NCBI RefSeq assembly: GCF_000523275.1
Contig: NZ_ATHQ01000001.1
Location: forward strand, 769,080 to 833,079
Length of the DNA: 64,000 nucleotides
Source of the DNA: Lebetimonas sp. JH292
GTDB lineage: Bacteria > Campylobacterota > Campylobacteria > Campylobacterales > Nautiliaceae
Direction of reading: 5' to 3'
Under the pieces are notes generated by a model. That model searched no databases. It had not been told where the DNA came from and worked only from the letters and a program-made list of their open reading frames with translations. The stretch's first letter is position 1. Each line of letters begins with the position of its first letter. A program made the position numbers and the translations under genes. Shown here in pieces: positions 1-64,000 of this stretch.

Positions 1-6
1 AAAAAA

Positions 7-1848
7 ATGGCAGATACAATAAGGTTTTTGGCGGCTGATATGGTGCAAAAGGCGAATTCGGGGCATCCCGGGGCCGCTTTGGGCCTAGCTGATATAATGG
101 TGGAGCTCAGTGAAGTTATCAATCTGACCCCGCATAACCCTCATTTTATAAACAGGGACAGACTGGTGTTTTCAGGCGGGCATGCAACGCCGCTTATTTA
201 TTCAATGCTTTATTTATGGGGATATGATATTACAATGGATGATTTGAAAAATTTCAGGCAGCTTGGCAGCATTACCCCGGGTCATCCAGAATTCGGGCAT
301 ACTCCTGGGATTGAAGTGACAACTGGACCTCTTGGTCAAGGCGTGGCAAATGCCGTAGGCTTTGCAATGGCCAAAAAATTTTTACATAAAAAATTTCCGG
401 AAATTAGCCATAAAGTGTGGTGTCTGTGCGGTGACGGGGATTTGGAAGAGGGCATAAGTTATGAAGCCTGTTCAATTGCCGGAAGCGAAGGGCTTGAAGA
501 TTTGATTTTAATATACGACAGTAATAATATTTCTATTGAAGGCGAGGTCAGCAAAGTATTTAAAGACGATATTAAAAAAAGGTTTGCTTCCCAAAATTTC
601 AGAGTGCTTGAAATGAATGGGCATGATTATGAAGATATTGCCAAAACACTTAAAAAAGCACTTCAAACGGACGGAAGACCTACTATTATAATAGCAAAGA
701 CAATTATCGCAAGGGGTGCTGTCGGGCTTGAAGGAAGCGAAAAAACACACGGCGCGCCTCTTGGTGAAGATGTTATAAAGAAAAGTAAAAAAGCAGCCGG
801 ATTTCCTGATGATAAAACTTTTTTTGTGCCTGATGATGTACTGGTCAGGTTCAGATGTGTAAAAGAAAAAGGTGAATTATTAGAAGCCGAATGGAGAAAA
901 AAAGCAAATACCCAGGAAATTGAAGAATTTTTTAACAGGGATTTTAGTAAAATTAAATGGCCTGAATTTGAAAAAAATGTCAGCCTTGCCACAAGAAAAA
1001 GCAACGGAGAAATTTTAAATGCAATTGCAAAGGCAGTTCCGTCTTTTCTTGGCGGAAGTGCGGATTTGGCCCCGTCAAACAACACCCATTTAAAAGATGA
1101 AGATGATTTTCCTCACGGGAGAAATTTACATTTCGGTATCAGGGAACACGCAATGGGGGCTATAAACAATGCCTTTAGCGCATACGGGTTTTTGCCTTAC
1201 GCTGCCACATTTTTGGTATTTAGCGATTATTTAAGAGGAGCGCTTAGAATATCGGCGCTAAGTTCACATAAAAATTACTGGATATTCACACATGATTCCA
1301 TTGCACTCGGGGAAGACGGGCCGACCCATCAGCCGGTTGAGCATTTAACGGCGCTTAGGGCTGTTCCTAATCTTTATGTTTTCAGACCCGCAGATGCGAA
1401 TGAAAATGTAAACTGTTGGAAGACGGCACTTAATATCGACGCACCGGTTGCTTTTGCCCTTAGCCGTCAGGGGCTTAAAAACATTACTCCAAAAGATGTT
1501 GATTTAAGCATGGGGGCTTATGTTTTAAAAGAAGGTGACGGGGTTACACTCCTTGCAAGCGGAAGTGAAGTGAATTTAGCAATGGAAGTTGCTGAGGAAA
1601 TTGATGCAAGGGTTGTAAGTGTGCCTTGTTTTGATCTGTTTGATAAACAGACACAGGAATTTAAAAAAGGGCTCTTAAAAGGAAAAGTTATTGCCATTGA
1701 AGCCGCACGGGGGCTTGAATGGTATAAATATGCCGATATGGTGATTGGAATGGAAAGTTTTGGCGCAAGTGGAAAGGGAAGTGAAGTTTATAAATATTTC
1801 GGATTTGACGCTGAAAAAATTATAAATAAAATAAAGGATAACAAATGA
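7..1848 (+). CDS. tkt: Transketolase, N-terminus at window edge
   Basis: Transketolase moves two-carbon ketol units between sugar phosphates in the non-oxidative pentose phosphate pathway, using thiamine diphosphate. The first ATG gives 613 residues, a little short for the family (about 640-660). The frame is open to the window edge (two Lys codons upstream), so the true start may lie a few codons outside. Visible motifs are SGHPG near residue 18, the ThDP/metal motif GDGDLEEG at about 142-149, GGSADLAPSN in the pyrimidine-binding domain, and GEDGPTHQPVEHL. It overlaps the next gene by four bases (ATGA), which suggests co-transcription. Intact and confidently assigned. Confidence 0.95.
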   Translation: MADTIRFLAADMVQKANSGHPGAALGLADIMVELSEVINLTPHNPHFINRDRLVFSGGHATPLIYSMLYLWGYDITMDDLKNFRQLGSITPGHPEFGHTPGIEVTTGPLGQGVANAVGFAMAKKFLHKKFPEISHKVWCLCGDGDLEEGISYEACSIAGSEGLEDLILIYDSNNISIEGEVSKVFKDDIKKRFASQNFRVLEMNGHDYEDIAKTLKKALQTDGRPTIIIAKTIIARGAVGLEGSEKTHGAPLGEDVIKKSKKAAGFPDDKTFFVPDDVLVRFRCVKEKGELLEAEWRKKANTQEIEEFFNRDFSKIKWPEFEKNVSLATRKSNGEILNAIAKAVPSFLGGSADLAPSNNTHLKDEDDFPHGRNLHFGIREHAMGAINNAFSAYGFLPYAATFLVFSDYLRGALRISALSSHKNYWIFTHDSIALGEDGPTHQPVEHLTALRAVPNLYVFRPADANENVNCWKTALNIDAPVAFALSRQGLKNITPKDVDLSMGAYVLKEGDGVTLLASGSEVNLAMEVAEEIDARVVSVPCFDLFDKQTQEFKKGLLKGKVIAIEAARGLEWYKYADMVIGMESFGASGKGSEVYKYFGFDAEKIINKIKDNK

Positions 1849-2942
1849 TTTTAGCAACACCGGGACCTGTTGAAATCCCTTATTTTGTAAGGGAAACTTT
1901 TTTAAAAGAGACAATACACCACAGAACGCCTGAATTTAAACAGATTCTGCTTGATACTCTTGAAAGATTCAAAAAAGTGACCCATCTGCCCGAAGCCGTA
2001 TTTTTAACAAGTTCCGGAAGCGGGGCTATGGAGGCGGCTGTAACAAACATTGTAAAACAAAAAGCCCTAACAGTAAATGCCGGAAAATTCGGTGAAAGAT
2101 GGGGAAAAATCTGCAATGCGTTTAATATCCCTTTCAGGGAAATAAAATATGACTGGGATACCCCTGCTGCGGCAGATGATATTGTTGCAGCTGTCGAGGA
2201 AGATGAAGAAATAGATTCAATATTTATTCAGATTTGTGAGAGTGCGGGAGGGCTCAGGCATCCGGTTGAAGAAATTGCGGCCGAAGTTAAACTGATAAAC
2301 CCCGATATCATAATAGTGGCAGATGCTATCACCGCTATGGGGGTTGAAGATATAGATACCGCAAATATCGATGTTTTGGTAGGCGGAAGCCAAAAGGCGT
2401 TTATGCTTCCTCCGGGGCTTGCAATGTTAGGTTTCAGTGAAAAAGCCGTTGAAAGGATAGGAAGCGGAAAAGGATTTTATTTTAACCTTGCAAATGAAAT
2501 AAAAAAACAGCGTGAGGGCTCAACATCTTTTACACCAGCAACAAGTCTGGTTATTGCATTGAATGAAGTGCTTAAAAAATTAGAGAAAATAGGGTTTGAG
2601 AAGCATTATGAAACAACGGCTAAAAGACACAGTGCACTGCTTGCGGCTATTGAAGAAATAGGACTTACTGTTTTTCCTCAGGTGCCGGCACCTTCAATGG
2701 CTGCGGTTTACAGTGAAAAAGTGGAGGAAATCAGAAAAATATTGAAAGAAAAATATGAAATCAATGTTGCGGGAGGCCAGGATTTTATGAAAGGCAAACT
2801 CTTTAGAATCAACAATATGGGAATAATAGAAGAAAATAAAATGGAGTATATTGTTAATTCACTTGAACTTGCTTTAGATGAGCTTGGAATCAGAAAATAT
2901 GACGGCAGTGCACTCAGAACATATACCGAGGAGAGAAAATAG
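1845..2942 (+). CDS. Class-V PLP aminotransferase, alanine-glyoxylate/serine-pyruvate type
   Basis: A fold-type I aminotransferase of 365 residues, a normal length. It begins MILATPGPVEIP, typical of the alanine-glyoxylate/serine-pyruvate group in which ATPGP binds the PLP phosphate. The PLP-binding lysine is probably Lys184 in GGSQKAFMLPPG. The exact substrates cannot be read from sequence; serine, alanine or aspartate with pyruvate or glyoxylate are possible. It starts inside the transketolase stop codon and the next gene follows directly, so these genes form an operon. Intact. Confidence 0.88.
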   Translation: MILATPGPVEIPYFVRETFLKETIHHRTPEFKQILLDTLERFKKVTHLPEAVFLTSSGSGAMEAAVTNIVKQKALTVNAGKFGERWGKICNAFNIPFREIKYDWDTPAAADDIVAAVEEDEEIDSIFIQICESAGGLRHPVEEIAAEVKLINPDIIIVADAITAMGVEDIDTANIDVLVGGSQKAFMLPPGLAMLGFSEKAVERIGSGKGFYFNLANEIKKQREGSTSFTPATSLVIALNEVLKKLEKIGFEKHYETTAKRHSALLAAIEEIGLTVFPQVPAPSMAAVYSEKVEEIRKILKEKYEINVAGGQDFMKGKLFRINNMGIIEENKMEYIVNSLELALDELGIRKYDGSALRTYTEERK

Positions 2943-4986
<2,044 letters not shown>

Positions 4987-4997
4987 AAGGGGTGAGT

Positions 4998-5080
4998 AGT
5001 GATTTGTGAGTTGCCAAGTTCCAAGAGGCCAAGTGAAAAGTGTAAAGTTAAAAATGGAAAATGGAAAATGAGCGAAAATG
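4998..5080 (+). repeat. Heptad array 1 (downstream of purA)
   Basis: Degenerate 7-bp units run head to tail: AGTGATT, TGTGAGT, TGCCAAG, TTCCAAG, then after a one-base slip AGTGAAA (5032), AGTGTAA, AGTTAAA, AATGGAA, AATGGAA, AATGAGC, GAAAATG. The array fills the gap after purA and passes directly into the hairpin repeat. Its first half matches the array at 52306-52368 in unit types and order. Confidence 0.85.
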
Positions 5081-5151
5081 AGCAAAGCGAATTACGCTCA
5101 CCTGGCTATCAAAAGCGGCTATGGTGGAAAAATGGAAAGTGAAAATTGAAA
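5080..5151 (+). repeat. Dispersed hairpin repeat, copy A, followed by heptads
   Basis: Contains an AGCG/CGCT inverted repeat and the core CTCACCTGGCT, AAAAGCGGC, TGGTGGAAA. Related copies lie at 47668-47720 and 52365-52410. Copy A is the most diverged in the second stem. It is followed by three heptads (AATGGAA, AGTGAAA, ATTGAAA, 5131-5151), and the last supplies the TTG start codon of the FliJ-like gene. Confidence 0.75.
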
Positions 5152-5547
5152 ACGAAATTTTCAGCAGTTGTAAAAGTTAAAAAACAAGAAGTTGATAAAA
5201 TTGAAAAAGATATACAAAAAATAAATTATTCTATAACCGAACTTAATAAAAAAATAGAAGAACTTCAAAATATTCTTTTTTCTTTAATTCCTCCTCAAAA
5301 TGGAAATTTTTCTCTTTTTTCACAAATTAAAACACAGCAGAATCTTTTAAGAAATGAAATTGAAAAATTTAAAAACCAAATACTTTTTTTAAAAAGCAGA
5401 AAAAATGAACTTATGAATGAGCTTAAAAAAGCAAATATTGAATATGAAAAAATGAAATATTTAGAAAACGAAGAAATTAAAAAAATAATAAAAAAAGCAA
5501 AACTTAAAGAAGCTAAAGATATGGATGAAATTGCTATAAAAAAATGA
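5146..5547 (+). CDS. fliJ: FliJ-like flagellar export chaperone
   Basis: A 133-residue, Lys/Glu-rich, almost wholly alpha-helical coiled-coil protein with no membrane segment, matching FliJ-family proteins in size and composition. FliJ couples the flagellar export ATPase FliI to the export gate. The assignment rests on coiled-coil character and on its position after purA, where Campylobacterota often keep a FliJ-like gene. The start is a TTG lying inside a heptad repeat, so translation may depend on that repeat. It overlaps the next gene by four bases. Confidence 0.65.
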   Translation: MKTKFSAVVKVKKQEVDKIEKDIQKINYSITELNKKIEELQNILFSLIPPQNGNFSLFSQIKTQQNLLRNEIEKFKNQILFLKSRKNELMNELKKANIEYEKMKYLENEEIKKIIKKAKLKEAKDMDEIAIKK

Positions 5548-5984
5548 ATCCAAATAAAATATATTTAGTTCAAACAGATACAACCGTTGGGTTTTTGTCT
5601 AGAGATAAAAAAAGATTAAATAAAATAAAAAACCGTCCTATAAACCAGCCCGTTTTAATAGAAGCGGACAGTTTAAAAACTTTAAAACAATTTGCAAGAG
5701 TTCCCAATAAATTTAAAAACAGGGTAAGAAGAAGTAAAAAAACCACTTTTATATATCCAAATAAAAAAAGTTTCAGGATTGTAAAAGATGAAAGACATTT
5801 GGAGTTTTTGAAAAAATTTTCCTGGATGTATTCCACTTCCGCCAATAAAAGCGGCAGAAAATTTGATGAAATGTGGGCTAGAAACACAGCCGATGTTACA
5901 GTGGAAAATAAAAGAGGCCTTTTTGAGGGAAAACCTTCTAAGATTTATAAACTTTCAAGAAATAAAATAAAAAAAATAAGATAA
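5544..5984 (+). CDS. Short Sua5/YciO/YrdC-family protein
   Basis: A 146-residue protein with the YrdC-type landmarks QTDTTVGFLS near the N-terminus and STSANKSG in the middle, which in TsaC/Sua5 help bind threonine and ATP when making threonylcarbamoyl-AMP for tRNA t6A37. It is shorter than canonical TsaC (about 190), so it may be a compact Campylobacterota version or a paralogue of unknown role. It starts within the stop of the FliJ-like gene (ATGA). Confidence 0.75.
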   Translation: MNPNKIYLVQTDTTVGFLSRDKKRLNKIKNRPINQPVLIEADSLKTLKQFARVPNKFKNRVRRSKKTTFIYPNKKSFRIVKDERHLEFLKKFSWMYSTSANKSGRKFDEMWARNTADVTVENKRGLFEGKPSKIYKLSRNKIKKIR

Positions 5985-5991
5985 TGGAAAA

Positions 5992-6471
5992 TTGACAATG
6001 GGCAAAAAATTTAGTTTAAAAAAGTCATTTTACATTTTACATTTTACATTTTACATTTTTATTTTTGGTTGTGCCACAAAAACAACCACGATTTATGCGG
6101 TAATCGACACTCCTTTTGTAAAAGCGGCTGATCAGGGATTTTTGGAAAAAGGCTTTAATTATAAAAAACTTATAATTTATAAAGATGCCAGTGTTCCGGT
6201 TGAATTTACTATTTACAAAAACAGTGTTTGCTTAAATAAAAAATGTGTTTCAAAAAATAGATTTATCAAAAAACTCTCTCCCGAGTACCCCAAAAATCTT
6301 ATAGATAAAATAATAGAAAAAAAGCCTATTCAAAATTTGGGTAAAATTATAAAATTAAAAAACGGTTTTTTGCAAAAAAATTTAAGGTTTTATTATTTAG
6401 TAACAAAAAATAAAGTTTTATTTAAAGATAAAAAGAAAAAAATTTTAATTATGATAAGGAAAATAAAATGA
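5992..6471 (+). CDS. Putative lipoprotein with repeat-encoded signal peptide
   Basis: A 159-residue protein of no recognised family. The N-terminus is basic (KKFSLKKS), then hydrophobic ([14 protein letters not shown]), then Cys in a lipobox-like IFGC, indicating a lipoprotein. The hydrophobic core is encoded by five tandem CATTTTA units. Possible starts are TTG at 5992 and ATG at 5998, both inside heptad units (AATTGAC, AATGGGC). The mature part is Lys-rich with two close Cys residues. Its 3' end overlaps the ATG of the UDP-glucose dehydrogenase gene. Confidence 0.6.
6026..6060 (+). repeat. 7-bp tandem repeat CATTTTA x5 inside a coding region
   Basis: Four exact CATTTTA copies plus a final CATTTTT lie in the signal-peptide region of the lipoprotein. 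Because the unit is not a multiple of three, gain or loss of one copy would frameshift the gene. The unit is the reverse complement of TAAAATG-type heptads seen in intergenic arrays. Confidence 0.95.
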
Positions 6472-7634
6472 AAATAGCAATCGCCGGGACAGGATATGTA
6501 GGGCTAAGCAATGCGGTACTTCTTTCGCAAAACAACGAAGTGGTGGCTCTTGACATAATCCCTGAGAAAGTGGAAATGGTAAATAAAAGAATATCTCCAA
6601 TCGAAGATAAGGAAATAACTGAGTTTTTCCAGACAAAAAAATTAAATCTAAAAGCCACTACTGATAAAAAAGAAGCTTACGAGGGGGCTGAATATGTGGT
6701 AATAGCAACTCCTACGGATTACGACCCTGTTACCAATTATTTTAATACCAAATCAATTGAAAGCGTTATAAAAGATGTAATAGAAATAAATCCATCAGCT
6801 ACAATAGTAATCCGCTCAACCATCCCGATAGGTTATACCGAAAGAATTAAAAAAGAATTTGATTTTAAAAACATATTTTTTGTTCCCGAATTTTTAAGAG
6901 AAGGTAAGGCTTTATATGATAGCTTATATCCAAGCAGGATTATTGTGGGTGAAAAAAGCGCTAAAGCCGAGATATTTGCCAATTTACTTAGAGACGGCGC
7001 ATATAAAGAGACAATTCCGCTTGTTTTTACAAACAATACCGAAGCCGAGGCGGTTAAACTTTTTGCAAATACCTATCTTGCCATGAGGGTTTCATTTTTT
7101 AATGAACTGGACAATTTTGCCATATCAAAAGGCCTTAATACAAAAGAAATAATTGAAGGTGTGTGTCTGGACTCAAGAATCGGAATGCATTATAACAACC
7201 CTTCATTCGGATACGGCGGATACTGTCTTCCAAAAGACACAAAACAGCTTTTGGCAAATTACAGGCTTGATAACGTTCCGCAGAGACTTATTGATGCGAT
7301 AGTGGAATCCAATGTAATAAGAAAAGAATTTATTGCAAAAAGATTACTTGATAAAAAACCGGAAACAGTCGGTGTTTATAGGCTCATTATGAAAGCGGGA
7401 AGCGATAATTTCAGAAGCAGCGCCATATTTGATGTGGTTGAAATGTTAAAACCTTTTGTAAAAATAGTAGTTTATGAGCCAAAGGCAAAAGGGGATGAAA
7501 TAGAGGATGTTGAATTTAGCGACAGTTTGGGCGAACTTAAAGAATGCGATGTAATTTTAGCAAACAGAATTGATGAAAATTTAGAGCCAATTAAAGATAA
7601 AGTTTACACAAGGGATATTTATTCTAAAGACTAA
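6468..7634 (+). CDS. ugd: UDP-glucose 6-dehydrogenase
   Basis: Oxidises UDP-glucose twice with NAD+ to UDP-glucuronate. At 388 residues it is the normal short bacterial length. The Rossmann motif [10 protein letters not shown] is at the N-terminus, [10 protein letters not shown] is present in the middle, and the catalytic Cys is near residue 253 in [14 protein letters not shown]. The product feeds the UDP-glucuronate epimerase that follows. It starts four bases before the lipoprotein stop. Intact. Confidence 0.94.
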
Positions 7635-7639
7635 TTTTA

Positions 7640-7716
7640 AGTTAAAAATGAAAAATGTAAAGTGAAAAAGGAAGAATAAATATAAATAATAAATAAGTGA
7701 AAAAGGAAGAATATGA
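7640..7716 (+). repeat. Heptad array 2, supplying an SD site and start codon
   Basis: Eleven contiguous 7-bp units in one register: AGTTAAA, AATGAAA, AATGTAA, AGTGAAA, AAGGAAG, AATAAAT, ATAAATA, ATAAATA, AGTGAAA, AAGGAAG, AATATGA. The 18-bp stretch AGTGAAAAAGGAAGAATA occurs twice exactly 35 bp apart (5 x 7). The second AAGGAAG is the Shine-Dalgarno sequence and the last unit contains the ATG of the epimerase. Confidence 0.95.
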
Positions 7717-8753
7717 AAATATTAGTAACAGGGACAGCAGGATTTATAGGATTTCATTTGGCCAACAGACTTGCCAAAAGAGGAGATGAAGTAGTAGGGC
7801 TTGATTGTATAAATGATTATTATGATGTGAATTTAAAATATGCAAGGTTAAATGAGGCTGGAATTGACAAGGAAAAAATAGAATATAACGAAATTGTAGA
7901 ATCTAATAAATATCCTAATTACAGGTTTATAAAACTAAACCTTGAAGATAAATTTAATCTTTTTAAGCTTTTTGAAAAAGAAAAATTCGATAAAGTATGC
8001 CACCTTGCGGCACAGGCAGGGGTTAGATATTCACTTAAAAATCCGGATGCTTATATCAGTTCAAATATTGTAGGGCATATGAACATACTTGAGGCCATAA
8101 GACACAATGGAGTAAAAGCTCTTTCGTATGCAAGCAGCTCGAGCGTATACGGGCTAAATAAAAAACAGCCTTTTTCAACAGATGATAATGTAGACCATCC
8201 TGTCAGTCTGTATGCCGCTACAAAAAAAGCAGATGAGCTTATGAGTCATACATATTCATATCTTTACAATATTCCTACAACAGGGCTGAGGTTTTTTACC
8301 GTTTACGGGCCTTGGGGAAGACCTGATATGGCACTTTTTAAATTTGTAAAAAATATACTCTTAGATAAACCGATAGATGTATATAACTATGGCGATATGC
8401 AAAGGGATTTTACATATATAGACGATATTGTCGAAGGGGTGATAAGGGTAATTGACAATCCCCCAAAACCAAATCCTCAGTGGAACGGAAGGACGAGCGA
8501 GAGTGTGGCTCCGTATAAAGTTTACAATATAGGAAACGGCGCTCCGGTTAGACTTATGGATTTTATAGAGGCAATTGAAGAAGTACTTGGTAAAAAAGCT
8601 AAAAAAAACCTGCTTCCAATGCAGCCCGGGGATGTTGCAAGCACATGGGCCGATACGACTGATTTGCAAAAAGATTTAGGATATAAGCCTTATACAGATG
8701 TAAGAGAGGGAATTAAAAAGTTTGTGGAATGGTATAGATGGTTTTATAAATGA
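7713..8753 (+). CDS. UDP-glucuronate 4-epimerase (SDR epimerase)
   Basis: An extended short-chain dehydrogenase/reductase of 346 residues. The NAD-binding motif TGTAGFIGFHLA is at residues 6-17, a serine-rich active-site stretch ASSSSVYG follows, and the YxxxK motif is YAATKK. The insert DCINDYYDVNLKYARL is typical of UDP-glucuronate 4-epimerases, giving UDP-galacturonate. The preceding ugd gene makes the substrate. Its SD and start lie in a heptad array and its stop codon lies in the next array, so both ends are embedded in repeats. Confidence 0.88.
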   Translation: MKILVTGTAGFIGFHLANRLAKRGDEVVGLDCINDYYDVNLKYARLNEAGIDKEKIEYNEIVESNKYPNYRFIKLNLEDKFNLFKLFEKEKFDKVCHLAAQAGVRYSLKNPDAYISSNIVGHMNILEAIRHNGVKALSYASSSSVYGLNKKQPFSTDDNVDHPVSLYAATKKADELMSHTYSYLYNIPTTGLRFFTVYGPWGRPDMALFKFVKNILLDKPIDVYNYGDMQRDFTYIDDIVEGVIRVIDNPPKPNPQWNGRTSESVAPYKVYNIGNGAPVRLMDFIEAIEEVLGKKAKKNLLPMQPGDVASTWADTTDLQKDLGYKPYTDVREGIKKFVEWYRWFYK

Positions 8754-8820
8754 TGAATGATGAATGATATAATGTTAAATGATGAATGAGAAATTTTGGA
8801 TGTTAAATTATGAATAAGAA
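8751..8820 (+). repeat. Heptad array 3
   Basis: Ten contiguous heptads: TGATGAA, TGATGAA, TGATATA, ATGTTAA, ATGATGA, ATGAGAA, ATTTTGG, ATGTTAA, ATTATGA, ATAAGAA. The first unit contains the TGA stop codon of the UDP-glucuronate epimerase. Confidence 0.92.
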
Positions 8821-8853
8821 AGGAAAAATTAAAGAAAATAATATATAATTGAA

Positions 8854-9127
8854 GTGAAAAAAGAATATATAATGTCAAAACAATTATTAAGATGTGGAAC
8901 TTCAATTGGCAAATATAAAGGAAGCTCAAGCTGGTATAACTAAAAAAGATTTTGTTTCAAAAATGAGTATAGTGAATAAAGAAGCAAGAGAAACAAAATA
9001 TTGGCTAAGATTATTAAATGATAGTGGTTATTTTGAAGAAAATAAAAAATTGTTAAAAGAAATTGATTCAATAATCAATATTTTGACTAAAAATATTAAA
9101 GCATTACAAAAAATCAAAAAGGGCTAA
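8854..9127 (+). pseudogene. S23-type four-helix-bundle protein, truncated and frameshifted
   Basis: The segment EYIMSKQLLRCGTSIG, then in another frame KEAQAGITKKDFVSKMS and KEARETKYWLRLL, matches the four-helix-bundle (23S rRNA intervening-sequence, S23) family. About two bases appear lost between GTSIG and the expected ANIKEAQAG. The N-terminal helix is missing and replaced by the upstream heptad array. The family's function is poorly known. Two more remnants lie at 14186 and 18400. A 77-residue product starting at 8894 could still be made. Confidence 0.8.
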
Positions 9128-9128
9128 A

Positions 9129-10196
9129 ATGAAAACAAATTCAACATTTAACATTAAACATCTAACATCTATCTTAGTTACCGGCGGGGCCGGATATATA
9201 GGAAGTCATGTTGTAAAGCTGCTTTTAGAAAACAGTGATTATAATGTGACTGTTATTGACAGTTTAGTTACAGGATTTAAAGATACAATTGATACATTAA
9301 AAACTATAAGGAATTTTGATTTTATTCAAGCGGATTTGAGTAATTGGAAAGAAATTAAAGGTATTTTTAAAACAAAAAAATTTGATGTTATTATTCATTT
9401 TGCTGCAAGCCTGATTGTGCCTGAGAGTGTAGAAAAGCCTTTAAAATATTATTTAAACAATACAGCAAATACTGCAAATTTAGTAAAACTTGCCAATGAA
9501 TATAGTACTAAAAAATTTATATTTTCTTCGACTGCGGCGGTATACGGCGAACCGGATATGAAAGTGAAAAGTGAAAAGTTAAAAGTAAAAAATGTCGGTA
9601 TTAGTGAAGATTTTCCTACAAATCCGATAAATCCGTACGGACAGAGTAAACTGTTCAGCGAAAAAATAATTCAAGATGCAGCAAAAGCAAATCCTGAATT
9701 TAAATATGTTATTTTTAGATATTTTAATGTGGCGGGGGCGAGCCCCGATTTGATGATAGGGCAGAAAACAAAAGATGCAACCCATTTAATAAAAGTGGCA
9801 AGCGAATGTGCTGTGGGGAAAAGAGATAAAATATATATTTTTGGGGATGATTATCCAACACCTGATGGAACCTGCATAAGGGATTATATTCATGTAGTAG
9901 ATTTAGCGGATGCTCATATTAAAGCAATTGATTATTTAGATAATGAAAAAAGTGATATTTTTAACGTAGGATACGGCAGGGGCGCTAGTGTAAAAGAGGT
10001 AATTGATACAATGAAAAAGGTAAGCGGGGTTGATTTTAAAGTAGAAAATGCTAAGAGAAGGGCGGGAGATCCAGCAATGCTGATTTCAGACAATACAAAA
10101 ATAAAAGAAAAAATGAAATGGCAGCCAAAATATGATAATTTGGAATTTATCTGTAAAACAGCGTATGAGTGGGAAAAAAAGCTAAATAAATTATGA
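9129..10196 (+). CDS. galE: UDP-glucose 4-epimerase with two heptad insertions
   Basis: Interconverts UDP-glucose and UDP-galactose. The protein has 355 residues; the family norm is about 330-340. The Rossmann motif TGGAGYIG is at residues 18-25 and the catalytic motif is NPYGQSK. The first 14 residues are encoded largely by heptads (9140-9174). A second array (9563-9597) inserts about 12 residues (near 145-157) after VYGEPD, close to the active-site region. The frame is kept in both cases. Otherwise intact. Confidence 0.9.
   Translation: MKTNSTFNIKHLTSILVTGGAGYIGSHVVKLLLENSDYNVTVIDSLVTGFKDTIDTLKTIRNFDFIQADLSNWKEIKGIFKTKKFDVIIHFAASLIVPESVEKPLKYYLNNTANTANLVKLANEYSTKKFIFSSTAAVYGEPDMKVKSEKLKVKNVGISEDFPTNPINPYGQSKLFSEKIIQDAAKANPEFKYVIFRYFNVAGASPDLMIGQKTKDATHLIKVASECAVGKRDKIYIFGDDYPTPDGTCIRDYIHVVDLADAHIKAIDYLDNEKSDIFNVGYGRGASVKEVIDTMKKVSGVDFKVENAKRRAGDPAMLISDNTKIKEKMKWQPKYDNLEFICKTAYEWEKKLNKL
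9140..9174 (+). repeat. Heptad array at galE start
   Basis: Five contiguous units, TTCAACA, TTTAACA, TTAAACA, TCTAACA, TCTATCT, are translated as the extra N-terminus of GalE just before the first beta strand. Confidence 0.9.
9563..9597 (+). repeat. Heptad array inside galE
   Basis: Five contiguous units, AGTGAAA, AGTGAAA, AGTTAAA, AGTAAAA, AATGTCG. The 35 bases are translated as a Lys-rich insertion that ordinary GalE proteins lack. Confidence 0.92.
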
Positions 10197-10246
10197 ATGT
10201 TGAATTATGAGTGGTAAATTATGAGTGGTAAATTGTGAATGGTATA
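10191..10246 (+). repeat. Heptad array 4, overlapping galE stop
   Basis: Eight contiguous units: TTATGAA, TGTTGAA, TTATGAG, TGGTAAA, TTATGAG, TGGTAAA, TTGTGAA, TGGTATA. The first includes the galE TGA stop. Positions 10191-10220 are identical to 24501-24530. Confidence 0.93.
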
Positions 10247-10279
10247 TTTGTATATACTTTTAATAAAAAAGGTTCTTAT

Positions 10280-10499
10280 ATGGAGGCAATAGCAAAAGTT
10301 TTTATAAGTGGGAATTCACAGGCAATTAGAATACCTAAAGAAAATAAATCCAGAAAAAGTAGAAAGAAAATGAAAAAATAACAATAATCCAATAAATAGC
10401 AGAAAAGGTTGGGATGAAGCATTTAAAAAAATGCACAAAAATAATGATGATAAACTTTTAATTGATGATAGTTTAGATTGGGATATGGATGTGTTTTAA
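10280..10499 (+). pseudogene. VapB/AbrB-type antitoxin remnant
   Basis: The first frame reads MEAIAKVFISGNSQAIRIPKE, less its last residue in most relatives: the swapped-hairpin AbrB/MazE DNA-binding start of VapB-type antitoxins. It then terminates early. A second frame near the end reads GWDEAFKKMHKNNDDKLLI and ends DMDVF, the usual C-terminal toxin-binding tail. The middle is missing. No toxin gene follows, as galU starts 53 bases later. The whole 10.20-10.55 kb gap holds only this remnant and a heptad array. Confidence 0.75.
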
Positions 10500-10551
10500 A
10501 TTCTCCAAGACCAACTAAAAACGATTAATGTTATTAGAATAAGGAGAAAAG

Positions 10552-11364
10552 ATGATTAAAAAAGCTTTATTTCCGGCAGCAGGATATGGGACAAGGTTTT
10601 TACCAGCAACTAAATCAGTTCCAAAAGAGATGCTGCCGGTTGTAAATAAACCTTTAATTCATTATGGTATTAAAGAGTGTATGAATGCGGGAATTTTTGA
10701 AATAGGATTTGTAACAGGTAGAAATAAAAGAGCAATTGAGGATTATCTGGATTTTTCACCTGAACTTGAAGATAAAATAAAAGATTCAAGCAAAGCCAAA
10801 CTCCTTAAAGAAACAAATGAAATGATAGAAAAATGCACTTTTACATATGTAAGGCAAAAAGAGATGTTAGGGCTTGGACATGCGGTTTTAACTGGAGAGC
10901 CACTTATTGGCAATAATCCTTTTGCAGTTGTTTTAGCAGATGATTTATGCGTTGGGGAAGTTTTATCTCAAATGGTTAAACTTTACAAAAAATATAAATG
11001 CACAATAATAGCTGTGGAAGAAGTGGATAAAAACGAAGTAAATAAATATGGAATCGTAGCCGGTAAAAAAATAGAAGACGGTGTAATTATGGTAGACGAT
11101 ATGGTTGAAAAACCGGATGTTGACAAAGCCCCTAGTAATTTAGCAATTATAGGAAGATATATTTTAACTCCTGATATTTTTGATTTGTTAAGAAAAATAA
11201 AACCTGGAAAAGGCGGGGAAATTCAGCTGACTGACGCTATAAAAATGCAGGCAAATGAAGGAATGGTAATAGCATATAAGTTTAAAGGGAAAAGGTTTGA
11301 TTGCGGAAGTATTGATGGATTTATAAAAGCTACTAATTACATGTATGAAAATATGAAAGGTTAA
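10552..11364 (+). CDS. galU: UTP-glucose-1-phosphate uridylyltransferase
   Basis: Makes UDP-glucose from UTP and glucose-1-phosphate, supplying ugd and galE. The length (270 residues) is normal. The nucleotidyltransferase signature GYGTRFLPATKSVPKEML is at the N-terminus, followed by VVNKPLIHYGI and the UDP-glucose-binding segments around VVLADDL and GRYILTPDIF. A good SD (AAGGAG) lies a few bases upstream. glmS begins two bases after its stop. Intact. Confidence 0.95.
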   Translation: MIKKALFPAAGYGTRFLPATKSVPKEMLPVVNKPLIHYGIKECMNAGIFEIGFVTGRNKRAIEDYLDFSPELEDKIKDSSKAKLLKETNEMIEKCTFTYVRQKEMLGLGHAVLTGEPLIGNNPFAVVLADDLCVGEVLSQMVKLYKKYKCTIIAVEEVDKNEVNKYGIVAGKKIEDGVIMVDDMVEKPDVDKAPSNLAIIGRYILTPDIFDLLRKIKPGKGGEIQLTDAIKMQANEGMVIAYKFKGKRFDCGSIDGFIKATNYMYENMKG

Positions 11365-11365
11365 T

Positions 11366-13083
11366 ATGTGTGGAATAGTAGGGGTTAAAGGAATAAAAAA
11401 CCCACAGGAGTTTTTAATAGAAGGGCTTAAAGAACTTGAATACAGAGGATATGACAGTGCCGGAATCGCTGTTATGGACGAAGGGGAACTTAAAGTAATA
11501 AAAACTGTCGGAAGACTGAAAAACCTGGAAGTTAAGTTAAAAAATATAAAATTTATTAATCCGAAACTTGGAATAGGTCATACCAGATGGGCAACTCACG
11601 GAAAACCTACTGAACTTAATGCTCACCCCCATATAGGAGAATTTAGTGCGGTTGTTCACAATGGAATTATTGAAAATTATCAAGAAATTAAAAAAGAGCT
11701 TGAAAAAGAGAATATTTCATTTATATCACAAACTGATACAGAAGTAATTGTTAAACTTTTTGAGCATTTTTACAGTGGCAATGCATTTGAAGCGTTCAAA
11801 AAAACACTTGAAAAGCTAAAAGAAAGAGCCTCAAAAGATATTTTTTGCTAAAAAAGGAAGTCCTTTAATTGTAGCAAAAAACGAAGACAAATTTTTCTTT
11901 GCTTCATCCGACGCGCCTCTTGTGGGATATGCAAACAGCGCACATTATCTGGAAGACGGTGAATACGGATATGTTGACAGTGAAATTCAGTTTTAAACCT
12001 CTTCCTACAAATAGAGAATCAGCCAAAAAAGGTGGATTTAGATTTTACATGGAAAAAGAGATTTATGAACAATATGATGTTTTAAAAGAAAATACACTAG
12101 GACGTAATACAAAAGATGGTATTATATTTGATGAGCTTGACAAAAGCTTTTTTGAAGGGATTAATAATATAATTATTTCAGCATGCGGGACTAGCTATCA
12201 TGCAGGATTAGTTGGGAAATATTTAATTGAAAGAGATGCAAAAATAAGAGTAGATGTAGAGGTTGCAAGCGAGCTTAGATATAGAGAGCCGCTTCTTAGT
12301 AAAGATACTCTTTTTATAGTAATTTCTCAAAGCGGAGAGACAGCCGATACCCTTGAAACTCTTAAAATGGCAAAAAAAGCAGGGCTTAAAACACTTGCTT
12401 TATGTAATGTGGATAATTCTTCAATTGTTAGAGTTGCAGATAGGACAATATTGCTTAGGGCTGGAATTGAAAAAGGAGTAGCTTCTACAAAAGCATTTGC
12501 TACACAAGTTATGACCTTATGGATGCTAAGCAATTATTTAGCAAATAAAAACGAATATGAAATTATAAATCAAGCAATTGAATCCACAAAAGTAAATCCA
12601 AAACTACACGAAAAAATTAAAAGGCTTTCAAAAAGATATCTTCACGGACACGGATTTTTCTTTATAGGAAGAGATATTTTTTATCCTCTTGCACTTGAGG
12701 GAGCACTGAAACTAAAAGAAATAAGCTATATTCACGCAGAAGGCTACCCGGCAGGCGAGATGAAACACGGCCCTATTGCATTAGCTGACCCTGAGCTTTT
12801 TGTAGTAGCGCTTCTTAGTAAAAATATACTTTTTGAAAAAACAAAATCAAATATTGAAGAACTAGTCGCAAGAGATGCTACTGTTTTAACAATTTCAAGC
12901 GAAGAGATTGAATTAACTGATGATTATGTTAAAATTTCATTAGCAAATCATCCAATGGTAGAATTTTTTGAAATGATGGTAATCACTCAACTTTTAGCAC
13001 TAGAAGTTGCTGTTAGACTTGGAAATGATGTAGATATGCCAAGAAACTTGGCAAAATCTGTAACGGTTTTGTTAAAATTATAA
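11366..13083 (+). pseudogene. glmS: Glucosamine-6-phosphate synthase, broken by at least two lesions
   Basis: Glutamine:fructose-6-phosphate amidotransferase makes glucosamine-6-phosphate for peptidoglycan and LPS. The first part starts MCGIVGVKG with the catalytic Cys and has GHTRWATHGKP, then breaks near 11830. A second frame ([17 protein letters not shown] to DSEIQF) ends near 11995. A third carries the two SIS domains with [20 protein letters not shown] and the ending [10 protein letters not shown]. About 20-30 codons are missing near 11830 and a few near 11995. glmS is normally essential, so a sequence error or a second copy is likely. Confidence 0.88.
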
Positions 13084-13103
13084 AAAAATTTAGGAGAAAG
13101 TTT

Positions 13104-14168
13104 TTGAAAAATATAATTCTTTGCGGGGGGAGTGGAACAAGGCTATGGCCGTTAAGCAGAAAACTAATGCCAAAGCAGTTTATAAAACTTTTTGATAATA
13201 AATCACTTTTTCAGCTTACAGCAAAGAGAACATTAGATCAATTAGAAGAGATAAATAAATTAGCCCTCGCAGCGTTTCAAAGCAATGAAGATGAAATACT
13301 TTTTATAACTCCAAGCGATCATTTAAAAAAAAATGAAAAAAAAATATGAAGAAGCGATAACAAAAGCAAAAGAATTAGCCCAACAGAGGATATATAGTAA
13401 CATTTGGAATAAAACCAAGTGAAGCTCATACAGGATACGGATGGAATAGCGGAATGTTTATGTTTAAAGCGGGAGTGTTTTTAGAAGAACTTAAAAAATA
13501 TGCTCCTGAAATTTATGAAAAAAGTTTAGAAGCTTATAAAAATGCAAAAAAAGATAAAAATATTTTAAGAATAAGATTAGATGATATGTCAAAAATTCCT
13601 GAAAAAAGCATAGATTATGCAGTTATGGAACATAGTGATAAAATAAAAGTAATTAAATCAGATTTTAAATGGAAAGATTTAGGTGATTTTGACAGGACTT
13701 GAAGATTTTATTGTAATAGATACCAATGATGCTTTACTCATAACAAAAAAAGGCAAAACACAAAAAGTAAAAGATGTGGTAAAAAGGTTAAAAAAAGAAA
13801 ATAAAGACTTAACAGAATTTCATACCACAGTACATAGACCGTGGGGAATATTTGAGAATTTAATTGATGAAAACGGATATAAAATAAAAAGAATAATAGT
13901 AAAACCGGGAAAAAGACTTTCCCTTCAAAAACATTTTCACAGAAGCGAACATTGGGTAGTAGTAAGCGGGACAGCAGAAGTTCAAGTGGGAGATAAAAAA
14001 TATTTAGTAAGACCAAATGAATCAACATACATAAAAATGGGAGAGATTCACAGATTGTCAAATCCAGGTAAAATACCTGTGGTATTAATTGAAGCACAGG
14101 TTGGCGAATATTTAGGTGAGGATGATATTGTAAGATTTGAAGATGATTTTAATAGAAGTATGTGCTAA
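13104..14168 (+). pseudogene. manC: Mannose-1-phosphate guanylyltransferase/mannose-6-phosphate isomerase, several deletions
   Basis: A bifunctional ManC/AlgA-type enzyme giving GDP-mannose. The N-terminal nucleotidyltransferase start (ILCGGSGTRLWPLSRK) is intact, as is FITPSDHL. Segments are then missing between LDQL and AALA-type sequence, between HTGYG and WNSGMFMFKAG, and between DLGDFD and GLEDFIVIDTND. The C-terminal cupin isomerase domain (HRPWGIFENL, QKHFHRSEHWVVVSG) is complete. The family length is about 450-470 residues; only about 350 codons remain, in several frames. The first of the GDP-fucose genes. Confidence 0.88.
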
Positions 14169-14185
14169 GTGATAGGTGCTAAGAT

Positions 14186-14398
14186 ATGAAATGTGAAAAG
14201 TTAGATTTTTGGAAAAAATCTTCAAGAATGTGTGCTAATGTATATAAAGAATTAAAAGAGTTAAAAGATTTTGGTTTTAAAGATCAAATAATTAGAAGTG
14301 CATTATCTATAGCAAGTAATATTGCAGAAGGACTGGAAAAAGAATCTCTAAAAGAACAGATTAGATTTTTCTAAAATGCTAACAGGATTATCAAAATA
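14186..14398 (+). pseudogene. S23-type four-helix-bundle protein, internally deleted
   Basis: The first 62 residues contain DFWKKSSRMCANVYKEL and IIRSALSIASNIAEGLEKES, the signature of the four-helix-bundle S23 family. The frame stops after RFF, and a second frame resumes at [12 protein letters not shown], the expected C-terminal end. The third helix (about 25 residues) is deleted. It lies between manC and gmd. Confidence 0.82.
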
Positions 14399-14415
14399 TC
14401 ATAAAAAGGAAAAGT

Positions 14416-15256
14416 ATGAAAAAAAATAATCTTAAATTTCAAAACTCAAATCTAAAACCTAAAAAAGGTCAAGATGGGAGTTATTTAGCAGAATTTTTAC
14501 TTGAAAAAGGTTATGAAGTTCATGGTATAAAAAGAAGAACAAGCCTTTTTAATACGAAAAGAATAGACCATTTATATAAAGACCCGCATGAAGAAAATGT
14601 AAATTTCTTTTTACATTACGGAGATATGACAGACAGTATGAATATAAATATACAACCTTGCAGCACAATCACATGTAGCAGTTAGTTTTGAAGAACCGGA
14701 ATATATCTGATATGGATTAGTTCAGGAAGTACCGCAAAGTGAAAAAACACCATTTTATCCAAGAAGTCCTTATGCAGTAGCTAAACTCTATGCGTATTGG
14801 ATTACGGTAAATTATAGAGAAGCGTATAATATGTTTGCTTGCAATGGAATACTTTTTAATCACGAAAGTCCAAGACGTGGAGAAACATTTGTAACAAGAA
14901 AAATAACAAGAGGAATGGCAAGAATCCTTTTAGGACTTGATAAAAAACTTTATTTAGGGAATCTAAGTGCAAAAAGAGATTGGGTAATAGCGACAGGTAG
15001 AACCACAGAAATTAGAGAATTTGTAAGACTTACAGGAAAATATCTTGGGTTAGAAATTTCATTTGAAGGTAAAGGAAATACTTCAAAACCTTTTAACAAC
15101 ATCCACAATATATTATCGATCATGTAAAAAATTTGATAGGAAAAGATATTGTAAATGTAGACCCTAAATATTTTAGACCGACAGAAGTTGATTTACTTTT
15201 AGGAAAAAACTTGGATGGGAGTCAAAAATAACTCTTGAAGAGAGATGGTAGAGAGT
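14416..15256 (+). pseudogene. gmd: GDP-mannose 4,6-dehydratase, several deletions
   Basis: First step from GDP-mannose to GDP-fucose. Recognisable blocks in order are [20 protein letters not shown] with the [10 protein letters not shown] and LHYGDMTDS segments, [17 protein letters not shown] in a second frame, [17 protein letters not shown] with the catalytic Tyr/Lys, [17 protein letters not shown], and DPKYFRPTEVDLLLG near the end. Deleted stretches fall after DMTDS, after EEPEY, after SAKRDW and after FEGKG. The last contains repeat-like sequence. Confidence 0.88.
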
Positions 15257-15786
15257 GATTTAAAAGAAAACTATCAAGAGCTTGTTGATAATTTACAAGA
15301 TTATAAAAAAATTTTAGAAGATTTAAAATTTAAATTTAAATCTGCCCAAATAAAATCTTTTTTAAAATTAAACAGTGATTTTATTGTTATGTTGGTAAAA
15401 AATTTATTGAAAAATATAAGTAATGATATATTAAAGGATTTTCTTATAGAAATTTAAAATTTATTAGACAATGGGTAAATTTTTGGGATAATGAAAAAGG
15501 GAAACAACTTGTTTCCTTATTGTTTCAAATCCCATGGGGACATAATTTAATTGAAAATATAAAAGATTTTTTAATTGAATTTGACAGGGGGTTTGCATTT
15601 GTGGCAGTATAAATTAGAAATAGAAAATCAAGAATTTAGAATAGATTTATTGTTTTATCATCTAAAACAGCCAATAGGAGTTAGTGAATATAGATTAACT
15701 ACAAAACTTCCAGATAAATTAAAAGATACAATTCCAAGTATTGAAGATATAAAAAAAAGGGACATACAAATGTCATCAGTACTTAT
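15257..15786 (+). pseudogene. DUF1016/YhcG-type PDDEXK nuclease remnant
   Basis: Fragments in several frames resemble the DUF1016 (YhcG) family: YKKILEDLKFKFKSAQIK, then QLVSLLFQIPWGHN, then RGFAFVWQYKLEIENQEF with RIDLLFYHL. In this family the D in the IDLLF segment belongs to the PDDEXK core. The catalytic E-x-K region after FYHLK is deleted and joined to QPIGVSEYRL and PSIEDIKK from the C-terminus. Both ends and the nuclease centre are lost. The family is often found beside restriction-modification genes; none is seen here. Confidence 0.72.
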
Positions 15787-15789
15787 AGA

Positions 15790-16290
15790 AACAGACAGCC
15801 TTTAAATGATAAAGTTAAATGGGTTTTTAAAAAATGAAAAACCTGAATATGTATTTTTAGCAGCAGCAAAATTTGATTTAGAAAAATCAGGCAAACCAAT
15901 GCGAGAATTTTTATATTCAGACGATATGGCGGATGCTTGTGTATTTTTAATGGAAAATGTAGATTTTAAAGACATTGTTGATGGGTATATTAGTAATTCG
16001 TATATTGGTGAAAACAAACAAATAACACCAATACACATATAAATATAGGAACGGGTAAAGACATCTCAATAAAAGACCTTGCATATTTGATTAAAGATAT
16101 TATTGGTTTTCAAGGAGACTTTTATTTCAATACAGAAAAACCGGATGGAACGATGAGAAAAGTTACAGATGTTAGTAAGTTGCATAGTTTAGGTTGGCAG
16201 TATAAAAAAACCTTATAAAGAAGGAATTGAAAAGGTATATAGATGGTATGTAGAAATGAGCGAGCAGCGAGTAGAAAATAATCTACCGAC
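15790..16290 (+). pseudogene. fcl: GDP-L-fucose synthase remnant
   Basis: GDP-4-keto-6-deoxymannose epimerase/reductase, the last step to GDP-fucose. Remaining blocks are [16 protein letters not shown]-like sequence, [20 protein letters not shown], and in another frame [18 protein letters not shown], then EKPDGTMRKVTDVSKLHSLG and RVYRWYVE-like sequence at the end. The N-terminal Rossmann motif and a long middle part with the Tyr-Lys pair are missing. It follows gmd as expected for the pathway. Confidence 0.85.
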
Positions 16291-16316
16291 GTTTATGAAT
16301 GGTATAAGGATTTATC

Positions 16317-17228
16317 ATGATAGATAATGAAAGATTAACACATTTAAAGCAACTTGAAGCTGAGAGTATATATATATTAAGAGAAGTTGCTGCAAATTTT
16401 AGCAATCCGGTTATGATGTATAGTATAGGAAAAGATAGCTCAGTTATGCTTCATTTAGCTATGAAAGCATTTTATCCAGGAAAACCTCCTTTTCCTCTTT
16501 TACATGTAGATACATTATGGAAATTTAAAGAAATGATAGAATTTAGGGATAAAAGAGCAAAAGAGTTGGGTGTAGATTTATTGGTATATTCAAATCCTGA
16601 AGGGATTGAAATGAATATAAATCCTTTTGTTCATGGGAGTAAGGTTCATACAGATATAATGAAAACAGAGGCTCTTAAAAAAGCACTAAATAAATACGGA
16701 TTTGATGCAATAATAGGAGGAGCTAGAAGAGATGAAGAAAAGTCTCGTGCAAAAGAGAGAATTTTTAGCTTTCGTGATAAAAATCACAGGTGGGATCCAA
16801 AAAATCAAAGACCGGAACTTTGGAATTTATATAATACCCATATTAATAAGGGTGAAAGTGTTAGGGTTTTTCCTTTAAGTAACTGGACAGAACTTGATAT
16901 TTGGCAATATATTTATTTAGAAAATATTCCTATAGTTCCACTTTATTTTGCAAAGGAAAGACCGGTAGTAGAGTGGGAAGGTGCTAAAATAATGGTAGAT
17001 GATGATAGAATGCCAGAAGAACTTAGAAAAAAAGCAAAAATGGAAAAAGTAAGATTTAGAACTCTTGGATGTTATCCTTTAACGGGGGCTATAAATTCAA
17101 ATGCTGATACTCTTCCTAAAATAATAGAAGAAATGCTTTTAAGCAGGACAAGTGAGAGAGAAGGAAGACTTATAGATAAAGATCAGGAAGGCAGTATGGA
17201 AAAGAAAAAAATTGAAGGATATTTTTAG
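16317..17228 (+). CDS. cysD: Sulfate adenylyltransferase subunit 2
   Basis: With CysN, CysD makes adenosine 5'-phosphosulfate from sulfate and ATP. The length (303 residues) is normal and the frame is unbroken, rare in this island. The PP-loop ATP-binding motif [11 protein letters not shown] starts near residue 36. [20 protein letters not shown] and [12 protein letters not shown] are typical. Beside sugar and sulfotransferase genes, its likely job is sulfation of a surface glycan rather than cysteine synthesis. Confidence 0.94.
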
Positions 17229-17276
17229 AAATAATAGAAACAATAGAATCGATAGAATTAATAGTTAAAGCAGCAT

Positions 17277-18355
17277 GAAAATAAAGAGATGCTCAGGTTT
17301 ATTACATGTGGAAGCTGTGGATGAAGACCAATTGCTCAGGCAAAACAAGAAAGTAAAAAATACGGAACAACAAATGAAGAGATTGATTTTGCTCTTTTAA
17401 TAGATGGACTTCAAAGCGAAAGAGAACAGGGAATAACAATAGATGTAGCTTATAGGTTTTTTAGTACAGATAAAAGAAAATATATCATTGCAGATACCCC
17501 AGGACATGAACAATATACAAGAAATATGGTAACAGGCGCAAGCACAGCTGATTTGGCTGTAATTTTAATAGATGCAAGAAAGGGAGTTTTAACTCAAACA
17601 AGAAGACATACATTCTTAGTTGTAGTAGCTATTAATAAAATGGATTTAGTGGATTATTCAAAAGAAGGATTTGATAAAATAGTAAAAGATTATAAAAAAA
17701 TGTTTGAAAAATTAAGATTTTCTCTTCCTTATAAAGAGTATGGAAGCTAAGATTGATTTTATTCCTGTAAGTGCTTTAAAAGGTGATAATGTAGTTGATA
17801 ATTCGAAAAACACTCCTTGGTATTCCCGTTCAATATGTAAACAGGCCTAATCTTGATTTTAGAGGATTTTTAAATGATGAAATAGATATAAGCAGAGGAG
17901 ATTTGATAGTAAAAAGTGAGGAAAAAGAGCCTAAGTTTAATGACAGTTTTGAAGCATTTGTAGTTTGGATGGATGAAGAACCTTTAAAAAACAGGGAATA
18001 TATATTAAAACTTTATACTAAAGAGACGAATGCTATTATTTCAAAAATTTTATTTAAAAAAGATGTAAATACATGGGAAAAAATAGAAGCTAAAACACTA
18101 AAATTAAATGATATAGCAAGGGTTCAGATAGATTTGAGCGAAAAGATAGCATTTGATTTGTATGAAGAGAATAAAGGAACAGGAGCTTTTATATTAATAG
18201 ATAAAATTACAAATAATACTGTTGCAGCAGGTATGATAGTGGGAGAAGCTACTAAAAGAAAGAATAAAAGAATATATACTCCAAGTGAAATAGCTCTTAA
18301 TAAATTTATAAGAGAACATTTTCCTGAGTGGGAATGTAGAAAAATAGGTGATTGA
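17277..18355 (+). pseudogene. cysN: Sulfate adenylyltransferase subunit 1 (GTPase), P-loop deleted
   Basis: The GTPase subunit that drives CysD. Visible are RFITCGS at the start, [17 protein letters not shown] (switch I/II), [14 protein letters not shown] (G3), AINKMDLVD (G4) and the C-terminal barrels. The G1 P-loop (usually GSVDDGKST) is lost: CGS is followed at once by EDQL-type sequence. Other short deletions lie after RRHTFLV and near 17815. The C-terminal 186 codons are open. A protein without G1 could not work as a GTPase. Confidence 0.9.
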
Positions 18356-18395
18356 GGTATTGGGTATTTGGTGTTAGGTTCTAGGTGAAAAGGTG
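18354..18395 (+). repeat. Heptad array 5
   Basis: Degenerate 7-bp units GAGGTAT, TGGGTAT, TTGGTGT, TAGGTTC, TAGGTGA, AAAGGTG directly follow cysN, whose stop codon overlaps the first unit. The unit type (GGGTATT-like) differs from the AGTGAAA type but keeps the period of seven. Confidence 0.8.
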
Positions 18396-18399
18396 ATAA

Positions 18400-18500
18400 A
18401 TGGGTAATTTTAGAGAATTAAATGTTTGGCAAAAATCAAAAAGTTTAGTAGTAGATATATACTATTTAACAAATAAAAAAACTTTTAATGTTAAAAGAGT
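18400..18500 (+). pseudogene. S23-type four-helix-bundle protein, N-terminal fragment
   Basis: MGNFRELNVWQKSKSLVVDI followed by YYLTNKKTF resembles the first helix of four-helix-bundle S23 proteins (usual form L-x-VWQKS-x-x-LV). The rest is gone; the frame runs into unrelated sequence just before cysC. It is the third fragment of this family in the island. Confidence 0.68.
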
Positions 18501-18539
18501 TATAAGGTATCTCAAAGATGATAAAATCAAGGAAGAGGT

Positions 18540-19265
18540 TTGTATAAAGAGACAAATATTCGTTCAATTGTAAAAGGGATTAGCTGGCGTTTTATAGCTA
18601 CCGGTACTACAATGAGTATTGTTTATGTTTTTTTTGGAAATGTAGAACTTGCGGTTGCAACGGGATTATTGGAAACAATAGCAAAAGTTGGGTTATATTG
18701 GGGGCATGAGAAAGTTTGGCAGAGAATCAGATGGGGAAGAAAAAGAATTGAGCCTTTTAATTTATGGTTTACAGGACTTCCTCTAAGTGGTAAAACAACT
18801 ATTGCTGATAAAGTATATGAAAAATTAAAAAAACTTGATATACCTCTTGAAAGAATAGATTCTAAAGATGTAAGAGAAATGTTTCCTAATGCGGGATTTA
18901 GCAGGGAAGAGAGAAACAGGCATATTAAAAGAATAGGACACTTAATCCAAACTCTTCAAAAAAATTCAGTTTCTACAGTTTGCAGTTTTGTAAGTCCGTA
19001 TAGAGAATCTAGAAAAATGATTAGAGAAATGGTAAAAAACAATATTGTGGTATATGTTAAAGCTTCTATGGAAATCTGTAAAAAAAGAGATTATAAGGGA
19101 GTTTATGAAAAAGCTCTAAAAAATGAGATAAGAAACTTTACAGGAATTAGTGATGTATATGAAGAACCACAACACGCAGAAATAGTAATTGATACAGAAA
19201 AAATATCTCCTGATGAAGCAGCTGATATAATAGTAAAGTATGTAAAGAAACATTATGTCAAATAA
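18540..19265 (+). CDS. cysC: DUF2061-adenylylsulfate kinase fusion
   Basis: A 241-residue protein. Residues 1-70 form a DUF2061 domain with two membrane-like hydrophobic stretches (SWRFIATGTTMSIVYVFFG and VATGLLETIAKVGLYW). Residues 75-241 are APS kinase, which makes PAPS: P-loop GLPLSGKT at 79-86, FSREERNRHIKR, CSFVSPYRESRKM and GISDVYEEPQ. The fusion would place PAPS synthesis at the membrane. No ATG is available, only a TTG start, and the natural N-terminus may be clipped. One of the few unbroken genes here. Confidence 0.87.
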   Translation: MYKETNIRSIVKGISWRFIATGTTMSIVYVFFGNVELAVATGLLETIAKVGLYWGHEKVWQRIRWGRKRIEPFNLWFTGLPLSGKTTIADKVYEKLKKLDIPLERIDSKDVREMFPNAGFSREERNRHIKRIGHLIQTLQKNSVSTVCSFVSPYRESRKMIREMVKNNIVVYVKASMEICKKRDYKGVYEKALKNEIRNFTGISDVYEEPQHAEIVIDTEKISPDEAADIIVKYVKKHYVK

Positions 19266-19292
19266 TAGTCAATAGACGATAGTCGATAGTAT
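19265..19292 (+). repeat. Heptad array 6
   Basis: Four units, ATAGTCA, ATAGACG, ATAGTCG, ATAGTAT, directly after the cysC stop. The reverse complement (CGACTAT) is the unit found inside cysQ at 20262-20296. The rest of 19.29-19.37 kb holds no recognisable gene. Confidence 0.85.
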
Positions 19293-19373
19293 TTTTAAAG
19301 ATGTTAAAAATTTAAAAAACAGCACGGCAAAGCATTGCTTGAGTCTATAGTCTGGATACTGGAAAGGATTTTT

Positions 19374-19770
19374 ATGAAAAACATTGTATAAATGACAGGG
19401 AAAAAATTAAAAATCAAAAAGGCTGTGTCCTTTGGTTTACAGGGTTAAGTGGAAGTGGTAAGAGCACTATTGCAAATGAATTAGAATATGAGCTGAATAA
19501 AATGAGATATCATACATATTTACTTGATGGAGATAATATATTTGGGATTTAGTGAAGAAGATAGAAAAGAAAATATAAGAAGAATAAGTGAAGTAGCTAA
19601 AAGACAGAGAGACGGCAGAGAAATTATAGGAAAAAGAGACCCAAAAGGTCTTTATAAAAAAGCTTTATATGGAGAGATTAAAAATTTTACAGGACTTGAT
19701 TCTCCTTATGATATTTCTTCATTAAGTTTTATAATAAATTATTTAAAAAATAAAAAGAGAAGGATTTTTA
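19374..19770 (+). pseudogene. cysC: Second adenylylsulfate kinase, internally deleted
   Basis: Begins with [20 protein letters not shown] and [13 protein letters not shown], a canonical CysC start with P-loop. The frame then breaks: DGDNI is followed by [14 protein letters not shown] in a new frame, and the part from ISEVAK to [12 protein letters not shown] lacks about 40 residues (LTAFISPFR-type region). The end INYLKNKK does not match a normal CysC tail. Two cysC copies may reflect paralogues, one fused to DUF2061 and one free. Confidence 0.85.
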
Positions 19771-19771
19771 A

Positions 19772-20457
19772 ATGTATAAAAAAGTTTTTAATATTGAAAA
19801 ATTTTCTTTTAATATAGATGATGTTTTAAAAATAGCCTGGGAAGCAGGAAAAGAGATAATGAATATTTATCAAAAAGATTTTTCTGTTGAATATAAAGAT
19901 GATAAATCTCCTTTAACTGAAGCTGATAAAAAATCTCATGAAATAATTGCTGAAGGTTTAAAAAAATATAATTTACCTGTATTAAGCGAGGAGGGGAAAA
20001 ATATCCCTTATGAAGAAAGAAAAGACTGGGAATATTTTTGGATGATTGACCCTATTGACGGAACAAAAGAATTTATTAAAAAAAACGGGGAATTTACTAT
20101 AAATATAGCTTTAATTCATAAAAATAAACCAATATTTGGAGTGGTATATGCACCAGTTTTAGATTGGATTTATTTTAGAAAAAGATATACTAATATAACT
20201 TCCCATAGAAACAAAAGATAAGTCATTTAAATGATGAAACAAAAAAATTTATTAAATCCTTGACTATCGACTATCGACTATCAACTATCGACTATGATTT
20301 TATCTCTATTGGCAGTAGCTTAAAACTGTGTCTTGTGGCAGAAGGAAAAGCTGATATTTATCCAAGACTTGCTCCAACAATGGTACCAATTAACGACTAT
20401 CGACTATTAGTTTATAATAAAGAAAATCTTTTAAATCCTTGGTTCGTAGTAAGATGA
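19772..20457 (+). pseudogene. cysQ: 3'(2'),5'-bisphosphate nucleotidase with heptad insertions
   Basis: CysQ removes the 3'-phosphate of PAP, the by-product of sulfotransferases. The first frame (149 residues) has SPLTEADKKSHEII, LSEEG and the metal motif MIDPIDGTKEF. It breaks near 20215. The second has ISIGSSLKLCLVAEGKADIY, then a normal ending YNKENLLNPWFVVR. Heptads (GACTATC x5) are translated as TIDYRLSTIDYD in front of FISIGSS. A second short copy replaces the WDTAAADA-type catalytic segment after PRLAPTM. Loss of that Asp predicts inactivity. Confidence 0.88.
20262..20296 (+). repeat. Heptad array inside cysQ
   Basis: Five contiguous units: GACTATC, GACTATC, GACTATC, AACTATC, GACTATG. 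A shorter copy (CGACTATCGACTATTAG) occurs at 20394-20410 in the same gene. Confidence 0.95.
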
Positions 20458-20459
20458 TA

Positions 20460-21100
20460 AACAAAATAAAAAAATAAAGCACAAAAGATTATTGTCAAAT
20501 TTTATTTCATTAGCTATATTACAAATATATCAACTGATTATGTATTTAAGAAAGACTCAATGAAAAATTAAATTTATTTCAATCATTGTTTCTTTTTTAT
20601 TATTGATTCAGATAATAAAATATCTAAGGTTATATTTACAATAGCAATATTTGTTTTTATTCATCAAGAGAGTGATTATTGGAAGGTGCCACTGATTAAT
20701 TCTTTAGGATTTATAAGTGCAGGGTTAATAGCTTTATATATTATTCAAAAAGATTTTAATATAAAATTTAGATTGCAAACTTTAAAAACACTTAAAACTT
20801 ATTTTAATATTCATATCAAATATCGCAATATAATATAATTATAGCATAATATTATAAATTAGAAGGATAAAATATCATTAGGAAATTTATATTTTTGATT
20901 ATTGAATTAAGCAATATTTCTGGCATTCAGACAATGCTTAATTTTAATAGAAAAAAAGCTTTTAGTAAAATTTTAATAAGTGGAAGTATTTTAAATATTA
21001 TTTTATCCTTAATAATAGTGCCCTTATTTCAAGAAATAGGTTCAGCAATTTCAGTATTAGTTGTAGAATTATTCATAACAATTACTATGTAGTAAATAAA
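20460..21100 (+). pseudogene. wzx: Wzx-type polysaccharide flippase remnant
   Basis: Pieces of a multi-pass flippase remain: KHKRLLSNFISLAILQIYQL at the start, FVFIHQESDYWKVPLINSLG with FISAGLIALYII in the middle, and IELSNISGIQTMLNF with KILISGSILNIILSLIIVPL near the end. These match Wzx/RfbX proteins that flip lipid-linked O-units across the inner membrane. About 60% of the expected 400-odd residues are missing and frames change at each junction. Confidence 0.78.
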
Positions 21101-21103
21101 TTA

Positions 21104-21476
21104 AATGAAAACAAATGATAAAGATTTAAAATTTTTAGCTGATTTTGTTTATGAAAAAATATTTGTCCATTATACAGCAAAACAATGGGATAAAAAACCA
21201 GAAGAGATTGATAGAAGATGACAGATATTTTAATGATAAGTATCAAGGAATACCAAAAGAAGGATATACAAGAAATATAAAAATAATGTTAAATACGGAT
21301 TTTAAAGAAGTTATTAAAATAGATCAAGATAAGTGTGAGAATGAAATTTGAAACTCTAGAAAAAGAATATTATCAAGAAGTAGCAACTGTTAATTATCCA
21401 AACAATTATGACAATAACCGAATTTAAATATATTCATCCGGTTGAAACTAATAAAACAGACAGAACTATTTAATAA
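21104..21476 (+). pseudogene. glf: UDP-galactopyranose mutase, C-terminal remnant
   Basis: FVYEKIFVHYTAKQWDKKPEE, less its last residue, then DDRYFNDKYQGIPKEGYT and NIKIMLNTDFKEV match UDP-galactopyranose mutase, which makes UDP-galactofuranose. A third frame gives EKEYYQEVATVNYPNNYD and EFKYIHPVETNKT. The FAD-binding N-terminal third is absent, so the fragment cannot be active. It suggests the glycan once held galactofuranose. Confidence 0.82.
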
Positions 21477-21479
21477 ATC

Positions 21480-21726
21480 AAAATAAAAAGAGGTTTAGAA
21501 GTTAAATGAACCTTGGGAAAAAGAATTTGAAATTAAAAATTTAACTAATGGAGACATTATAAAAGTTCATTATGTTAGAATGAATGAAAACACAGGAGGA
21601 GGATTTGGCATTCTAATAATCTTTTTTCATAAAAAAGAATTTTATTCTATAGAAGATTTAAATAATGATATTTATTATAATTATATTACTTTATTCAATG
21701 GAACACTAATTAATAGAGATTTTTAA
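21480..21726 (+). other. Unrecognised coding fragment
   Basis: One frame from about 21511 to 21726 is open: EPWEKEFEIKNLTNGDIIKV, HYVRMNENTGGGFGIL, then a hydrophobic stretch and ending TLINRDF. It looks like the end of a protein but matches no family I know. It sits between the glf and wzy remnants, so a glycan role is only a guess from location. Confidence 0.3.
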
Positions 21727-21730
21727 TAGA

Positions 21731-22490
21731 ATTAAAAATATAAATTTAAAAATTGTATAATAATAATTTAAAAGATTATTGTTTTTATTTAATAAAGCGT
21801 TTTATCATGGTGTTTTTAATATATGGGGAAAAGAAAAAAACTACTTATTATAGGAAATTTAAATACTTTTTAAATTCATTTCTTTTTTTTATAATTTTTC
21901 CTATTATTTTTTTATTGATAACTATTTTAAAAATTAATTTTGATGTTGATTTTGTTTTTTATATCTTTATTAAATTTTTGTTATAAATCTTTATTTAAAT
22001 TTGTACTATTTTTTATTTTTGTATTAATATTATATAAACTTTTGCAACCTGATAATTTTTTTATGATAATTAAAAGAGTAATACATTTTTATCTTTTAAA
22101 AGTTAATTTTAAAAAAGATTTTACAATTAATTTTTTGTTTATTGGAATGGGAGGAGGTACCTATTCCAGTAGAGCGGCTTTATTTTTTACAGGAGAATAT
22201 TGCTTTTCCTTTTAAAAATATATCAGAATATATGTATCATAACACATATAATTTATGGCAAGAGTTATTACATTCTCCTCATTGGTTACAAGGTGCTTTT
22301 AATTCCTTATGGTTCAATATTTTCTTTTATTGCTGAATTAGGTCTAGTTAATGTTTTTATAATATTTTTTAACAAATAAAAAGCAAAAATATCTTATCTA
22401 TTTATTTTAATATTTTTAATACTTAGATAATTATTACGAATATTTTCAAGCTTTTTTTGTTTTTTATTTTTGTTTATTAAAATTACCATC
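21731..22490 (+). pseudogene. wzy: O-antigen polymerase/ligase-like membrane protein remnant
   Basis: Long hydrophobic segments in shifting frames are followed by IGMGGGTYSSRAALFFTGEY and, in another frame, ISEYMYHNTYNLWQELLHSP. This GxGTxxSRAALFF...HNTY...L pattern resembles the periplasmic loop of Wzy/WaaL-type polymerases. More hydrophobic sequence follows (IFSFIAELGLVNVFIIFF). The gene is missing much of its N-terminal half. Confidence 0.65.
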
Positions 22491-22510
22491 AAAGAAGGAG
22501 ATTTACAAAT

Positions 22511-22757
22511 ATGAATAAAGAAAACCTATCATATATGCAAAGTTTTTTAAATTTTGTTAAAATAATTAATAACAATGGTGATATACTTCATTCAAACCCT
22601 TAAACCCATAGTTATATTAATTAGAAATCCACAAGATGCTGTTATTTCGTTTTTTCTAAGAGAGAATGTGTCTATAAAAATAGGATTTGAATTTCTAAAA
22701 AAAAGAAAGGCTTTTAAAATATATGAAAAAATTATGGAAGAATGTACTATAAAATGA
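22511..22757 (+). pseudogene. Carbohydrate sulfotransferase-like remnant
   Basis: Starts MNKENLSYMQSFLNFVKIIN with a good SD (AAGGAG) upstream. A second frame reads PIVILIRNPQDAVISFFL then RENVSIKIGFEFLKK. IVILIRNPxDA-S is the 3'-phosphate-binding motif of PAPS-dependent sulfotransferases. The PAPS 5'-phosphosulfate loop expected near the N-terminus is deleted. The gene explains why cysD, cysN, cysC and cysQ are here. Confidence 0.7.
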
Positions 22758-23600
22758 AAATATTAATGGATAAGGAAGAAAAAGTAATTTTATAATTCTT
22801 TGCCTTTTGTTTCTCCTTCTATATATTTGGGTAGCAAAAAAATTTAAAATACCTGTGGTTTTAACTTTACATAATTATAGATTAATATGTCCAAATGTAT
22901 TTTATTTGGAAATGAAAATATATGTGAAAAATGTATGGATATTTCCATATTCAGGTATTATACATAAATGTTATAGAAATTCATTTATGCAAACTTTGTC
23001 TCTTTCTTTGGTAACAAATATTCATAAATATATAAAAACATGGCATAGCAAAGTTGATAAATTTATAACATTAACGAATTTTCAAAAAAATAAATTTTTA
23101 TCTTCTAATATGAATATTTCTGAAGGATATAAAAAGAGAAAAACTTGTTTTTTATAGCTTTTGAAAATACTAAATATAATCTATATGTAGTGGGTGAAGG
23201 GCCTTTAAAAAATGAGGTTTTAAAAAATAAAAATATAAAATATTTAGGATTTAAATCCAAGAAAGAGATTATAAATTTACTCAAAAAAAGTATTTCTTTA
23301 ATATTTCCATCAGAATGGTATGAGGGATTTCCAATGGTATTAGTTGAGACTTTGTCAACAGGCACACCTATAATTACATCAGATATTGGTAGTCAAGCAG
23401 AGATAGTGAAAGATAATTATTTAGGTTTGCATTTTATTGCAGGAGATTTTATAGACTTAAGAAGTAAAATTACAGAGTTTTTTGAAAAAAAAGATAAGAC
23501 TTTTTATCAAAATGCAAGAGATGAGTATTTGGAAAAATATACTCCTGAAAAAAATTATAAAAAATTAATAGATATATATAAAATTTTTCAAAAAATATAA
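22755..23600 (+). pseudogene. GT4-family glycosyltransferase, frameshifted
   Basis: Blocks are VAKKFKIPVVLTLHNYRLIC, then FPYSGIIHKCYRNSFMQTLS, VDKFITLTNFQKNKFLSS, and in a second frame of 151 codons VVGEGPLKN, NIKYLGFKSKKEII and SEWYEGFPMVLVETLSTGTP. The last is the GT4 E-x7-E donor-site motif. The start MKILM at 22755 overlaps the end of the sulfotransferase remnant. The region joining the two Rossmann domains (near 23130) is deleted. Confidence 0.82.
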
Positions 23601-23630
23601 TTTATATTATTGTAAAATAAATTTCTAGTT

Positions 23631-24084
23631 ATGTATGTGTAACAAATGTTCATATGTTAATAGAAGCATATTTGGATAAAAAATTTAAAGAAGTAGTAGA
23701 TAATGCTGACATTGTTATTCCTGATGGTATGCCTATTGCAAGATCAAGACAGAATTGCAGGTATGGATTTAATGCCGGATTTAATAAGAGAATGTGCAAA
23801 ATTAAAAAAAAAGATATTTTTATATGGCTCAACAAGGGAAATTTTAGAAAAAATAGAAAAAAAAGCAAAGAAAAAATATCGTAATATTGATAGGATTTGG
23901 TGGAGCATTTGAAGTGTATGCAGGAGTAAAAAAAAGAGCTCCCAACTGGATGCAAAAATATTCTTTAGAATGGTTATATAGATTGATTCAAGATCCAAAG
24001 AGACTTTGGAAAAGATATTTATATACTAATTTACTTTTTTTTATATTAAAACAATGTTTGAAATATAAAATTCTAAAGATCTAA
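23631..24084 (+). pseudogene. WecG/TagA/CpsF-family glycosyltransferase (GT26), frameshifted
   Basis: YVCVTNVHMLIEAYLDKKFK and NADIVIPDGMP (the GT26 signature with the catalytic Asp) are followed in another frame by MDLMPDLIRECAKLKKKIFL with YGSTREILEKIEKKAK, then GFGGAFEVYAGVKKRAPNWM, LEWLYRLIQDPKRLWKRYL. All major blocks are present but separated by frame changes near 23755 and 23880 with about 25 residues lost at the second. Probably transfers N-acetylmannosamine-type sugars to a lipid-linked acceptor. Confidence 0.85.
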
Positions 24085-24086
24085 TA

Positions 24087-24462
24087 AATTTATAAAAAGA
24101 ATTTTTGACATTGCGTTTTCTATTTTTACTATTGTAGTTACTTTGCCTGTCACTATTCCAATAGCTATAATCATCAAATTTTTTTTTATTCAAAAAATTT
24201 AAAACTATGTATGAAAATAATGATAAAATTTTGAAAGAATTTTTAGAAAAAAAGTCTCAGGCAAAAGAAGAGTGGCAAAAATATCCAAGAGTTACTCCCA
24301 TAGGCAGATTTTTAAGGAAAACTTCTCGGTGATATGAGTGTAGTGGGACCTAGGCCTTATATAATGATCAAGATTTAGAATATATTGAAAATAAGTCTTT
24401 CTTATATGACTTAAAAATTTTTTTAAAAACAATTAAATTTTCTGATTACAGGAAAAGGGGCT
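24087..24462 (+). pseudogene. Initiating sugar-phosphate transferase (WbaP/WcaJ-like) remnant
   Basis: KFIKRIFDIAFSIFTIVVTL begins a polyprenyl-phosphate sugar-1-phosphate transferase. Then come FKTMYENNDKILKEFLEKKS, RVTPIGRFLRKTS and GDMSVVGPRPY. The catalytic KFRTM-type lysine region and the RxxxDELPQ motif are partly deleted (RKTSR joined to GDMS). It would load the first sugar on undecaprenyl phosphate. Confidence 0.8.
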
Positions 24463-24472
24463 TATTGATTAG

Positions 24473-24542
24473 TTATGAGTTATGAATGTTGAATTATGAG
24501 TTATGAATGTTGAATTATGAGTGGTAAATTGTGAATTTTAAA
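24473..24542 (+). repeat. Heptad array 7
   Basis: Ten contiguous units: TTATGAG, TTATGAA, TGTTGAA, TTATGAG, TTATGAA, TGTTGAA, TTATGAG, TGGTAAA, TTGTGAA, TTTTAAA. The first three units are repeated exactly 21 bp later, and 24501-24530 is identical to 10191-10220. Confidence 0.95.
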
Positions 24543-24578
24543 TGAAAGGGTAAAAATTTTACATTTTAATTGAAATGA

Positions 24579-25410
24579 GTGATGAGTGATATATTTCATC
24601 ATAAACAACATATTGCAACTTTTGATAAAGAAGATAAAAAGTATATTTTAGAATATAAAAACTTTGATATTGAAAATTCAATTTCTCTTTCTCTCCCAAA
24701 CACTCAAAAATATTATAAAAACGAATATGAAATAATCCCTTATTTTGATATTTTTTTGCCAGAGGGGTATTTGTTTGAAGTTTTTAAAAATTATTTAACA
24801 AAAAATTATGGATATATAGACGATTATTTACTCTTCTCAATTTTGGCCCCGAATATAGAGGGGAGGATTTAATTTGGGCAAACAAATGATTTTGGTGTAA
24901 ATTTTGAATTAGATTATATTTTAGAAAATGATAAAAATTTTGTATTTAAAAATTATATAATTAAAACCTGGGGAGATGAATTTGAGTATTTGGCTGAGAA
25001 TGAATATATTAAAGAGATTCTTTCTAAAAATAAAAAAGATTTGACAGTGAAAATATAGGATTTGAAGAAGTAATTTCTCTTATGGCAAAAAACAAAAATT
25101 TTTAAATATACAGGAAGCTACGAACATGTTGAGATTTTTTTTAAAATGGTTGTAATGAATTATTTTTTAAAAAACGGAGATGCTCATCTTAAAAATTTTG
25201 GGCTTTTTTTTAGCGATGATTTTAGTAGAATATGGCTTGCTCCTGCTTATGATGTTGTAACTACAACTGCTTATATTTTTAAAGACAAACCTGCCCTGAT
25301 GAAGAATTAATTGAATTTGGAGAAAAATACTGTTTTTTAAATAACGCAAAAGAGCTTTATTTAGAATGTAAAGAAGCTTTAAAAAAAGGGATTTCTTTTT
25401 TAAAAGAATA
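24579..25410 (+). pseudogene. hipA: HipA-like serine/threonine kinase toxin, frameshifted
   Basis: The N-terminal half has HHKQHIATFDKEDKKYILEY and the DIFLPEG block of HipA N1 domains. The C-terminal half has LKNGDAHLKNFGLFF, with catalytic N-G-D-A-H-x-K-N, and LAPAYDVVTTTAY, the metal-binding DxVTT motif. The ATP-binding centre between them is broken by several frameshifts (near 24870, 25050, 25100). HipA kinases stop growth by phosphorylating GltX. Confidence 0.82.
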
Positions 25411-25610
25411 TAATATTATCAGATCTTGGAAAAATAATTAAAAAATTAAGAAAAGAAAAAAATTTATCACAAGAAGAATTGGCAAAAAAGGCTAATATTT
25501 CCCGTGCGACACTCTCTAAACTTGAAAACGGAAATTTAACTAAAATAAGTTGTAAAAAGATAAAAACTATAGGGTCAGGAGTTTACTTTTTAACTGAAAT
25601 GAGTGATTAG
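25404..25610 (+). pseudogene. hipB: HipB-like XRE antitoxin fragment
   Basis: SDLGKIIKKLRKEKNLSQEE then LAKKANISRATLSKLENGNL is a complete helix-turn-helix of the XRE/HipB type. There is no start codon in frame, so the N-terminus is lost. At the C-terminus the frame runs through a GGGTCAGG motif and ends EMSD. A HipB antitoxin is expected beside HipA, though the usual order is hipB before hipA. Confidence 0.7.
25570..25593 (+). repeat. GGGTCRGG dispersed motif, copy 1
   Basis: Reads AGGGTCAGGAGTTTACTTTT. A close copy (AGGGTCGGGACTTTACTTTT) lies at 26518-26540. From memory it recalls the GGGTCAGGTCTT-type sequence often seen at ends of IS200/RAYT-like elements; no transposase is present. Confidence 0.55.
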
Positions 25611-25614
25611 TTAT

Positions 25615-25649
25615 AAATGTTAAATTTTAAATGTTGAATGTTAAATTAA
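25615..25649 (+). repeat. Heptad array 8
   Basis: Five contiguous units: AAATGTT, AAATTTT, AAATGTT, GAATGTT, AAATTAA, located between the HipB fragment and the minus-strand ATPase. The stop codon of the ATPase remnant lies in it. Confidence 0.88.
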
Positions 25650-26515
25650 TTTCAATATTTTTATTTTTATAACAAATAACCAAAGTGGAATTTTGTTTTG
25701 ATGACCTATTTCAACACCGTCCACAACTATGAAAGAATTTTTTACATCTTTAATTTGGGAGAATGATTTATTTTTCCCTCCAATTTCAAAAGTATACCTC
25801 TCATCTACCAAAAAATCACCATTTTTAGGATAGGTTAACTTGTGTTCATATAATTGATTAGCAAAGAATGTTTCTCTAAGTGTTTAAATCTGTATTTGTA
25901 AGGTAAATTTTTTGAGGTTTTACAAAAATTGCATCTCCTCTTGTTTTGGAGTTTAAAATATTAAAAATATCCCCTTTATCTAAATAATATATATACTTAA
26001 TTTAAGCTTATTTCTATTTTTTTGATAATTTTGTGATATTAAGTTCAAACGGTTCAGAAACACAAATCAGATAAATCAGTTTTTTTAGTTTGATTAAGTT
26101 TATAGGTCAAGAAAAAAAGGATATGCCCCATATTTTAAATATTCATCAAAATATTTTAAAGGTTTTATTTTTTTAGTTATTTCAGATGCAAGATTTTCGG
26201 ATAACTCTCAAAAGTATGATTTGTTTTTAATTCTAAAAATTCTCTGAAAGATAAATTGTTCATTTTGTAAACTACCGCTCTTCTGCTAAGGTCCGGGTGT
26301 CATAAATTAATTTTAAGTCTTTTTCATAATAAGGATATTTATAAACTTCATCAATCACTAAAACTTCTCCACCTATTTCTTCAAATAAATTCTGCGTTTA
26401 TATAAAGTTTTTAATTGAAGGTTGCGCCTGTAATTCCAATTAATTTTTCACTAAAATCGACTTTTTTAAAAAGATATCTTTTATAAGGGCAAATCTGTTT
26501 TTAAAAGTCAAGTAT
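25641..26515 (-). pseudogene. AAA ATPase with DUF4143-like C-terminus, frameshifted
   Basis: Read on the minus strand: LIGITGATF-like start at the P-loop (G-x4-GKT itself lost), then EIGGEVLVIDEVYKYP (Walker B), RRAVVYKMNNLSFREFLELK, then KTRGDAIFVKPQKIYLTNTD, RYTFEIGGKNKSFSQIKDVK and IPLWLF at the end. This is the bacterial/archaeal ATPase-plus-DUF4143 architecture, usually of unknown role. Frameshifts occur about every 100-150 bases. The tail runs into a heptad array. Confidence 0.72.
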
Positions 26516-26517
26516 AT

Positions 26518-26540
26518 AGGGTCGGGACTTTACTTTTTGA
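26518..26540 (+). repeat. GGGTCRGG dispersed motif, copy 2
   Basis: Reads AGGGTCGGGACTTTACTTTT and differs from copy 1 at 25570 at two positions over 20 bases. It lies just upstream of the start of the minus-strand ATPase remnant, so the two copies bracket that gene. Confidence 0.55.
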
Positions 26541-26639
26541 TTAATTTAAAATTGAAAAAATATGATATAATTTTTGAAATGATAGAAATTTTTAAAGAAG
26601 TTAAAAGCGAAAAAATTGAAAAAGTTAAGTTTAATTAAA

Positions 26640-27060
26640 AATTGTCTTTAAAAAAATTATAACCCCTTCTTCCCAATCATTTTATAATCTTAAAAATAGT
26701 TTTAATTTCAAGCCACAAAGACCAGTTTTTGATATAATATAAGTTTTTGGTAAGTGTCTTCAAGATTCTTGCCATATGGATAATTTACTTGAGCCCAGCC
26801 GGTTATTCCCGGGGCGTTTATATGGCGTATATGGTAATAAGACCACTCTTTTCATATTTTTTAACAAGTTCATCCCATTCGGCTCTTGGTCCTAAAAGAT
26901 GCATATCACCTTTTAGGACATTCCAGAGCTGAGGAAGTCCTGCTTTTTCTCATAAAGGCACCCCACGGGAAAATTCTCGGATCGTTTTTTTGTGTATAAT
27001 GGTTAAAAAAATCAATATCTGTTCTCATAGCGAAATTTATAGCAGGTAAAAGGTTTTTTG
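26640..27060 (-). pseudogene. Exopolysaccharide sugar-phosphate transferase, C-terminal remnant
   Basis: On the minus strand: AMRTDIDFFNHYTQKNDPRI, then GPRAEWDELVKKYEKSG-like sequence, then INAPGITGWAQVNYPYGKNL and IKNWSLWLEIKTIFK-like fragments. The PGITGWAQVNYPYG block is diagnostic of the WcaJ/WbaP transferase family. The N-terminal membrane part is absent, and wzz lies directly upstream on the same strand. Confidence 0.8.
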
Positions 27061-27064
27061 TTTT

Positions 27065-27840
27065 TTTCAATTGATTCTTTTTTTATTCTATAAGCAGAAT
27101 AAATCATAATTGGTAGTGAAAAAGATTTAATTCTTTCGTTTATCTCTTTTGGAATTTATATTTTTCTTTTTTTAATTCATTTGCTAATTTTTTTCTAAAT
27201 TCATCTAAATTTTTTTAGGAATTCTTTAAGAAATACGTATAAATCCTGTAATAAAAGCTAATATTATTTTTTATTTTATTCATTGCTTTCACAGGATGGT
27301 CAAACATTAGAGGGTTGAGGGATATCAAATTTTAAAGATTTATTTAAATTATCGATTTTATTTTGCAAATTTTCAATTTGTTGTTTTGTAAAAATTTTAT
27401 TTTTAAATTTTTGACTTTTAAATTTGATGTTTTGAATTTCATGTTGGTTTTGCAGTTTATATTTTTCTATTTTATCTTTAAAACCGTTGTGTATACTATT
27501 TGAAATTTCATTTAATTAAATAAGCGTTAGGCATTTTTTTGAATTTTTTTTCAAGTTCAACTTTGTAAATTGAACTTAAATATTCTCTTAAATTTTCAGG
27601 TGATATTATTGGTTTTGAATTTATCTGTCCTATAAGAATAGAGCTTTGAATTTCCCAAATAGGAGTTTTTAAAAATACATATAATCCTGCTAAAAAAGTA
27701 ACTATAAAAGTAAAAATAATTATAAATTTTTTGTATTTTAAGATTGTTTTAATAAGCTCTTTTAAGTCTATTTCATCTTCTTCGCATTGATTAACAGGGA
27801 TATATTGAACTGGTATTATCTGAGGTTCTTTTTTTTCCAT
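27065..27840 (-). pseudogene. wzz: Wzz chain-length determinant, truncated/frameshifted
   Basis: The first 110 codons on the minus strand are intact: EEDEIDLKELIKTILKYKKF then IIIFTFIVTFLAGLYVFL (first membrane helix) and ILIGQINSKPIISPENLREY, typical of Wzz. After KKMPNAYLIK the frame is lost. Coiled-coil fragments (27.1-27.5 kb) and a C-terminal hydrophobic part follow in other frames. Wzz sets O-antigen or capsule chain length in the inner membrane. Divergent to wecC. Confidence 0.82.
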
Positions 27841-27845
27841 TCTTT

Positions 27846-27880
27846 GCCTTTTTTTATGGTATCATACTAAATAAAAAGGC
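27846..27880. promoter_or_regulatory. Inverted repeat between divergent wzz and wecC
   Basis: Perfect 8-bp arms GCCTTTTT (27846-27853) and AAAAAGGC (27873-27880) enclose a near-palindrome TATGGTATCATA. The two start codons lie 46 bases apart, so both promoters must be in or near it. It could be an operator or simply a hairpin; no known regulator site is recognised. Confidence 0.4.
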
Positions 27881-27886
27881 TAATGT

Positions 27887-29110
27887 ATGAAAACAATTTC
27901 AATTATAGGCCTAGGGTATGTAGGGTTGCCACTTGCAGTAGCATTTAGCAAGAAATATAAGGTAATAGGTTTTGATATAAATCATATAAGAATAGAAGAG
28001 CTTAAAAAAGGAATAGATAGAACCCTTGAAGTCAGTGAAGAAGAGCTAAAAGAAGCAATAAAAAGAGGTTTAGAATTTACAAGCAATTTAGAAGAGATAA
28101 AAAAAGCAAATATTTATATTGTAACAGTTCCAACTCCAATAGATAAACATAAAAATCCAGATTTAACTCCTTTAATAATGGCCAGCAGAAGTGTAGGAAG
28201 AGTATTAAAAAAAAGAGATATTGTAATATATGAATCTACAGTATATCCAGGATGTACCGAAGAAGTTTGTGTGCCAGAGCTTGAAAAAGAGAGTGGTTTA
28301 AAATGTTTTTTTCAAACTCACAACTCACAACTCACAACTCACAAAGAATGTTTTTTTGTTGGATATTCACCTGAAAGAATAAATCCAGGAGATAAAGAGC
28401 ATACTGTAACAAAAATAAAAAAAGTAACTAGCGGTTCAACTCCAGAGATAGCAAAAGAAATAGATAATTTATATGCAAGTATAATTGAAGCAGGTACTCA
28501 TCTTGCCTCAAGTATTAAAGTAGCAGAAGCGGCAAAAGTAATAGAAAATTCACAAAGAGATATAAATATAGCTTTTGTAAATGAACTTGCATTAATTTTT
28601 GATAAATTAAATATAGATACACTTGATGTATTAGAAGCAGCAGGAACTAAATGGAACTTTTTAAAGTTTAAACCAGGATTAGTTGGAGGACATTGCATAG
28701 GAGTTGACCCATACTATTTAGCCTTTAAAGCAAAAGAGATAGGATATCATCCAGAAATTATTTTAGCTGGTAGAAGAACGAATGATAATATGGGAATATT
28801 TGTAGCGAATAAAGTGATTAAGCTAATGATACAAAAAGGACATACTATTAAAGGCAGCAAAGTATTAATCCTTGGAATAACATTTAAAGAGAATTGTCCA
28901 GATATAAGAAATAGTAGAGTTATAGATGTAATAAGAGAGCTTCAAGATTTTGGAATAAATGTAGATGTATATGACCCTTGGGCTGATACAAAAGAGGTAA
29001 AACAGAGTATGACAGCAGTAGCACATAATGAGTTTAAACAATTAGAGAAACAATTAGAACAACAAAACTCACAGTTTACGATATTAAAGGATTTTTTGAT
29101 AAAAATTTAG
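27887..29110 (+). CDS. wecC: UDP-N-acetylhexosamine 6-dehydrogenase, C-terminal frameshift
   Basis: A nucleotide-sugar dehydrogenase of the WecC/TviB/WbpA type, oxidising UDP-HexNAc to the uronic acid. At 407 residues it is near full length (about 420). The N-terminal motif [13 protein letters not shown] and the catalytic Cys in [12 protein letters not shown] are present. Four exact heptads add [10 protein letters not shown] (residues about 143-152) in front of [14 protein letters not shown]. The last dozen codons are out of frame; [16 protein letters not shown] can be read in the next frame at 29075-29130. Possibly still active. Confidence 0.88.
28315..28342 (+). repeat. Heptad array inside wecC
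   Basis: Four perfect copies of AACTCAC. They are translated in frame as an insertion in an otherwise conserved region. One unit more or less would frameshift the gene. Confidence 0.96.
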
Positions 29111-29113
29111 TAG

Positions 29114-30131
29114 ATGATAAACTTTTTCTTTTTTTTTTCTATTTTTGTTTCTTTAATTGAAACAATAGGAATCGGTATTATTATGCCTTTTATTAGTGTT
29201 GCAAGTGATTTTAAAGAGATTCATTCATTTTATTTTTATTTGCTTAACAGATTTTCTTTTGGAAGATACCATTTGGTAGCATACAGGCTTTTTGAAAATT
29301 ATATGGTTACGAAGAATTTATAAATAAAAATTCTTATCTTATTTATGCAATGCTTGTATATGTAAACTGGAAAATGACTTTGCTTTTAACTCTATATCTT
29401 TTAATCAATGTGGCTATTCTTAAAATATTTGTTGGTAAAAAAATAAAAAAAGCCGGAATTGAAAGGGATACTTTTCAGGCAAAATTTTATGAAATATTAA
29501 ATAGCTCTTTTGGAAATTTTAAAATAATAAAACTTAAAACGATAAATTTTCTTTTGCTTTGCTAATGCTAATATTAAAAATCAAACCCTTGCTCAATTTC
29601 CAAGACTTTTTTTAGAAATGGTTGGATTCCTTTATAGACTGTCATCCGAGTGTTAACAGGGTGTTTGATTCTTATAATCAGATTGTTTTTTATTCAAGAG
29701 CCTGAAGAGTTAGGGGATGAAAAGATAGAGTTTAAAAAAGAGATAAAATTAGATAATGTCGGTTTTTCTTATGGAGAAAAAGAGGTTTTAAAAGATATAA
29801 ATTTAGTAATAAAAAAAGGTGAAAAGATAGGAATTGTAGGTGAGAGCGGCAGTGGAAAATCTGACTTTATCGTCCAAAATACGGTAAAATATTTATAGAT
29901 GAAAATCTGCTTAATGAAAAAAATATAAAATCTTGGAGGCAAAAAATAGGATATATTCCTCATTTAGAAAAGATTGATGAACAAAAAGTAAAAGAAGCTT
30001 TAAGCAATAAATTATATTTTTTAGAAAAACATAATATATAAAGTAGGAGAAAATAAAACTATGATAATAGTAGCCCATAGACTTTCAACCCTTGATGGGA
30101 TAATTAAAATAGTAAATGGTGAAAGAAATTG
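29114..30131 (+). pseudogene. pglK: PglK-like ABC flippase, many deletions
   Basis: Fragments match the PglK/WlaB lipid-linked oligosaccharide flippase: FVSLIETIGIGIIMPFISVA, then NRFSFGRYHLVAYRLFENY, YVNWKMTLLLTLYLL, KKIKKAGIERDTFQAKFYEI, PEELGDEKIEFKKEIKLDNV, Walker A GESGSGKS, KSWRQKIGYIP and the H-loop IIVAHRLSTLDG. The LSGGQ signature, Walker B and much of the membrane domain are deleted. Full length is about 560 residues; about 300 remain. Confidence 0.85.
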
Positions 30132-30600
30132 AGTTTATCAGTAGTTACTCCTACTTTTAATAGAGCTAATAAACTTCATAGAGTGTTTAATAGTATAAAT
30201 AATCAAACATTAAAAAAAAGTGATGATAAATATATTATTGAAGTTTTATGTAAAGACCAGTTTGGAAATAGAGTTGGATGTAATTTTCCTAAAGAAGGGG
30301 TTGTCCTTCTTAAAGAGAGTGTATTTAAATGGAAAAATTTACCATTAGGTGAAACTTGGGCTGCTATAAATTCTAAAAATTTAAAAAAATATTTTGTTAT
30401 TCCAGAATAATGAAATTATTAGCTTTTATTTGTGATTCATATAGTTCTACGGACTTATTATAAAAAAGAAGATGATAATATTAGCAATAATATTAGACAA
30501 AAATATCTAACAAAGTATTTGAAAATTGCTTGGCGATATCCAAAAGTCTATTTAAAGCATATTATTAAGTTAATCTATTTTTCGTGGAAGGTTAGGAATG
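30129..30600 (+). pseudogene. GT2-family glycosyltransferase, truncated
   Basis: LSLSVVTPTFNRANKLHRVF is a GT2 start. Then sequence jumps to KDQFGNRVGCNFPKEGVVLL and KWKNLPLGETWAAINSKNL, and in later frames IAWRYPKVYLKHIIKLIYFS. The DxD-containing centre is gone. It lies in the pgl-like block between the flippase and a methyltransferase. Confidence 0.75.
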
Positions 30601-31060
30601 GAGCAAGATAAAGCAGGAGAAAATTATTGGAATTCAGTTTGGAAGGAAAAATAGGTTATAGATGAGATAGATATTAATTATTATACAAATAGACTTCTTC
30701 ATAACCTATATCAAAAATATTTTAAATTTGATGAGATTGGTTGTGCATTATCTGCAAATCTTTTATATTTTAATAAATATTTTGGTTATCAAATTAATGG
30801 ATTTGATTATGAAGTAGACGCTGTTATAAAGCTAATATTTTTCATCGTTTTTTTTCAATAGAGGAGACAGACAAATATGATATATTAACTTCTTTTGGAG
30901 TATTTGAACATTTTGAAAATATTGAAGATAGTATTGCTCATACAAGGCAAAAAGTTACTAAATAAAATATACTTCGTAAGTTGTTAGCGATACCAGGAAA
31001 ACCTATATATTACCTTTACAAACTAACTAAAATACCTTTTGATTCTAAAAATATTTCTCC
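30598..31060 (+). pseudogene. Class-I SAM methyltransferase remnant
   Basis: MEQDKAGENYWNSVWKEK starts a small methyltransferase common in glycan clusters. Then EIDINYYTNRLLHNLYQKYF, FDEIGCALSANLLYFNKYFG (degenerate SAM motif I) and, in another frame, SFGVFEHFENIEDSI (post-I/II region). The end reads PFDSKNISPHNIS. The middle is deleted and several frameshifts are present. Confidence 0.72.
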
Positions 31061-31690
31061 TCATAATATTTCATATCTCTTCCGGTGGCGCAGAAAGAGT
31101 AATGTCAATTCTTGCTAATAAATTTGTTGAAACGAGAGAAGTTGTAATTGTTACAATGGCAAAAACTGACTCTTTCTATCCTTTGCATAAAAATATTAAA
31201 CATATTAAACTTGATCTATTAAAAATTTCAAATAATATTTTCCAAAGTGCTATGAATAATTTATACAATAAAAGCTATTGTAAATGCTTTTATAACGCAA
31301 ACTTATGCAGATCTTAAAAATTATAGTTTTTTAAAGCATTCTTATGTAATCTATAATCCCTGAAAGTTTTGACACAAATATAAAAAAACAAAATATAGTT
31401 TCTATACATTGCTGGAGAAGGTAATGAAAGAAAAAATTTAGAAAAATTAATAAAAAATTTTAATTTAGAAGAAAAAGTAATACTTCTAGGAAAAAGAAAA
31501 GATATTTTTGAATGGTATAAAAAGTTGTTAGCTTTGATTGCCCTTATGGACCTAATGAGATTATAGAAAATGGAGTAAATGGAATTTTAGTAGAAAATCA
31601 AAATATCGAAAAATTAGCTTTTTCTATACAAAAGTTAATAGATGACGAAAATTTAAGAAAAAAACTATTTTTTATCAAAATATTTATAAA
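31060..31690 (+). pseudogene. GT4-family glycosyltransferase (PglH/PglJ-like), broken
   Basis: ISSGGAERVMSILANKF is the usual GT4 acceptor-loop start found in PglH/PglJ. Later frames give LNLEEKVILLGKRKDIFEW-like and CPYGPNEIIENGVNGILVEN-like sequence. The catalytic E-x7-E part is deleted between FEWYKK and FDCPYGP. About 210 codons of an expected 360 remain. Confidence 0.75.
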
Positions 31691-32378
31691 ATTAAAAATT
31701 AAAAGAGAAGAATATTTTTCAGAATTTGAAATAAAAGCTATTAATTTAGAAAAAAAAGGAAGATATGATTTTAGTTTTTATTTTAAGTATAAAAAATTAT
31801 TAAATGAAATTAATCCTATTTATTCTTTTTTAGGTGAAATGAATCTTTTTTCTTTATGGTGTAAACCTAAACAAACAAAACTTATTTGGGGATTTAGAGC
31901 AGCTTCTATTTTGGTTACAAAAAAAGTTTTCAGGAAAAGTAGATAAGATTATTGCAAATTCTTATGCAAGTATTGAGTTTCATAAACAAGAGGGATTTTT
32001 TATGAATAAAAAAAAAGAATTTAAAAAAAATATATATTAATCAAAAATGGTTTTTAGCAAAGCTGCAAAAAAAATATTGGAAAATTATAAAAATGTAAAA
32101 ATTTTTGCTATTGGTGGTGGGAATGTAAATATAAAAAAAGAGTGTGAAGAGATACTAGGGATTATAATAATACAAAATTCATCTGGTTGGGGAAAAAGAC
32201 AAATGTGGAAGATTTTTACAGTGGATTTGATATAGCTTCTTCTTCTTCTTCTTTTGGAGAGGGATTTAGCGAGCTGTGAGGCTCCTTGTGTAGTAGGGAT
32301 AGTGCTTTAATAGTTGGAGATTGTGGAATAGTTGTTAAGCCAAATAGTGTGGAGGATTTATATCAAGGAATAGACTAA
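31690..32378 (+). pseudogene. GT4-family glycosyltransferase, broken
   Basis: The first frame gives EYFSEFEIKAINLEKKGRYD, then YSFLGEMNLFSLWCKPKQTK with LIWGFRAA, followed in another frame by IANSYASIEFHKQEGFFM and KILENYKNVKIFAIGGGN. The GEGF donor-site motif is seen at SSFGEGFS near 32255, and GDCGIVVKPNSVEDLYQG ends the gene. Frameshifts near 31905, 32030, 32160 and 32280. Confidence 0.78.
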
Positions 32379-32379
32379 A

Positions 32380-33700
32380 AAAAGGAGACAAAAAATGTCC
32401 TGATGACAGAGGAGAATTTATAGATAAGAGACTTTCTATTCTTGATTTAACTACGCATGGTCATCAGCCAATGGAGTTTGAAAATTTGGTTTTAGTTTAT
32501 AATGGAGAGATTTATAATTATCAAGAAATTAAAAAAGAGCTTGAAAAAGAAGGGTATAGATTTTTTTCTAATAGCGATAGTGAAGTTTTATTAAAAGCTT
32601 TTCATAAATGGGGTAAGGAAAGTATAGATAGATTTAGAGGAATGTTTGCTTTTGCTGTATATGATAAATTAAATAAAAAACTTACTCTTTGTAGAGATAG
32701 AGTTGGAGTTAAGCCTCTTTATTACTATTTTGACGGTAAAAATTTTATTTTTGCAAGTGAATTAAAAGCTATTAGAAAATATAAAAAATTTGAAATAGAC
32801 AAAATTTCTTTGGCTCAGTTTTTTGAGTATGGATATATTAGTAGAGATAGAAGTATTTTTGAAGGAGTTAAAAAATTACTTCCTGCTTATTTTTTAGAAT
32901 TTCATTTAGAAACTAAAAAAATTAATTTAAAACAATATTGGAAATTTAAAAATTATTTTAATGTTTCTGCAAAAAAAGAAGAAGATATTATTGATGAATT
33001 AGAAGAAATATTAATTGAAGGTATTAAATACAGAATGGTTAGTGATGTTGATGGAATATATTTTAGGCATAAATGAAGCAAAAGAAATTTTATTAAATAA
33101 ATTTAGTGATATTTATGATGAACCATTTGGAGATAGCAGTGGAATATGGAGGAGATGAGCTTAATAAATATTCTTATCAAAAAAACTTGGTTTTTTAAAA
33201 AATATTTTAAAAGAAAATGACTGGCAATTTATTTATGAAACAATGATAAAGAATTATAGGGATGATATAAAAAATTTGGGATTAAAAGAAAATAGAGTTA
33301 TTAAAATGATGCTTTGGGATTTTTACAATTATTTACCTGATGATATTTTAGTTAAAGTAGATAGAGCAACTATGGCAAATTCAATTGAAGGAAGAGAACC
33401 TTTACTTGATAATAAAATTATAGAATATTCAGCAACAATTCTATAAAAATGGTGAAAGTAAATATATATTAAAAAAAGTTTTAGAAAAATATCTTCCAAA
33501 AGAACTTATCTATAGAAAAAAACAAGGTTTTGGAATTCCTGTTTTTGAGTGGTTTAGAAGTGATTTAAAAGAATTGTTTAAAAAATATTTTAATGAAGAT
33601 GATATTATAAGATTTACAAAACAGTTTTGAGACAGTTTAATATTTTGGAAATATAAAAAAATCTTAAAAGAAAAAAATATACGAGTTGTGAAAGGGCTAT
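32380..33700 (+). pseudogene. asnB: Glutamine-hydrolysing asparagine synthase-like, broken (copy 1)
   Basis: The glutaminase domain begins abruptly at PDDRGEFIDKRLSILDLTTH, so the catalytic Cys2 and about 25 residues are lost. YNGEIYNYQEIKKELEKEGY, RFRGMFAFAVYD and LCRDRVGVKPLYYY follow. The synthetase domain has only DEPFGDSSG, YGGDEL, LVKVDRATMANSIEGREPLL and KKQGFGIPVFEW; the SGGxDS pyrophosphate loop is deleted. AsnB-like proteins in glycan loci may amidate sugar acids. Confidence 0.85.
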
Positions 33701-33739
33701 GCCATCTCTTCAGCATAAAGATGAAATACAGGGTAAAAT

Positions 33740-34066
33740 ACAAAATTTCAATATTAATTGTAAAAAAGAAGAAAAATTTAAAAATTATTGATTATAGGAG
33801 ATGGATATTTAAGAGATGATTTAGAGTTTATGATTAAGGATTTAGGGCTTAAAGATAAGGTAAAATTATTAGGTCGTCAAAAAGATGTTTTTAGATTTTT
33901 ATTTCCAATAGTTTTACTTGAAGCTTTGTAATTTACCTGTAATTTCTACAGATTGTAAAAGCGGTCCAAGAGAAATTTTAGCACCGGATACTACCTTTAC
34001 AAAGCAGACTAAAGAAATAGAATTAGCTGAATACGGAATTTTAGTACCTGTTGGAGCTGTCCAAAA
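33740..34066 (+). pseudogene. GT4-family glycosyltransferase, C-terminal remnant
   Basis: LIIGDGYLRDDLEFMIKDLG and DKVKLLGRQKDVFRFLF, then PVISTDCKSGPREILAPDTT and EYGILVPVG, typical of the donor-binding domain of a PglH/PglJ-like transferase. The N-terminal domain is missing, and the end is joined directly to the start of the pglB remnant. Confidence 0.76.
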
Positions 34067-34069
34067 AGC

Positions 34070-35873
34070 AAAAAAAAGTATTACAAGACTTTGTTGTTTT
34101 ATATATTAGTAGCTTATATTTTTAATATATGGGTTAGGTTTATATATGTGGATATAATTTCTCAAATCCCTGTCTGGCAGTTTAACGGCACTTATATTAT
34201 AAATAATCCGGATGGGTTTTATTATGCAGAGGGTGCAAGGGATTTTATAAACGGATTTCACCAAAAAAACGACCTCTCTCCTATTTATAATGTTACTTCA
34301 GATTTTACTGCGCTTGTGAGTGAATTTTTTCATATTCCTCTGGATAAAGTAATTTTTTATTTACCAGGAATTATCGGAAGTTTGCTTGCTCTACCTTTAA
34401 TTCTGATTGGTGAAGCAATAGGGGGCGCGTTTTTAGGATTTTTGGCAGCTCTTATGGCGCCTATGGTTTGGAGTTATTATCACAGGACGATGTTTGGATA
34501 TTATGATACAGATATGTTGACGGTCGTACTCCCCACATTTGCAATATGGGGGGTGCTGTGGAGTTTAAAAAATAAAAATGTAAAATATTTCTTTTTAACC
34601 CCTTTAATTGAACTTTATAATGTAGCAAACGGTATTTTTATAATGAGTTTTGTATATTTATTATATTTGAAATTTGTAAAAAAAGAAAATATTTTTATTG
34701 AGAGTCTGTTTTTACTGTTTTTGATAGTACCTCTTTTACCAATAGATATAAAAATTAAAATAGCTGTTTTAATATTTCTACAAATATCTGTCTCTTATAT
34801 AAAAAATAAAATCAATTTAAACTTCTAAAAAATCTTTTATTTAATTGTTTTAGGAATTTATATAATTGTTATAGGAATTCCTTGGATAAATGGTGATGGA
34901 TTTAAATTTTATGTTAACACCGTAAGAGAAGCAAGTCATATCAGTTTTGACACATTGGTTCACAGAATAAGCGGAAGTTATGCAGGATTTTTTGCAGGAG
35001 CATTGGGTTATTTATTGTTAATTCTCAGATATCCTCAAATGATAATTTCTCTTCCAATGGTTGTATTAGGACTTTTTGCAGAGAGAGGCGGTCTTAGATT
35101 TACTGTTTATGCAGTTCCTTTTTTTGCGTTAGGGGATGCTTATATAGTTTATTTAATAGCAAAATTAATTTCAAAAGCATTGATTAATGAAAAAATTTCT
35201 TTTTATTCTAAGTATATAGTTTTATTAATGTTGGGGTTTATTTATCCAAATTATAAACAGTATATTACACCTGCTGCAATGAATAAAAATGAAATTGAAA
35301 CACTTGTTAAATGACGGAGGAAAACACAGCGGGGATGTCGATTTTCCAGTAAGTTTTGCCTTGACAAGGTCGGAGCTTCCTTCATATAATAGTGCAATTT
35401 TAGATGTATATTTTACTGAAAAACATTTTATTGATAAGAAAAAATTTGATTTTATAAGAGATATACAAAATTATTATAAAGTGGATATTTTTCCTACTGT
35501 TTCTGTGTTTGGTTCCATAGATATAAAAACGGGAAAATCAAAACCACTTTTTCTATAAAGCCAGATTAAAAAAACAGGGAAGATATTTATTGCTTGGACA
35601 AATCCTTATTTTAAATCAAAGAACTATACCGGTTAAAGAGATAGATTTAGTTGCGTATACGGCGGTAAGCTTTCAGTGAGAAAAGAGAGACTGAGAAAGA
35701 GTGGATTAAATTTAATTATCATGCAGAGTTACGGTGAAGGATTAATTTTAGATGACTTTTTTTATAACTCTACTTATATTCAGATGTTTATATTTGAAAA
35801 TTATTATAAGAATTTATATAAACCTATAATTATTACTCCTTATGTTAAAATTTACAAGGTGGTTAAACATTAA
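34070..35873 (+). pseudogene. pglB: Bacterial oligosaccharyltransferase PglB, catalytic motif deleted
   Basis: Transfers lipid-linked glycans to Asn in D/E-x-N-x-S/T sequons. The first 245 codons are intact, with INNPDGFYYAEGARDF (first metal Asp) and MFGYYDTDMLTVV (second metal pair). After loss of frame near 34830 come VHRISGSYAGFFAGALGYLL, then DGGKHSGDVDFPVSFALTR and the C-terminal domain to KIYKVVKH. The WWDYG motif that binds the acceptor hydroxyl should precede DGGKHSGD but is deleted near 35300. Several frame changes follow to 35680. Not functional as read. Confidence 0.9.
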
Positions 35874-37108
35874 TGTGCGGTATTACCGGGTTTAATTTTG
35901 AAGTAGATGAAAATTATATTTTTAACTCTTTACACCACAGAGGTAAATAATTTTTCTTTTTATAATCATTTAAAATTTTAAAGACTTTAATTTTAAAATC
36001 TTTATCTTTTTATTAAGTATAAAGAAAAAATGTTTGAAAAAATAGATGGGATGTTTGCTTTTGCTATTTTGAATATAAAAAAAAATACTTTATTTTTAGC
36101 AAGAGACAGAGCCGGTAAAAAACCTCTTTTTTATTATAAAAAAAATGAAAAATTTGGATATGGCAGTAAGCTTAATGTATTTAAGTTTTTAGATTTAGAT
36201 ATTGATGAGCTCAACTCCTTATAAAAAAACCAAAGAATTTCCTGCCGGAAGTTTTGCGTATGTTAATTTAGATAATTTAGATATGAAAATAGAAAATTAT
36301 TTTGCTATTTATGATGGTAAAAGACAGATTATTAGCAAGTGATGTGGAAGTCGGAGCGTTTTTAAGCGGAGGGATTGACAGTGGACTTGTGGTGGCAAAG
36401 ATAAGTGAAAAATAAAAACTTTTACTGTCAGGTTTGAAGGAAGTTTTGATGAAAGTAATTTGGCAGGATTAGTTGCTAAAAAATACGGAACGGAACATTA
36501 TTTAATAGGTGCAATTCCAAGTTATTTTGTTAGCAGGGAAGCAAGAAAATATGTAAAAGCTGTCGGTTATAGAAGATATGTGCCATTAGCGGATTAGATA
36601 ATGTTGCTAAAAATTTTAAATTTTTATTACCTTTTCTTTCTCCTAATAGTAGAGGAGTTAAAATGTTTTTATATAGGTTAATCAGGGCTTCGTATAATGT
36701 TTTATTGAATGATTTATTTGAAGATATTTATGAATTTAAAAGTAAAAAAATAGATGATTTAGATAAATTTATAAAAAATGTAAAATTTAATAATTTGGAG
36801 GAAATTAAAGAAGCCCATTTTTGAGCAAATCTTTTTTATAATATGCTCCATTACTAAAGTCTAAATATAAACTAATTTTTTTAACTACCAAATATGCCCT
36901 AAGGTTTTTAGCTAAAAAGTATCTACCACAAGAGTTAGTTAATGCTAAAAAAAAGGGATTTGAAATTCCTTTAACTGATTGGGTAAACAATGAGCTCAAA
37001 GATATTATGATGAAAATTTTATTAAAAACATATTTAATAGAAAACTAAATATTCCGGAAGAAAAAAGGGCTAAGATATCTGCTTTTCAGTCTGGAAGTTT
37101 GGAGGGCT
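35874..37108 (+). pseudogene. asnB: Asparagine synthase-like amidotransferase, broken (copy 2)
   Basis: Starts MCGITGFNFEVDENYIFNSL with catalytic Cys2, breaking after LHHRG. Then FEKIDGMFAFAILN, LARDRAGKKPLFYYK, AFLSGGIDSGLVVAKISEK (intact pyrophosphate loop), TFTVRFEGSFDESNLAGLVA and YLPQELVNAKKKGFEIPLTD. At least six frame changes or deletions are visible. Diverged from copy 1 at 32380, so not a recent duplicate. It starts right after pglB. Confidence 0.85.
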
Positions 37109-37109
37109 A

Positions 37110-37876
37110 ATGAAAATAGCGTTTCTTAGTCATTTTGATTTAATTTTATATTTTTTTAGACTACCTATTATGAAAGAACTTATAAAAAGAGGAAAGTTTA
37201 TGCTGTATGTCCAAAAGGTAATGTGTTTGATGAATTTAAAGATTACGGAGTGAATGCGGTTGAATATAAAATTGATAGAGGTAGTCTAAATCCTTTTAAG
37301 GAAATTGAGACAATAAGAAACATAAAAAAAGTAATTAAAAGTATAAAACCTTTTATGCATAAACCGAATATTTACGGAAATTTGGTTTTTCATAAAAATA
37401 CAATAAATACTATAACAGGTCTTGGCAGTTTTTTTAAAAAAAAGTAATTTTTCAAAACAGTGATGATTTAGAATATTTAGGATTGAGGATTTGGGGATAA
37501 AAAAGGATAAACCGACTGTTTTGATGATTGCAAGGGTAATTAAAGACAAAGGTGTAGAAGAATATATAAAAGCTGAGACAAGGGAAATAAGAATACATTT
37601 TTACCTGATTGGAAAAATGTAAAATTTTTAGGATTTAGAAGAGATATAAAAGAATTAATTTCCATTTGTGATATTTTTGTTTTGCCTAGTTACAGAGAAG
37701 GAGTACCAAGAACACTTCTTGAAGCCGCTTCTATGTCAAAACCGATTGTTACAACAAATGCTCCTGGATGCAGGGAAGTTGTAGAAGATAATAAAAACGG
37801 ATTTTTAGTGTCTGTTAGAGACTATAAAACAGACAAAACAGAAAATTTAAAAGTTTATGAGGTTTTAAATGTATAA
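37110..37876 (+). pseudogene. pglA: PglA-like GT4 glycosyltransferase, broken
   Basis: MKIAFLSHFDLILYFFRLPI, then DYGVNAVEYKIDRGSLNPFK, MHKPNIYGNLVFHKNTINTI with TGLGSFF, KPTVLMIARVIKDKGVEEYI, LPSYREGVPRTLLEAASMSK and TNAPGCREVVEDNKNGFLV. The EGVPRTLLEAAS block is characteristic of PglA-type alpha-1,3-GalNAc transferases. Four or five short segments are deleted. It ends where pglC begins. Confidence 0.83.
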
Positions 37877-38268
37877 AAAAGTTTTTAAACCTTTGACGGA
37901 TAAAGTTTTGGCTTTAATTTTAATTAATTTATTTTCACCTATTATGTAACGGCAATTGCAATATACCTGTGGGATGGAAGACCTGTTATCTTTATGCAAG
38001 AGCGTCCCGGATATAAAGGAAGAATTTTTAAAATATATAAATTTAGGACCCACGGCCTCTTTTAGTTGAATATTTGCCTTTATATAATGAAGAACAGAAA
38101 AAAAGACACGATGTTTTACCCGGAATTACTGGACTTGCTCAGGTTAAAGGAAGAAATGCAATAAGCTGGAGAAAAAATTTTTAATTTGATGTTTTATATA
38201 ATTTGTAAAAAAATTATAAAAGTTTTAAAACAAGAGGGAATATCCCAACAAGGACATGCCACAATGGA
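37869..38268 (+). pseudogene. pglC: PglC-like phosphoglycosyl transferase, broken
   Basis: MYKKVFKPLTDKVLALILIN is the PglC re-entrant membrane helix region. Then, in other frames, GRPVIFMQERPGYKGRIFKI with YKFRT, followed by [20 protein letters not shown]-like sequence, [13 protein letters not shown] and ISQQGHATMEYM at the end. The segment from KFRT to the PLLVEYLP-type block (including DELPQLWNV) is deleted. The catalytic Asp-Glu pair is therefore lost. Confidence 0.85.
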
Positions 38269-38269
38269 G

Positions 38270-38940
38270 TATATGCAAATGTATATACTTGTGATATGAA
38301 TCCAAGTTTGAGTGCGGCTTGCCAGGTTAGTGATTATTTTTTTAAGGTTCCAAGAGTTACCGATAAAAACGAAATTTCAGCTAAAAATAAAGAAGATTAT
38401 AAAAAAGAAGGATTTGCCTTAAAATCTTCTACTTATAAATTTTTTAAAGAAAACGGTTTTTTGACTCCTGAAATTGTAGATGATATTGAAACTGCAAAAT
38501 ATCCTCTTTTTGCATTCAATAGAAGAAGCTAAAATATTGTTAAGTAAAAATAAAAATTATGTATTTAAAGGATATATAGATGCAACAGAGTTTACAGTAG
38601 ATGTTTTTATAAATAAAAAAGGAGCGGTTATTTCAATTGTGCCAAGAGAGCGAATAGAAGTCAGATGCGGGGAAATTAATAAAGGAAGAACCAAAAAAGA
38701 CAGTTTAATTATCAGTGAAGTTAAAAGATTATGTAATAAATTAAACGAAGCATATGGCGTATTGACTATTCAACTTTTTACAAAAGATAATAAAATATCT
38801 TTTATAGAAATTAATCCCCGCTTTGGAGGTGGATATCCTTTGAGTTGGCAAGCGCGCTGATTATGCTAAATTTTTGATAGATGATTATCTAGGAAAAGAA
38901 CTGAAATAATAATGTTAAGATATGACAATGAGGAAGCGGT
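38270..38940 (+). pseudogene. ATP-grasp ligase (carbamoyl-phosphate-synthase-like), broken
   Basis: CDMNPSLSAACQVSDYFFKV with PRVTD opens an ATP-grasp protein; then TYKFFKENGFLTPE, YVFKGYIDATEFTVDVFINK, VPRERIEVRCGEINKGRTKK and ITFIEINPRFGGGYPLSW-like sequence, with the metal-binding E-x-NPR motif. About 60 residues are missing in the N-terminal domain, with frameshifts near 38520 and 38855. It lies between pglC and pglE, where C. jejuni has pglD. Confidence 0.83.
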
Positions 38941-39300
38941 AAAATTTTTGATAAGTTAATAAAAACTTTTAATATTGATACTGATGTAAAAAAACTAATA
39001 GAAATTTATAGATTTCATAAACCAAATATAAAGAAATTTTAGAATTTAAAGTATTATAAAGCTTTAATTAGCGATGGATATTATATGATGCAGCAGAATA
39101 AATTTTTAGCTTTAAATTTAGATAAATATATAAAATATCCCATTTTTACAGATTTTTATCATACTAAAAAACGAATTAAAACCTTTTAAAATGGTTATGG
39201 AAAAATTTCCTAATAAACAATATGTATATATATCAGACCAACAAAAGAGTTTGAAGAAAAATTAAAAATTAAAAAAACAATTAAATAATAAAGAGATAAA
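38941..39300 (+). pseudogene. HAD-superfamily hydrolase remnant
   Basis: FDKLIKTFNIDTDVKKLIEI with YRFHKPNIK, then KALISDGYYMMQQNKFLALN with LDKYIKYPIFTDFY (HAD motif II region) and KPFKMVMEKFPNKQYVYI-like sequence before a truncated end. The N-terminal DxDxT nucleophile segment is lost at the junction with the ATP-grasp gene. HAD and ATP-grasp proteins are often neighbours in this type of locus. Confidence 0.7.
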
Positions 39301-39321
39301 TCTGTTTTAGTATATAAAAAA

Positions 39322-40479
39322 TTGTCAAAAACTACATTTTTAGGGCGTATAAGTGATAAAAGTATACCACAAACAAATAAAAATGTCAATAAAATTTATC
39401 TCTCACCTCCTCATATGAGTGGAAAAGAAATAGAGTATGTAAAAAAAGTGTTTGAAAGCAATTATATAGCGCCTCTTGGAGAATTTGTGAATAAATTTGA
39501 AGAATCAGTAAAAAATTATACCGGTGCAAAAGCCGCCCTGGCTTTATGCAATGCCACGAGTGCACTTCATCTGGCTTTAAGGGTACTTGGAATAAAAGAT
39601 TCTAAAGTGGCGGTGCCAACTTTTACTTTTATAGGTTCGGTTAATCCGATTTTGTATGAAAGAAATGAACCTGTTTTTATAGATGTTGATGAATATTGGC
39701 ATATGGATGCAGAGCTTTTAGAAAAGGGAATCAAAGAAAATGATATAAAAGCGGTAATTTTACCTCATATTTACGGACAGGTTGCCGACATTGAGCCAAT
39801 AAAAGAATTATGCGAAAAAAATGGTATTTATTTAATAGAGGATGCGGCTGAGAGCCTTGGTGCGTATTAGGGAAATGGAGAATGGAAAATTGTGCATAGT
39901 GGGACAATAGGGGTCTTTGGGGTATATAGCTTTAACGGAAACAAACTCTTAACTACAAGCAGCGGAGGAGTATTAGTTAGTAATAATGAAGAACTTATAA
40001 AAAAAGCGAGATTTCTCTCAACTCAGGCAAAAGAGAGTGAATTTATAGAGTATATGCATAAAGAAGTAGGGTTTAATTATAGAATGAGTAATGTATTAGC
40101 AGCTATTGGAGTAGGGCAGATGGAAGTAATTGAAGAGAGGATTGCTAAAAAAAGGAAAGTTTTTGAATGGTACAGGGAATTTTTAGATGAAGAGTTTATG
40201 CCTGAACTTCCGGATACCAGAGGCACAAGATGGCTTACAACTGTGATTTTTAAAAATAAAAATCCATGGGAGGTTATGAAAAAATTAAGAGAAAATAATA
40301 TTGAAAGCAGACCTCTTTGGAATCCAATGCATCTTCAACCTCTATTTAAAGGTGCTAAAAGTTATTTGAACGGAAAAAGTGAAGAGTTATTTAAAAAAGG
40401 GCTTTGTCTTCCGAGCGGGACTACTTTAACAAAAGATGATGTCAAATATATTTGTGAGGTAATAAATGAGGTTAAGTGA
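39322..40479 (+). pseudogene. pglE: PglE-like DegT/DnrJ/EryC1 aminotransferase interrupted by heptads with a TAG
   Basis: A PLP aminotransferase that adds the 4-amino group to the UDP-4-keto sugar made by PglF. The first half has LSPPHMSGKEIEYVKKVFES, LCNATSALHLALRVLG and LIEDAAESLGAY. The second has HSGTIGVFGVYSFNGNKLLT (PLP lysine) and FNYRMSNVLAAIGVGQ. Both halves are in the same frame. They are separated only by a TAG and about eight codons encoded by heptad sequence (39871-39891), where relatives have about four residues. The true start may be downstream of 39322, near KIYLSPP. Confidence 0.88.
39868..39891 (+). repeat. Heptad insertion with in-frame stop inside pglE
   Basis: TAG followed by GGAAATG, GAGAATG, GAAAATT. 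The same unit type is common in intergenic arrays. It keeps the reading frame but introduces the stop. Confidence 0.82.
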
Positions 40480-40709
40480 AAAAGAGATTTTATCTGCAGT
40501 AGAGTAGATGATAATTTAAAAGGCGGTGATATAGATTTGTATATTGTTTCTTCAAACGCTAATTTAGAAAAAGACAGAATTTTTAGCTTCATCTAAAAAA
40601 GTTAATAGGTGATAGAAAAATTGATGTAGTAATAAATAAAAAAGGGCTTATTGAGAAAAATGCAAAAAAAGGTATATTATTATGGAAGAATTAAAAGAGT
40701 TAGCGTATA
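40466..40709 (+). pseudogene. MNT-type nucleotidyltransferase remnant
   Basis: MRLSEKEILSAVE, then in another frame DDNLKGGDIDLYIVSSNANL with the G-x-D-x-D pair of minimal nucleotidyltransferases, and GDRKIDVVINKKGLIEKNAK. The GS-RA-motif preceding the catalytic Asp pair is deleted. MNT proteins usually pair with a HEPN partner as a type VII toxin-antitoxin system. Confidence 0.65.
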
Positions 40710-40925
40710 GCGATAAATACATTTATGCTTTAATTGATTATAATGCTTTACTTCAAAAAGAAATTGATTCGGATTTTTTAGAGGATGTGGAAAATAGAAG
40801 ATCTTCAGGAAATAGATAGTTTTGCTATTCCTTTTAGGGATGTTTTAGATATTTTAGAAAAATTAGAAATAATTGAAGCTGATGAATGGATTAATTTATT
40901 TCCAATTACTTTCAAACTATTTATC
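40682..40925 (+). pseudogene. HEPN-like partner of the MNT protein, remnant
   Basis: MEELKELAYSDKYIYALIDY with NALLQKEIDSDFLEDVE, then DLQEIDSFAIPFRDVLDILE and EIIEADEWINLF. Helical and acidic, immediately downstream of and overlapping the MNT-like gene, which is the basis for the call. The RNase motif (R-x4-6-H) is not seen because the C-terminus is cut off at the junction with pglF. Confidence 0.45.
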
Positions 40926-42661
40926 AAAATCTTCTTAAGCCCACAAAATTAAAAAGAGCTCTGTTTTTTTTAGCGGGTGATATTTTAATTTCTATATTTA
41001 CTCTTTTTTTAGCGTATCTTTTGAGGTTTAATTTTTCCATACCAAAAGAGTATTTAAACAATTTTTTTGAAATTGCATTAGTTTTTATTTTTTGTAAAGT
41101 ACTTTTTTATTATTTTTTTAAACTCTATTTTGTAAGCTGGAGGTTTTTTTCTCTTAAGGAGCTTAAATCTCTGCTATTTGCCACCACTTTGGCTTATTTG
41201 GCAGGAGGGAGTGTTTTACTTGTTTTTAGGTATTATTTTATTCCTTTTCCAAGAAGTGTAATTATAATCGATTATTTTCTCTCAATTCTTTTTATAGGAT
41301 TTTTCAGAATTTCCAAAAGGCTTTTAATAGAAAAACTCTCAACCGATAAAAAACCGGCTATCATAATAGGGGCTAATGAAAAGAGTGTTTCTCTTCTAAA
41401 ACAAAATATTCCTTATTCAGTTTTGGAAATTTATGATAATGAAAAAAATATAGTGGGGACATATCTTTACGGATATAAGGTTGGAGATATTTCAGAAATT
41501 GACGGCAATATTAAAACGGCAATTATTACAAAGGAGATGAGTCAAAAAGAACTTGACGGGCTGGTAGGATTTTTGCAAAATAGAGGGATTGAAGAAATTA
41601 AAATATACAATCCTTTTGAAAATAGAATAAAAGATGTCTCTATTGAAGATTTATTGGCTAGAAAACCGAAAGATTTGGACAAAAACGCTATTGAACAATT
41701 TGTAAAGAATAAAAAAATCCTAATCACCGGTGCGGGTGGCAGTATAGGAAGTGAAATAGCGAGACAGTGTGAGAAATACGGCTCAAGTGAGCTTGTTTTG
41801 GTGGATAACAGCGAATTTAACTTATATTCGATTAATGAAGAGCTGAATATAAAAAGAAAGCTTTATTTAACGGATGTAACCAAAAGAAACGATTTGGAAG
41901 AAATATTTAAAAACGAAAAGCCTCAAATTGTAATCCATGCGGCGGCATACAAGCATGTGCCTATGTGTGAATATAATCCGAAAAGTGCTGTTATCAATAA
42001 TATCATGGGAACAAAAAACGTAATTGATTTGTCTATAAAATATAGTGTAAAAGATTTTATTTTAATTTCAACCGACAAAGCCGTCAGACCGACTAATACA
42101 ATGGGTGCGACCAAAAGAATATGTGAGCTGTATGCACAGAATATTGACAGTAAAGATACAAAAATCTCTGCCGTAAGGTTTGGAAATGTGTTGGGCAGCA
42201 GCGGAAGTGTTGTGCCAAAGTTTAAAAAACTGATTGAATATAATAAGCCTCTTACCGTCACCCACCCGGAAATTACCCGTTATTTTATGTTAATTCCGGA
42301 AGCCTGTCAGCTGGTATTGCAGGCCGGAAGTATGGCAAAAAGGGGTGAAATATTTATTTTGGATATGGGAGAGCCGGTAAAAATTGTAGATTTAGCTAAA
42401 AAAATGCTTAGACTTTACGGAAAAGATGAAAACAGTATTGAGTTTGTAGGTCTCAGGCCCGGCGAAAAACTTTATGAAGAACTTTTAATAGATGAAGCTG
42501 ATAAAAAAACTAAATATAAAGATATTTTTGTGGCAAAACCTACTTTTATTGATATTAATTATTTAATGAAAAAAATTGATGAATTAATAAAATTAAATAA
42601 TAAAAAAGAGATTGTTAAAAAGTTAAAAGAAATAGTCCCCGAATTTGAACATAGGGATTAA
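40926..42661 (+). CDS. pglF: UDP-N-acetylglucosamine 4,6-dehydratase PglF, start lost or unclear
   Basis: Membrane-bound dehydratase that starts bacillosamine-type sugar synthesis. From a TTG at 41021 there are 546 codons. The frame is open upstream, coding LLKPTKLKRALFFLAGDILI, the usual N-terminus, but no ATG is found, so the start was probably lost at the junction near 40925. Four N-terminal membrane segments are followed by TGAGGSIGSEIARQ (NAD binding), HAAAYKHVPMCE, STDKAVRPTNTMGATKR (active site) and GLRPGEKLYEELL. Intact from 40930 onward and marks the right edge of the damaged region. Confidence 0.9.
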
Positions 42662-42664
42662 TAT

Positions 42665-42693
42665 TTGACATATCAATTCTCCTGTGATAAAAT
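42665..42693 (+). promoter_or_regulatory. Candidate sigma-70 promoter for the efflux operon
   Basis: TTGACA (42665-42670) and TAAAAT (42688-42693) are separated by 17 bases, in a 53-base gap before the membrane-fusion-protein gene. An SD (GGGGA) follows. Confidence 0.6.
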
Positions 42694-42714
42694 TTCTAAA
42701 AAACAGGGGAATAA

Positions 42715-43836
42715 ATGAAAAAAAGAATAGCTTTAATTGTTTTTGGAATACTATTGGCAGTTTCAGTTTTTTTACTGATTAAATATATTATATTTTCACA
42801 TAATTATGCCACTTCAAATGCCGTGTTTGTAAAAACCGATTCTCTTACAAATCTTTCTTTTAAAATTCCCGGGAAAATAGAAAATATTTATGTAAAAGAG
42901 GGTGATAGTGTAAAAAAAGGGAAATTGCTGGCGAAACTTGATACAAAAGATTTGGAAATTCAAAAAAACGGGCTTATTAATCAGATAAACGCTTTAAAGC
43001 AAAAAATTCAGGCAAGTATTATCCAAAAAGATAAATTAAGTAAAGATATAGATGAAAATATAAATTTAATAAATACTCAGATTAAGAAGCTTGATAAACT
43101 GATTGAAGCAAAAAAGTATGAAATTAAGGCAAAAGAAAGCAAACTTCAAAAACTTGCAAATGATTATAAAAGATTTAGCAGACTATATAAAAACAGAAAA
43201 ATTTCATATGAAAAATATGAAAATGTAAAAACAGCTTTTTTTGCTTTGCAAAATGAAATAAATGCGGATAAAAAAATTTTGGAAAGTATGAATGAAGATA
43301 AAAATGCATTGTTTATAAAATTAAATATTGCAGAGAATAACAAAAAAGAAGTAATTAGATTAGCTAAGTTAACTGATTCAATGAAATCTCAGTTAAGAGC
43401 TTTGAATGATAAACTCTCTTTTGTAAACCAGCATATAAAAGAGAGTTTTATATATGCTCCTTTTAACGGGGAAATAGCCAAAAAATTTGAAAACCCCGAT
43501 GAAGTTGTAAATTCCGGAAGTAAGATTTTAAGTATTGTAAATCCAGAGGATTTGTATGTATTGGTTTTGCTTGAAGAGACTAAATTAAAAGGTATAAAAA
43601 AAGGAAACTATGCAAAAATCCATATAGATGCAACGGGCAAGGATTATAACGGATATGTAAATAAAATTTTGCCGGCAAGTGCTGCTACATTTGCGCTCGT
43701 CCCAAGAGACATAAGCAGCGGAGAGTTTACAAAATTAGCCCAGAGGTTTTATGTAAGGATTAAATTTAAAAAAATTCCAGATGATGTGCTTGTTGGGATG
43801 AGCGGGGAAGTTGAAATAGCAACTTTTCACTTTTAA
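42715..43836 (+). CDS. HlyD/EmrA-type membrane fusion protein
   Basis: A periplasmic adaptor of 373 residues linking an inner-membrane exporter to TolC. It has an N-terminal membrane anchor (LIVFGILLAVSVFLLIKYII), a lipoyl half-motif IENIYVKEGDSVKKGKLLAK, a long coiled coil (about 85-235), and the return lipoyl/barrel part beginning SFIYAPFNGEIAKKF. The MFS gene that follows makes EmrA the best match. Its last residues (TFHF) and stop are encoded by heptads. Confidence 0.88.
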   Translation: MKKRIALIVFGILLAVSVFLLIKYIIFSHNYATSNAVFVKTDSLTNLSFKIPGKIENIYVKEGDSVKKGKLLAKLDTKDLEIQKNGLINQINALKQKIQASIIQKDKLSKDIDENINLINTQIKKLDKLIEAKKYEIKAKESKLQKLANDYKRFSRLYKNRKISYEKYENVKTAFFALQNEINADKKILESMNEDKNALFIKLNIAENNKKEVIRLAKLTDSMKSQLRALNDKLSFVNQHIKESFIYAPFNGEIAKKFENPDEVVNSGSKILSIVNPEDLYVLVLLEETKLKGIKKGNYAKIHIDATGKDYNGYVNKILPASAATFALVPRDISSGEFTKLAQRFYVRIKFKKIPDDVLVGMSGEVEIATFHF

Positions 43837-43858
43837 CTTTACACTTTACATTTTAATC
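43824..43858 (+). repeat. Heptad array 9
   Basis: Five contiguous units TTTTCAC, TTTTAAC, TTTACAC, TTTACAT, TTTAATC. It covers the 3' end of the emrA-like gene and the 5' end of the MFS gene. It is the reverse-complement orientation of AGTGAAA-type arrays. Confidence 0.93.
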
Positions 43859-43873
43859 ATTACCGGTGCTTTT

Positions 43874-45322
43874 ATGGCTGTTTTGGATACCACGATAGTG
43901 GATATTGTGGTGCCTCGCTTAAAAGGACCGCTATCAACCGATATGTACGGGGTTCAATGGGTGATTACGGCATATATGACGGCTGCTGCGGCCGGACTTT
44001 TGGTGGTAGAGTGGCTTATTAAAAGATACGGGAACAAATGGGTTTATATAGTAGGGGTTGGACTTTTTAGTCTGGCTTCTTTTCTTTGCGGAATTTCAAA
44101 TTCACTCGGGTTTATTATAAGTGCAAGGGTAGTTCAGGGATTTGCAGAGGCTCTTATTATGGTTACAAGCCATATGATGATTTTTTCTCTTTTTCCTGCT
44201 GATAAAAAAGGTGTGGCAATGGGTATTTTTGCTTTAGGCGTGGCTTTTGCCCCGGCAGTTGGTCCGACGCTCGGCGGGTATCTGACCGAATGGTTTAGCT
44301 GGAGGGCCGTATTTTTTGTAAATGTGCCTATAGGTATAGTTTTGGTTATTTTCGGCAGTCTGCTTTTACCGGATATTGGGGAAAAAGAAAATTATCCGCT
44401 AAATATAATCTCTTTTGCTTTTCTTTCAATTTCTACCGTGGCTCTTTTGATAATGCTTAGTAAAGGCCAGCAGTATGGATGGTTTAATTCTTCTTTTATA
44501 GTTTATTTGGCATTTGCTTCCTGGATGGCTTTTTTATTTTTTTTAATCAGCGAATATTTTTCAAAAAATAAACTGTTTGATTATTCGTTATTTAAAAACC
44601 CCTTTTATACACTGGGAATTTTAATCTATTTTGTTTTACTCGGTTTTTCGATGTATCAGTATTTTTATATGATACCTGTATTTTACGAGCATATAAAAGG
44701 GCTTAGTTCCATTCAGGCAGGGCTAGGGGTTTTGGGATTTGGAATATGGATAGGGATTGTGAGTATAATTGCGGGGAATGTAAGCGACAAAACCGGTCCC
44801 ATTCCTGTGCTTACGGTTGCGGTTATAATTTATCTGATAACATCTTTTTATCTTTTTCCGCCGATTAATTACTATATGAGTTTTAGCGAAGCGGTTTTAA
44901 GGACAATGCCTTTTGGAATATCTATGGGAATGTTTTTTGCGCCTGTCACGGTGCTTATTATGAATGCCGCTAAAAACAAAGGTGAACAGGCAATTGTGGT
45001 TATGGATTATGTGAGGTTTGTGGGAGGGAGTTTCGGTACCGCAATTGCTACAAATTCTATGTTTTATTACCAGGCAAAAGAGTACGAGGGATAGTAACCC
45101 TGCAAAATTATGACCATGGTCAGTGATATTTTTGAAAAAATGAAATATGTTTTCGGTGAAACAGGTGAAGTTATTTTAAGAAACCTACAGGAGTTTATGG
45201 CTATGAATTACGGGTTTAAGTATGTCTGGCTAAATGCCGCTTTCTGGGGACTGTTAGGTAGTGTATTTGTGTTTTTGCTGCCTGACAGCATCAATATTTC
45301 TCTGATAAAATATTTCAAATAA
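43874..45322 (+). pseudogene. EmrB/QacA-type MFS drug exporter (DHA2), two in-frame stops
   Basis: A 14-helix drug:H+ antiporter. MAVLDTTIVDIVVPRLKG is the usual first-helix motif, and GWRAVFFVNVP-like SWRAVFFVNVPIGI and other DHA2 blocks follow. The frame runs to KEYEG, then TAG TAA, and resumes in the same frame at VSDIFEKMKY. The expected IVTLQNYD can be read in another frame between, so two compensating indels near 45092 and 45118 are likely. The first ATG is late: ILIITGAF upstream is in frame with no start, and the N-terminus is replaced by heptads. Confidence 0.85.
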
Positions 45323-45334
45323 AAAAGGATAAAA

Positions 45335-46632
45335 ATGAAAAGGCTTGCTTATTGCCTCTAATACTTAGTGCCGAGAGTTTTAACGATATTGCAAAATCTA
45401 TAACAAATTCTTTGAATTATAAACTTGCAAAAAAACAGGTGGAAATTTATGAAAAAAAATTAAAACTCAGCGAAGCAAAGAATTACGGGAGTGTTGATTT
45501 AAGTTATGCTTATGTTAGGCTTCATCAAAATCCTGTTATGAAAATGAACACAGATGTAGCCGTTGGAGCGCAAAACGCGGGAAGTGCCCCGGTTTATCCA
45601 CTGATTTATCAAAATGTGAACACTGAAATTCAGGCAGGAAGAAAAAATAATTTTACGGGGATTTTGAAATATTCATATCCACTCTTTACAGGTTTTGCTA
45701 TAACTAATTTAATTAAAAAATCAAAAATAGAATTGATGCAAAAAAAGCTGGAACTTAAAAACACCAAAAGGGTTTTATTATTAAATGCCGCAAAATTATA
45801 TTCAAATATTTATGCCCTAAACGCGAAAATTGACGCACTAAACAAAGCTAAGACGGCTGTAACGAGTGCAAAAGAAAAGGCTTTTTCGTTTTATAAAGAA
45901 GGGCTTTTGAATAAATCAGAGGCAAATGAAATTAATGCGAAATATTATGAAATAAATGCGAAAATAGACAGTGCCATTTCGCAAAAAAAAGCACTTTTAA
46001 ATATTTTCTCAAATCTTGTCAATAAAAAAATTAAAAAAATTGACGGTTTAAATGTTTCTTCTTTAAAAAAAGAAAATATTTCCCAAAGAGCAGATATTTT
46101 AGCCATAAAAGAAAATCTTAATTTAAGCGAAACAATGATAAATTTAGCGAAATCAAAATTTTATCCTCAAATCGGTATTGAAATAGGATTAAAAAAGGAA
46201 GCAAACACATTCGGACTGGATAAAAACTATTATCAAAACAGAGATAAATCTTACGGAGCTGTTGAATTAAATTATAATATTTTTGACGGAGGCGCCGATA
46301 AGGCCAATATAGAAGAAGCCAAAATAGCAAAACTGCAAAGTCTTATTTATTATAAAAACTATTTGAATACCGCAAAAACAGAATATAAGAACGATTTATT
46401 AACACTTAAGGCTTTGAATGGTATGTTGGTTTCTGCAAAAAAAGAAGTCAGTGCAAGGCTTAGTTATTATGAATATATTAATGCTAAATTTGAAGAAGGC
46501 TTGGCGGATTCAGCCGATTTGACGGACGCCATTGCCAAATTGGCTGCTGCTAGGGCTAAAAAAGAAGATGTAAAATCCCAAATTTTCTTTTATACAATAA
46601 AAGCCAATTTAGATGGGGGAAACAGTTTTTAA
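45335..46632 (+). pseudogene. TolC-family outer-membrane efflux protein, frameshift in signal peptide
   Basis: A 426-codon frame from a TTG at 45352 codes PLILSAESFNDIAKSITNSL and then a TolC-like protein with two helical repeats (coiled coils with Ala/Lys/Glu) and LNYNIFDGGADKANIEEAKI. The natural ATG with SD is at 45335, but its frame (MKRLAYCL then stop) is off by one base, so the signal peptide is not joined to the body. One indel between 45345 and 45352 would restore MKRL...PLILSAES. A sequence error is possible. Confidence 0.82.
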
Positions 46633-46658
46633 TGGAAAATGGAAAATGGATAATGAAA
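46631..46658 (+). repeat. Heptad array 10
   Basis: AATGGAA, AATGGAA, AATGGAT, AATGAAA. It starts at the TAA stop of the TolC-like gene and ends 22 bases before the next ATG. Confidence 0.88.
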
Positions 46659-46680
46659 TTTTTCATATAAAAGGTATAAA

Positions 46681-47635
46681 ATGAAAAAAAATATTGTAGG
46701 AATAGTTTTAATTATATTAGTGGCAGTTGGAGGAGTTTTAATTTACAAAGCCTTGAATGCGAAAAAAATGCCTCCTGGAATTATTGCAGGGGTTGGAAAT
46801 TTTGATGGTGATTTGATAAACATAAATACAAAATATCCGGGAAGGATTGTAAAAATCAATGTTGATGACGGTAGCAATATTAAAAAAGGCGGTATTATTG
46901 CCGTTCTTGACAGCGATGAGTATAAAGACAAATTAAAAGCTATTGAAGCTGAGATTAAGGCTAAAGAAAATGAATTAAATTTTACAGCCGCTAAAATAAA
47001 AAACGGTATAAAACAGGCCGAACTGGCTTACGGGGGTAAAAAAGATGAATTAAATGCATTGGAAAAAAATATAGAAATCTTAAAAGCGGTAATTGCTCAG
47101 GATAAAAACTAAAGAAAATTTAAATACGGCCATGGCAGCGAGAGCTAACATTAAAGCTCTTAAAAATGCCGTTTCGGCTTTAAAAGTACAAAAAGATGAA
47201 ATACAGAGTGTAATCAATGAACTTACAATAAAATCTCCTATAAACGGGCATATTGTAGACAAAGTAGCAAATATAGGGGAAGTTTTGGGTGCTGGTATGA
47301 GCGTGGCCACTGCAATAGATTCCCAAAAACTTTATTTAAAAATGTATGTTGACGAAATTAATAACGGAAAAATAGAAATAGGGGAGCGGGCGGTTATATT
47401 TTTGGATGCTTATCCAAACAAACCTATTAAGGCAAGAGTAATCAAAATTGCCCAAAGAGCCGAATTTACTCCAAAAGAGGTTGAGGTGAGGGAAGACAGG
47501 ATTCAAAGGGTTTATGAGGTTGATATAAAACCGGTAAATCCTAATCCATTAATTAAATTCGGGCTTCCGGGAATTGGGGTTATAAGTATAGGGGGCAGGT
47601 TACCGAAGAGTTTGGATGAACTGCCAAAACTGTAA
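46681..47635 (+). pseudogene. HlyD-family adaptor of the ABC exporter, frameshifted
   Basis: An N-terminal anchor (IVGIVLIILVAVGGVLIYKA), a lipoyl segment KYPGRIVKINVDDGSNIKKG and a coiled coil run to AVIAQDKN. The second part in another frame begins IKTKENLNTAMAARANIKAL, then TIKSPINGHIVDKVANIGEV and the barrel to SLDELPKL. About 20 coiled-coil residues (the hairpin tip) and the frame are lost near 47105. The same operon carries a double ATPase and two permeases, as in YhiI/RbbA/YhhJ systems. Confidence 0.85.
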
Positions 47636-47662
47636 GTTAAAATGTATAATGGAAAATGAGTG
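47635..47662 (+). repeat. Heptad array 11
   Basis: AGTTAAA, ATGTATA, ATGGAAA, ATGAGTG. It abuts the stop of the adaptor gene and contains the ATG (47656) of the ABC ATPase. Confidence 0.82.
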
Positions 47663-49323
47663 TAAATGAGCAAATCGAATTAAACTCACCTGGCTGCTTG
47701 AAAAGCGGCCACGATGAAAAGTTAATATTTGAAGTTAAAAACGTAACTGTAAAATATAAAAACAAAACTGCCATTGAAAAAGCTTCTATTGAAGGATATG
47801 AAAAAGAGATAATAGGATTTATCGGGGCTGACGGGGCGGGAAAGAGCTCTTTTATGTATGCCATAAGCGGGGTTAAAGATTTTGAGGGGGAAATCAGCTT
47901 TTATAATTTTGCTTATAAAAATATAAAAGAGGCTGAGAAATTAAAACAAAATATCGGTTTTATGCCTCAGGGTTTAGGGCTAGTTCTCTATAAAAATCTA
48001 AGTGTAAAAGAACATCTTGATTTTTTCAGCGATATAAGAAATGTAAAAAAAGATGACGAATATTATGAATATAGAAATAGACTTCTTAAAATGGCTGGGC
48101 TTTATGAATTTCAAAATAGGCTTGCCAAAAATTTAAGCGGAGGAATGAAACAAAAGCTTTCATTAATTTGCACGCTTATTCATAAGCCAAAACTTTTAAT
48201 ACTTGATGAGCCAACTACCGGGGTTGACCCTCTAAGCCGCAGGGAGCTTTGGAAAATACTGGATGAAACCAGAAGCGGTCTTACGATTGTGAGTACCGCT
48301 TATATGAATGAGGCCGCTTTGATGGACAGGGTATATCTTTTTGACGAGGGTAAAATTATCGCCGGCGGAAAACCGAAAGAACTGATTAATTCAATAAAAG
48401 AATATGTTTATGAAGAGACTGAGTGCAGTGAATGTATAACATTTAATAAAACCACTTATTCATTAAAATCTTTAAATGCTTCGCATAAAGAGCCTGCATT
48501 GGAGGGGCTCTTTTTTGTAAATGCACTTAAAAGGGGTAAAATACCTCCGAAAATGATTATTAAAGAAAATAAAAAAACGTTGCCGGATGTGGTGCTTAAA
48601 GCAAGGGGAATGACTAAAAGATTCGGGAATTTTACAGCGGATGACCATATTGATTTAGAGCTTAAAAAAGGAGAAATTTTAGGGCTTCTCGGGGCAAACG
48701 GGGCGGGGAAAACAACTCTTATTAAAATGCTTCTGGGGCTTTATCCCATTGATGAGGGGGAGCTTATTTTGCTTGGTAAAAAGATTAAATCGTATGAAGA
48801 CAGAATATCTTTAAAAAGTCAAATCGGATATATGTCCCAGCTTTTTGCCCTTTACAAAGATATGACGGTAAGGGAAAATCTTTTGTATTTTGCGAATATG
48901 CATAAAATTGATTTACTTAAAACCTATAATTTAATAAAAGAATATGCAAAGTCTCTCGGTTTTGAAGAATATTTAAGCTCTTTTCCAAAAGATTTGCCTC
49001 TTGGTATAAATCAGAGGTTTTCATTAACGGCAGCTATTATGCATGAGCCTGTTGTTTTGTTTCTGGATGAGCCTACAAGCGGGGTGGATACAATTGCAAG
49101 AGCCCAGTTTTGGGATATTTTGCATCAGCTTAAAGTTAAATGGGGAATTTCTATAATTATTACGACACATTATATGAGCGAAGCGGAATACTGCGACAGG
49201 GTAGTGGTATTGAAAAGAGGCAAAAAAATAGTGGATGACACAGTAAAGAATCTGCATCAAAAATTTCCTGAGGCTGAGAGTTTTGAAGATATATTTGTAA
49301 GGTTTTATGAAAGTGAAAAGTGA
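47656..49323 (+). CDS. Double ABC ATPase, RbbA/YhiH-like half
   Basis: A 555-residue protein with two ABC domains and no membrane domain. Domain 1 has Walker A GADGAGKSS (57-65), signature LSGGMKQK from residue 160 and LLILDEPTTGVDP. Domain 2 has Walker A GANGAGKTT (346-354), a degenerate signature LPLGINQRFS and LFLDEPTSGVD. This matches the tandem ATPases that drive YhhJ-type ABC-2 exporters. The N-terminal 20 residues are repeat-encoded. A TTG within the repeat is an alternative start. Its stop lies in a heptad array. Confidence 0.9.
   Translation: MSVNEQIELNSPGCLKSGHDEKLIFEVKNVTVKYKNKTAIEKASIEGYEKEIIGFIGADGAGKSSFMYAISGVKDFEGEISFYNFAYKNIKEAEKLKQNIGFMPQGLGLVLYKNLSVKEHLDFFSDIRNVKKDDEYYEYRNRLLKMAGLYEFQNRLAKNLSGGMKQKLSLICTLIHKPKLLILDEPTTGVDPLSRRELWKILDETRSGLTIVSTAYMNEAALMDRVYLFDEGKIIAGGKPKELINSIKEYVYEETECSECITFNKTTYSLKSLNASHKEPALEGLFFVNALKRGKIPPKMIIKENKKTLPDVVLKARGMTKRFGNFTADDHIDLELKKGEILGLLGANGAGKTTLIKMLLGLYPIDEGELILLGKKIKSYEDRISLKSQIGYMSQLFALYKDMTVRENLLYFANMHKIDLLKTYNLIKEYAKSLGFEEYLSSFPKDLPLGINQRFSLTAAIMHEPVVLFLDEPTSGVDTIARAQFWDILHQLKVKWGISIIITTHYMSEAEYCDRVVVLKRGKKIVDDTVKNLHQKFPEAESFEDIFVRFYESEK
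47668..47720 (+). repeat. Dispersed hairpin repeat, copy B (translated)
   Basis: Core ACTCACCTGGCTGCTTGAAA. The stem TGGCTGC (47691-47697) pairs with GCGGCCA (47705-47711) with one G-T pair; the loop is TTGAAAA. It lies inside the first 20 codons of the ABC ATPase, coding NEQIELNSPGCLKSGHDEK. Confidence 0.9.
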
Positions 49324-49361
49324 AAAAGTGAAAAGTGAAAAGTGTAAAATGAAAAGTGTAA
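49312..49361 (+). repeat. Heptad array 12
   Basis: AGTGAAA, AGTGAAA, a one-base slip, AGTGAAA, AGTGAAA, AGTGTAA, AATGAAA, AGTGTAA. It contains the stop codon of the ATPase. An AAGGAAG SD for the permease follows at once. Confidence 0.93.
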
Positions 49362-49376
49362 TATTGAAGGAAGTTA

Positions 49377-50483
49377 ATGAATATAGGGGTAATTAGGGCT
49401 TACATATTAAATGAGTTCAAAGATTTAATAAGAAGCAAAATGATATTTATGGTTTATTTGGTGCCTTTGATGATACTTATTTTGTTCGGTTACGGCATTA
49501 AAATGAATGTAAAACATGCGCGAAGTGTGGTGGTTGACTATGATAAAAGTAAAATTTCACTTGAGCTTATTTCAAAAATGAAAAATTCCCAGTATTTTAA
49601 ACTATTACCGAAAATGAGTGAAAAAGAAGCTCTAAAACAAATGAAAATAGGAAAAATTGATATGATTTTTATTATTCCCCCCTCATTTGAAAAAAATATT
49701 TTGAAAAACCAAAAAACTGGGATCGGGGTTTTTATAGACGGTGCATATCCTATGAGGGCTCTCACTATGCAAAGTTATGCCGAGGGGTTGATTTTCGACA
49801 CAGCTAAAAGTTTAAATCCTAATTTAAAAAATTTAATAACTATTAATCAAAGAATGCTTTTTAACCAGTCTCTAAAAGACGCAAATGCAATAGTCCCGGG
49901 GTTAATAGGGCTTATTTTATTGGTTGCGCCTGCAATTTTGGCTGCACTTTTGATTGTAAAGGAAAAAGAAGAAGGGACTATTTTTAATTTTTATTCATCT
50001 CCTGTAGGGAAAATAGATTTTTTAATAGCAAAATTAACGTCTGTGTTTTTTTTGCATTCATTTAATATATTTAATCTTTTTTTAGTGGCTGTTTATATTT
50101 TTAAAGTTCCTTTTAAAGGCAATTTTTTAATTTATTTTTTTTCAAGCGAAATATATATTTTAATATCTCTGGGAATAGGGCTTTTGGTAAGTATAGTCTC
50201 TTCAAGACAGATTGTGGCTCTTGTTCTTACCATTATTATTACCATAATTCCAGGATTTTTATATTCCGGAATGCTTATGCCCATCTCCTCTATGAAAGGG
50301 GAGTCGTATATTGAAGCCCATCTGTTTCCGGTAATGTATTATAACCATCTGGTTTATGATACATTTTTGATAGGTCAGGGTTTCGGTTCTTTTAAAAACA
50401 TATTCTATTTTTGTATCTTAATTGTTTATGCTGTTGTTTTACTGATTCTTGGAAGATTGTTTTTGAAAAAAGGTCTGAAATGA
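49377..50483 (+). CDS. ABC-2 type permease 1
   Basis: A 368-residue YhhJ/YbhR-like membrane protein: N-terminal helix MIFMVYLVPLMILILFGYGI, a periplasmic domain (about 45-170), then five C-terminal helices beginning VPGLIGLILLVAPAILAALL. KEKEEGTIFNFYSSPVGKID is the usual cytoplasmic loop. It exports substrates with the ATPase above. Its stop overlaps the start of permease 2 (ATGA). Intact. Confidence 0.9.
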   Translation: MNIGVIRAYILNEFKDLIRSKMIFMVYLVPLMILILFGYGIKMNVKHARSVVVDYDKSKISLELISKMKNSQYFKLLPKMSEKEALKQMKIGKIDMIFIIPPSFEKNILKNQKTGIGVFIDGAYPMRALTMQSYAEGLIFDTAKSLNPNLKNLITINQRMLFNQSLKDANAIVPGLIGLILLVAPAILAALLIVKEKEEGTIFNFYSSPVGKIDFLIAKLTSVFFLHSFNIFNLFLVAVYIFKVPFKGNFLIYFFSSEIYILISLGIGLLVSIVSSRQIVALVLTIIITIIPGFLYSGMLMPISSMKGESYIEAHLFPVMYYNHLVYDTFLIGQGFGSFKNIFYFCILIVYAVVLLILGRLFLKKGLK

Positions 50484-51559
50484 AACAGTTTTTGAGTATC
50501 TTCAGTAAGGAAATTTTAAGCTTTTTAAGAAATGTAGGGCTTGTGGCGGTGGTTTTGTATTCTTTTACCTTTGATATTTATATTGCGGGAAACGGAATTC
50601 AGGTAAAACCGAGAAATGTATCTATAGGATATGTGGATTATTCGGGAGGTGTTGTTTCTAAAAAAATTCTCTCACATCTGCATAAACCGGAATTTAAAAC
50701 ACCGGTTATTTTTAAATCTCAAAAAGAGTTAAGTGATGCGATTTTTAACAAAAAAATAATGGTCGGAATTGTGTTTGATAATAATTTCGAAAAAAATATT
50801 TATAAAAGCAGGACTGCTAAAATAAATGTATTAATTGATTCCACTGCGGCAAGCCAGGCTTATGTAACGCTTAGTTACCTTCAAAATATAATTTTAAATA
50901 TGAGCAATATAAAATTACCCGTTGATTTGGCCATACATAAACTTTTTAACCAAAACAGTAATTCAAAATGGTTTATGGCTTTTACCGAGCTTTTATCCGT
51001 AATTACATTGCTTGGGGTGATATTAAGCGCAATGGTTTTTGTAAAGGAAAAAGAAGACGGTACATGGGATATTATGCTTTTAATGCCGGTTAGTTCCAAA
51101 CTTATTATTTTTGCAAAAATATTTTCTCAAGTTGTTATTTTGCTTGGAGGTGTTATTTTAGCATTTGGTTTTGTAATTTTTGGCGTTTTTAACGCACCGA
51201 TGAACGGAAGTTTTTTTGATTTTTTAATATTAACTCTTCTTTATTCCATAACGGCGGCGGGACTCGGGCTTTTTATCGCTGCAATCAGCGAAAGCGCTTT
51301 GCAGGTGGGGCAGTATTCCATGCTCATAATGATGCCTCTTATTTTCTTGAGCGGTGCATGGACACCTATTTATGCTATGCATCCAATATTGCAGTTTTTA
51401 TCTTTGTTTTCTCCTTTAAGGTATTATATCGAGGGAAGTGAAAGTATAATGTTTAGAGGCGCTGATATGATTCATTTATGGCAATTTTATGCGGCGCTTA
51501 CATTTTTGGGTATTATTTTATTTATATACGGGTACAGAAAAATGGGAAGACTGTTTTAA
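50480..51559 (+). CDS. ABC-2 type permease 2
   Basis: A 359-residue partner of permease 1 with the same layout: one N-terminal helix, a periplasmic domain with SVGYVDYSGG-like ISIGYVDYSG sequence, and a C-terminal six-helix part with KEKEDGTWDIMLLMPVSSK. The start is set at 50480 (MKQFLSIFSKEIL), four bases before the stop of permease 1; an open frame upstream lies inside permease 1. Intact. With the adaptor and TolC it forms a tripartite exporter. Confidence 0.9.
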   Translation: MKQFLSIFSKEILSFLRNVGLVAVVLYSFTFDIYIAGNGIQVKPRNVSIGYVDYSGGVVSKKILSHLHKPEFKTPVIFKSQKELSDAIFNKKIMVGIVFDNNFEKNIYKSRTAKINVLIDSTAASQAYVTLSYLQNIILNMSNIKLPVDLAIHKLFNQNSNSKWFMAFTELLSVITLLGVILSAMVFVKEKEDGTWDIMLLMPVSSKLIIFAKIFSQVVILLGGVILAFGFVIFGVFNAPMNGSFFDFLILTLLYSITAAGLGLFIAAISESALQVGQYSMLIMMPLIFLSGAWTPIYAMHPILQFLSLFSPLRYYIEGSESIMFRGADMIHLWQFYAALTFLGIILFIYGYRKMGRLF

Positions 51560-51594
51560 AATTAAAAGTGTAAAGTTGAAAGTGAAAAATGATA
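51560..51594 (+). repeat. Heptad array 13
   Basis: AATTAAA, AGTGTAA, AGTTGAA, AGTGAAA, AATGATA, between permease 2 and the LOG gene, followed by an SD-like GAGAAGG. Confidence 0.85.
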
Positions 51595-51615
51595 AATATT
51601 GTGAGAAGGTAAAAA

Positions 51616-52272
51616 ATGAAAGATATACAAAAAGAGTTTCTGGATAACCGTAATCCTACAAAAGATTTGTGGAGGATGTTCAGGGTAATAAGTGATTTTA
51701 CAGATGCCTTTGAAGAACTTGACGATCTGCCTCCCGGAATTTCTATATTTGGTAGTGCAAGGGAAAAACCAGGTAGTTATTATTATGAAAAAGCTACTGA
51801 AATATCAAAGAAACTGAGCGGTTTAGGATATGCGATAATTACAGGAGGCGGTCCTGGTATTATGGAAGCTGCAAATAAGGGAGCAAAAATAAGTGTTGGG
51901 CTTAATATTCTTTTGCCTCACGAACAAGTTACCAATCCTTATGTAAAAATACCTCTTAAATTCAGATATTTTTTTACAAGAAAAGTGACATTTTTAAAAT
52001 ATAGTGTAGGTACTGTTATGATGCCGGGAGGTTATGGGACTTTGGATGAATTAAGCGAAGTTTTAACACTTGCGCAAACAGGCAGAATGAGCCAGATTCC
52101 AATTGTTTTTTTCGGCACTGAATATTATAAGCCACTTTTGGATTTTTTTGATAAGATGCTTGAATATAAACATATTGATAAAAAAGATTTAGACTTATTT
52201 ATTGTTACAGATGATGTAGACGAGGCGGTTGAATATATATATAATAATGCTATAAAGCCTAATGTTAAGTAG
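51616..52272 (+). CDS. LOG-family Rossmann protein
   Basis: A 218-residue TIGR00730-type protein. ISIFGSAREKPGSYYYEKA, GGGPGIMEAANKGA (about 76) and the PGGxGTxxE motif PGGYGTLDE (137-145) are all present. Family members cut nucleoside 5'-monophosphates to base and ribose 5-phosphate. The group with an N-terminal extension is common in bacteria; substrate not predictable. Intact. Confidence 0.9.
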   Translation: MKDIQKEFLDNRNPTKDLWRMFRVISDFTDAFEELDDLPPGISIFGSAREKPGSYYYEKATEISKKLSGLGYAIITGGGPGIMEAANKGAKISVGLNILLPHEQVTNPYVKIPLKFRYFFTRKVTFLKYSVGTVMMPGGYGTLDELSEVLTLAQTGRMSQIPIVFFGTEYYKPLLDFFDKMLEYKHIDKKDLDLFIVTDDVDEAVEYIYNNAIKPNVK

Positions 52273-52305
52273 CCACGTTCCAAGTGGACAAGCTTTTAGT
52301 ATTAA

Positions 52306-52368
52306 AGTGAGTAGTGAGTAGTGAGTTGTCAAGAGCCCAACTGACCAAGTGAAGAGTTAAAAATGAGC
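52306..52368 (+). repeat. Heptad array 14
   Basis: Nine contiguous units in one register: AGTGAGT x3, TGTCAAG, AGCCCAA, CTGACCA, AGTGAAG, AGTTAAA, AATGAGC. Same order of unit types as array 1 after purA, and like it continues into the hairpin repeat. Confidence 0.9.
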
Positions 52369-52410
52369 CCTGCTCATCTGGCTGCTTGAAAAGCGGCCAT
52401 GATGGAAAGT
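52365..52410 (+). repeat. Dispersed hairpin repeat, copy C
   Basis: The core CTGGCTGCTTGAAAAGCGGC matches copy B over 20 bases. The stem TGGCTGC (52379-52385) pairs with GCGGCCA (52393-52399), loop TTGAAAA. It lies between the LOG gene and the S10 promoter; the AT-rich rest of this 300-base gap holds only the hairpin and promoter listed separately. Confidence 0.9.
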
Positions 52411-52466
52411 AAAAATTCAAAATAAATTTTATGTTTTTTTATTATTGAACTAGAACCTATACCGAC

Positions 52467-52487
52467 TTTTCCTTTAAAAAAGGAAAA
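52467..52487 (+). terminator. Hairpin upstream of the S10 operon
   Basis: A perfect 9-bp stem TTTTCCTTT/AAAGGAAAA with an AAA loop. No strong T tract follows and GC content is low, so it may be a weak terminator of upstream transcription or a regulatory hairpin. Confidence 0.4.
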
Positions 52488-52504
52488 ATTAACCTATTTT
52501 TATC

Positions 52505-52533
52505 TTGTAAAATCCCATAAAATCGTTTATAAT
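52505..52533 (+). promoter_or_regulatory. S10 operon promoter
   Basis: TTGTAA (52505-52510), a 17-base spacer and a perfect TATAAT (52528-52533). A small hairpin CGTGG-AAAAA-CCACG lies at 52548-52562 in the leader, before the AAGGAAG SD of rpsJ; a role in feedback control is possible but not shown. Confidence 0.7.
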
Positions 52534-52583
52534 TTCATTCCAAAATGCGTGGAAAAACCACGAGATCTTTAAAAAGGAAGAAA

Positions 52584-52892
52584 ATGGAAAAAATCAGAAT
52601 TAAACTTCAAGCATATGATCACAGAGTGCTTGATAAAGCCGTTGGAATAATTACTGACGCTATTAAAAGAACTGGAGCTGAAGTAAAGGGACCAATACCG
52701 TTACCTACAAAAATCAGAAGATATACAGTATTAAGATCACCTCATGTCAATAAAGATTCTAGAGAGCAATTTGAAATTAGAATTCACAGAAGACTTGTTG
52801 ATGTTGTGAACGCATCGCCTGAAACTGTAGACCAATTAATGAAATTAGAATTGGCGCCAGAGGTTGATGTAGAAGTTAGGGCATTAAGTTAA
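52584..52892 (+). CDS. rpsJ: 30S ribosomal protein S10
   Basis: First gene of the S10-spc operon, 102 residues from the ATG at 52584 (an open frame 13 codons upstream includes the leader hairpin and is not used). [20 protein letters not shown] is the standard start. S10 lies in the 30S head and is also NusE in antitermination. Confidence 0.97.
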
Positions 52893-52902
52893 GGAGAATT
52901 GA

Positions 52903-53478
52903 ATGGAATTTATAGTTGAAAAAATAGGAATGAGTAGGACAGTATCAATCCCGAGTATTCCGGTTACTTTATTAAAAATTGTTCCAGCTAAGGTTTGTGA
53001 AATAAAAGAAGACAAAGCATTGGTTGCTTATGCTAATGGAAAAAAAATAAATAAAGCACTTGAAGGTATGCAGAAAAAATATGGACTTTCAAAAGAATTT
53101 AACAGATTTGCAGAACTTAAAGTTGCAAATACAGAGCCTGGGGATTTAACAATAGATCCTTTAAAAGAAGCTAAAAAAGTAAAACTTACTTTTAAAAGTA
53201 AAGGTAGGGGATTTGCCGGTGTAATTAAAAGACACGGATTTGCAGGAGGTCCGGGAGGACACGGAAGTAGATTCCACAGAGCTCCGGGTTCAATCGGTAA
53301 CTGTGAATGGCCTGGACGTGTTCAGCCGGGACAAAAAATGCCGGGACATTACGGAAACAAAAACGTAACAGTTAACGCTGAAGTAGTTGAATTTGATGAA
53401 AATATGGGCGTACTTGTTATTAAAGGAAGTGTTCCAGGGGCCAATGGAAGTTTAGGAAAAGTAAGGATTGTGAAATGA
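52903..53478 (+). CDS. rplC: 50S ribosomal protein L3
   Basis: 191 residues. The central loop [20 protein letters not shown] and [12 protein letters not shown] are L3 landmarks near the peptidyl transferase centre. Starts ten bases after rpsJ with an AAGGAG SD. Overlaps rplD by four bases. Confidence 0.97.
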
Positions 53479-54059
53479 GTGAAATTACAAAAATAACAAA
53501 TTTACCGGAAGATTTTAAAGGTATCAATCCGCATAACCTTTATTTATATGTAAAAGCATACCTTGCCAATCAAAGGGCAGGTACTGCTCATACAAAAACA
53601 AGAGGAGAAGTTAGCGGCGGCGGTAAAAAACCGTTTAGACAAAAAGGTTTAGGCAGAGCCAGACAGGGAAGTATCAGAGCACCTCAATTTACAGGCGGCG
53701 GTGTGGCTCACGGACCAAGAAACGAAAGAGACTGGTCACAAAAATTAAATAAAAAACAAAAAAGAGTGGCTCTTAAATATGCTTTAAATGAAAAAGCAAA
53801 TGAGGAAAAACTTTATGTTGTTGATTCGATTAAAATTGAGTCAGGAAAAACAAAAGATGCTGTAAAATGGCTAAGTAATTTAAATGAAAGAGACTATTTA
53901 ATAGTAGTTGACGAAATGGATGAAAATACATTTTTAGCATTCAGAAACATTCCAAACGTATATATTATTACACCAGAAGAATTAAATGCATATTATGCAA
54001 GCGTTTTTAAATCAATTATTTTTGATAAAGCGGCTTACGAAAAAGTTATAAAGGGCTAA
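53475..54059 (+). CDS. rplD: 50S ribosomal protein L4
   Basis: 194 residues. The extended loop [20 protein letters not shown] with [16 protein letters not shown] is diagnostic and lines the exit tunnel. In other bacteria L4 can also regulate the S10 operon; no such leader is proven here. Starts within the rplC stop. Confidence 0.96.
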
Positions 54060-54061
54060 AG

Positions 54062-54343
54062 ATGGCTGATATTACAGATATTAAATCAATAGTTTATACT
54101 GAAAAAGCACTAAACTTGCAAGAAGATGGTGTTTTAGTAGTTCAAACTACACCAAAAGTAACTAAAAACCAATTAAAAACTATTTTTAAAGAATATTTCG
54201 GTGTAACACCGTTAAAAGTGAATTCACTTAGACAAAAAGGTAAAGTTAAGAGATTTAAAGGGATAACAGGTAAAAAATCGGATTTCAAAAAATTCTATGT
54301 AAAATTACCTGAAGATGCAAAACTTGAAAGCCTAAGTGTATAA
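54062..54343 (+). CDS. rplW: 50S ribosomal protein L23
   Basis: 93 residues. [20 protein letters not shown] and [20 protein letters not shown] are typical. L23 sits at the tunnel exit and binds trigger factor and SRP. Two bases separate it from rplD. Confidence 0.95.
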
Positions 54344-54353
54344 AGGAAATACT

Positions 54354-55178
54354 ATGGGAATTAAAACATACAAACCGTATACACCGTCAAGAAGATTTAT
54401 GAGTTCGCTTGATAACAGCGACATAACTTCTAAACCAACGGTAAAAAAATTACTAATTAAATTGCCGGCCAAAGCCGGGAGAAACAATCAAGGTAGAATT
54501 ACATCAAGACACAGACAGGCAGGAGCTAAAAAACTATATAGAATTATCGATTTCAAAAGAAATAAATTCGGAGTTCCTGGAAAAGTTACAACAATTGAAT
54601 ACGATCCGTACAGAAATTGTAGAATCTGCTTAATCACTTATGCTGACGGGGATAAAAGATATATTATTCAACCTGAAGGGCTAAAAATCGGAGATACTGT
54701 AATTGCTGCGGAAGCAGGACTTGATATATTGCCAGGAAATGCAATGAAGCTTAAAAACATTCCGGTGGGTACTGTGGTTCACAATATAGAACTTAAACCC
54801 GGAAAAGGCGGTCAAATTGCAAGAGCCGCAGGAAACAGCTGCCAAATTATGGGTAGGGAAGAAAAATATGTAATTGTGAGATTACCTAGCGGCGAAATGA
54901 GAAAAATTTTAGGAGAATGTATGGCAACTATCGGTGTTGTCGGAAATGCCGATTATCAAAATATCACTGTAGGTAAAGCAGGTAGAAGCAGACACAAAGG
55001 TATCAGACCTCAAACAAGAGGTATTGCCATGAACCCGGTTGATCATCCACACGGTGGTGGTGAAGGTAGAAGCAAAGGTAACCATCCTGTAACACCTTGG
55101 GGAATGCCTACTAAAGGTTTCAAAACAAGAAAGAAAAAACAAAGTGACAAATACATCATTTCAAGAAGAAAGAAATAA
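54354..55178 (+). CDS. rplB: 50S ribosomal protein L2
   Basis: 274 residues from ATG 54354 ([18 protein letters not shown]); an in-frame codon at 54336 lies before the SD. Landmarks are [19 protein letters not shown] and the C-terminal [14 protein letters not shown], holding the conserved His near the peptidyl transferase centre. Confidence 0.97.
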
Positions 55179-55187
55179 GGATAAACG

Positions 55188-55469
55188 ATGGCAAGAAGCA
55201 CTAAAAAAGGTCCTTTTGTTGATGAACATTTAATGAAAAAAGTTTTAAAAGCAAAAGAAGAAAAAAATCCAAAACCAATTAAAACCTGGTCAAGAAGAAG
55301 TACAATTGTTCCGGAAATGATTGGACTTACAATCAATGTACACAATGGTAGAGACTTTGTCCCTGTTTATGTTACTGAAAGACATATCGGTTTTAAACTT
55401 GGTGAGTTTGCGCCGACCAGAACTTTCAGAGGGCACAAAGGTTCTGTTCAAAAGAAAATAGGTAAGTAA
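55188..55469 (+). CDS. rpsS: 30S ribosomal protein S19
   Basis: 93 residues. [33 protein letters not shown] and [14 protein letters not shown] match S19, which pairs with S13 in the 30S head near the A site. Confidence 0.97.
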
Positions 55470-55478
55470 GGATAGGTG

Positions 55479-55799
55479 ATGAGTAAAGCAGTATTAAAAT
55501 TTATAAGACTTTCACCAACTAAAGCAAGATTAATAGCAAAAGAAATTCAGGGATTAAATGCTGAAGAGGCACTTGCAAAATTAGAATTTATGCCAAACAA
55601 AGCTGCAAGAGTAATTGCAAAAGTTGTTGCAAGTGCTGTTGCAAACGGTGGATATGACGCAAACGAAGTTAAAATTACTTCATGCAGAGTTGACAGAGGT
55701 CCTTATCTAAAAAGATTCAGACCAAGAGCTAGAGGTATGGCAAGTAAAATTCAAAAACCAACAGCTCATATTTACGTAGAAGTTGAAAAGGAAAGCTAA
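55479..55799 (+). CDS. rplV: 50S ribosomal protein L22
   Basis: 106 residues from ATG 55479; a GTG at 55476 is also possible, but the SD (AAGGA at about 55468) fits the [21 protein letters not shown] and [19 protein letters not shown] are typical; the latter forms the tunnel hairpin. Stop overlaps rpsC. Confidence 0.95.
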
Positions 55800-56518
55800 T
55801 GGGTCAAAAAACAAATCCTATAGGACTAAGACTTGGAATAAACAGGAACTGGAGAAGTAGATGGTTTATTAACTATAACACTATGCCTGAGAATGTATTA
55901 AGTGATTATGAACTTAGAAAATTTCTAAAGAAAAAACTTTATTATGCCGGAATTAGTGATATTATTATCGAAAGAACAGCCAAAAAAATAAGAATTACTA
56001 TTTTTGCCGCAAAACCAGGAATAATTATCGGCAAAGGCGGAAGCGAAATTGAAGCCTTAAAAAAAGAACTTCAAAATAAAATAGGTGATAAAGAACTTAT
56101 TTTAAACATTAAAGAAGAAAGAAAACCTCAAATCAGTGCGCAGTTGGCGGCTGAAAATATTGCTACTCAGATAGAAAGAAGGGTGGCATTCAGAAGAGCT
56201 ATGAAAAAAGCTATTCAAAACGCTTTAAAATCTGGCGCAAAAGGAATTAAAGTTCAGGTTGCCGGAAGATTAAACGGAGCCGAAATGGCAAGAACCGAAT
56301 GGTATCTTGAAGGCAGGGTTCCTCTTCATACATTAAGAGCGAAAATTGATTACGGTTTTGCCGAGGCTTTAACTACATACGGAATTATTGGCGTTAAAGT
56401 CTGGATATTCAAAGGTGAAGTTTTACAAAGAAGAAACCAAGAAGCAGCTTCTATAGAGGAAAGAAAGCCTCAAAGAAGAAGAAAAGGACGAAGACATGTT
56501 AATGCCAAAAAGAACTAA
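55799..56518 (+). CDS. rpsC: 30S ribosomal protein S3
   Basis: 239 residues. It starts [20 protein letters not shown] and has a KH domain ([19 protein letters not shown]) and a basic tail ([11 protein letters not shown]). S3 guards the mRNA entry tunnel. Overlaps rplP by 23 bases. Confidence 0.97.
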
Positions 56519-56921
56519 ATACAGAAAACAACAAAAAGGTAGAAACAAAGGAAAAGCCTATAGAGGAAGTTCTCTTGCATTTGGTACATATGGGTTAAAA
56601 GCAACTGAGCTTGGAAGAATTAATTCAAGACAAATTGAAGCCGGAAGGGTTGCACTTACCAGAACAATGAAAAGAACAGGTAAAGTTTGGATTAGAGTAT
56701 TTCCTGACAAACCTTTAACTTCTAAACCTGTTGGGGTTAGGATGGGTAAAGGTAAAGGTAGCGTGGAAGAGTGGGTTATGAATATTAAACCCGGAAGAAT
56801 TATTTTCGAACTTACCGGTGTTGATAATGAAACTGCCGTTAGGGCGTTAACTCTTGCAGCTGCAAAATTACCTTTTAAAACAAAAATTATTTCAATGGAG
56901 AATGAAAATGAGCTATACTAA
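56496..56921 (+). CDS. rplP: 50S ribosomal protein L16
   Basis: 141 residues. [20 protein letters not shown] is the normal start, which places the gene 23 bases inside rps[21 protein letters not shown] is typical of L16, which helps form the A-site tRNA elbow contact. Overlaps rpmC by 14 bases. Confidence 0.96.
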
Positions 56922-57114
56922 ATTGAATGTAGCGGATTTGCTTGCAAAGAGTGAAGCGGAATTACAGGAGCTTCTAAAAAATAAAAAAATGGAACTGTTT
57001 GAGACAAGAATGAAATTAAAAACTATGCAATTGCAGGACACATCACTTGTTTCTAAAATCAGAAAAGATATCGCAAGAATTAAAACTGCGATGAGACAAA
57101 AAAGGGGTAACTAA
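56908..57114 (+). CDS. rpmC: 50S ribosomal protein L29
   Basis: 68 residues from ATG 56908 ([20 protein letters not shown]); an open frame upstream belongs to rpl[21 protein letters not shown] is the helical-hairpin part. L29 contacts L23 at the tunnel exit. Confidence 0.92.
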
Positions 57115-57359
57115 TGCCTAAAAGAATTATTACTGGAAAAGTTATTAAAAAAACTGGTGATAAAACTATAAATGTTTTAGTGGAAAGAAAAGTTTTACAT
57201 CCAAAATATCATAAAATTGTTAAAAAATTTAAAAAATATCTTGTTCATGATGAAAATAACCAAGCAAATGTTGGTGATGTTGTTAGTGCAATTGAACACA
57301 GACCAATTTCCAAAAGAAAATCTTTTGTATTAAAAGAGATTCTTGAAAGAGGAGAATAA
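57114..57359 (+). CDS. rpsQ: 30S ribosomal protein S17
   Basis: 81 residues. [20 protein letters not shown] and [20 protein letters not shown] with PISKRKSF match the OB-fold protein S17, a primary 16S rRNA binder. Starts at the last base of the rpmC stop. Confidence 0.95.
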
Positions 57360-57361
57360 GA

Positions 57362-57730
57362 ATGATTCAACCATTTACAAGACTAAAAGTTGCCGATAAC
57401 AGCGGTGCTAAGGAAATTATGTGTATCAAGGTTTTGGGTGGCTCAAAAAGAAGATATGCCTCAGTAGGCGATATTATCATAGCTTCTGTAAAAAAAGCCA
57501 TTCCGAACGGAAAAGTTAAAAAAGGTCAGGTTGTAAAAGCAGTAATTGTAAGAACTAATAAAGAAGTTCAAAGAGAAAACGGCTCATTAATCAGATTTGA
57601 CGATAACGCTGCTGTTGTTATAGATGATAAAAAAGAGCCGGTTGGTACAAGAATTTTTGGTCCTATTGCCAGGGAAGTCAGATATGAAGGTTTCCAAAAA
57701 ATTACATCACTTGCTCCGGAGGTGCTATAA
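57362..57730 (+). CDS. rplN: 50S ribosomal protein L14
   Basis: 122 residues, the invariant length. [20 protein letters not shown] and [11 protein letters not shown] are diagnostic. L14 binds near the 30S interface and the silencing factor RsfS. Overlaps rplX by one base. Confidence 0.97.
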
Positions 57731-57981
57731 TGGCTGCTAGAAAAAACTTACCTCCTAAATTTAAAATTAAAAAAGGCGACAGCGTAAAAGTAATCGCCGG
57801 AGATGACAGAGGTAAAACGGGTGAAGTTTTAAAAGTTATTCCAAAAGAGGCTAAAGTAATAGTTAAAGGTGTGAATATTGTTAAAAAGGCTGTTAAGCCG
57901 ACTGAAGCTAACCCAAAAGGTGGGTTTGAATATATTGAAAAACCTATTCACATTTCAAACGTAAAAAAAGTAGAAGGCTAA
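57730..57981 (+). CDS. rplX: 50S ribosomal protein L24
   Basis: 83 residues, somewhat shorter than E. coli L24 (104). The KOW motif [20 protein letters not shown] and [13 protein letters not shown] are present. An assembly initiator of the 50S subunit. Confidence 0.94.
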
Positions 57982-57984
57982 GAG

Positions 57985-58539
57985 ATGTTTGAAGTACAAG
58001 AAAAATATTTAAAAGAAGTTAGAGATAAATTGGCTCAAGAGTTTGATATTAAAAATCCAATGCTTATACCTAATATTGAAAAAATAGTGGTTAGTGCCGG
58101 TGTGGGCGAAGGTGCCAAAGATAAAAAATTTCTTGAAAGCGTAGCGGATACGCTTACAATAATTACCGGACAAAAAGCTGTAATTACCCCTGCTAAAAAA
58201 TCAGTAGCGGGATTCAAGGTAAGAGAAGGTATGCCTGTTGGTGTTAAGGTTACACTTAGAGGTGAAATGATGTGGAGTTTTCTTCAAAAACTAATCTCTG
58301 TTGCACTTCCAAGAGTTAGAGACTTTAAAGGTGTAAAAAGAGACGGGTTTGACGGAAGAGGAAACTTTAACTTTGGACTTAACGAACAATTGGTATTCAC
58401 AGAAGTAAATTATGATAGTATTATAAAAGTACACGGTATGAATATTAATATTTCAACAACAACAGAAGATGATAAACTTGCACTTAGAATGCTTGAACTT
58501 ATCGGATTCCCATTTACAAAAGGAAAAGCAAATGGCTAA
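57985..58539 (+). CDS. rplE: 50S ribosomal protein L5
   Basis: 184 residues. [40 protein letters not shown] and [20 protein letters not shown] are typical. L5 binds 5S rRNA. Overlaps rpsN by eight bases. Confidence 0.96.
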
Positions 58540-58717
58540 AAAGAGTATGATAGCTAAAGCTAAAAGAAAACCAAAATTCAAAGTCAGGGCATATACAAGA
58601 TGCTCAATTTGCGGTAGAGTACATTCAGTTTACAAAGATTTCGGAATTTGCAGAATTTGTCTTAGAAAAATGGCAAATGAGGGGTTACTCCCTGGTGTTA
58701 AAAAAGCTAGTTGGTAA
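58532..58717 (+). CDS. rpsN: 30S ribosomal protein S14, zinc-binding type
   Basis: 61 residues from ATG 58532. Two CxxC pairs (CSICGR and CRICLR) form a zinc site, marking the short C+ form. [20 protein letters not shown] and [11 protein letters not shown] are typical. Confidence 0.96.
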
Positions 58718-58729
58718 AAGGATGCCAAG

Positions 58730-59125
58730 ATGATGAGTGATATTATTGCAGACGGATTAACAAGAATCAGAAATGCCGCCATGAGGGGCATGGAAGTTAC
58801 AAAGCTTAACTATTCGCGCCTTATGGAAGATGTTTTAAAAGTTTTTCAGGAAAAAGGCTATATAGAAAGTTTTAAAGTAGTGGAAGACGGTAATAAAAAA
58901 TTTATAAATGTTACACTTAAATATGATGAAAATGGTAATTCCGTTATTAATGAACTTAAAAAAATATCCAAACCCGGAAGAAGGGTGTATAAAGGTTATG
59001 AAGACATTAAAAGATTTAAAAACGGATTCGGAACACTTGTTGTTTCTACCAATAAAGGTGTTTTAGCAAATGATGAAGCCTACAAATTAAAAGTGGGCGG
59101 CGAAGTAATCTGTAGTATCTGGTAA
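58730..59125 (+). CDS. rpsH: 30S ribosomal protein S8
   Basis: 131 residues, starting at the first of two adjacent ATG codons. [20 protein letters not shown] and the C-terminal [20 protein letters not shown] with VICSIW are typical. S8 binds the 16S central domain and can repress spc operons by binding mRNA. Confidence 0.96.
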
Positions 59126-59136
59126 GGAGAAAATTT

Positions 59137-59676
59137 ATGAGTAGAATAGGTAAATTGCCCGTAAAGTTAGCTTCTGGCCTTGAAGCTAAGCTTGAAGGGA
59201 ATAAATTAATTATTAAAAAAGGCCAAGATGAAAAAGTTATAGACACAAAAGGTGTTGTAAAAGTTAATATTGACGGTGATACTATAACAGTTGAACCTGC
59301 TAGCGAAAATGACAAATTTGCTAAAGCAATGTGGGGAACAGTAAGAGCGTTAACTAATAATGCCGTTGTAGGATTAACCAAAGGGTTTGAAAAAAAACTT
59401 GAAATTAACGGAGTTGGATACAGAGCTGCAGTTAAAGGAAACATTTTAGAATTACAACTTGGATATTCACACCCTATTAATTATGAAATTCCTGACGGAA
59501 TCACAATTACGGTTGAAAAAAATATAATTACTGTAAAAGGCACAGATAAACAAGAAGTCGGTCAAGTAGCAGCTGAAATCAGAAGCTTCAGAAAACCTGA
59601 ACCGTATAAAGGTAAAGGTGTTAAATATGTTGATGAAGTTATTATCAGAAAAGCTGGTAAGACAGCTAAAAAATAA
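59137..59676 (+). CDS. rplF: 50S ribosomal protein L6
   Basis: 179 residues. [20 protein letters not shown] and the C-terminal [20 protein letters not shown] are diagnostic; two related alpha-beta domains. Binds near the sarcin-ricin loop. Confidence 0.96.
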
Positions 59677-59685
59677 GGGTGAGAG

Positions 59686-60051
59686 ATGAGAAGAAGTAAA
59701 GAATTAGCAAGAAGAGATTTAAGAAGACTTAAAAGAAAAAGAAAAATCAGAGGTAGAATAAGCGGAACTGCTGAATTGCCAAGAGTCACTTTTTTCAGAT
59801 CAAACAAATATATAATAGTTCAGGCTATTAATGATGCTGAAGGCAAAACTCTTGTATTTTTAAATACAGCACATTTGGAAAATAAACTTCCGGCTAATAT
59901 TAACGGAGCTAAAGAAGCGGCAAAAATTTTTGCCCAAAAGTTAAAAGATGCCGGAATCGACAAAGTTGCTTTTGATAGAAACGGATATAAATATCATGGT
60001 GTAGTTGCAGCATTTGCAGATACTCTAAGAGAAAATGGAATAAAAGTATAA
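59686..60051 (+). CDS. rplR: 50S ribosomal protein L18
   Basis: 121 residues. A basic start RRLKRKRKIRGRISGTAELP, then FRSNKYIIVQAINDAEGKTL and FDRNGYKYHGVVAAFADTLR. Binds 5S rRNA with L5. Confidence 0.96.
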   Translation: MRRSKELARRDLRRLKRKRKIRGRISGTAELPRVTFFRSNKYIIVQAINDAEGKTLVFLNTAHLENKLPANINGAKEAAKIFAQKLKDAGIDKVAFDRNGYKYHGVVAAFADTLRENGIKV

Positions 60052-60060
60052 AGGCGGCAA

Positions 60061-60537
60061 ATGGCTAAATTAAAAGAAGTAATTAAAGATTATAATAAAG
60101 AAGAATTTGAAGAAGTAGTTGTTAACGTTGGAAGAATTACTAAAGTTGTTAAAGGTGGTAGAAGATTCAGATTTAACGCTTTGGTAGTCGTTGGAAATAA
60201 AAAAGGAATTGTAGGGGTCGGAAACGGTAAAGCCAAGGAAGTTCCTGATGCTATTAAAAAAGCAATTGAAGACGCTTTCAAAAACTTGGTAAAAATTGAA
60301 GGTATTCACGGCAATACCATTAATCATGAAGTGGAAATAAAATTCAATTCATCAAAAATTTTATTAAAACCTGCAAGTGAAGGTACAGGACTGATTGCCG
60401 GTGGTGCTGTAAGACCTGTACTTGAATTAGTGGGGATTAAAGATATTCTTTCTAAATCACTCGGATCAAACAATGCTCACAATCTTGTAAGGGCTACTCT
60501 TGAAGCTCTTAAAGAGATTAAAAGTAAAAAGGCGTAA
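60061..60537 (+). CDS. rpsE: 30S ribosomal protein S5
   Basis: 158 residues. [40 protein letters not shown] and [20 protein letters not shown] are the S5 landmarks. It affects decoding accuracy and helps unwind mRNA. Confidence 0.97.
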
Positions 60538-60539
60538 AG

Positions 60540-60932
60540 ATGGCTCTAAATAACTTAAAACCTGCATGCGGGTCAACACATAAAACAAAAAGAGTTGGAC
60601 GCGGCCCTGCCAGCGGATACGGAAAAACATCAACAAGAGGACAAAAAGGTCAAAAATCTAGAACAGGTTATAATCAAAAAAGAGGTTTTGAAGGCGGTCA
60701 ACAGCCGATTCAAAGGAGACTCCCTAAAATAGGCTTTAAAAGTAGAGTTGTAAAACCTCAGGCTATTAATGTAGATAAATTCAGCGCTGTTTTACAATTA
60801 GACGAAATTACAATGGAGAGCTTGGCTAAAGTTGTAAAAATAAGAGCTGAAAAAGTAAAATTGATAGGTATAAAAGCAAAAGAACTTAAAGATAAAATAA
60901 AAGATAGTAATATTACTACTTCTGGAAAGTAA
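60540..60932 (+). CDS. rplO: 50S ribosomal protein L15
   Basis: 130 residues. [20 protein letters not shown], then [20 protein letters not shown] and [19 protein letters not shown] form the glycine-rich N-terminal part. The C-terminus is a little short but typical. Four bases before secY. Confidence 0.95.
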
Positions 60933-60936
60933 GGGT

Positions 60937-62196
60937 ATGAATCCTATAGCTAAAAAAATACTTATAACCCTTGGCTTCCTTCTTGTTTACAGAATTTTGG
61001 CATATGTGCCGGTTCCAGGGGTAAATTTGGATGTAGTAAAAGATTTTTTTGCAGGTCACCAGCATGACGCATTGGGGCTGCTTAATATGTTCAGCGGTAA
61101 CGCTGTCAGCAGAATGAGTATTATTGCCCTCGGTGTAATGCCGTATATTACCGCTTCAATTATTATGGAACTTCTTGCAGCAACTTTTCCTAGTTTGGGA
61201 GAACTTAAAAAAGACAGTACAGGTTTTCAAAAATATATGAAAATTATAAAATATTCAACCGTTGCAATTGCATTTATTCAGGCAATCGGTATTGCAATAG
61301 GACTTTCTCATTTAACCGGTAGAGGCGGAGAAAGCGCTGTTATGATAGATATGAGCTCTTTTGTATTGTTAACTGCATTTTCCATGCTCGGCGGTACTAT
61401 GTTTTTAGTATGGATTGGTGAGCAGATTACCGATAAAGGTATCGGAAACGGTATAAGTTTAATAATTTTTGCTGGAATTGTAAGCAGAATTCCTTCAGCG
61501 ATAATGGGAACGCTTAATTTGGTAGATGTCGGAGAGCTTAGCGTAATAGGACTTATTTTTGTTCTAATAATAGTAGTGGCCACTGTGGCGTTTATTATTT
61601 ATGTGGAACTTGGGGAAAGAAGGGTTCCTATTTCTTATCAGAAAAAAGTGTTGATGCAAAACAGATTTAAAAGGGTTATGAATTATATACCTATTAAAGT
61701 AAATTTAAGTGGTGTTATTCCTCCTATCTTTGCGAGTGCGATTTTAATGTTTCCTTTAACCGTTTTAAGCGGAGTTAATAATCCTATTTTGGTATCAATC
61801 AGGGATTCATTAAATCCAAACGGGTATTTGTTTCATGTTATTGAATTTTTACTGGTTATATTTTTTGCATATTTTTACGCGTCAATTGTGTTTAATGCAA
61901 AAGATATTTCGGAAAACCTTAAAAAACAGGGCGGCTTTATACCTGGAATCAGACCTGGAGAAAGCACGGCTAAATTTTTAAACAGTGTTGCTAATAAACT
62001 AACGTTCTGGGGTTCAATGTATTTAGGTGTTATTACCATACTGCCTTGGCTTCTTGTAAAATTAATGGGCGTCAATTTCTATTTTGGAGGGACAGCCGTA
62101 TTGATTGTTGTTCAGGTGGCAATAGACACTATGAGAAAAATACAGGCCCAGCTTACTATGCAAAAATATGACACTCTTTCAGTTACAGGACTATAA
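60937..62196 (+). CDS. secY: Preprotein translocase channel SecY
   Basis: 419 residues, ten predicted membrane helices. FSGNAVSRMSIIALGVMPYI (helix 2, plug region), GGTMFLVWIGEQITDKGIGN, ERRVPISYQKKV and the C-terminal GIRPGESTAKFLN loop are SecY signatures. The channel for Sec-dependent export. A heptad-derived terminator-like hairpin follows before map. Confidence 0.97.
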   Translation: MNPIAKKILITLGFLLVYRILAYVPVPGVNLDVVKDFFAGHQHDALGLLNMFSGNAVSRMSIIALGVMPYITASIIMELLAATFPSLGELKKDSTGFQKYMKIIKYSTVAIAFIQAIGIAIGLSHLTGRGGESAVMIDMSSFVLLTAFSMLGGTMFLVWIGEQITDKGIGNGISLIIFAGIVSRIPSAIMGTLNLVDVGELSVIGLIFVLIIVVATVAFIIYVELGERRVPISYQKKVLMQNRFKRVMNYIPIKVNLSGVIPPIFASAILMFPLTVLSGVNNPILVSIRDSLNPNGYLFHVIEFLLVIFFAYFYASIVFNAKDISENLKKQGGFIPGIRPGESTAKFLNSVANKLTFWGSMYLGVITILPWLLVKLMGVNFYFGGTAVLIVVQVAIDTMRKIQAQLTMQKYDTLSVTGL

Positions 62197-62220
62197 TTAT
62201 ATGGAAATTATGAATTTTAG

Positions 62221-62270
62221 ATGTTGGATGTTGGATTATAAATTAGTTCAACATTCAACATTCTTTTTTT
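62221..62270 (+). terminator. Terminator-like hairpin made of inverted heptads, secY-map gap
   Basis: ATGTTGGATGTTGG (62221-62234) pairs with TCAACATTCAACAT (62248-62261) over 14 bp with two G-T pairs; a 13-base AT loop; then TTCTTTTTTT. The arms are two copies each of the heptads ATGTTGG and CAACATT. More heptads (AACATTC, AAAATTC, AACATTT, AAAATTT) follow to 62298. Would end or weaken transcription between secY and map. Confidence 0.7.
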
Positions 62271-62311
62271 AACATTCAAAATTCAACATTTAAAATTTAA
62301 AAGAGGAGATA

Positions 62312-63070
62312 ATGGCAGTTATTATTAAAAAACCAAAAGAAATAGAAGAGATTAAAAAACCTGCTAAAATTGTAGGGCAGACTTTAAAACTTTTAAGGGA
62401 AAATGCAAAACCGGGAATTACCCCTCTCGAACTTGATAAAATGGCGGAAGATTTTATCAGAAGCAAAAACGCAAGACCTGCTTTTAAAGGTTTATATGAT
62501 TTTCCAAATGCCGTGTGTATTTCCAGAAACGGTGTTGTAATTCACGGAATACCGGATAATGAACCTTTAAAAGAAGGTGATGTGGTTGGTTTTGATGTCG
62601 GGGCCGAACTTAACGGATGGTACGGAGATGCTGCAATAACAGTGGGAATAGGAAAAATAAAAGAAGAATATCAAAGAATGATAGATGTTGCAAAAGGTGC
62701 ACTCTATCATGCAATTGAAAATATAAAACCGGGTATGAGATATAAACAGATAAGTAAACTTTTAGAAGATTATATAACATCTCACGGATATGTTCCCCTA
62801 AAAGGTTACAGCGGTCACGGAATAGGTAGAAAACCTCATGAAGAGCCGCAGATACTAAATTATGTGGAAGGTAAACCGAATCAGGGTGAAAAAGTAAAAA
62901 ACGGACATGTGTTCTGTCTTGAGCCAATGCTTTGTCATAAAGCCGCAGAGCCGGTTTTGGCGGAAAACGGATGGGATGTATACTGTGAAGATATGGAAGT
63001 AGGGGTTCATTATGAACATCAGGTTGCAATAGTTGATAACAAAGCAATAATATTAACGGAGGAGAATTGA
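62312..63070 (+). CDS. map: Type I methionine aminopeptidase
   Basis: 252 residues; removes N-terminal Met from new proteins. The metal ligands are seen in [20 protein letters not shown] (two Asp), [16 protein letters not shown] (His), FCLEPM (Glu) and VHYEHQVAI-type (Glu). An SD (AGAGGAG) lies right after heptads. Overlaps infA by one base. Confidence 0.96.
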
Positions 63071-63288
63071 TGGGAAAAGATGTTTTAGAAGTCGACGGTA
63101 TAGTTAAAGAAGCACTTCCTAACGCAATGTTTAAAGTTGAACTTGAAGGATTAAAAAAAGAAGTTTTATGCCATATCAGCGGAAAAATAAGAATGAATTA
63201 TATAAAAATTGTCCCGGGGGATAAAGTAAAAGTCGAAATTAACCCGTACAGTCTTGATAAGGGGAGAATTACTTATAGATACAAATAA
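63070..63288 (+). CDS. infA: Translation initiation factor IF-1
   Basis: 72 residues, the canonical length, from ATG 63070 inside the map stop. [39 protein letters not shown] and [10 protein letters not shown] define the S1/OB-fold factor. End of the operon; a heptad palindrome follows. Confidence 0.97.
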
Positions 63289-63370
63289 GTTAAAAGTTAA
63301 AAATGTAAAGTGTAAAGTTTAAGAAATAGATTAATTTTTCATTTTTAACTTTACACTTTTCACTTATTCT
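63288..63370. terminator. Inverted heptad arrays between convergent infA and phoH-like gene
   Basis: Left array AGTTAAA, AGTTAAA, AATGTAA, AGTGTAA, AGTTTAA (63288-63322). Right array TTTTCAT, TTTTAAC, TTTACAC, TTTTCAC, TTATTCT (63336-63370), the reverse-complement type. AAAGTTAAAAATG (63293-63305) pairs perfectly with CATTTTTAACTTT (63340-63352), 13 bp. Fits a bidirectional terminator; both stop codons lie at the array edges. Confidence 0.65.
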
Positions 63371-64000
63371 GTAAGTTTCATAGCCAATTCTGTAAGCTTG
63401 TTTCTGTATATATTTTTAAGTTCCACCCAGGCCAATGCTTCGTGGGGAAGTAATTGTTGAAGCCTGTATAAGCCGCTGTCCTGTTTTGAGATAGTGGAAT
63501 ATGTCTGATAAATGTCCCCGAGTAAAAAAAGTTTGCTTCCTTCGCTCATTCTGCTTAAAATCATACTCATATATTCTCTTGTAATAAGCTGCACCTCATC
63601 CACTATTAAAATTTCATTCTCCAAGATAGATATTCCCTGTATCATATTAAGAGGAATTATTTCAAATTTTTCAAAAAAAAGCTGGGTTTTAATGGAATCA
63701 TAATTTAAGCCTTTTGCATCTTTATAGATATAATTCAAGGCACTTAAAAACCCCCCTGCCCATTCAAGCATTTTTTCATCTTTGCTTCCTGGTAGAAAAC
63801 CTATGTCATAAGCAGAACTGATTCCTATAGGAGGGCGGGTTATGAATATTTTTCGTTTACTTTGGTTTAAAGCCATTGCAGTTGCAATCAGAGTTTTTCC
63901 GCTTCCGAACCTGCCTGTGATTAAAGAAGCATCACTTTCTTTCATGGCATATGCCGCACATTTTTGATAAATATCTTTCGGCTCGATTATACCGGCGTTT
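63364..64000 (-). CDS. PhoH-family ATPase, cut by window edge
   Basis: About 210 codons of the C-terminal part, open to the window edge; the upstream in-frame sequence IIEPKDIYQKCAAYAMKE shows it continues. Walker A is GRFGSGKTL, then ITRPPIGISSAYDIGFLPGS, Walker B ILIVDEVQL and LFLLGDIYQT. The RPP...GFLPG and GD-x-Q blocks are typical of PhoH/YlaK proteins, often fused to an N-terminal PIN nuclease (PhoH2), which would lie outside. Convergent to infA. Confidence 0.87.
   Translation of the reverse strand, partial: NAGIIEPKDIYQKCAAYAMKESDASLITGRFGSGKTLIATAMALNQSKRKIFITRPPIGISSAYDIGFLPGSKDEKMLEWAGGFLSALNYIYKDAKGLNYDSIKTQLFFEKFEIIPLNMIQGISILENEILIVDEVQLITREYMSMILSRMSEGSKLFLLGDIYQTYSTISKQDSGLYRLQQLLPHEALAWVELKNIYRNKLTELAMKLTE

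Follow-up and report, generated by a model that had tools for sequence, protein, structure and literature searches.

We find that galE in a 64,000-nucleotide stretch of the Lebetimonas sp. JH292 chromosome (hereafter, the window) carries two in-frame arrays of 7-nt repeats (heptads) that, with high probability, arose in different ways. The array encoding the N-terminus of GalE would be the 3' arm of an element carrying an S23 gene, since decayed, and the internal array would be a separate expansion.

The galE gene (9129..10196, plus strand) encodes a 355-residue protein that contains the Pfam Epimerase domain and has UDP-glucose 4-epimerase 7k3p as its best PDB match (E 7e-126). It has sequence, predicted fold and active-site motifs in common with the solved GalE proteins (7k3p, 2c20), and the GxxGxxG, SST and YxxxK motifs are kept, with G19, G22, G25, S133, S134, Y170 and K174 invariant among 13 sequences; compared with close relatives, the protein is longer by about 12 residues at the N-terminus and by 7 in the loop. 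The first array (9139..9171, plus strand), delineated by TRF, a lag-7 scan and arm matching, encodes approximately residues 4-14 (NSTFNIKHLTS) within the predicted N-terminal stretch MKTNSTFNIKHLT. The second, of the AAAGTGA type (9559..9595, plus strand), encodes approximately residues 144-156, part of the loop that joins the SSTAAVYG strand to the YGQSK helix. TRF identified period-7 repeats at 9139-9168 (4.3 copies) and 9561-9591 (4.4 copies, 91% matches), the lag-7 scan marked 9137-9173 and 9559-9595, and both arrays read in frame within the 355-residue GalE. These analyses bear out the first-pass annotation in that galE contains two in-frame additions derived from heptads; its count of five heptads per array has to be amended to about 4-5 degenerate units each. 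An AlphaFold2 model (13 sequences) has a mean pLDDT of 89 and drops below 50 in just two segments, residues 2-9 and 145-154, both inside heptad-encoded stretches; these two segments are the only parts of the modelled GalE that are predicted to be disordered, and the second is the loop for which modelling had been suggested.

Tandem 7-nt units occur well above chance in the window and across the chromosome. In the window, nine lag-7 regions were detected, compared with a mean of 0.0 in five third-order Markov simulations. The whole chromosome contig (1,456,545 bp) contains 87 regions at lag 7, 34 at lag 14 and 13 at lag 21, the latter two lags being multiples of 7, and 0-5 regions at each of the other lags between 1 and 21. 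The galE arrays are therefore not a chance occurrence, and galE is one of many array sites. Similar arrays are spread across many genes and spacers, and many of those in spacers are close to the end or the start of a gene. Rather than one or a few fixed units genome-wide, the units differ across the window, and arms are specific to their locus within a single genome. The longest arrays in the listed part of the chromosome are two GGATGAA arrays (G000:C1, 390825-390939 and 391596-391679) that share one orientation and are separated by about 650 bp.

The N-terminal array closes a decayed S23 element that spans 8746-9171, between galE and an upstream NAD-dependent epimerase gene from the ORF list (7713..8753, plus strand), the stop codon of which abuts the 5' heptad arm of the element (8746..8815, plus strand; TRF period 7/14). 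Between the arms lies a decayed S23/four-helix-bundle (23S_rRNA_IVP) gene (8854..9127, plus strand) that is missing its N-terminal part and has one frame break near 8910. Broken as it is, the gene matches TIGR02436 at 8909-9106 (56.1 bits; cut-off 24) and PF05635 at 8894-9124 (E 3.6e-12; 46.9, cut-off 33.8). The ends of the element are complementary and able to form a stem, though a short one: the inverted match, which includes TAATGTTAAATGATGAAT at 8770-8787 in the 5' arm, is 18 bp long and scores 31, compared with a median of 17 and a maximum of 28 against the 3' flanks of other loci. The motif AGGG precedes the galE ATG, and the 3' arm follows this ATG and reads in frame into SILVTGG. In the sister genome G001 (L002), the same epimerase gene end is followed by TAA-GGAGAGGG-ATG, so that only an 8-bp spacer separates the two genes and GalE begins with MNILVTGG; the corresponding gap in the window is 375 bp. 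The same layout, with an in-frame 3' arm, precedes galE homologues at two further loci (L098 and L099). Taken alone, the window copy is weak evidence because its matched arm segment is just 18 bp long and its S23 gene is broken.

S23 loci elsewhere were collected from Campylobacterota, and 40 with full flanks were tested. In the inverted orientation, the median arm score was 32, compared with 16 for mispaired flanks, and 30 of the 40 loci exceeded the 95th percentile of mispaired scores, against one of 40 for distal controls (p = 9e-24); the remaining 10 loci fell below this threshold. Direct-repeat flanks, found at two of 40 loci only, were rejected as a description of these elements. Seven was the best period for 32 of the 40 5' arms, 32 of the 40 3' arms and 15 of the 80 distal controls. 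The heptad unit differs between loci, even inside one genome, and in the multi-copy genomes G254, G267 and G044 an arm matches the opposite arm of its own element and not those of sister copies, the cognate and mispaired scores within single genomes being 34.5 and 16, 49.5 and 16, and 58.5 and 14, a pattern that calls for explanation. On the coding strand, 5' arms are rich in G (G 295, C 40; 26 of 29). Of the 42 elements whose arms match, 30 have a 3' arm that forms the in-frame N-terminus of the next gene; the start codon of that gene either follows the S23 gene and precedes the arm or overlaps the S23 end. RNA duplex energies of the 150-nt flanks placed 17 of 40 cognate pairs beyond the 5th percentile; being less sharp than sequence matching, probably blurred by base composition, this measure was dropped as the main test.

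Plasmids of Cyanobacteriota and Bacteroidota show the layout as well, around 11 of 12 S23 genes, one of these 11 with an 8-nt period. The sole exception to inverted arms among the 12 plasmid loci is L146, on a Pseudanabaena plasmid, where the S23 gene lies between cas6 and cas4 and is accompanied by long direct-orientation arrays (AAAGCTA, AAAGCCA). Both L145 and L147 are S23 elements within CRISPR-cas operons (cas6/cas4; cas10/cmr3). An S23 copy with heptad arms was also found inside the 23S rRNA gene of G070 (L154). A phage origin was considered and discarded, with no S23 match among 50,697 phage records. Neither target duplication nor movement of an S23 element was seen.

The Lebetimonas genome itself contains only two S23 fragments. 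The second is a decayed element of which only the N-terminal part of the S23 gene is left (14160..14480, plus strand; TIGR02436 match 14207-14383; PF05635 E 2.2e-16), with 7-nt arrays discernible by eye on both sides, and it runs into a GDP-mannose dehydratase-like gene (14420-14900) that has no usual start and looks damaged. Between galE and this relic, glmS (11366-13083) is seemingly split into two ORFs (11366-11851 and 11899-13083), suggestive of a frame break or a sequencing error. A third relic, at an emrA-emrB-like junction, is a lone array of the 3'-arm type (43821..43856, plus strand) with no S23 gene. In five relatives, this junction contains an S23 element with matched arms, and in a sixth, an S23 element without clear arms; both arms are of the GAGAATT/AATTCTC type in L111 and of the AAAATGG or AAAGTGA type in the others. 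In the window, no clear ATG can be assigned to the emrB-like gene upstream of the 3'-arm scar (43821-43880), which leaves its start uncertain, and in G001 the junction contains an unrelated insert of ~1.4 kb with an ATPase-like ORF (G001:C1, about 154894-156305). The L095/L096 site holds a solitary array both in the Lebetimonas genome and in G001, and the L104 site is clean in both. Such relic sites show that an array can occur at a site that lacks an S23 gene. An array-only site could be either a remnant or a landing site, and the 3'-arm type of the array at the emrAB-like junction favours a remnant.

An alternative is that both galE arrays are products of ordinary 7-nt slippage in a heptad-prone genome and that the adjoining S23 remains are coincidental. 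The abundance of arrays speaks for this reading, with 87 of them on the chromosome and only two S23 fragments found in the whole genome, as do heptad-rich genomes, such as that of Xanthomonas (GGGAATC), that have been described without mention of S23 (PMC4692102). Moreover, in a strict scan of 833 kb, none of 54 solitary arrays, the internal galE array included, had an inverted partner, and arrays can thus exist without an element. Slippage does not explain, however, why S23 genes in several phyla are flanked by inverted arms matched to their locus, or why the emrAB-like junction of the same window has a 3' arm without S23, and for the N-terminal array it is refuted by arm matching on the independent set of plasmid S23 genes. 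As an account of both arrays, we consider slippage unlikely.

For the internal array, slippage is the likeliest account. This array has neither an S23 gene nor an inverted partner, and comparison of nine family orthologues, the window galE included, indicates how it might have grown. Four of these (G006, G008, G014 and G009) span 33 residues from FSSTA through NPYG, with a heptad-free loop that is, or closely resembles, GEPDISEIGNGI. The window galE and those of G001, G002, G005 and G011 have 38-40 residues, and the extra stretch consists of heptads that differ from one gene to another: AAAGTGA/AAAGTTA in the window, AAAATGG/AAAATGT in G001, GAATGGA/GAATTGA in G002, GAATTGA-type in G005 and AATGGAC/AATGGAA in G011. 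The heptad origin first proposed for these residues is not refuted by this comparison: the uninserted orthologues lack them and the lengthened ones have heptads of their own. The insert had been put at about 12 residues; the site is indeed a loop where the best solved GalE relatives show an 11-residue gap, but the net gain relative to the uninserted loop GEPDISEIGNGIKEDFP of the reference relatives is 7 residues, that is, 21 nt or three heptads. The frame problem raised by a 35-base insertion disappears because, with uninserted relatives as the reference, the gene has gained 21 nt, array bases having replaced part of the old loop. A tree built with the loop removed, which leaves open the order among the remaining family members, groups long loops with short ones (short G008 with long G005; short G009 with long G002), which implies that heptads were gained several times, or gained and also lost. 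In the uninserted loops, AATGGAAT or a close variant of it provides a plausible seed for heptad growth. The internal array would thus be a separate heptad expansion, independent of any S23 gene, within a loop tolerant of changes in length, probably grown by slippage from a resident AATGGAAT-like seed. Taken alone, the internal insert is ordinary. The interpretation given in the first-pass annotation holds insofar as both additions derive from heptads; it overlooked the decayed S23 element of which the N-terminal array is very probably the 3' arm, and the internal array appears to be a different event.

A further possibility is that galE is a phase-variable contingency locus, in which adding or losing one 7-nt unit would shift the reading frame. 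In its favour, the unit length is not a multiple of three, the start codon precedes the first array, and heptanucleotide repeats are discussed in connection with phase variation of HMW1A in Haemophilus influenzae (PMC8262952). Nevertheless, we consider phase variation highly improbable: the reading frame is kept in all nine family loops, each galE array comprises just 4-5 units or so with interruptions, and many other genes and spacers contain arrays of this sort. Direct reading of the sequence shows that a third perfect AAAGTGA in galE would place TGA in frame; unit 3 of the internal array is AAAGTTA. We give equally little credence to the heptads acting as translational regulatory sites, a role suggested for TAACTGA in Beggiatoaceae (MacGregor 2015; PMC4679880): many arrays do occur in spacers, close to where genes end or begin, but the units differ by locus, so there is no single shared binding site, and one of the galE arrays lies deep within the coding region.

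For the N-terminal array, we favour a decayed S23 element, which in its intact form would consist of a 5' heptad array, G-rich on the coding strand, the S23 gene, a ribosome-binding site with a new ATG and a 3' array, reverse-complementary to the first, that reads in frame into the next gene. The arms may pair in RNA in the cell and enclose the S23 gene, as in intervening sequences (IVSs) of 23S rRNA; that the element moves, and what part S23 plays, are likewise inferred. By supplying the start codon of the downstream gene, the element would become hard to remove cleanly, and the S23 gene could then decay while the arm stays in the host gene. In this way, a small element might render a host gene dependent on it and leave behind new protein ends. 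Candidate sources of arms that are locus-specific yet complementary are copying between the arms through a hairpin and repeated addition of 7-nt units at both ends during insertion. More broadly, and tentatively, since we regard it as somewhat less than an even prospect, S23 genes might mark small elements of one widespread family, which build new inverted heptad arms every time they insert, for instance through repeated 7-nt additions at both target ends or hairpin copying between arms, with many unexplained bacterial heptamer arrays being their remnants. Two long-standing oddities, S23 genes of unknown function and scattered 7-nt arrays, are hereby joined in one testable anatomy.

The four-helix-bundle Avd proteins found in diversity-generating retroelements belong to a fold family related to that of S23. 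Individually, S23 genes, rRNA IVSs and heptamer repeats have been described before; in open-licence papers, we found no report that ties S23 genes to heptad arrays, and one may exist elsewhere. The closest known relatives are rRNA IVSs, such as the 428-nt IVS of Coxiella burnetii, which carries an S23 gene; rRNA IVSs are excised by RNase III (PMC4990558). The galE-type element has in common with them the S23/23S_rRNA_IVP gene, often decaying, the complementary ends and a length of about 420 bp, and L154 combines a true rRNA location with the same kind of heptad arms. Unlike rRNA IVSs, the galE-type element lies between two protein-coding genes, rather than inside 23S or 16S rRNA, and we therefore classify it as an IVS-like S23 element; its arms are 7-nt arrays, and its 3' arm is predicted to be translated, giving a new start codon to the next gene. 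The second point of comparison is the known heptamer repeats, TAACTGA of Beggiatoaceae (PMC4679880), GGGAATC of Xanthomonas (PMC4692102) and the STRR of cyanobacteria, which are likewise short tandem 7-nt arrays, mostly between genes, with some inside ORFs near protein ends. These repeats have been described as one or a few units per genome with no tie to S23, whereas arrays of the galE type have a unit for each locus and form inverted pairs around S23 genes.
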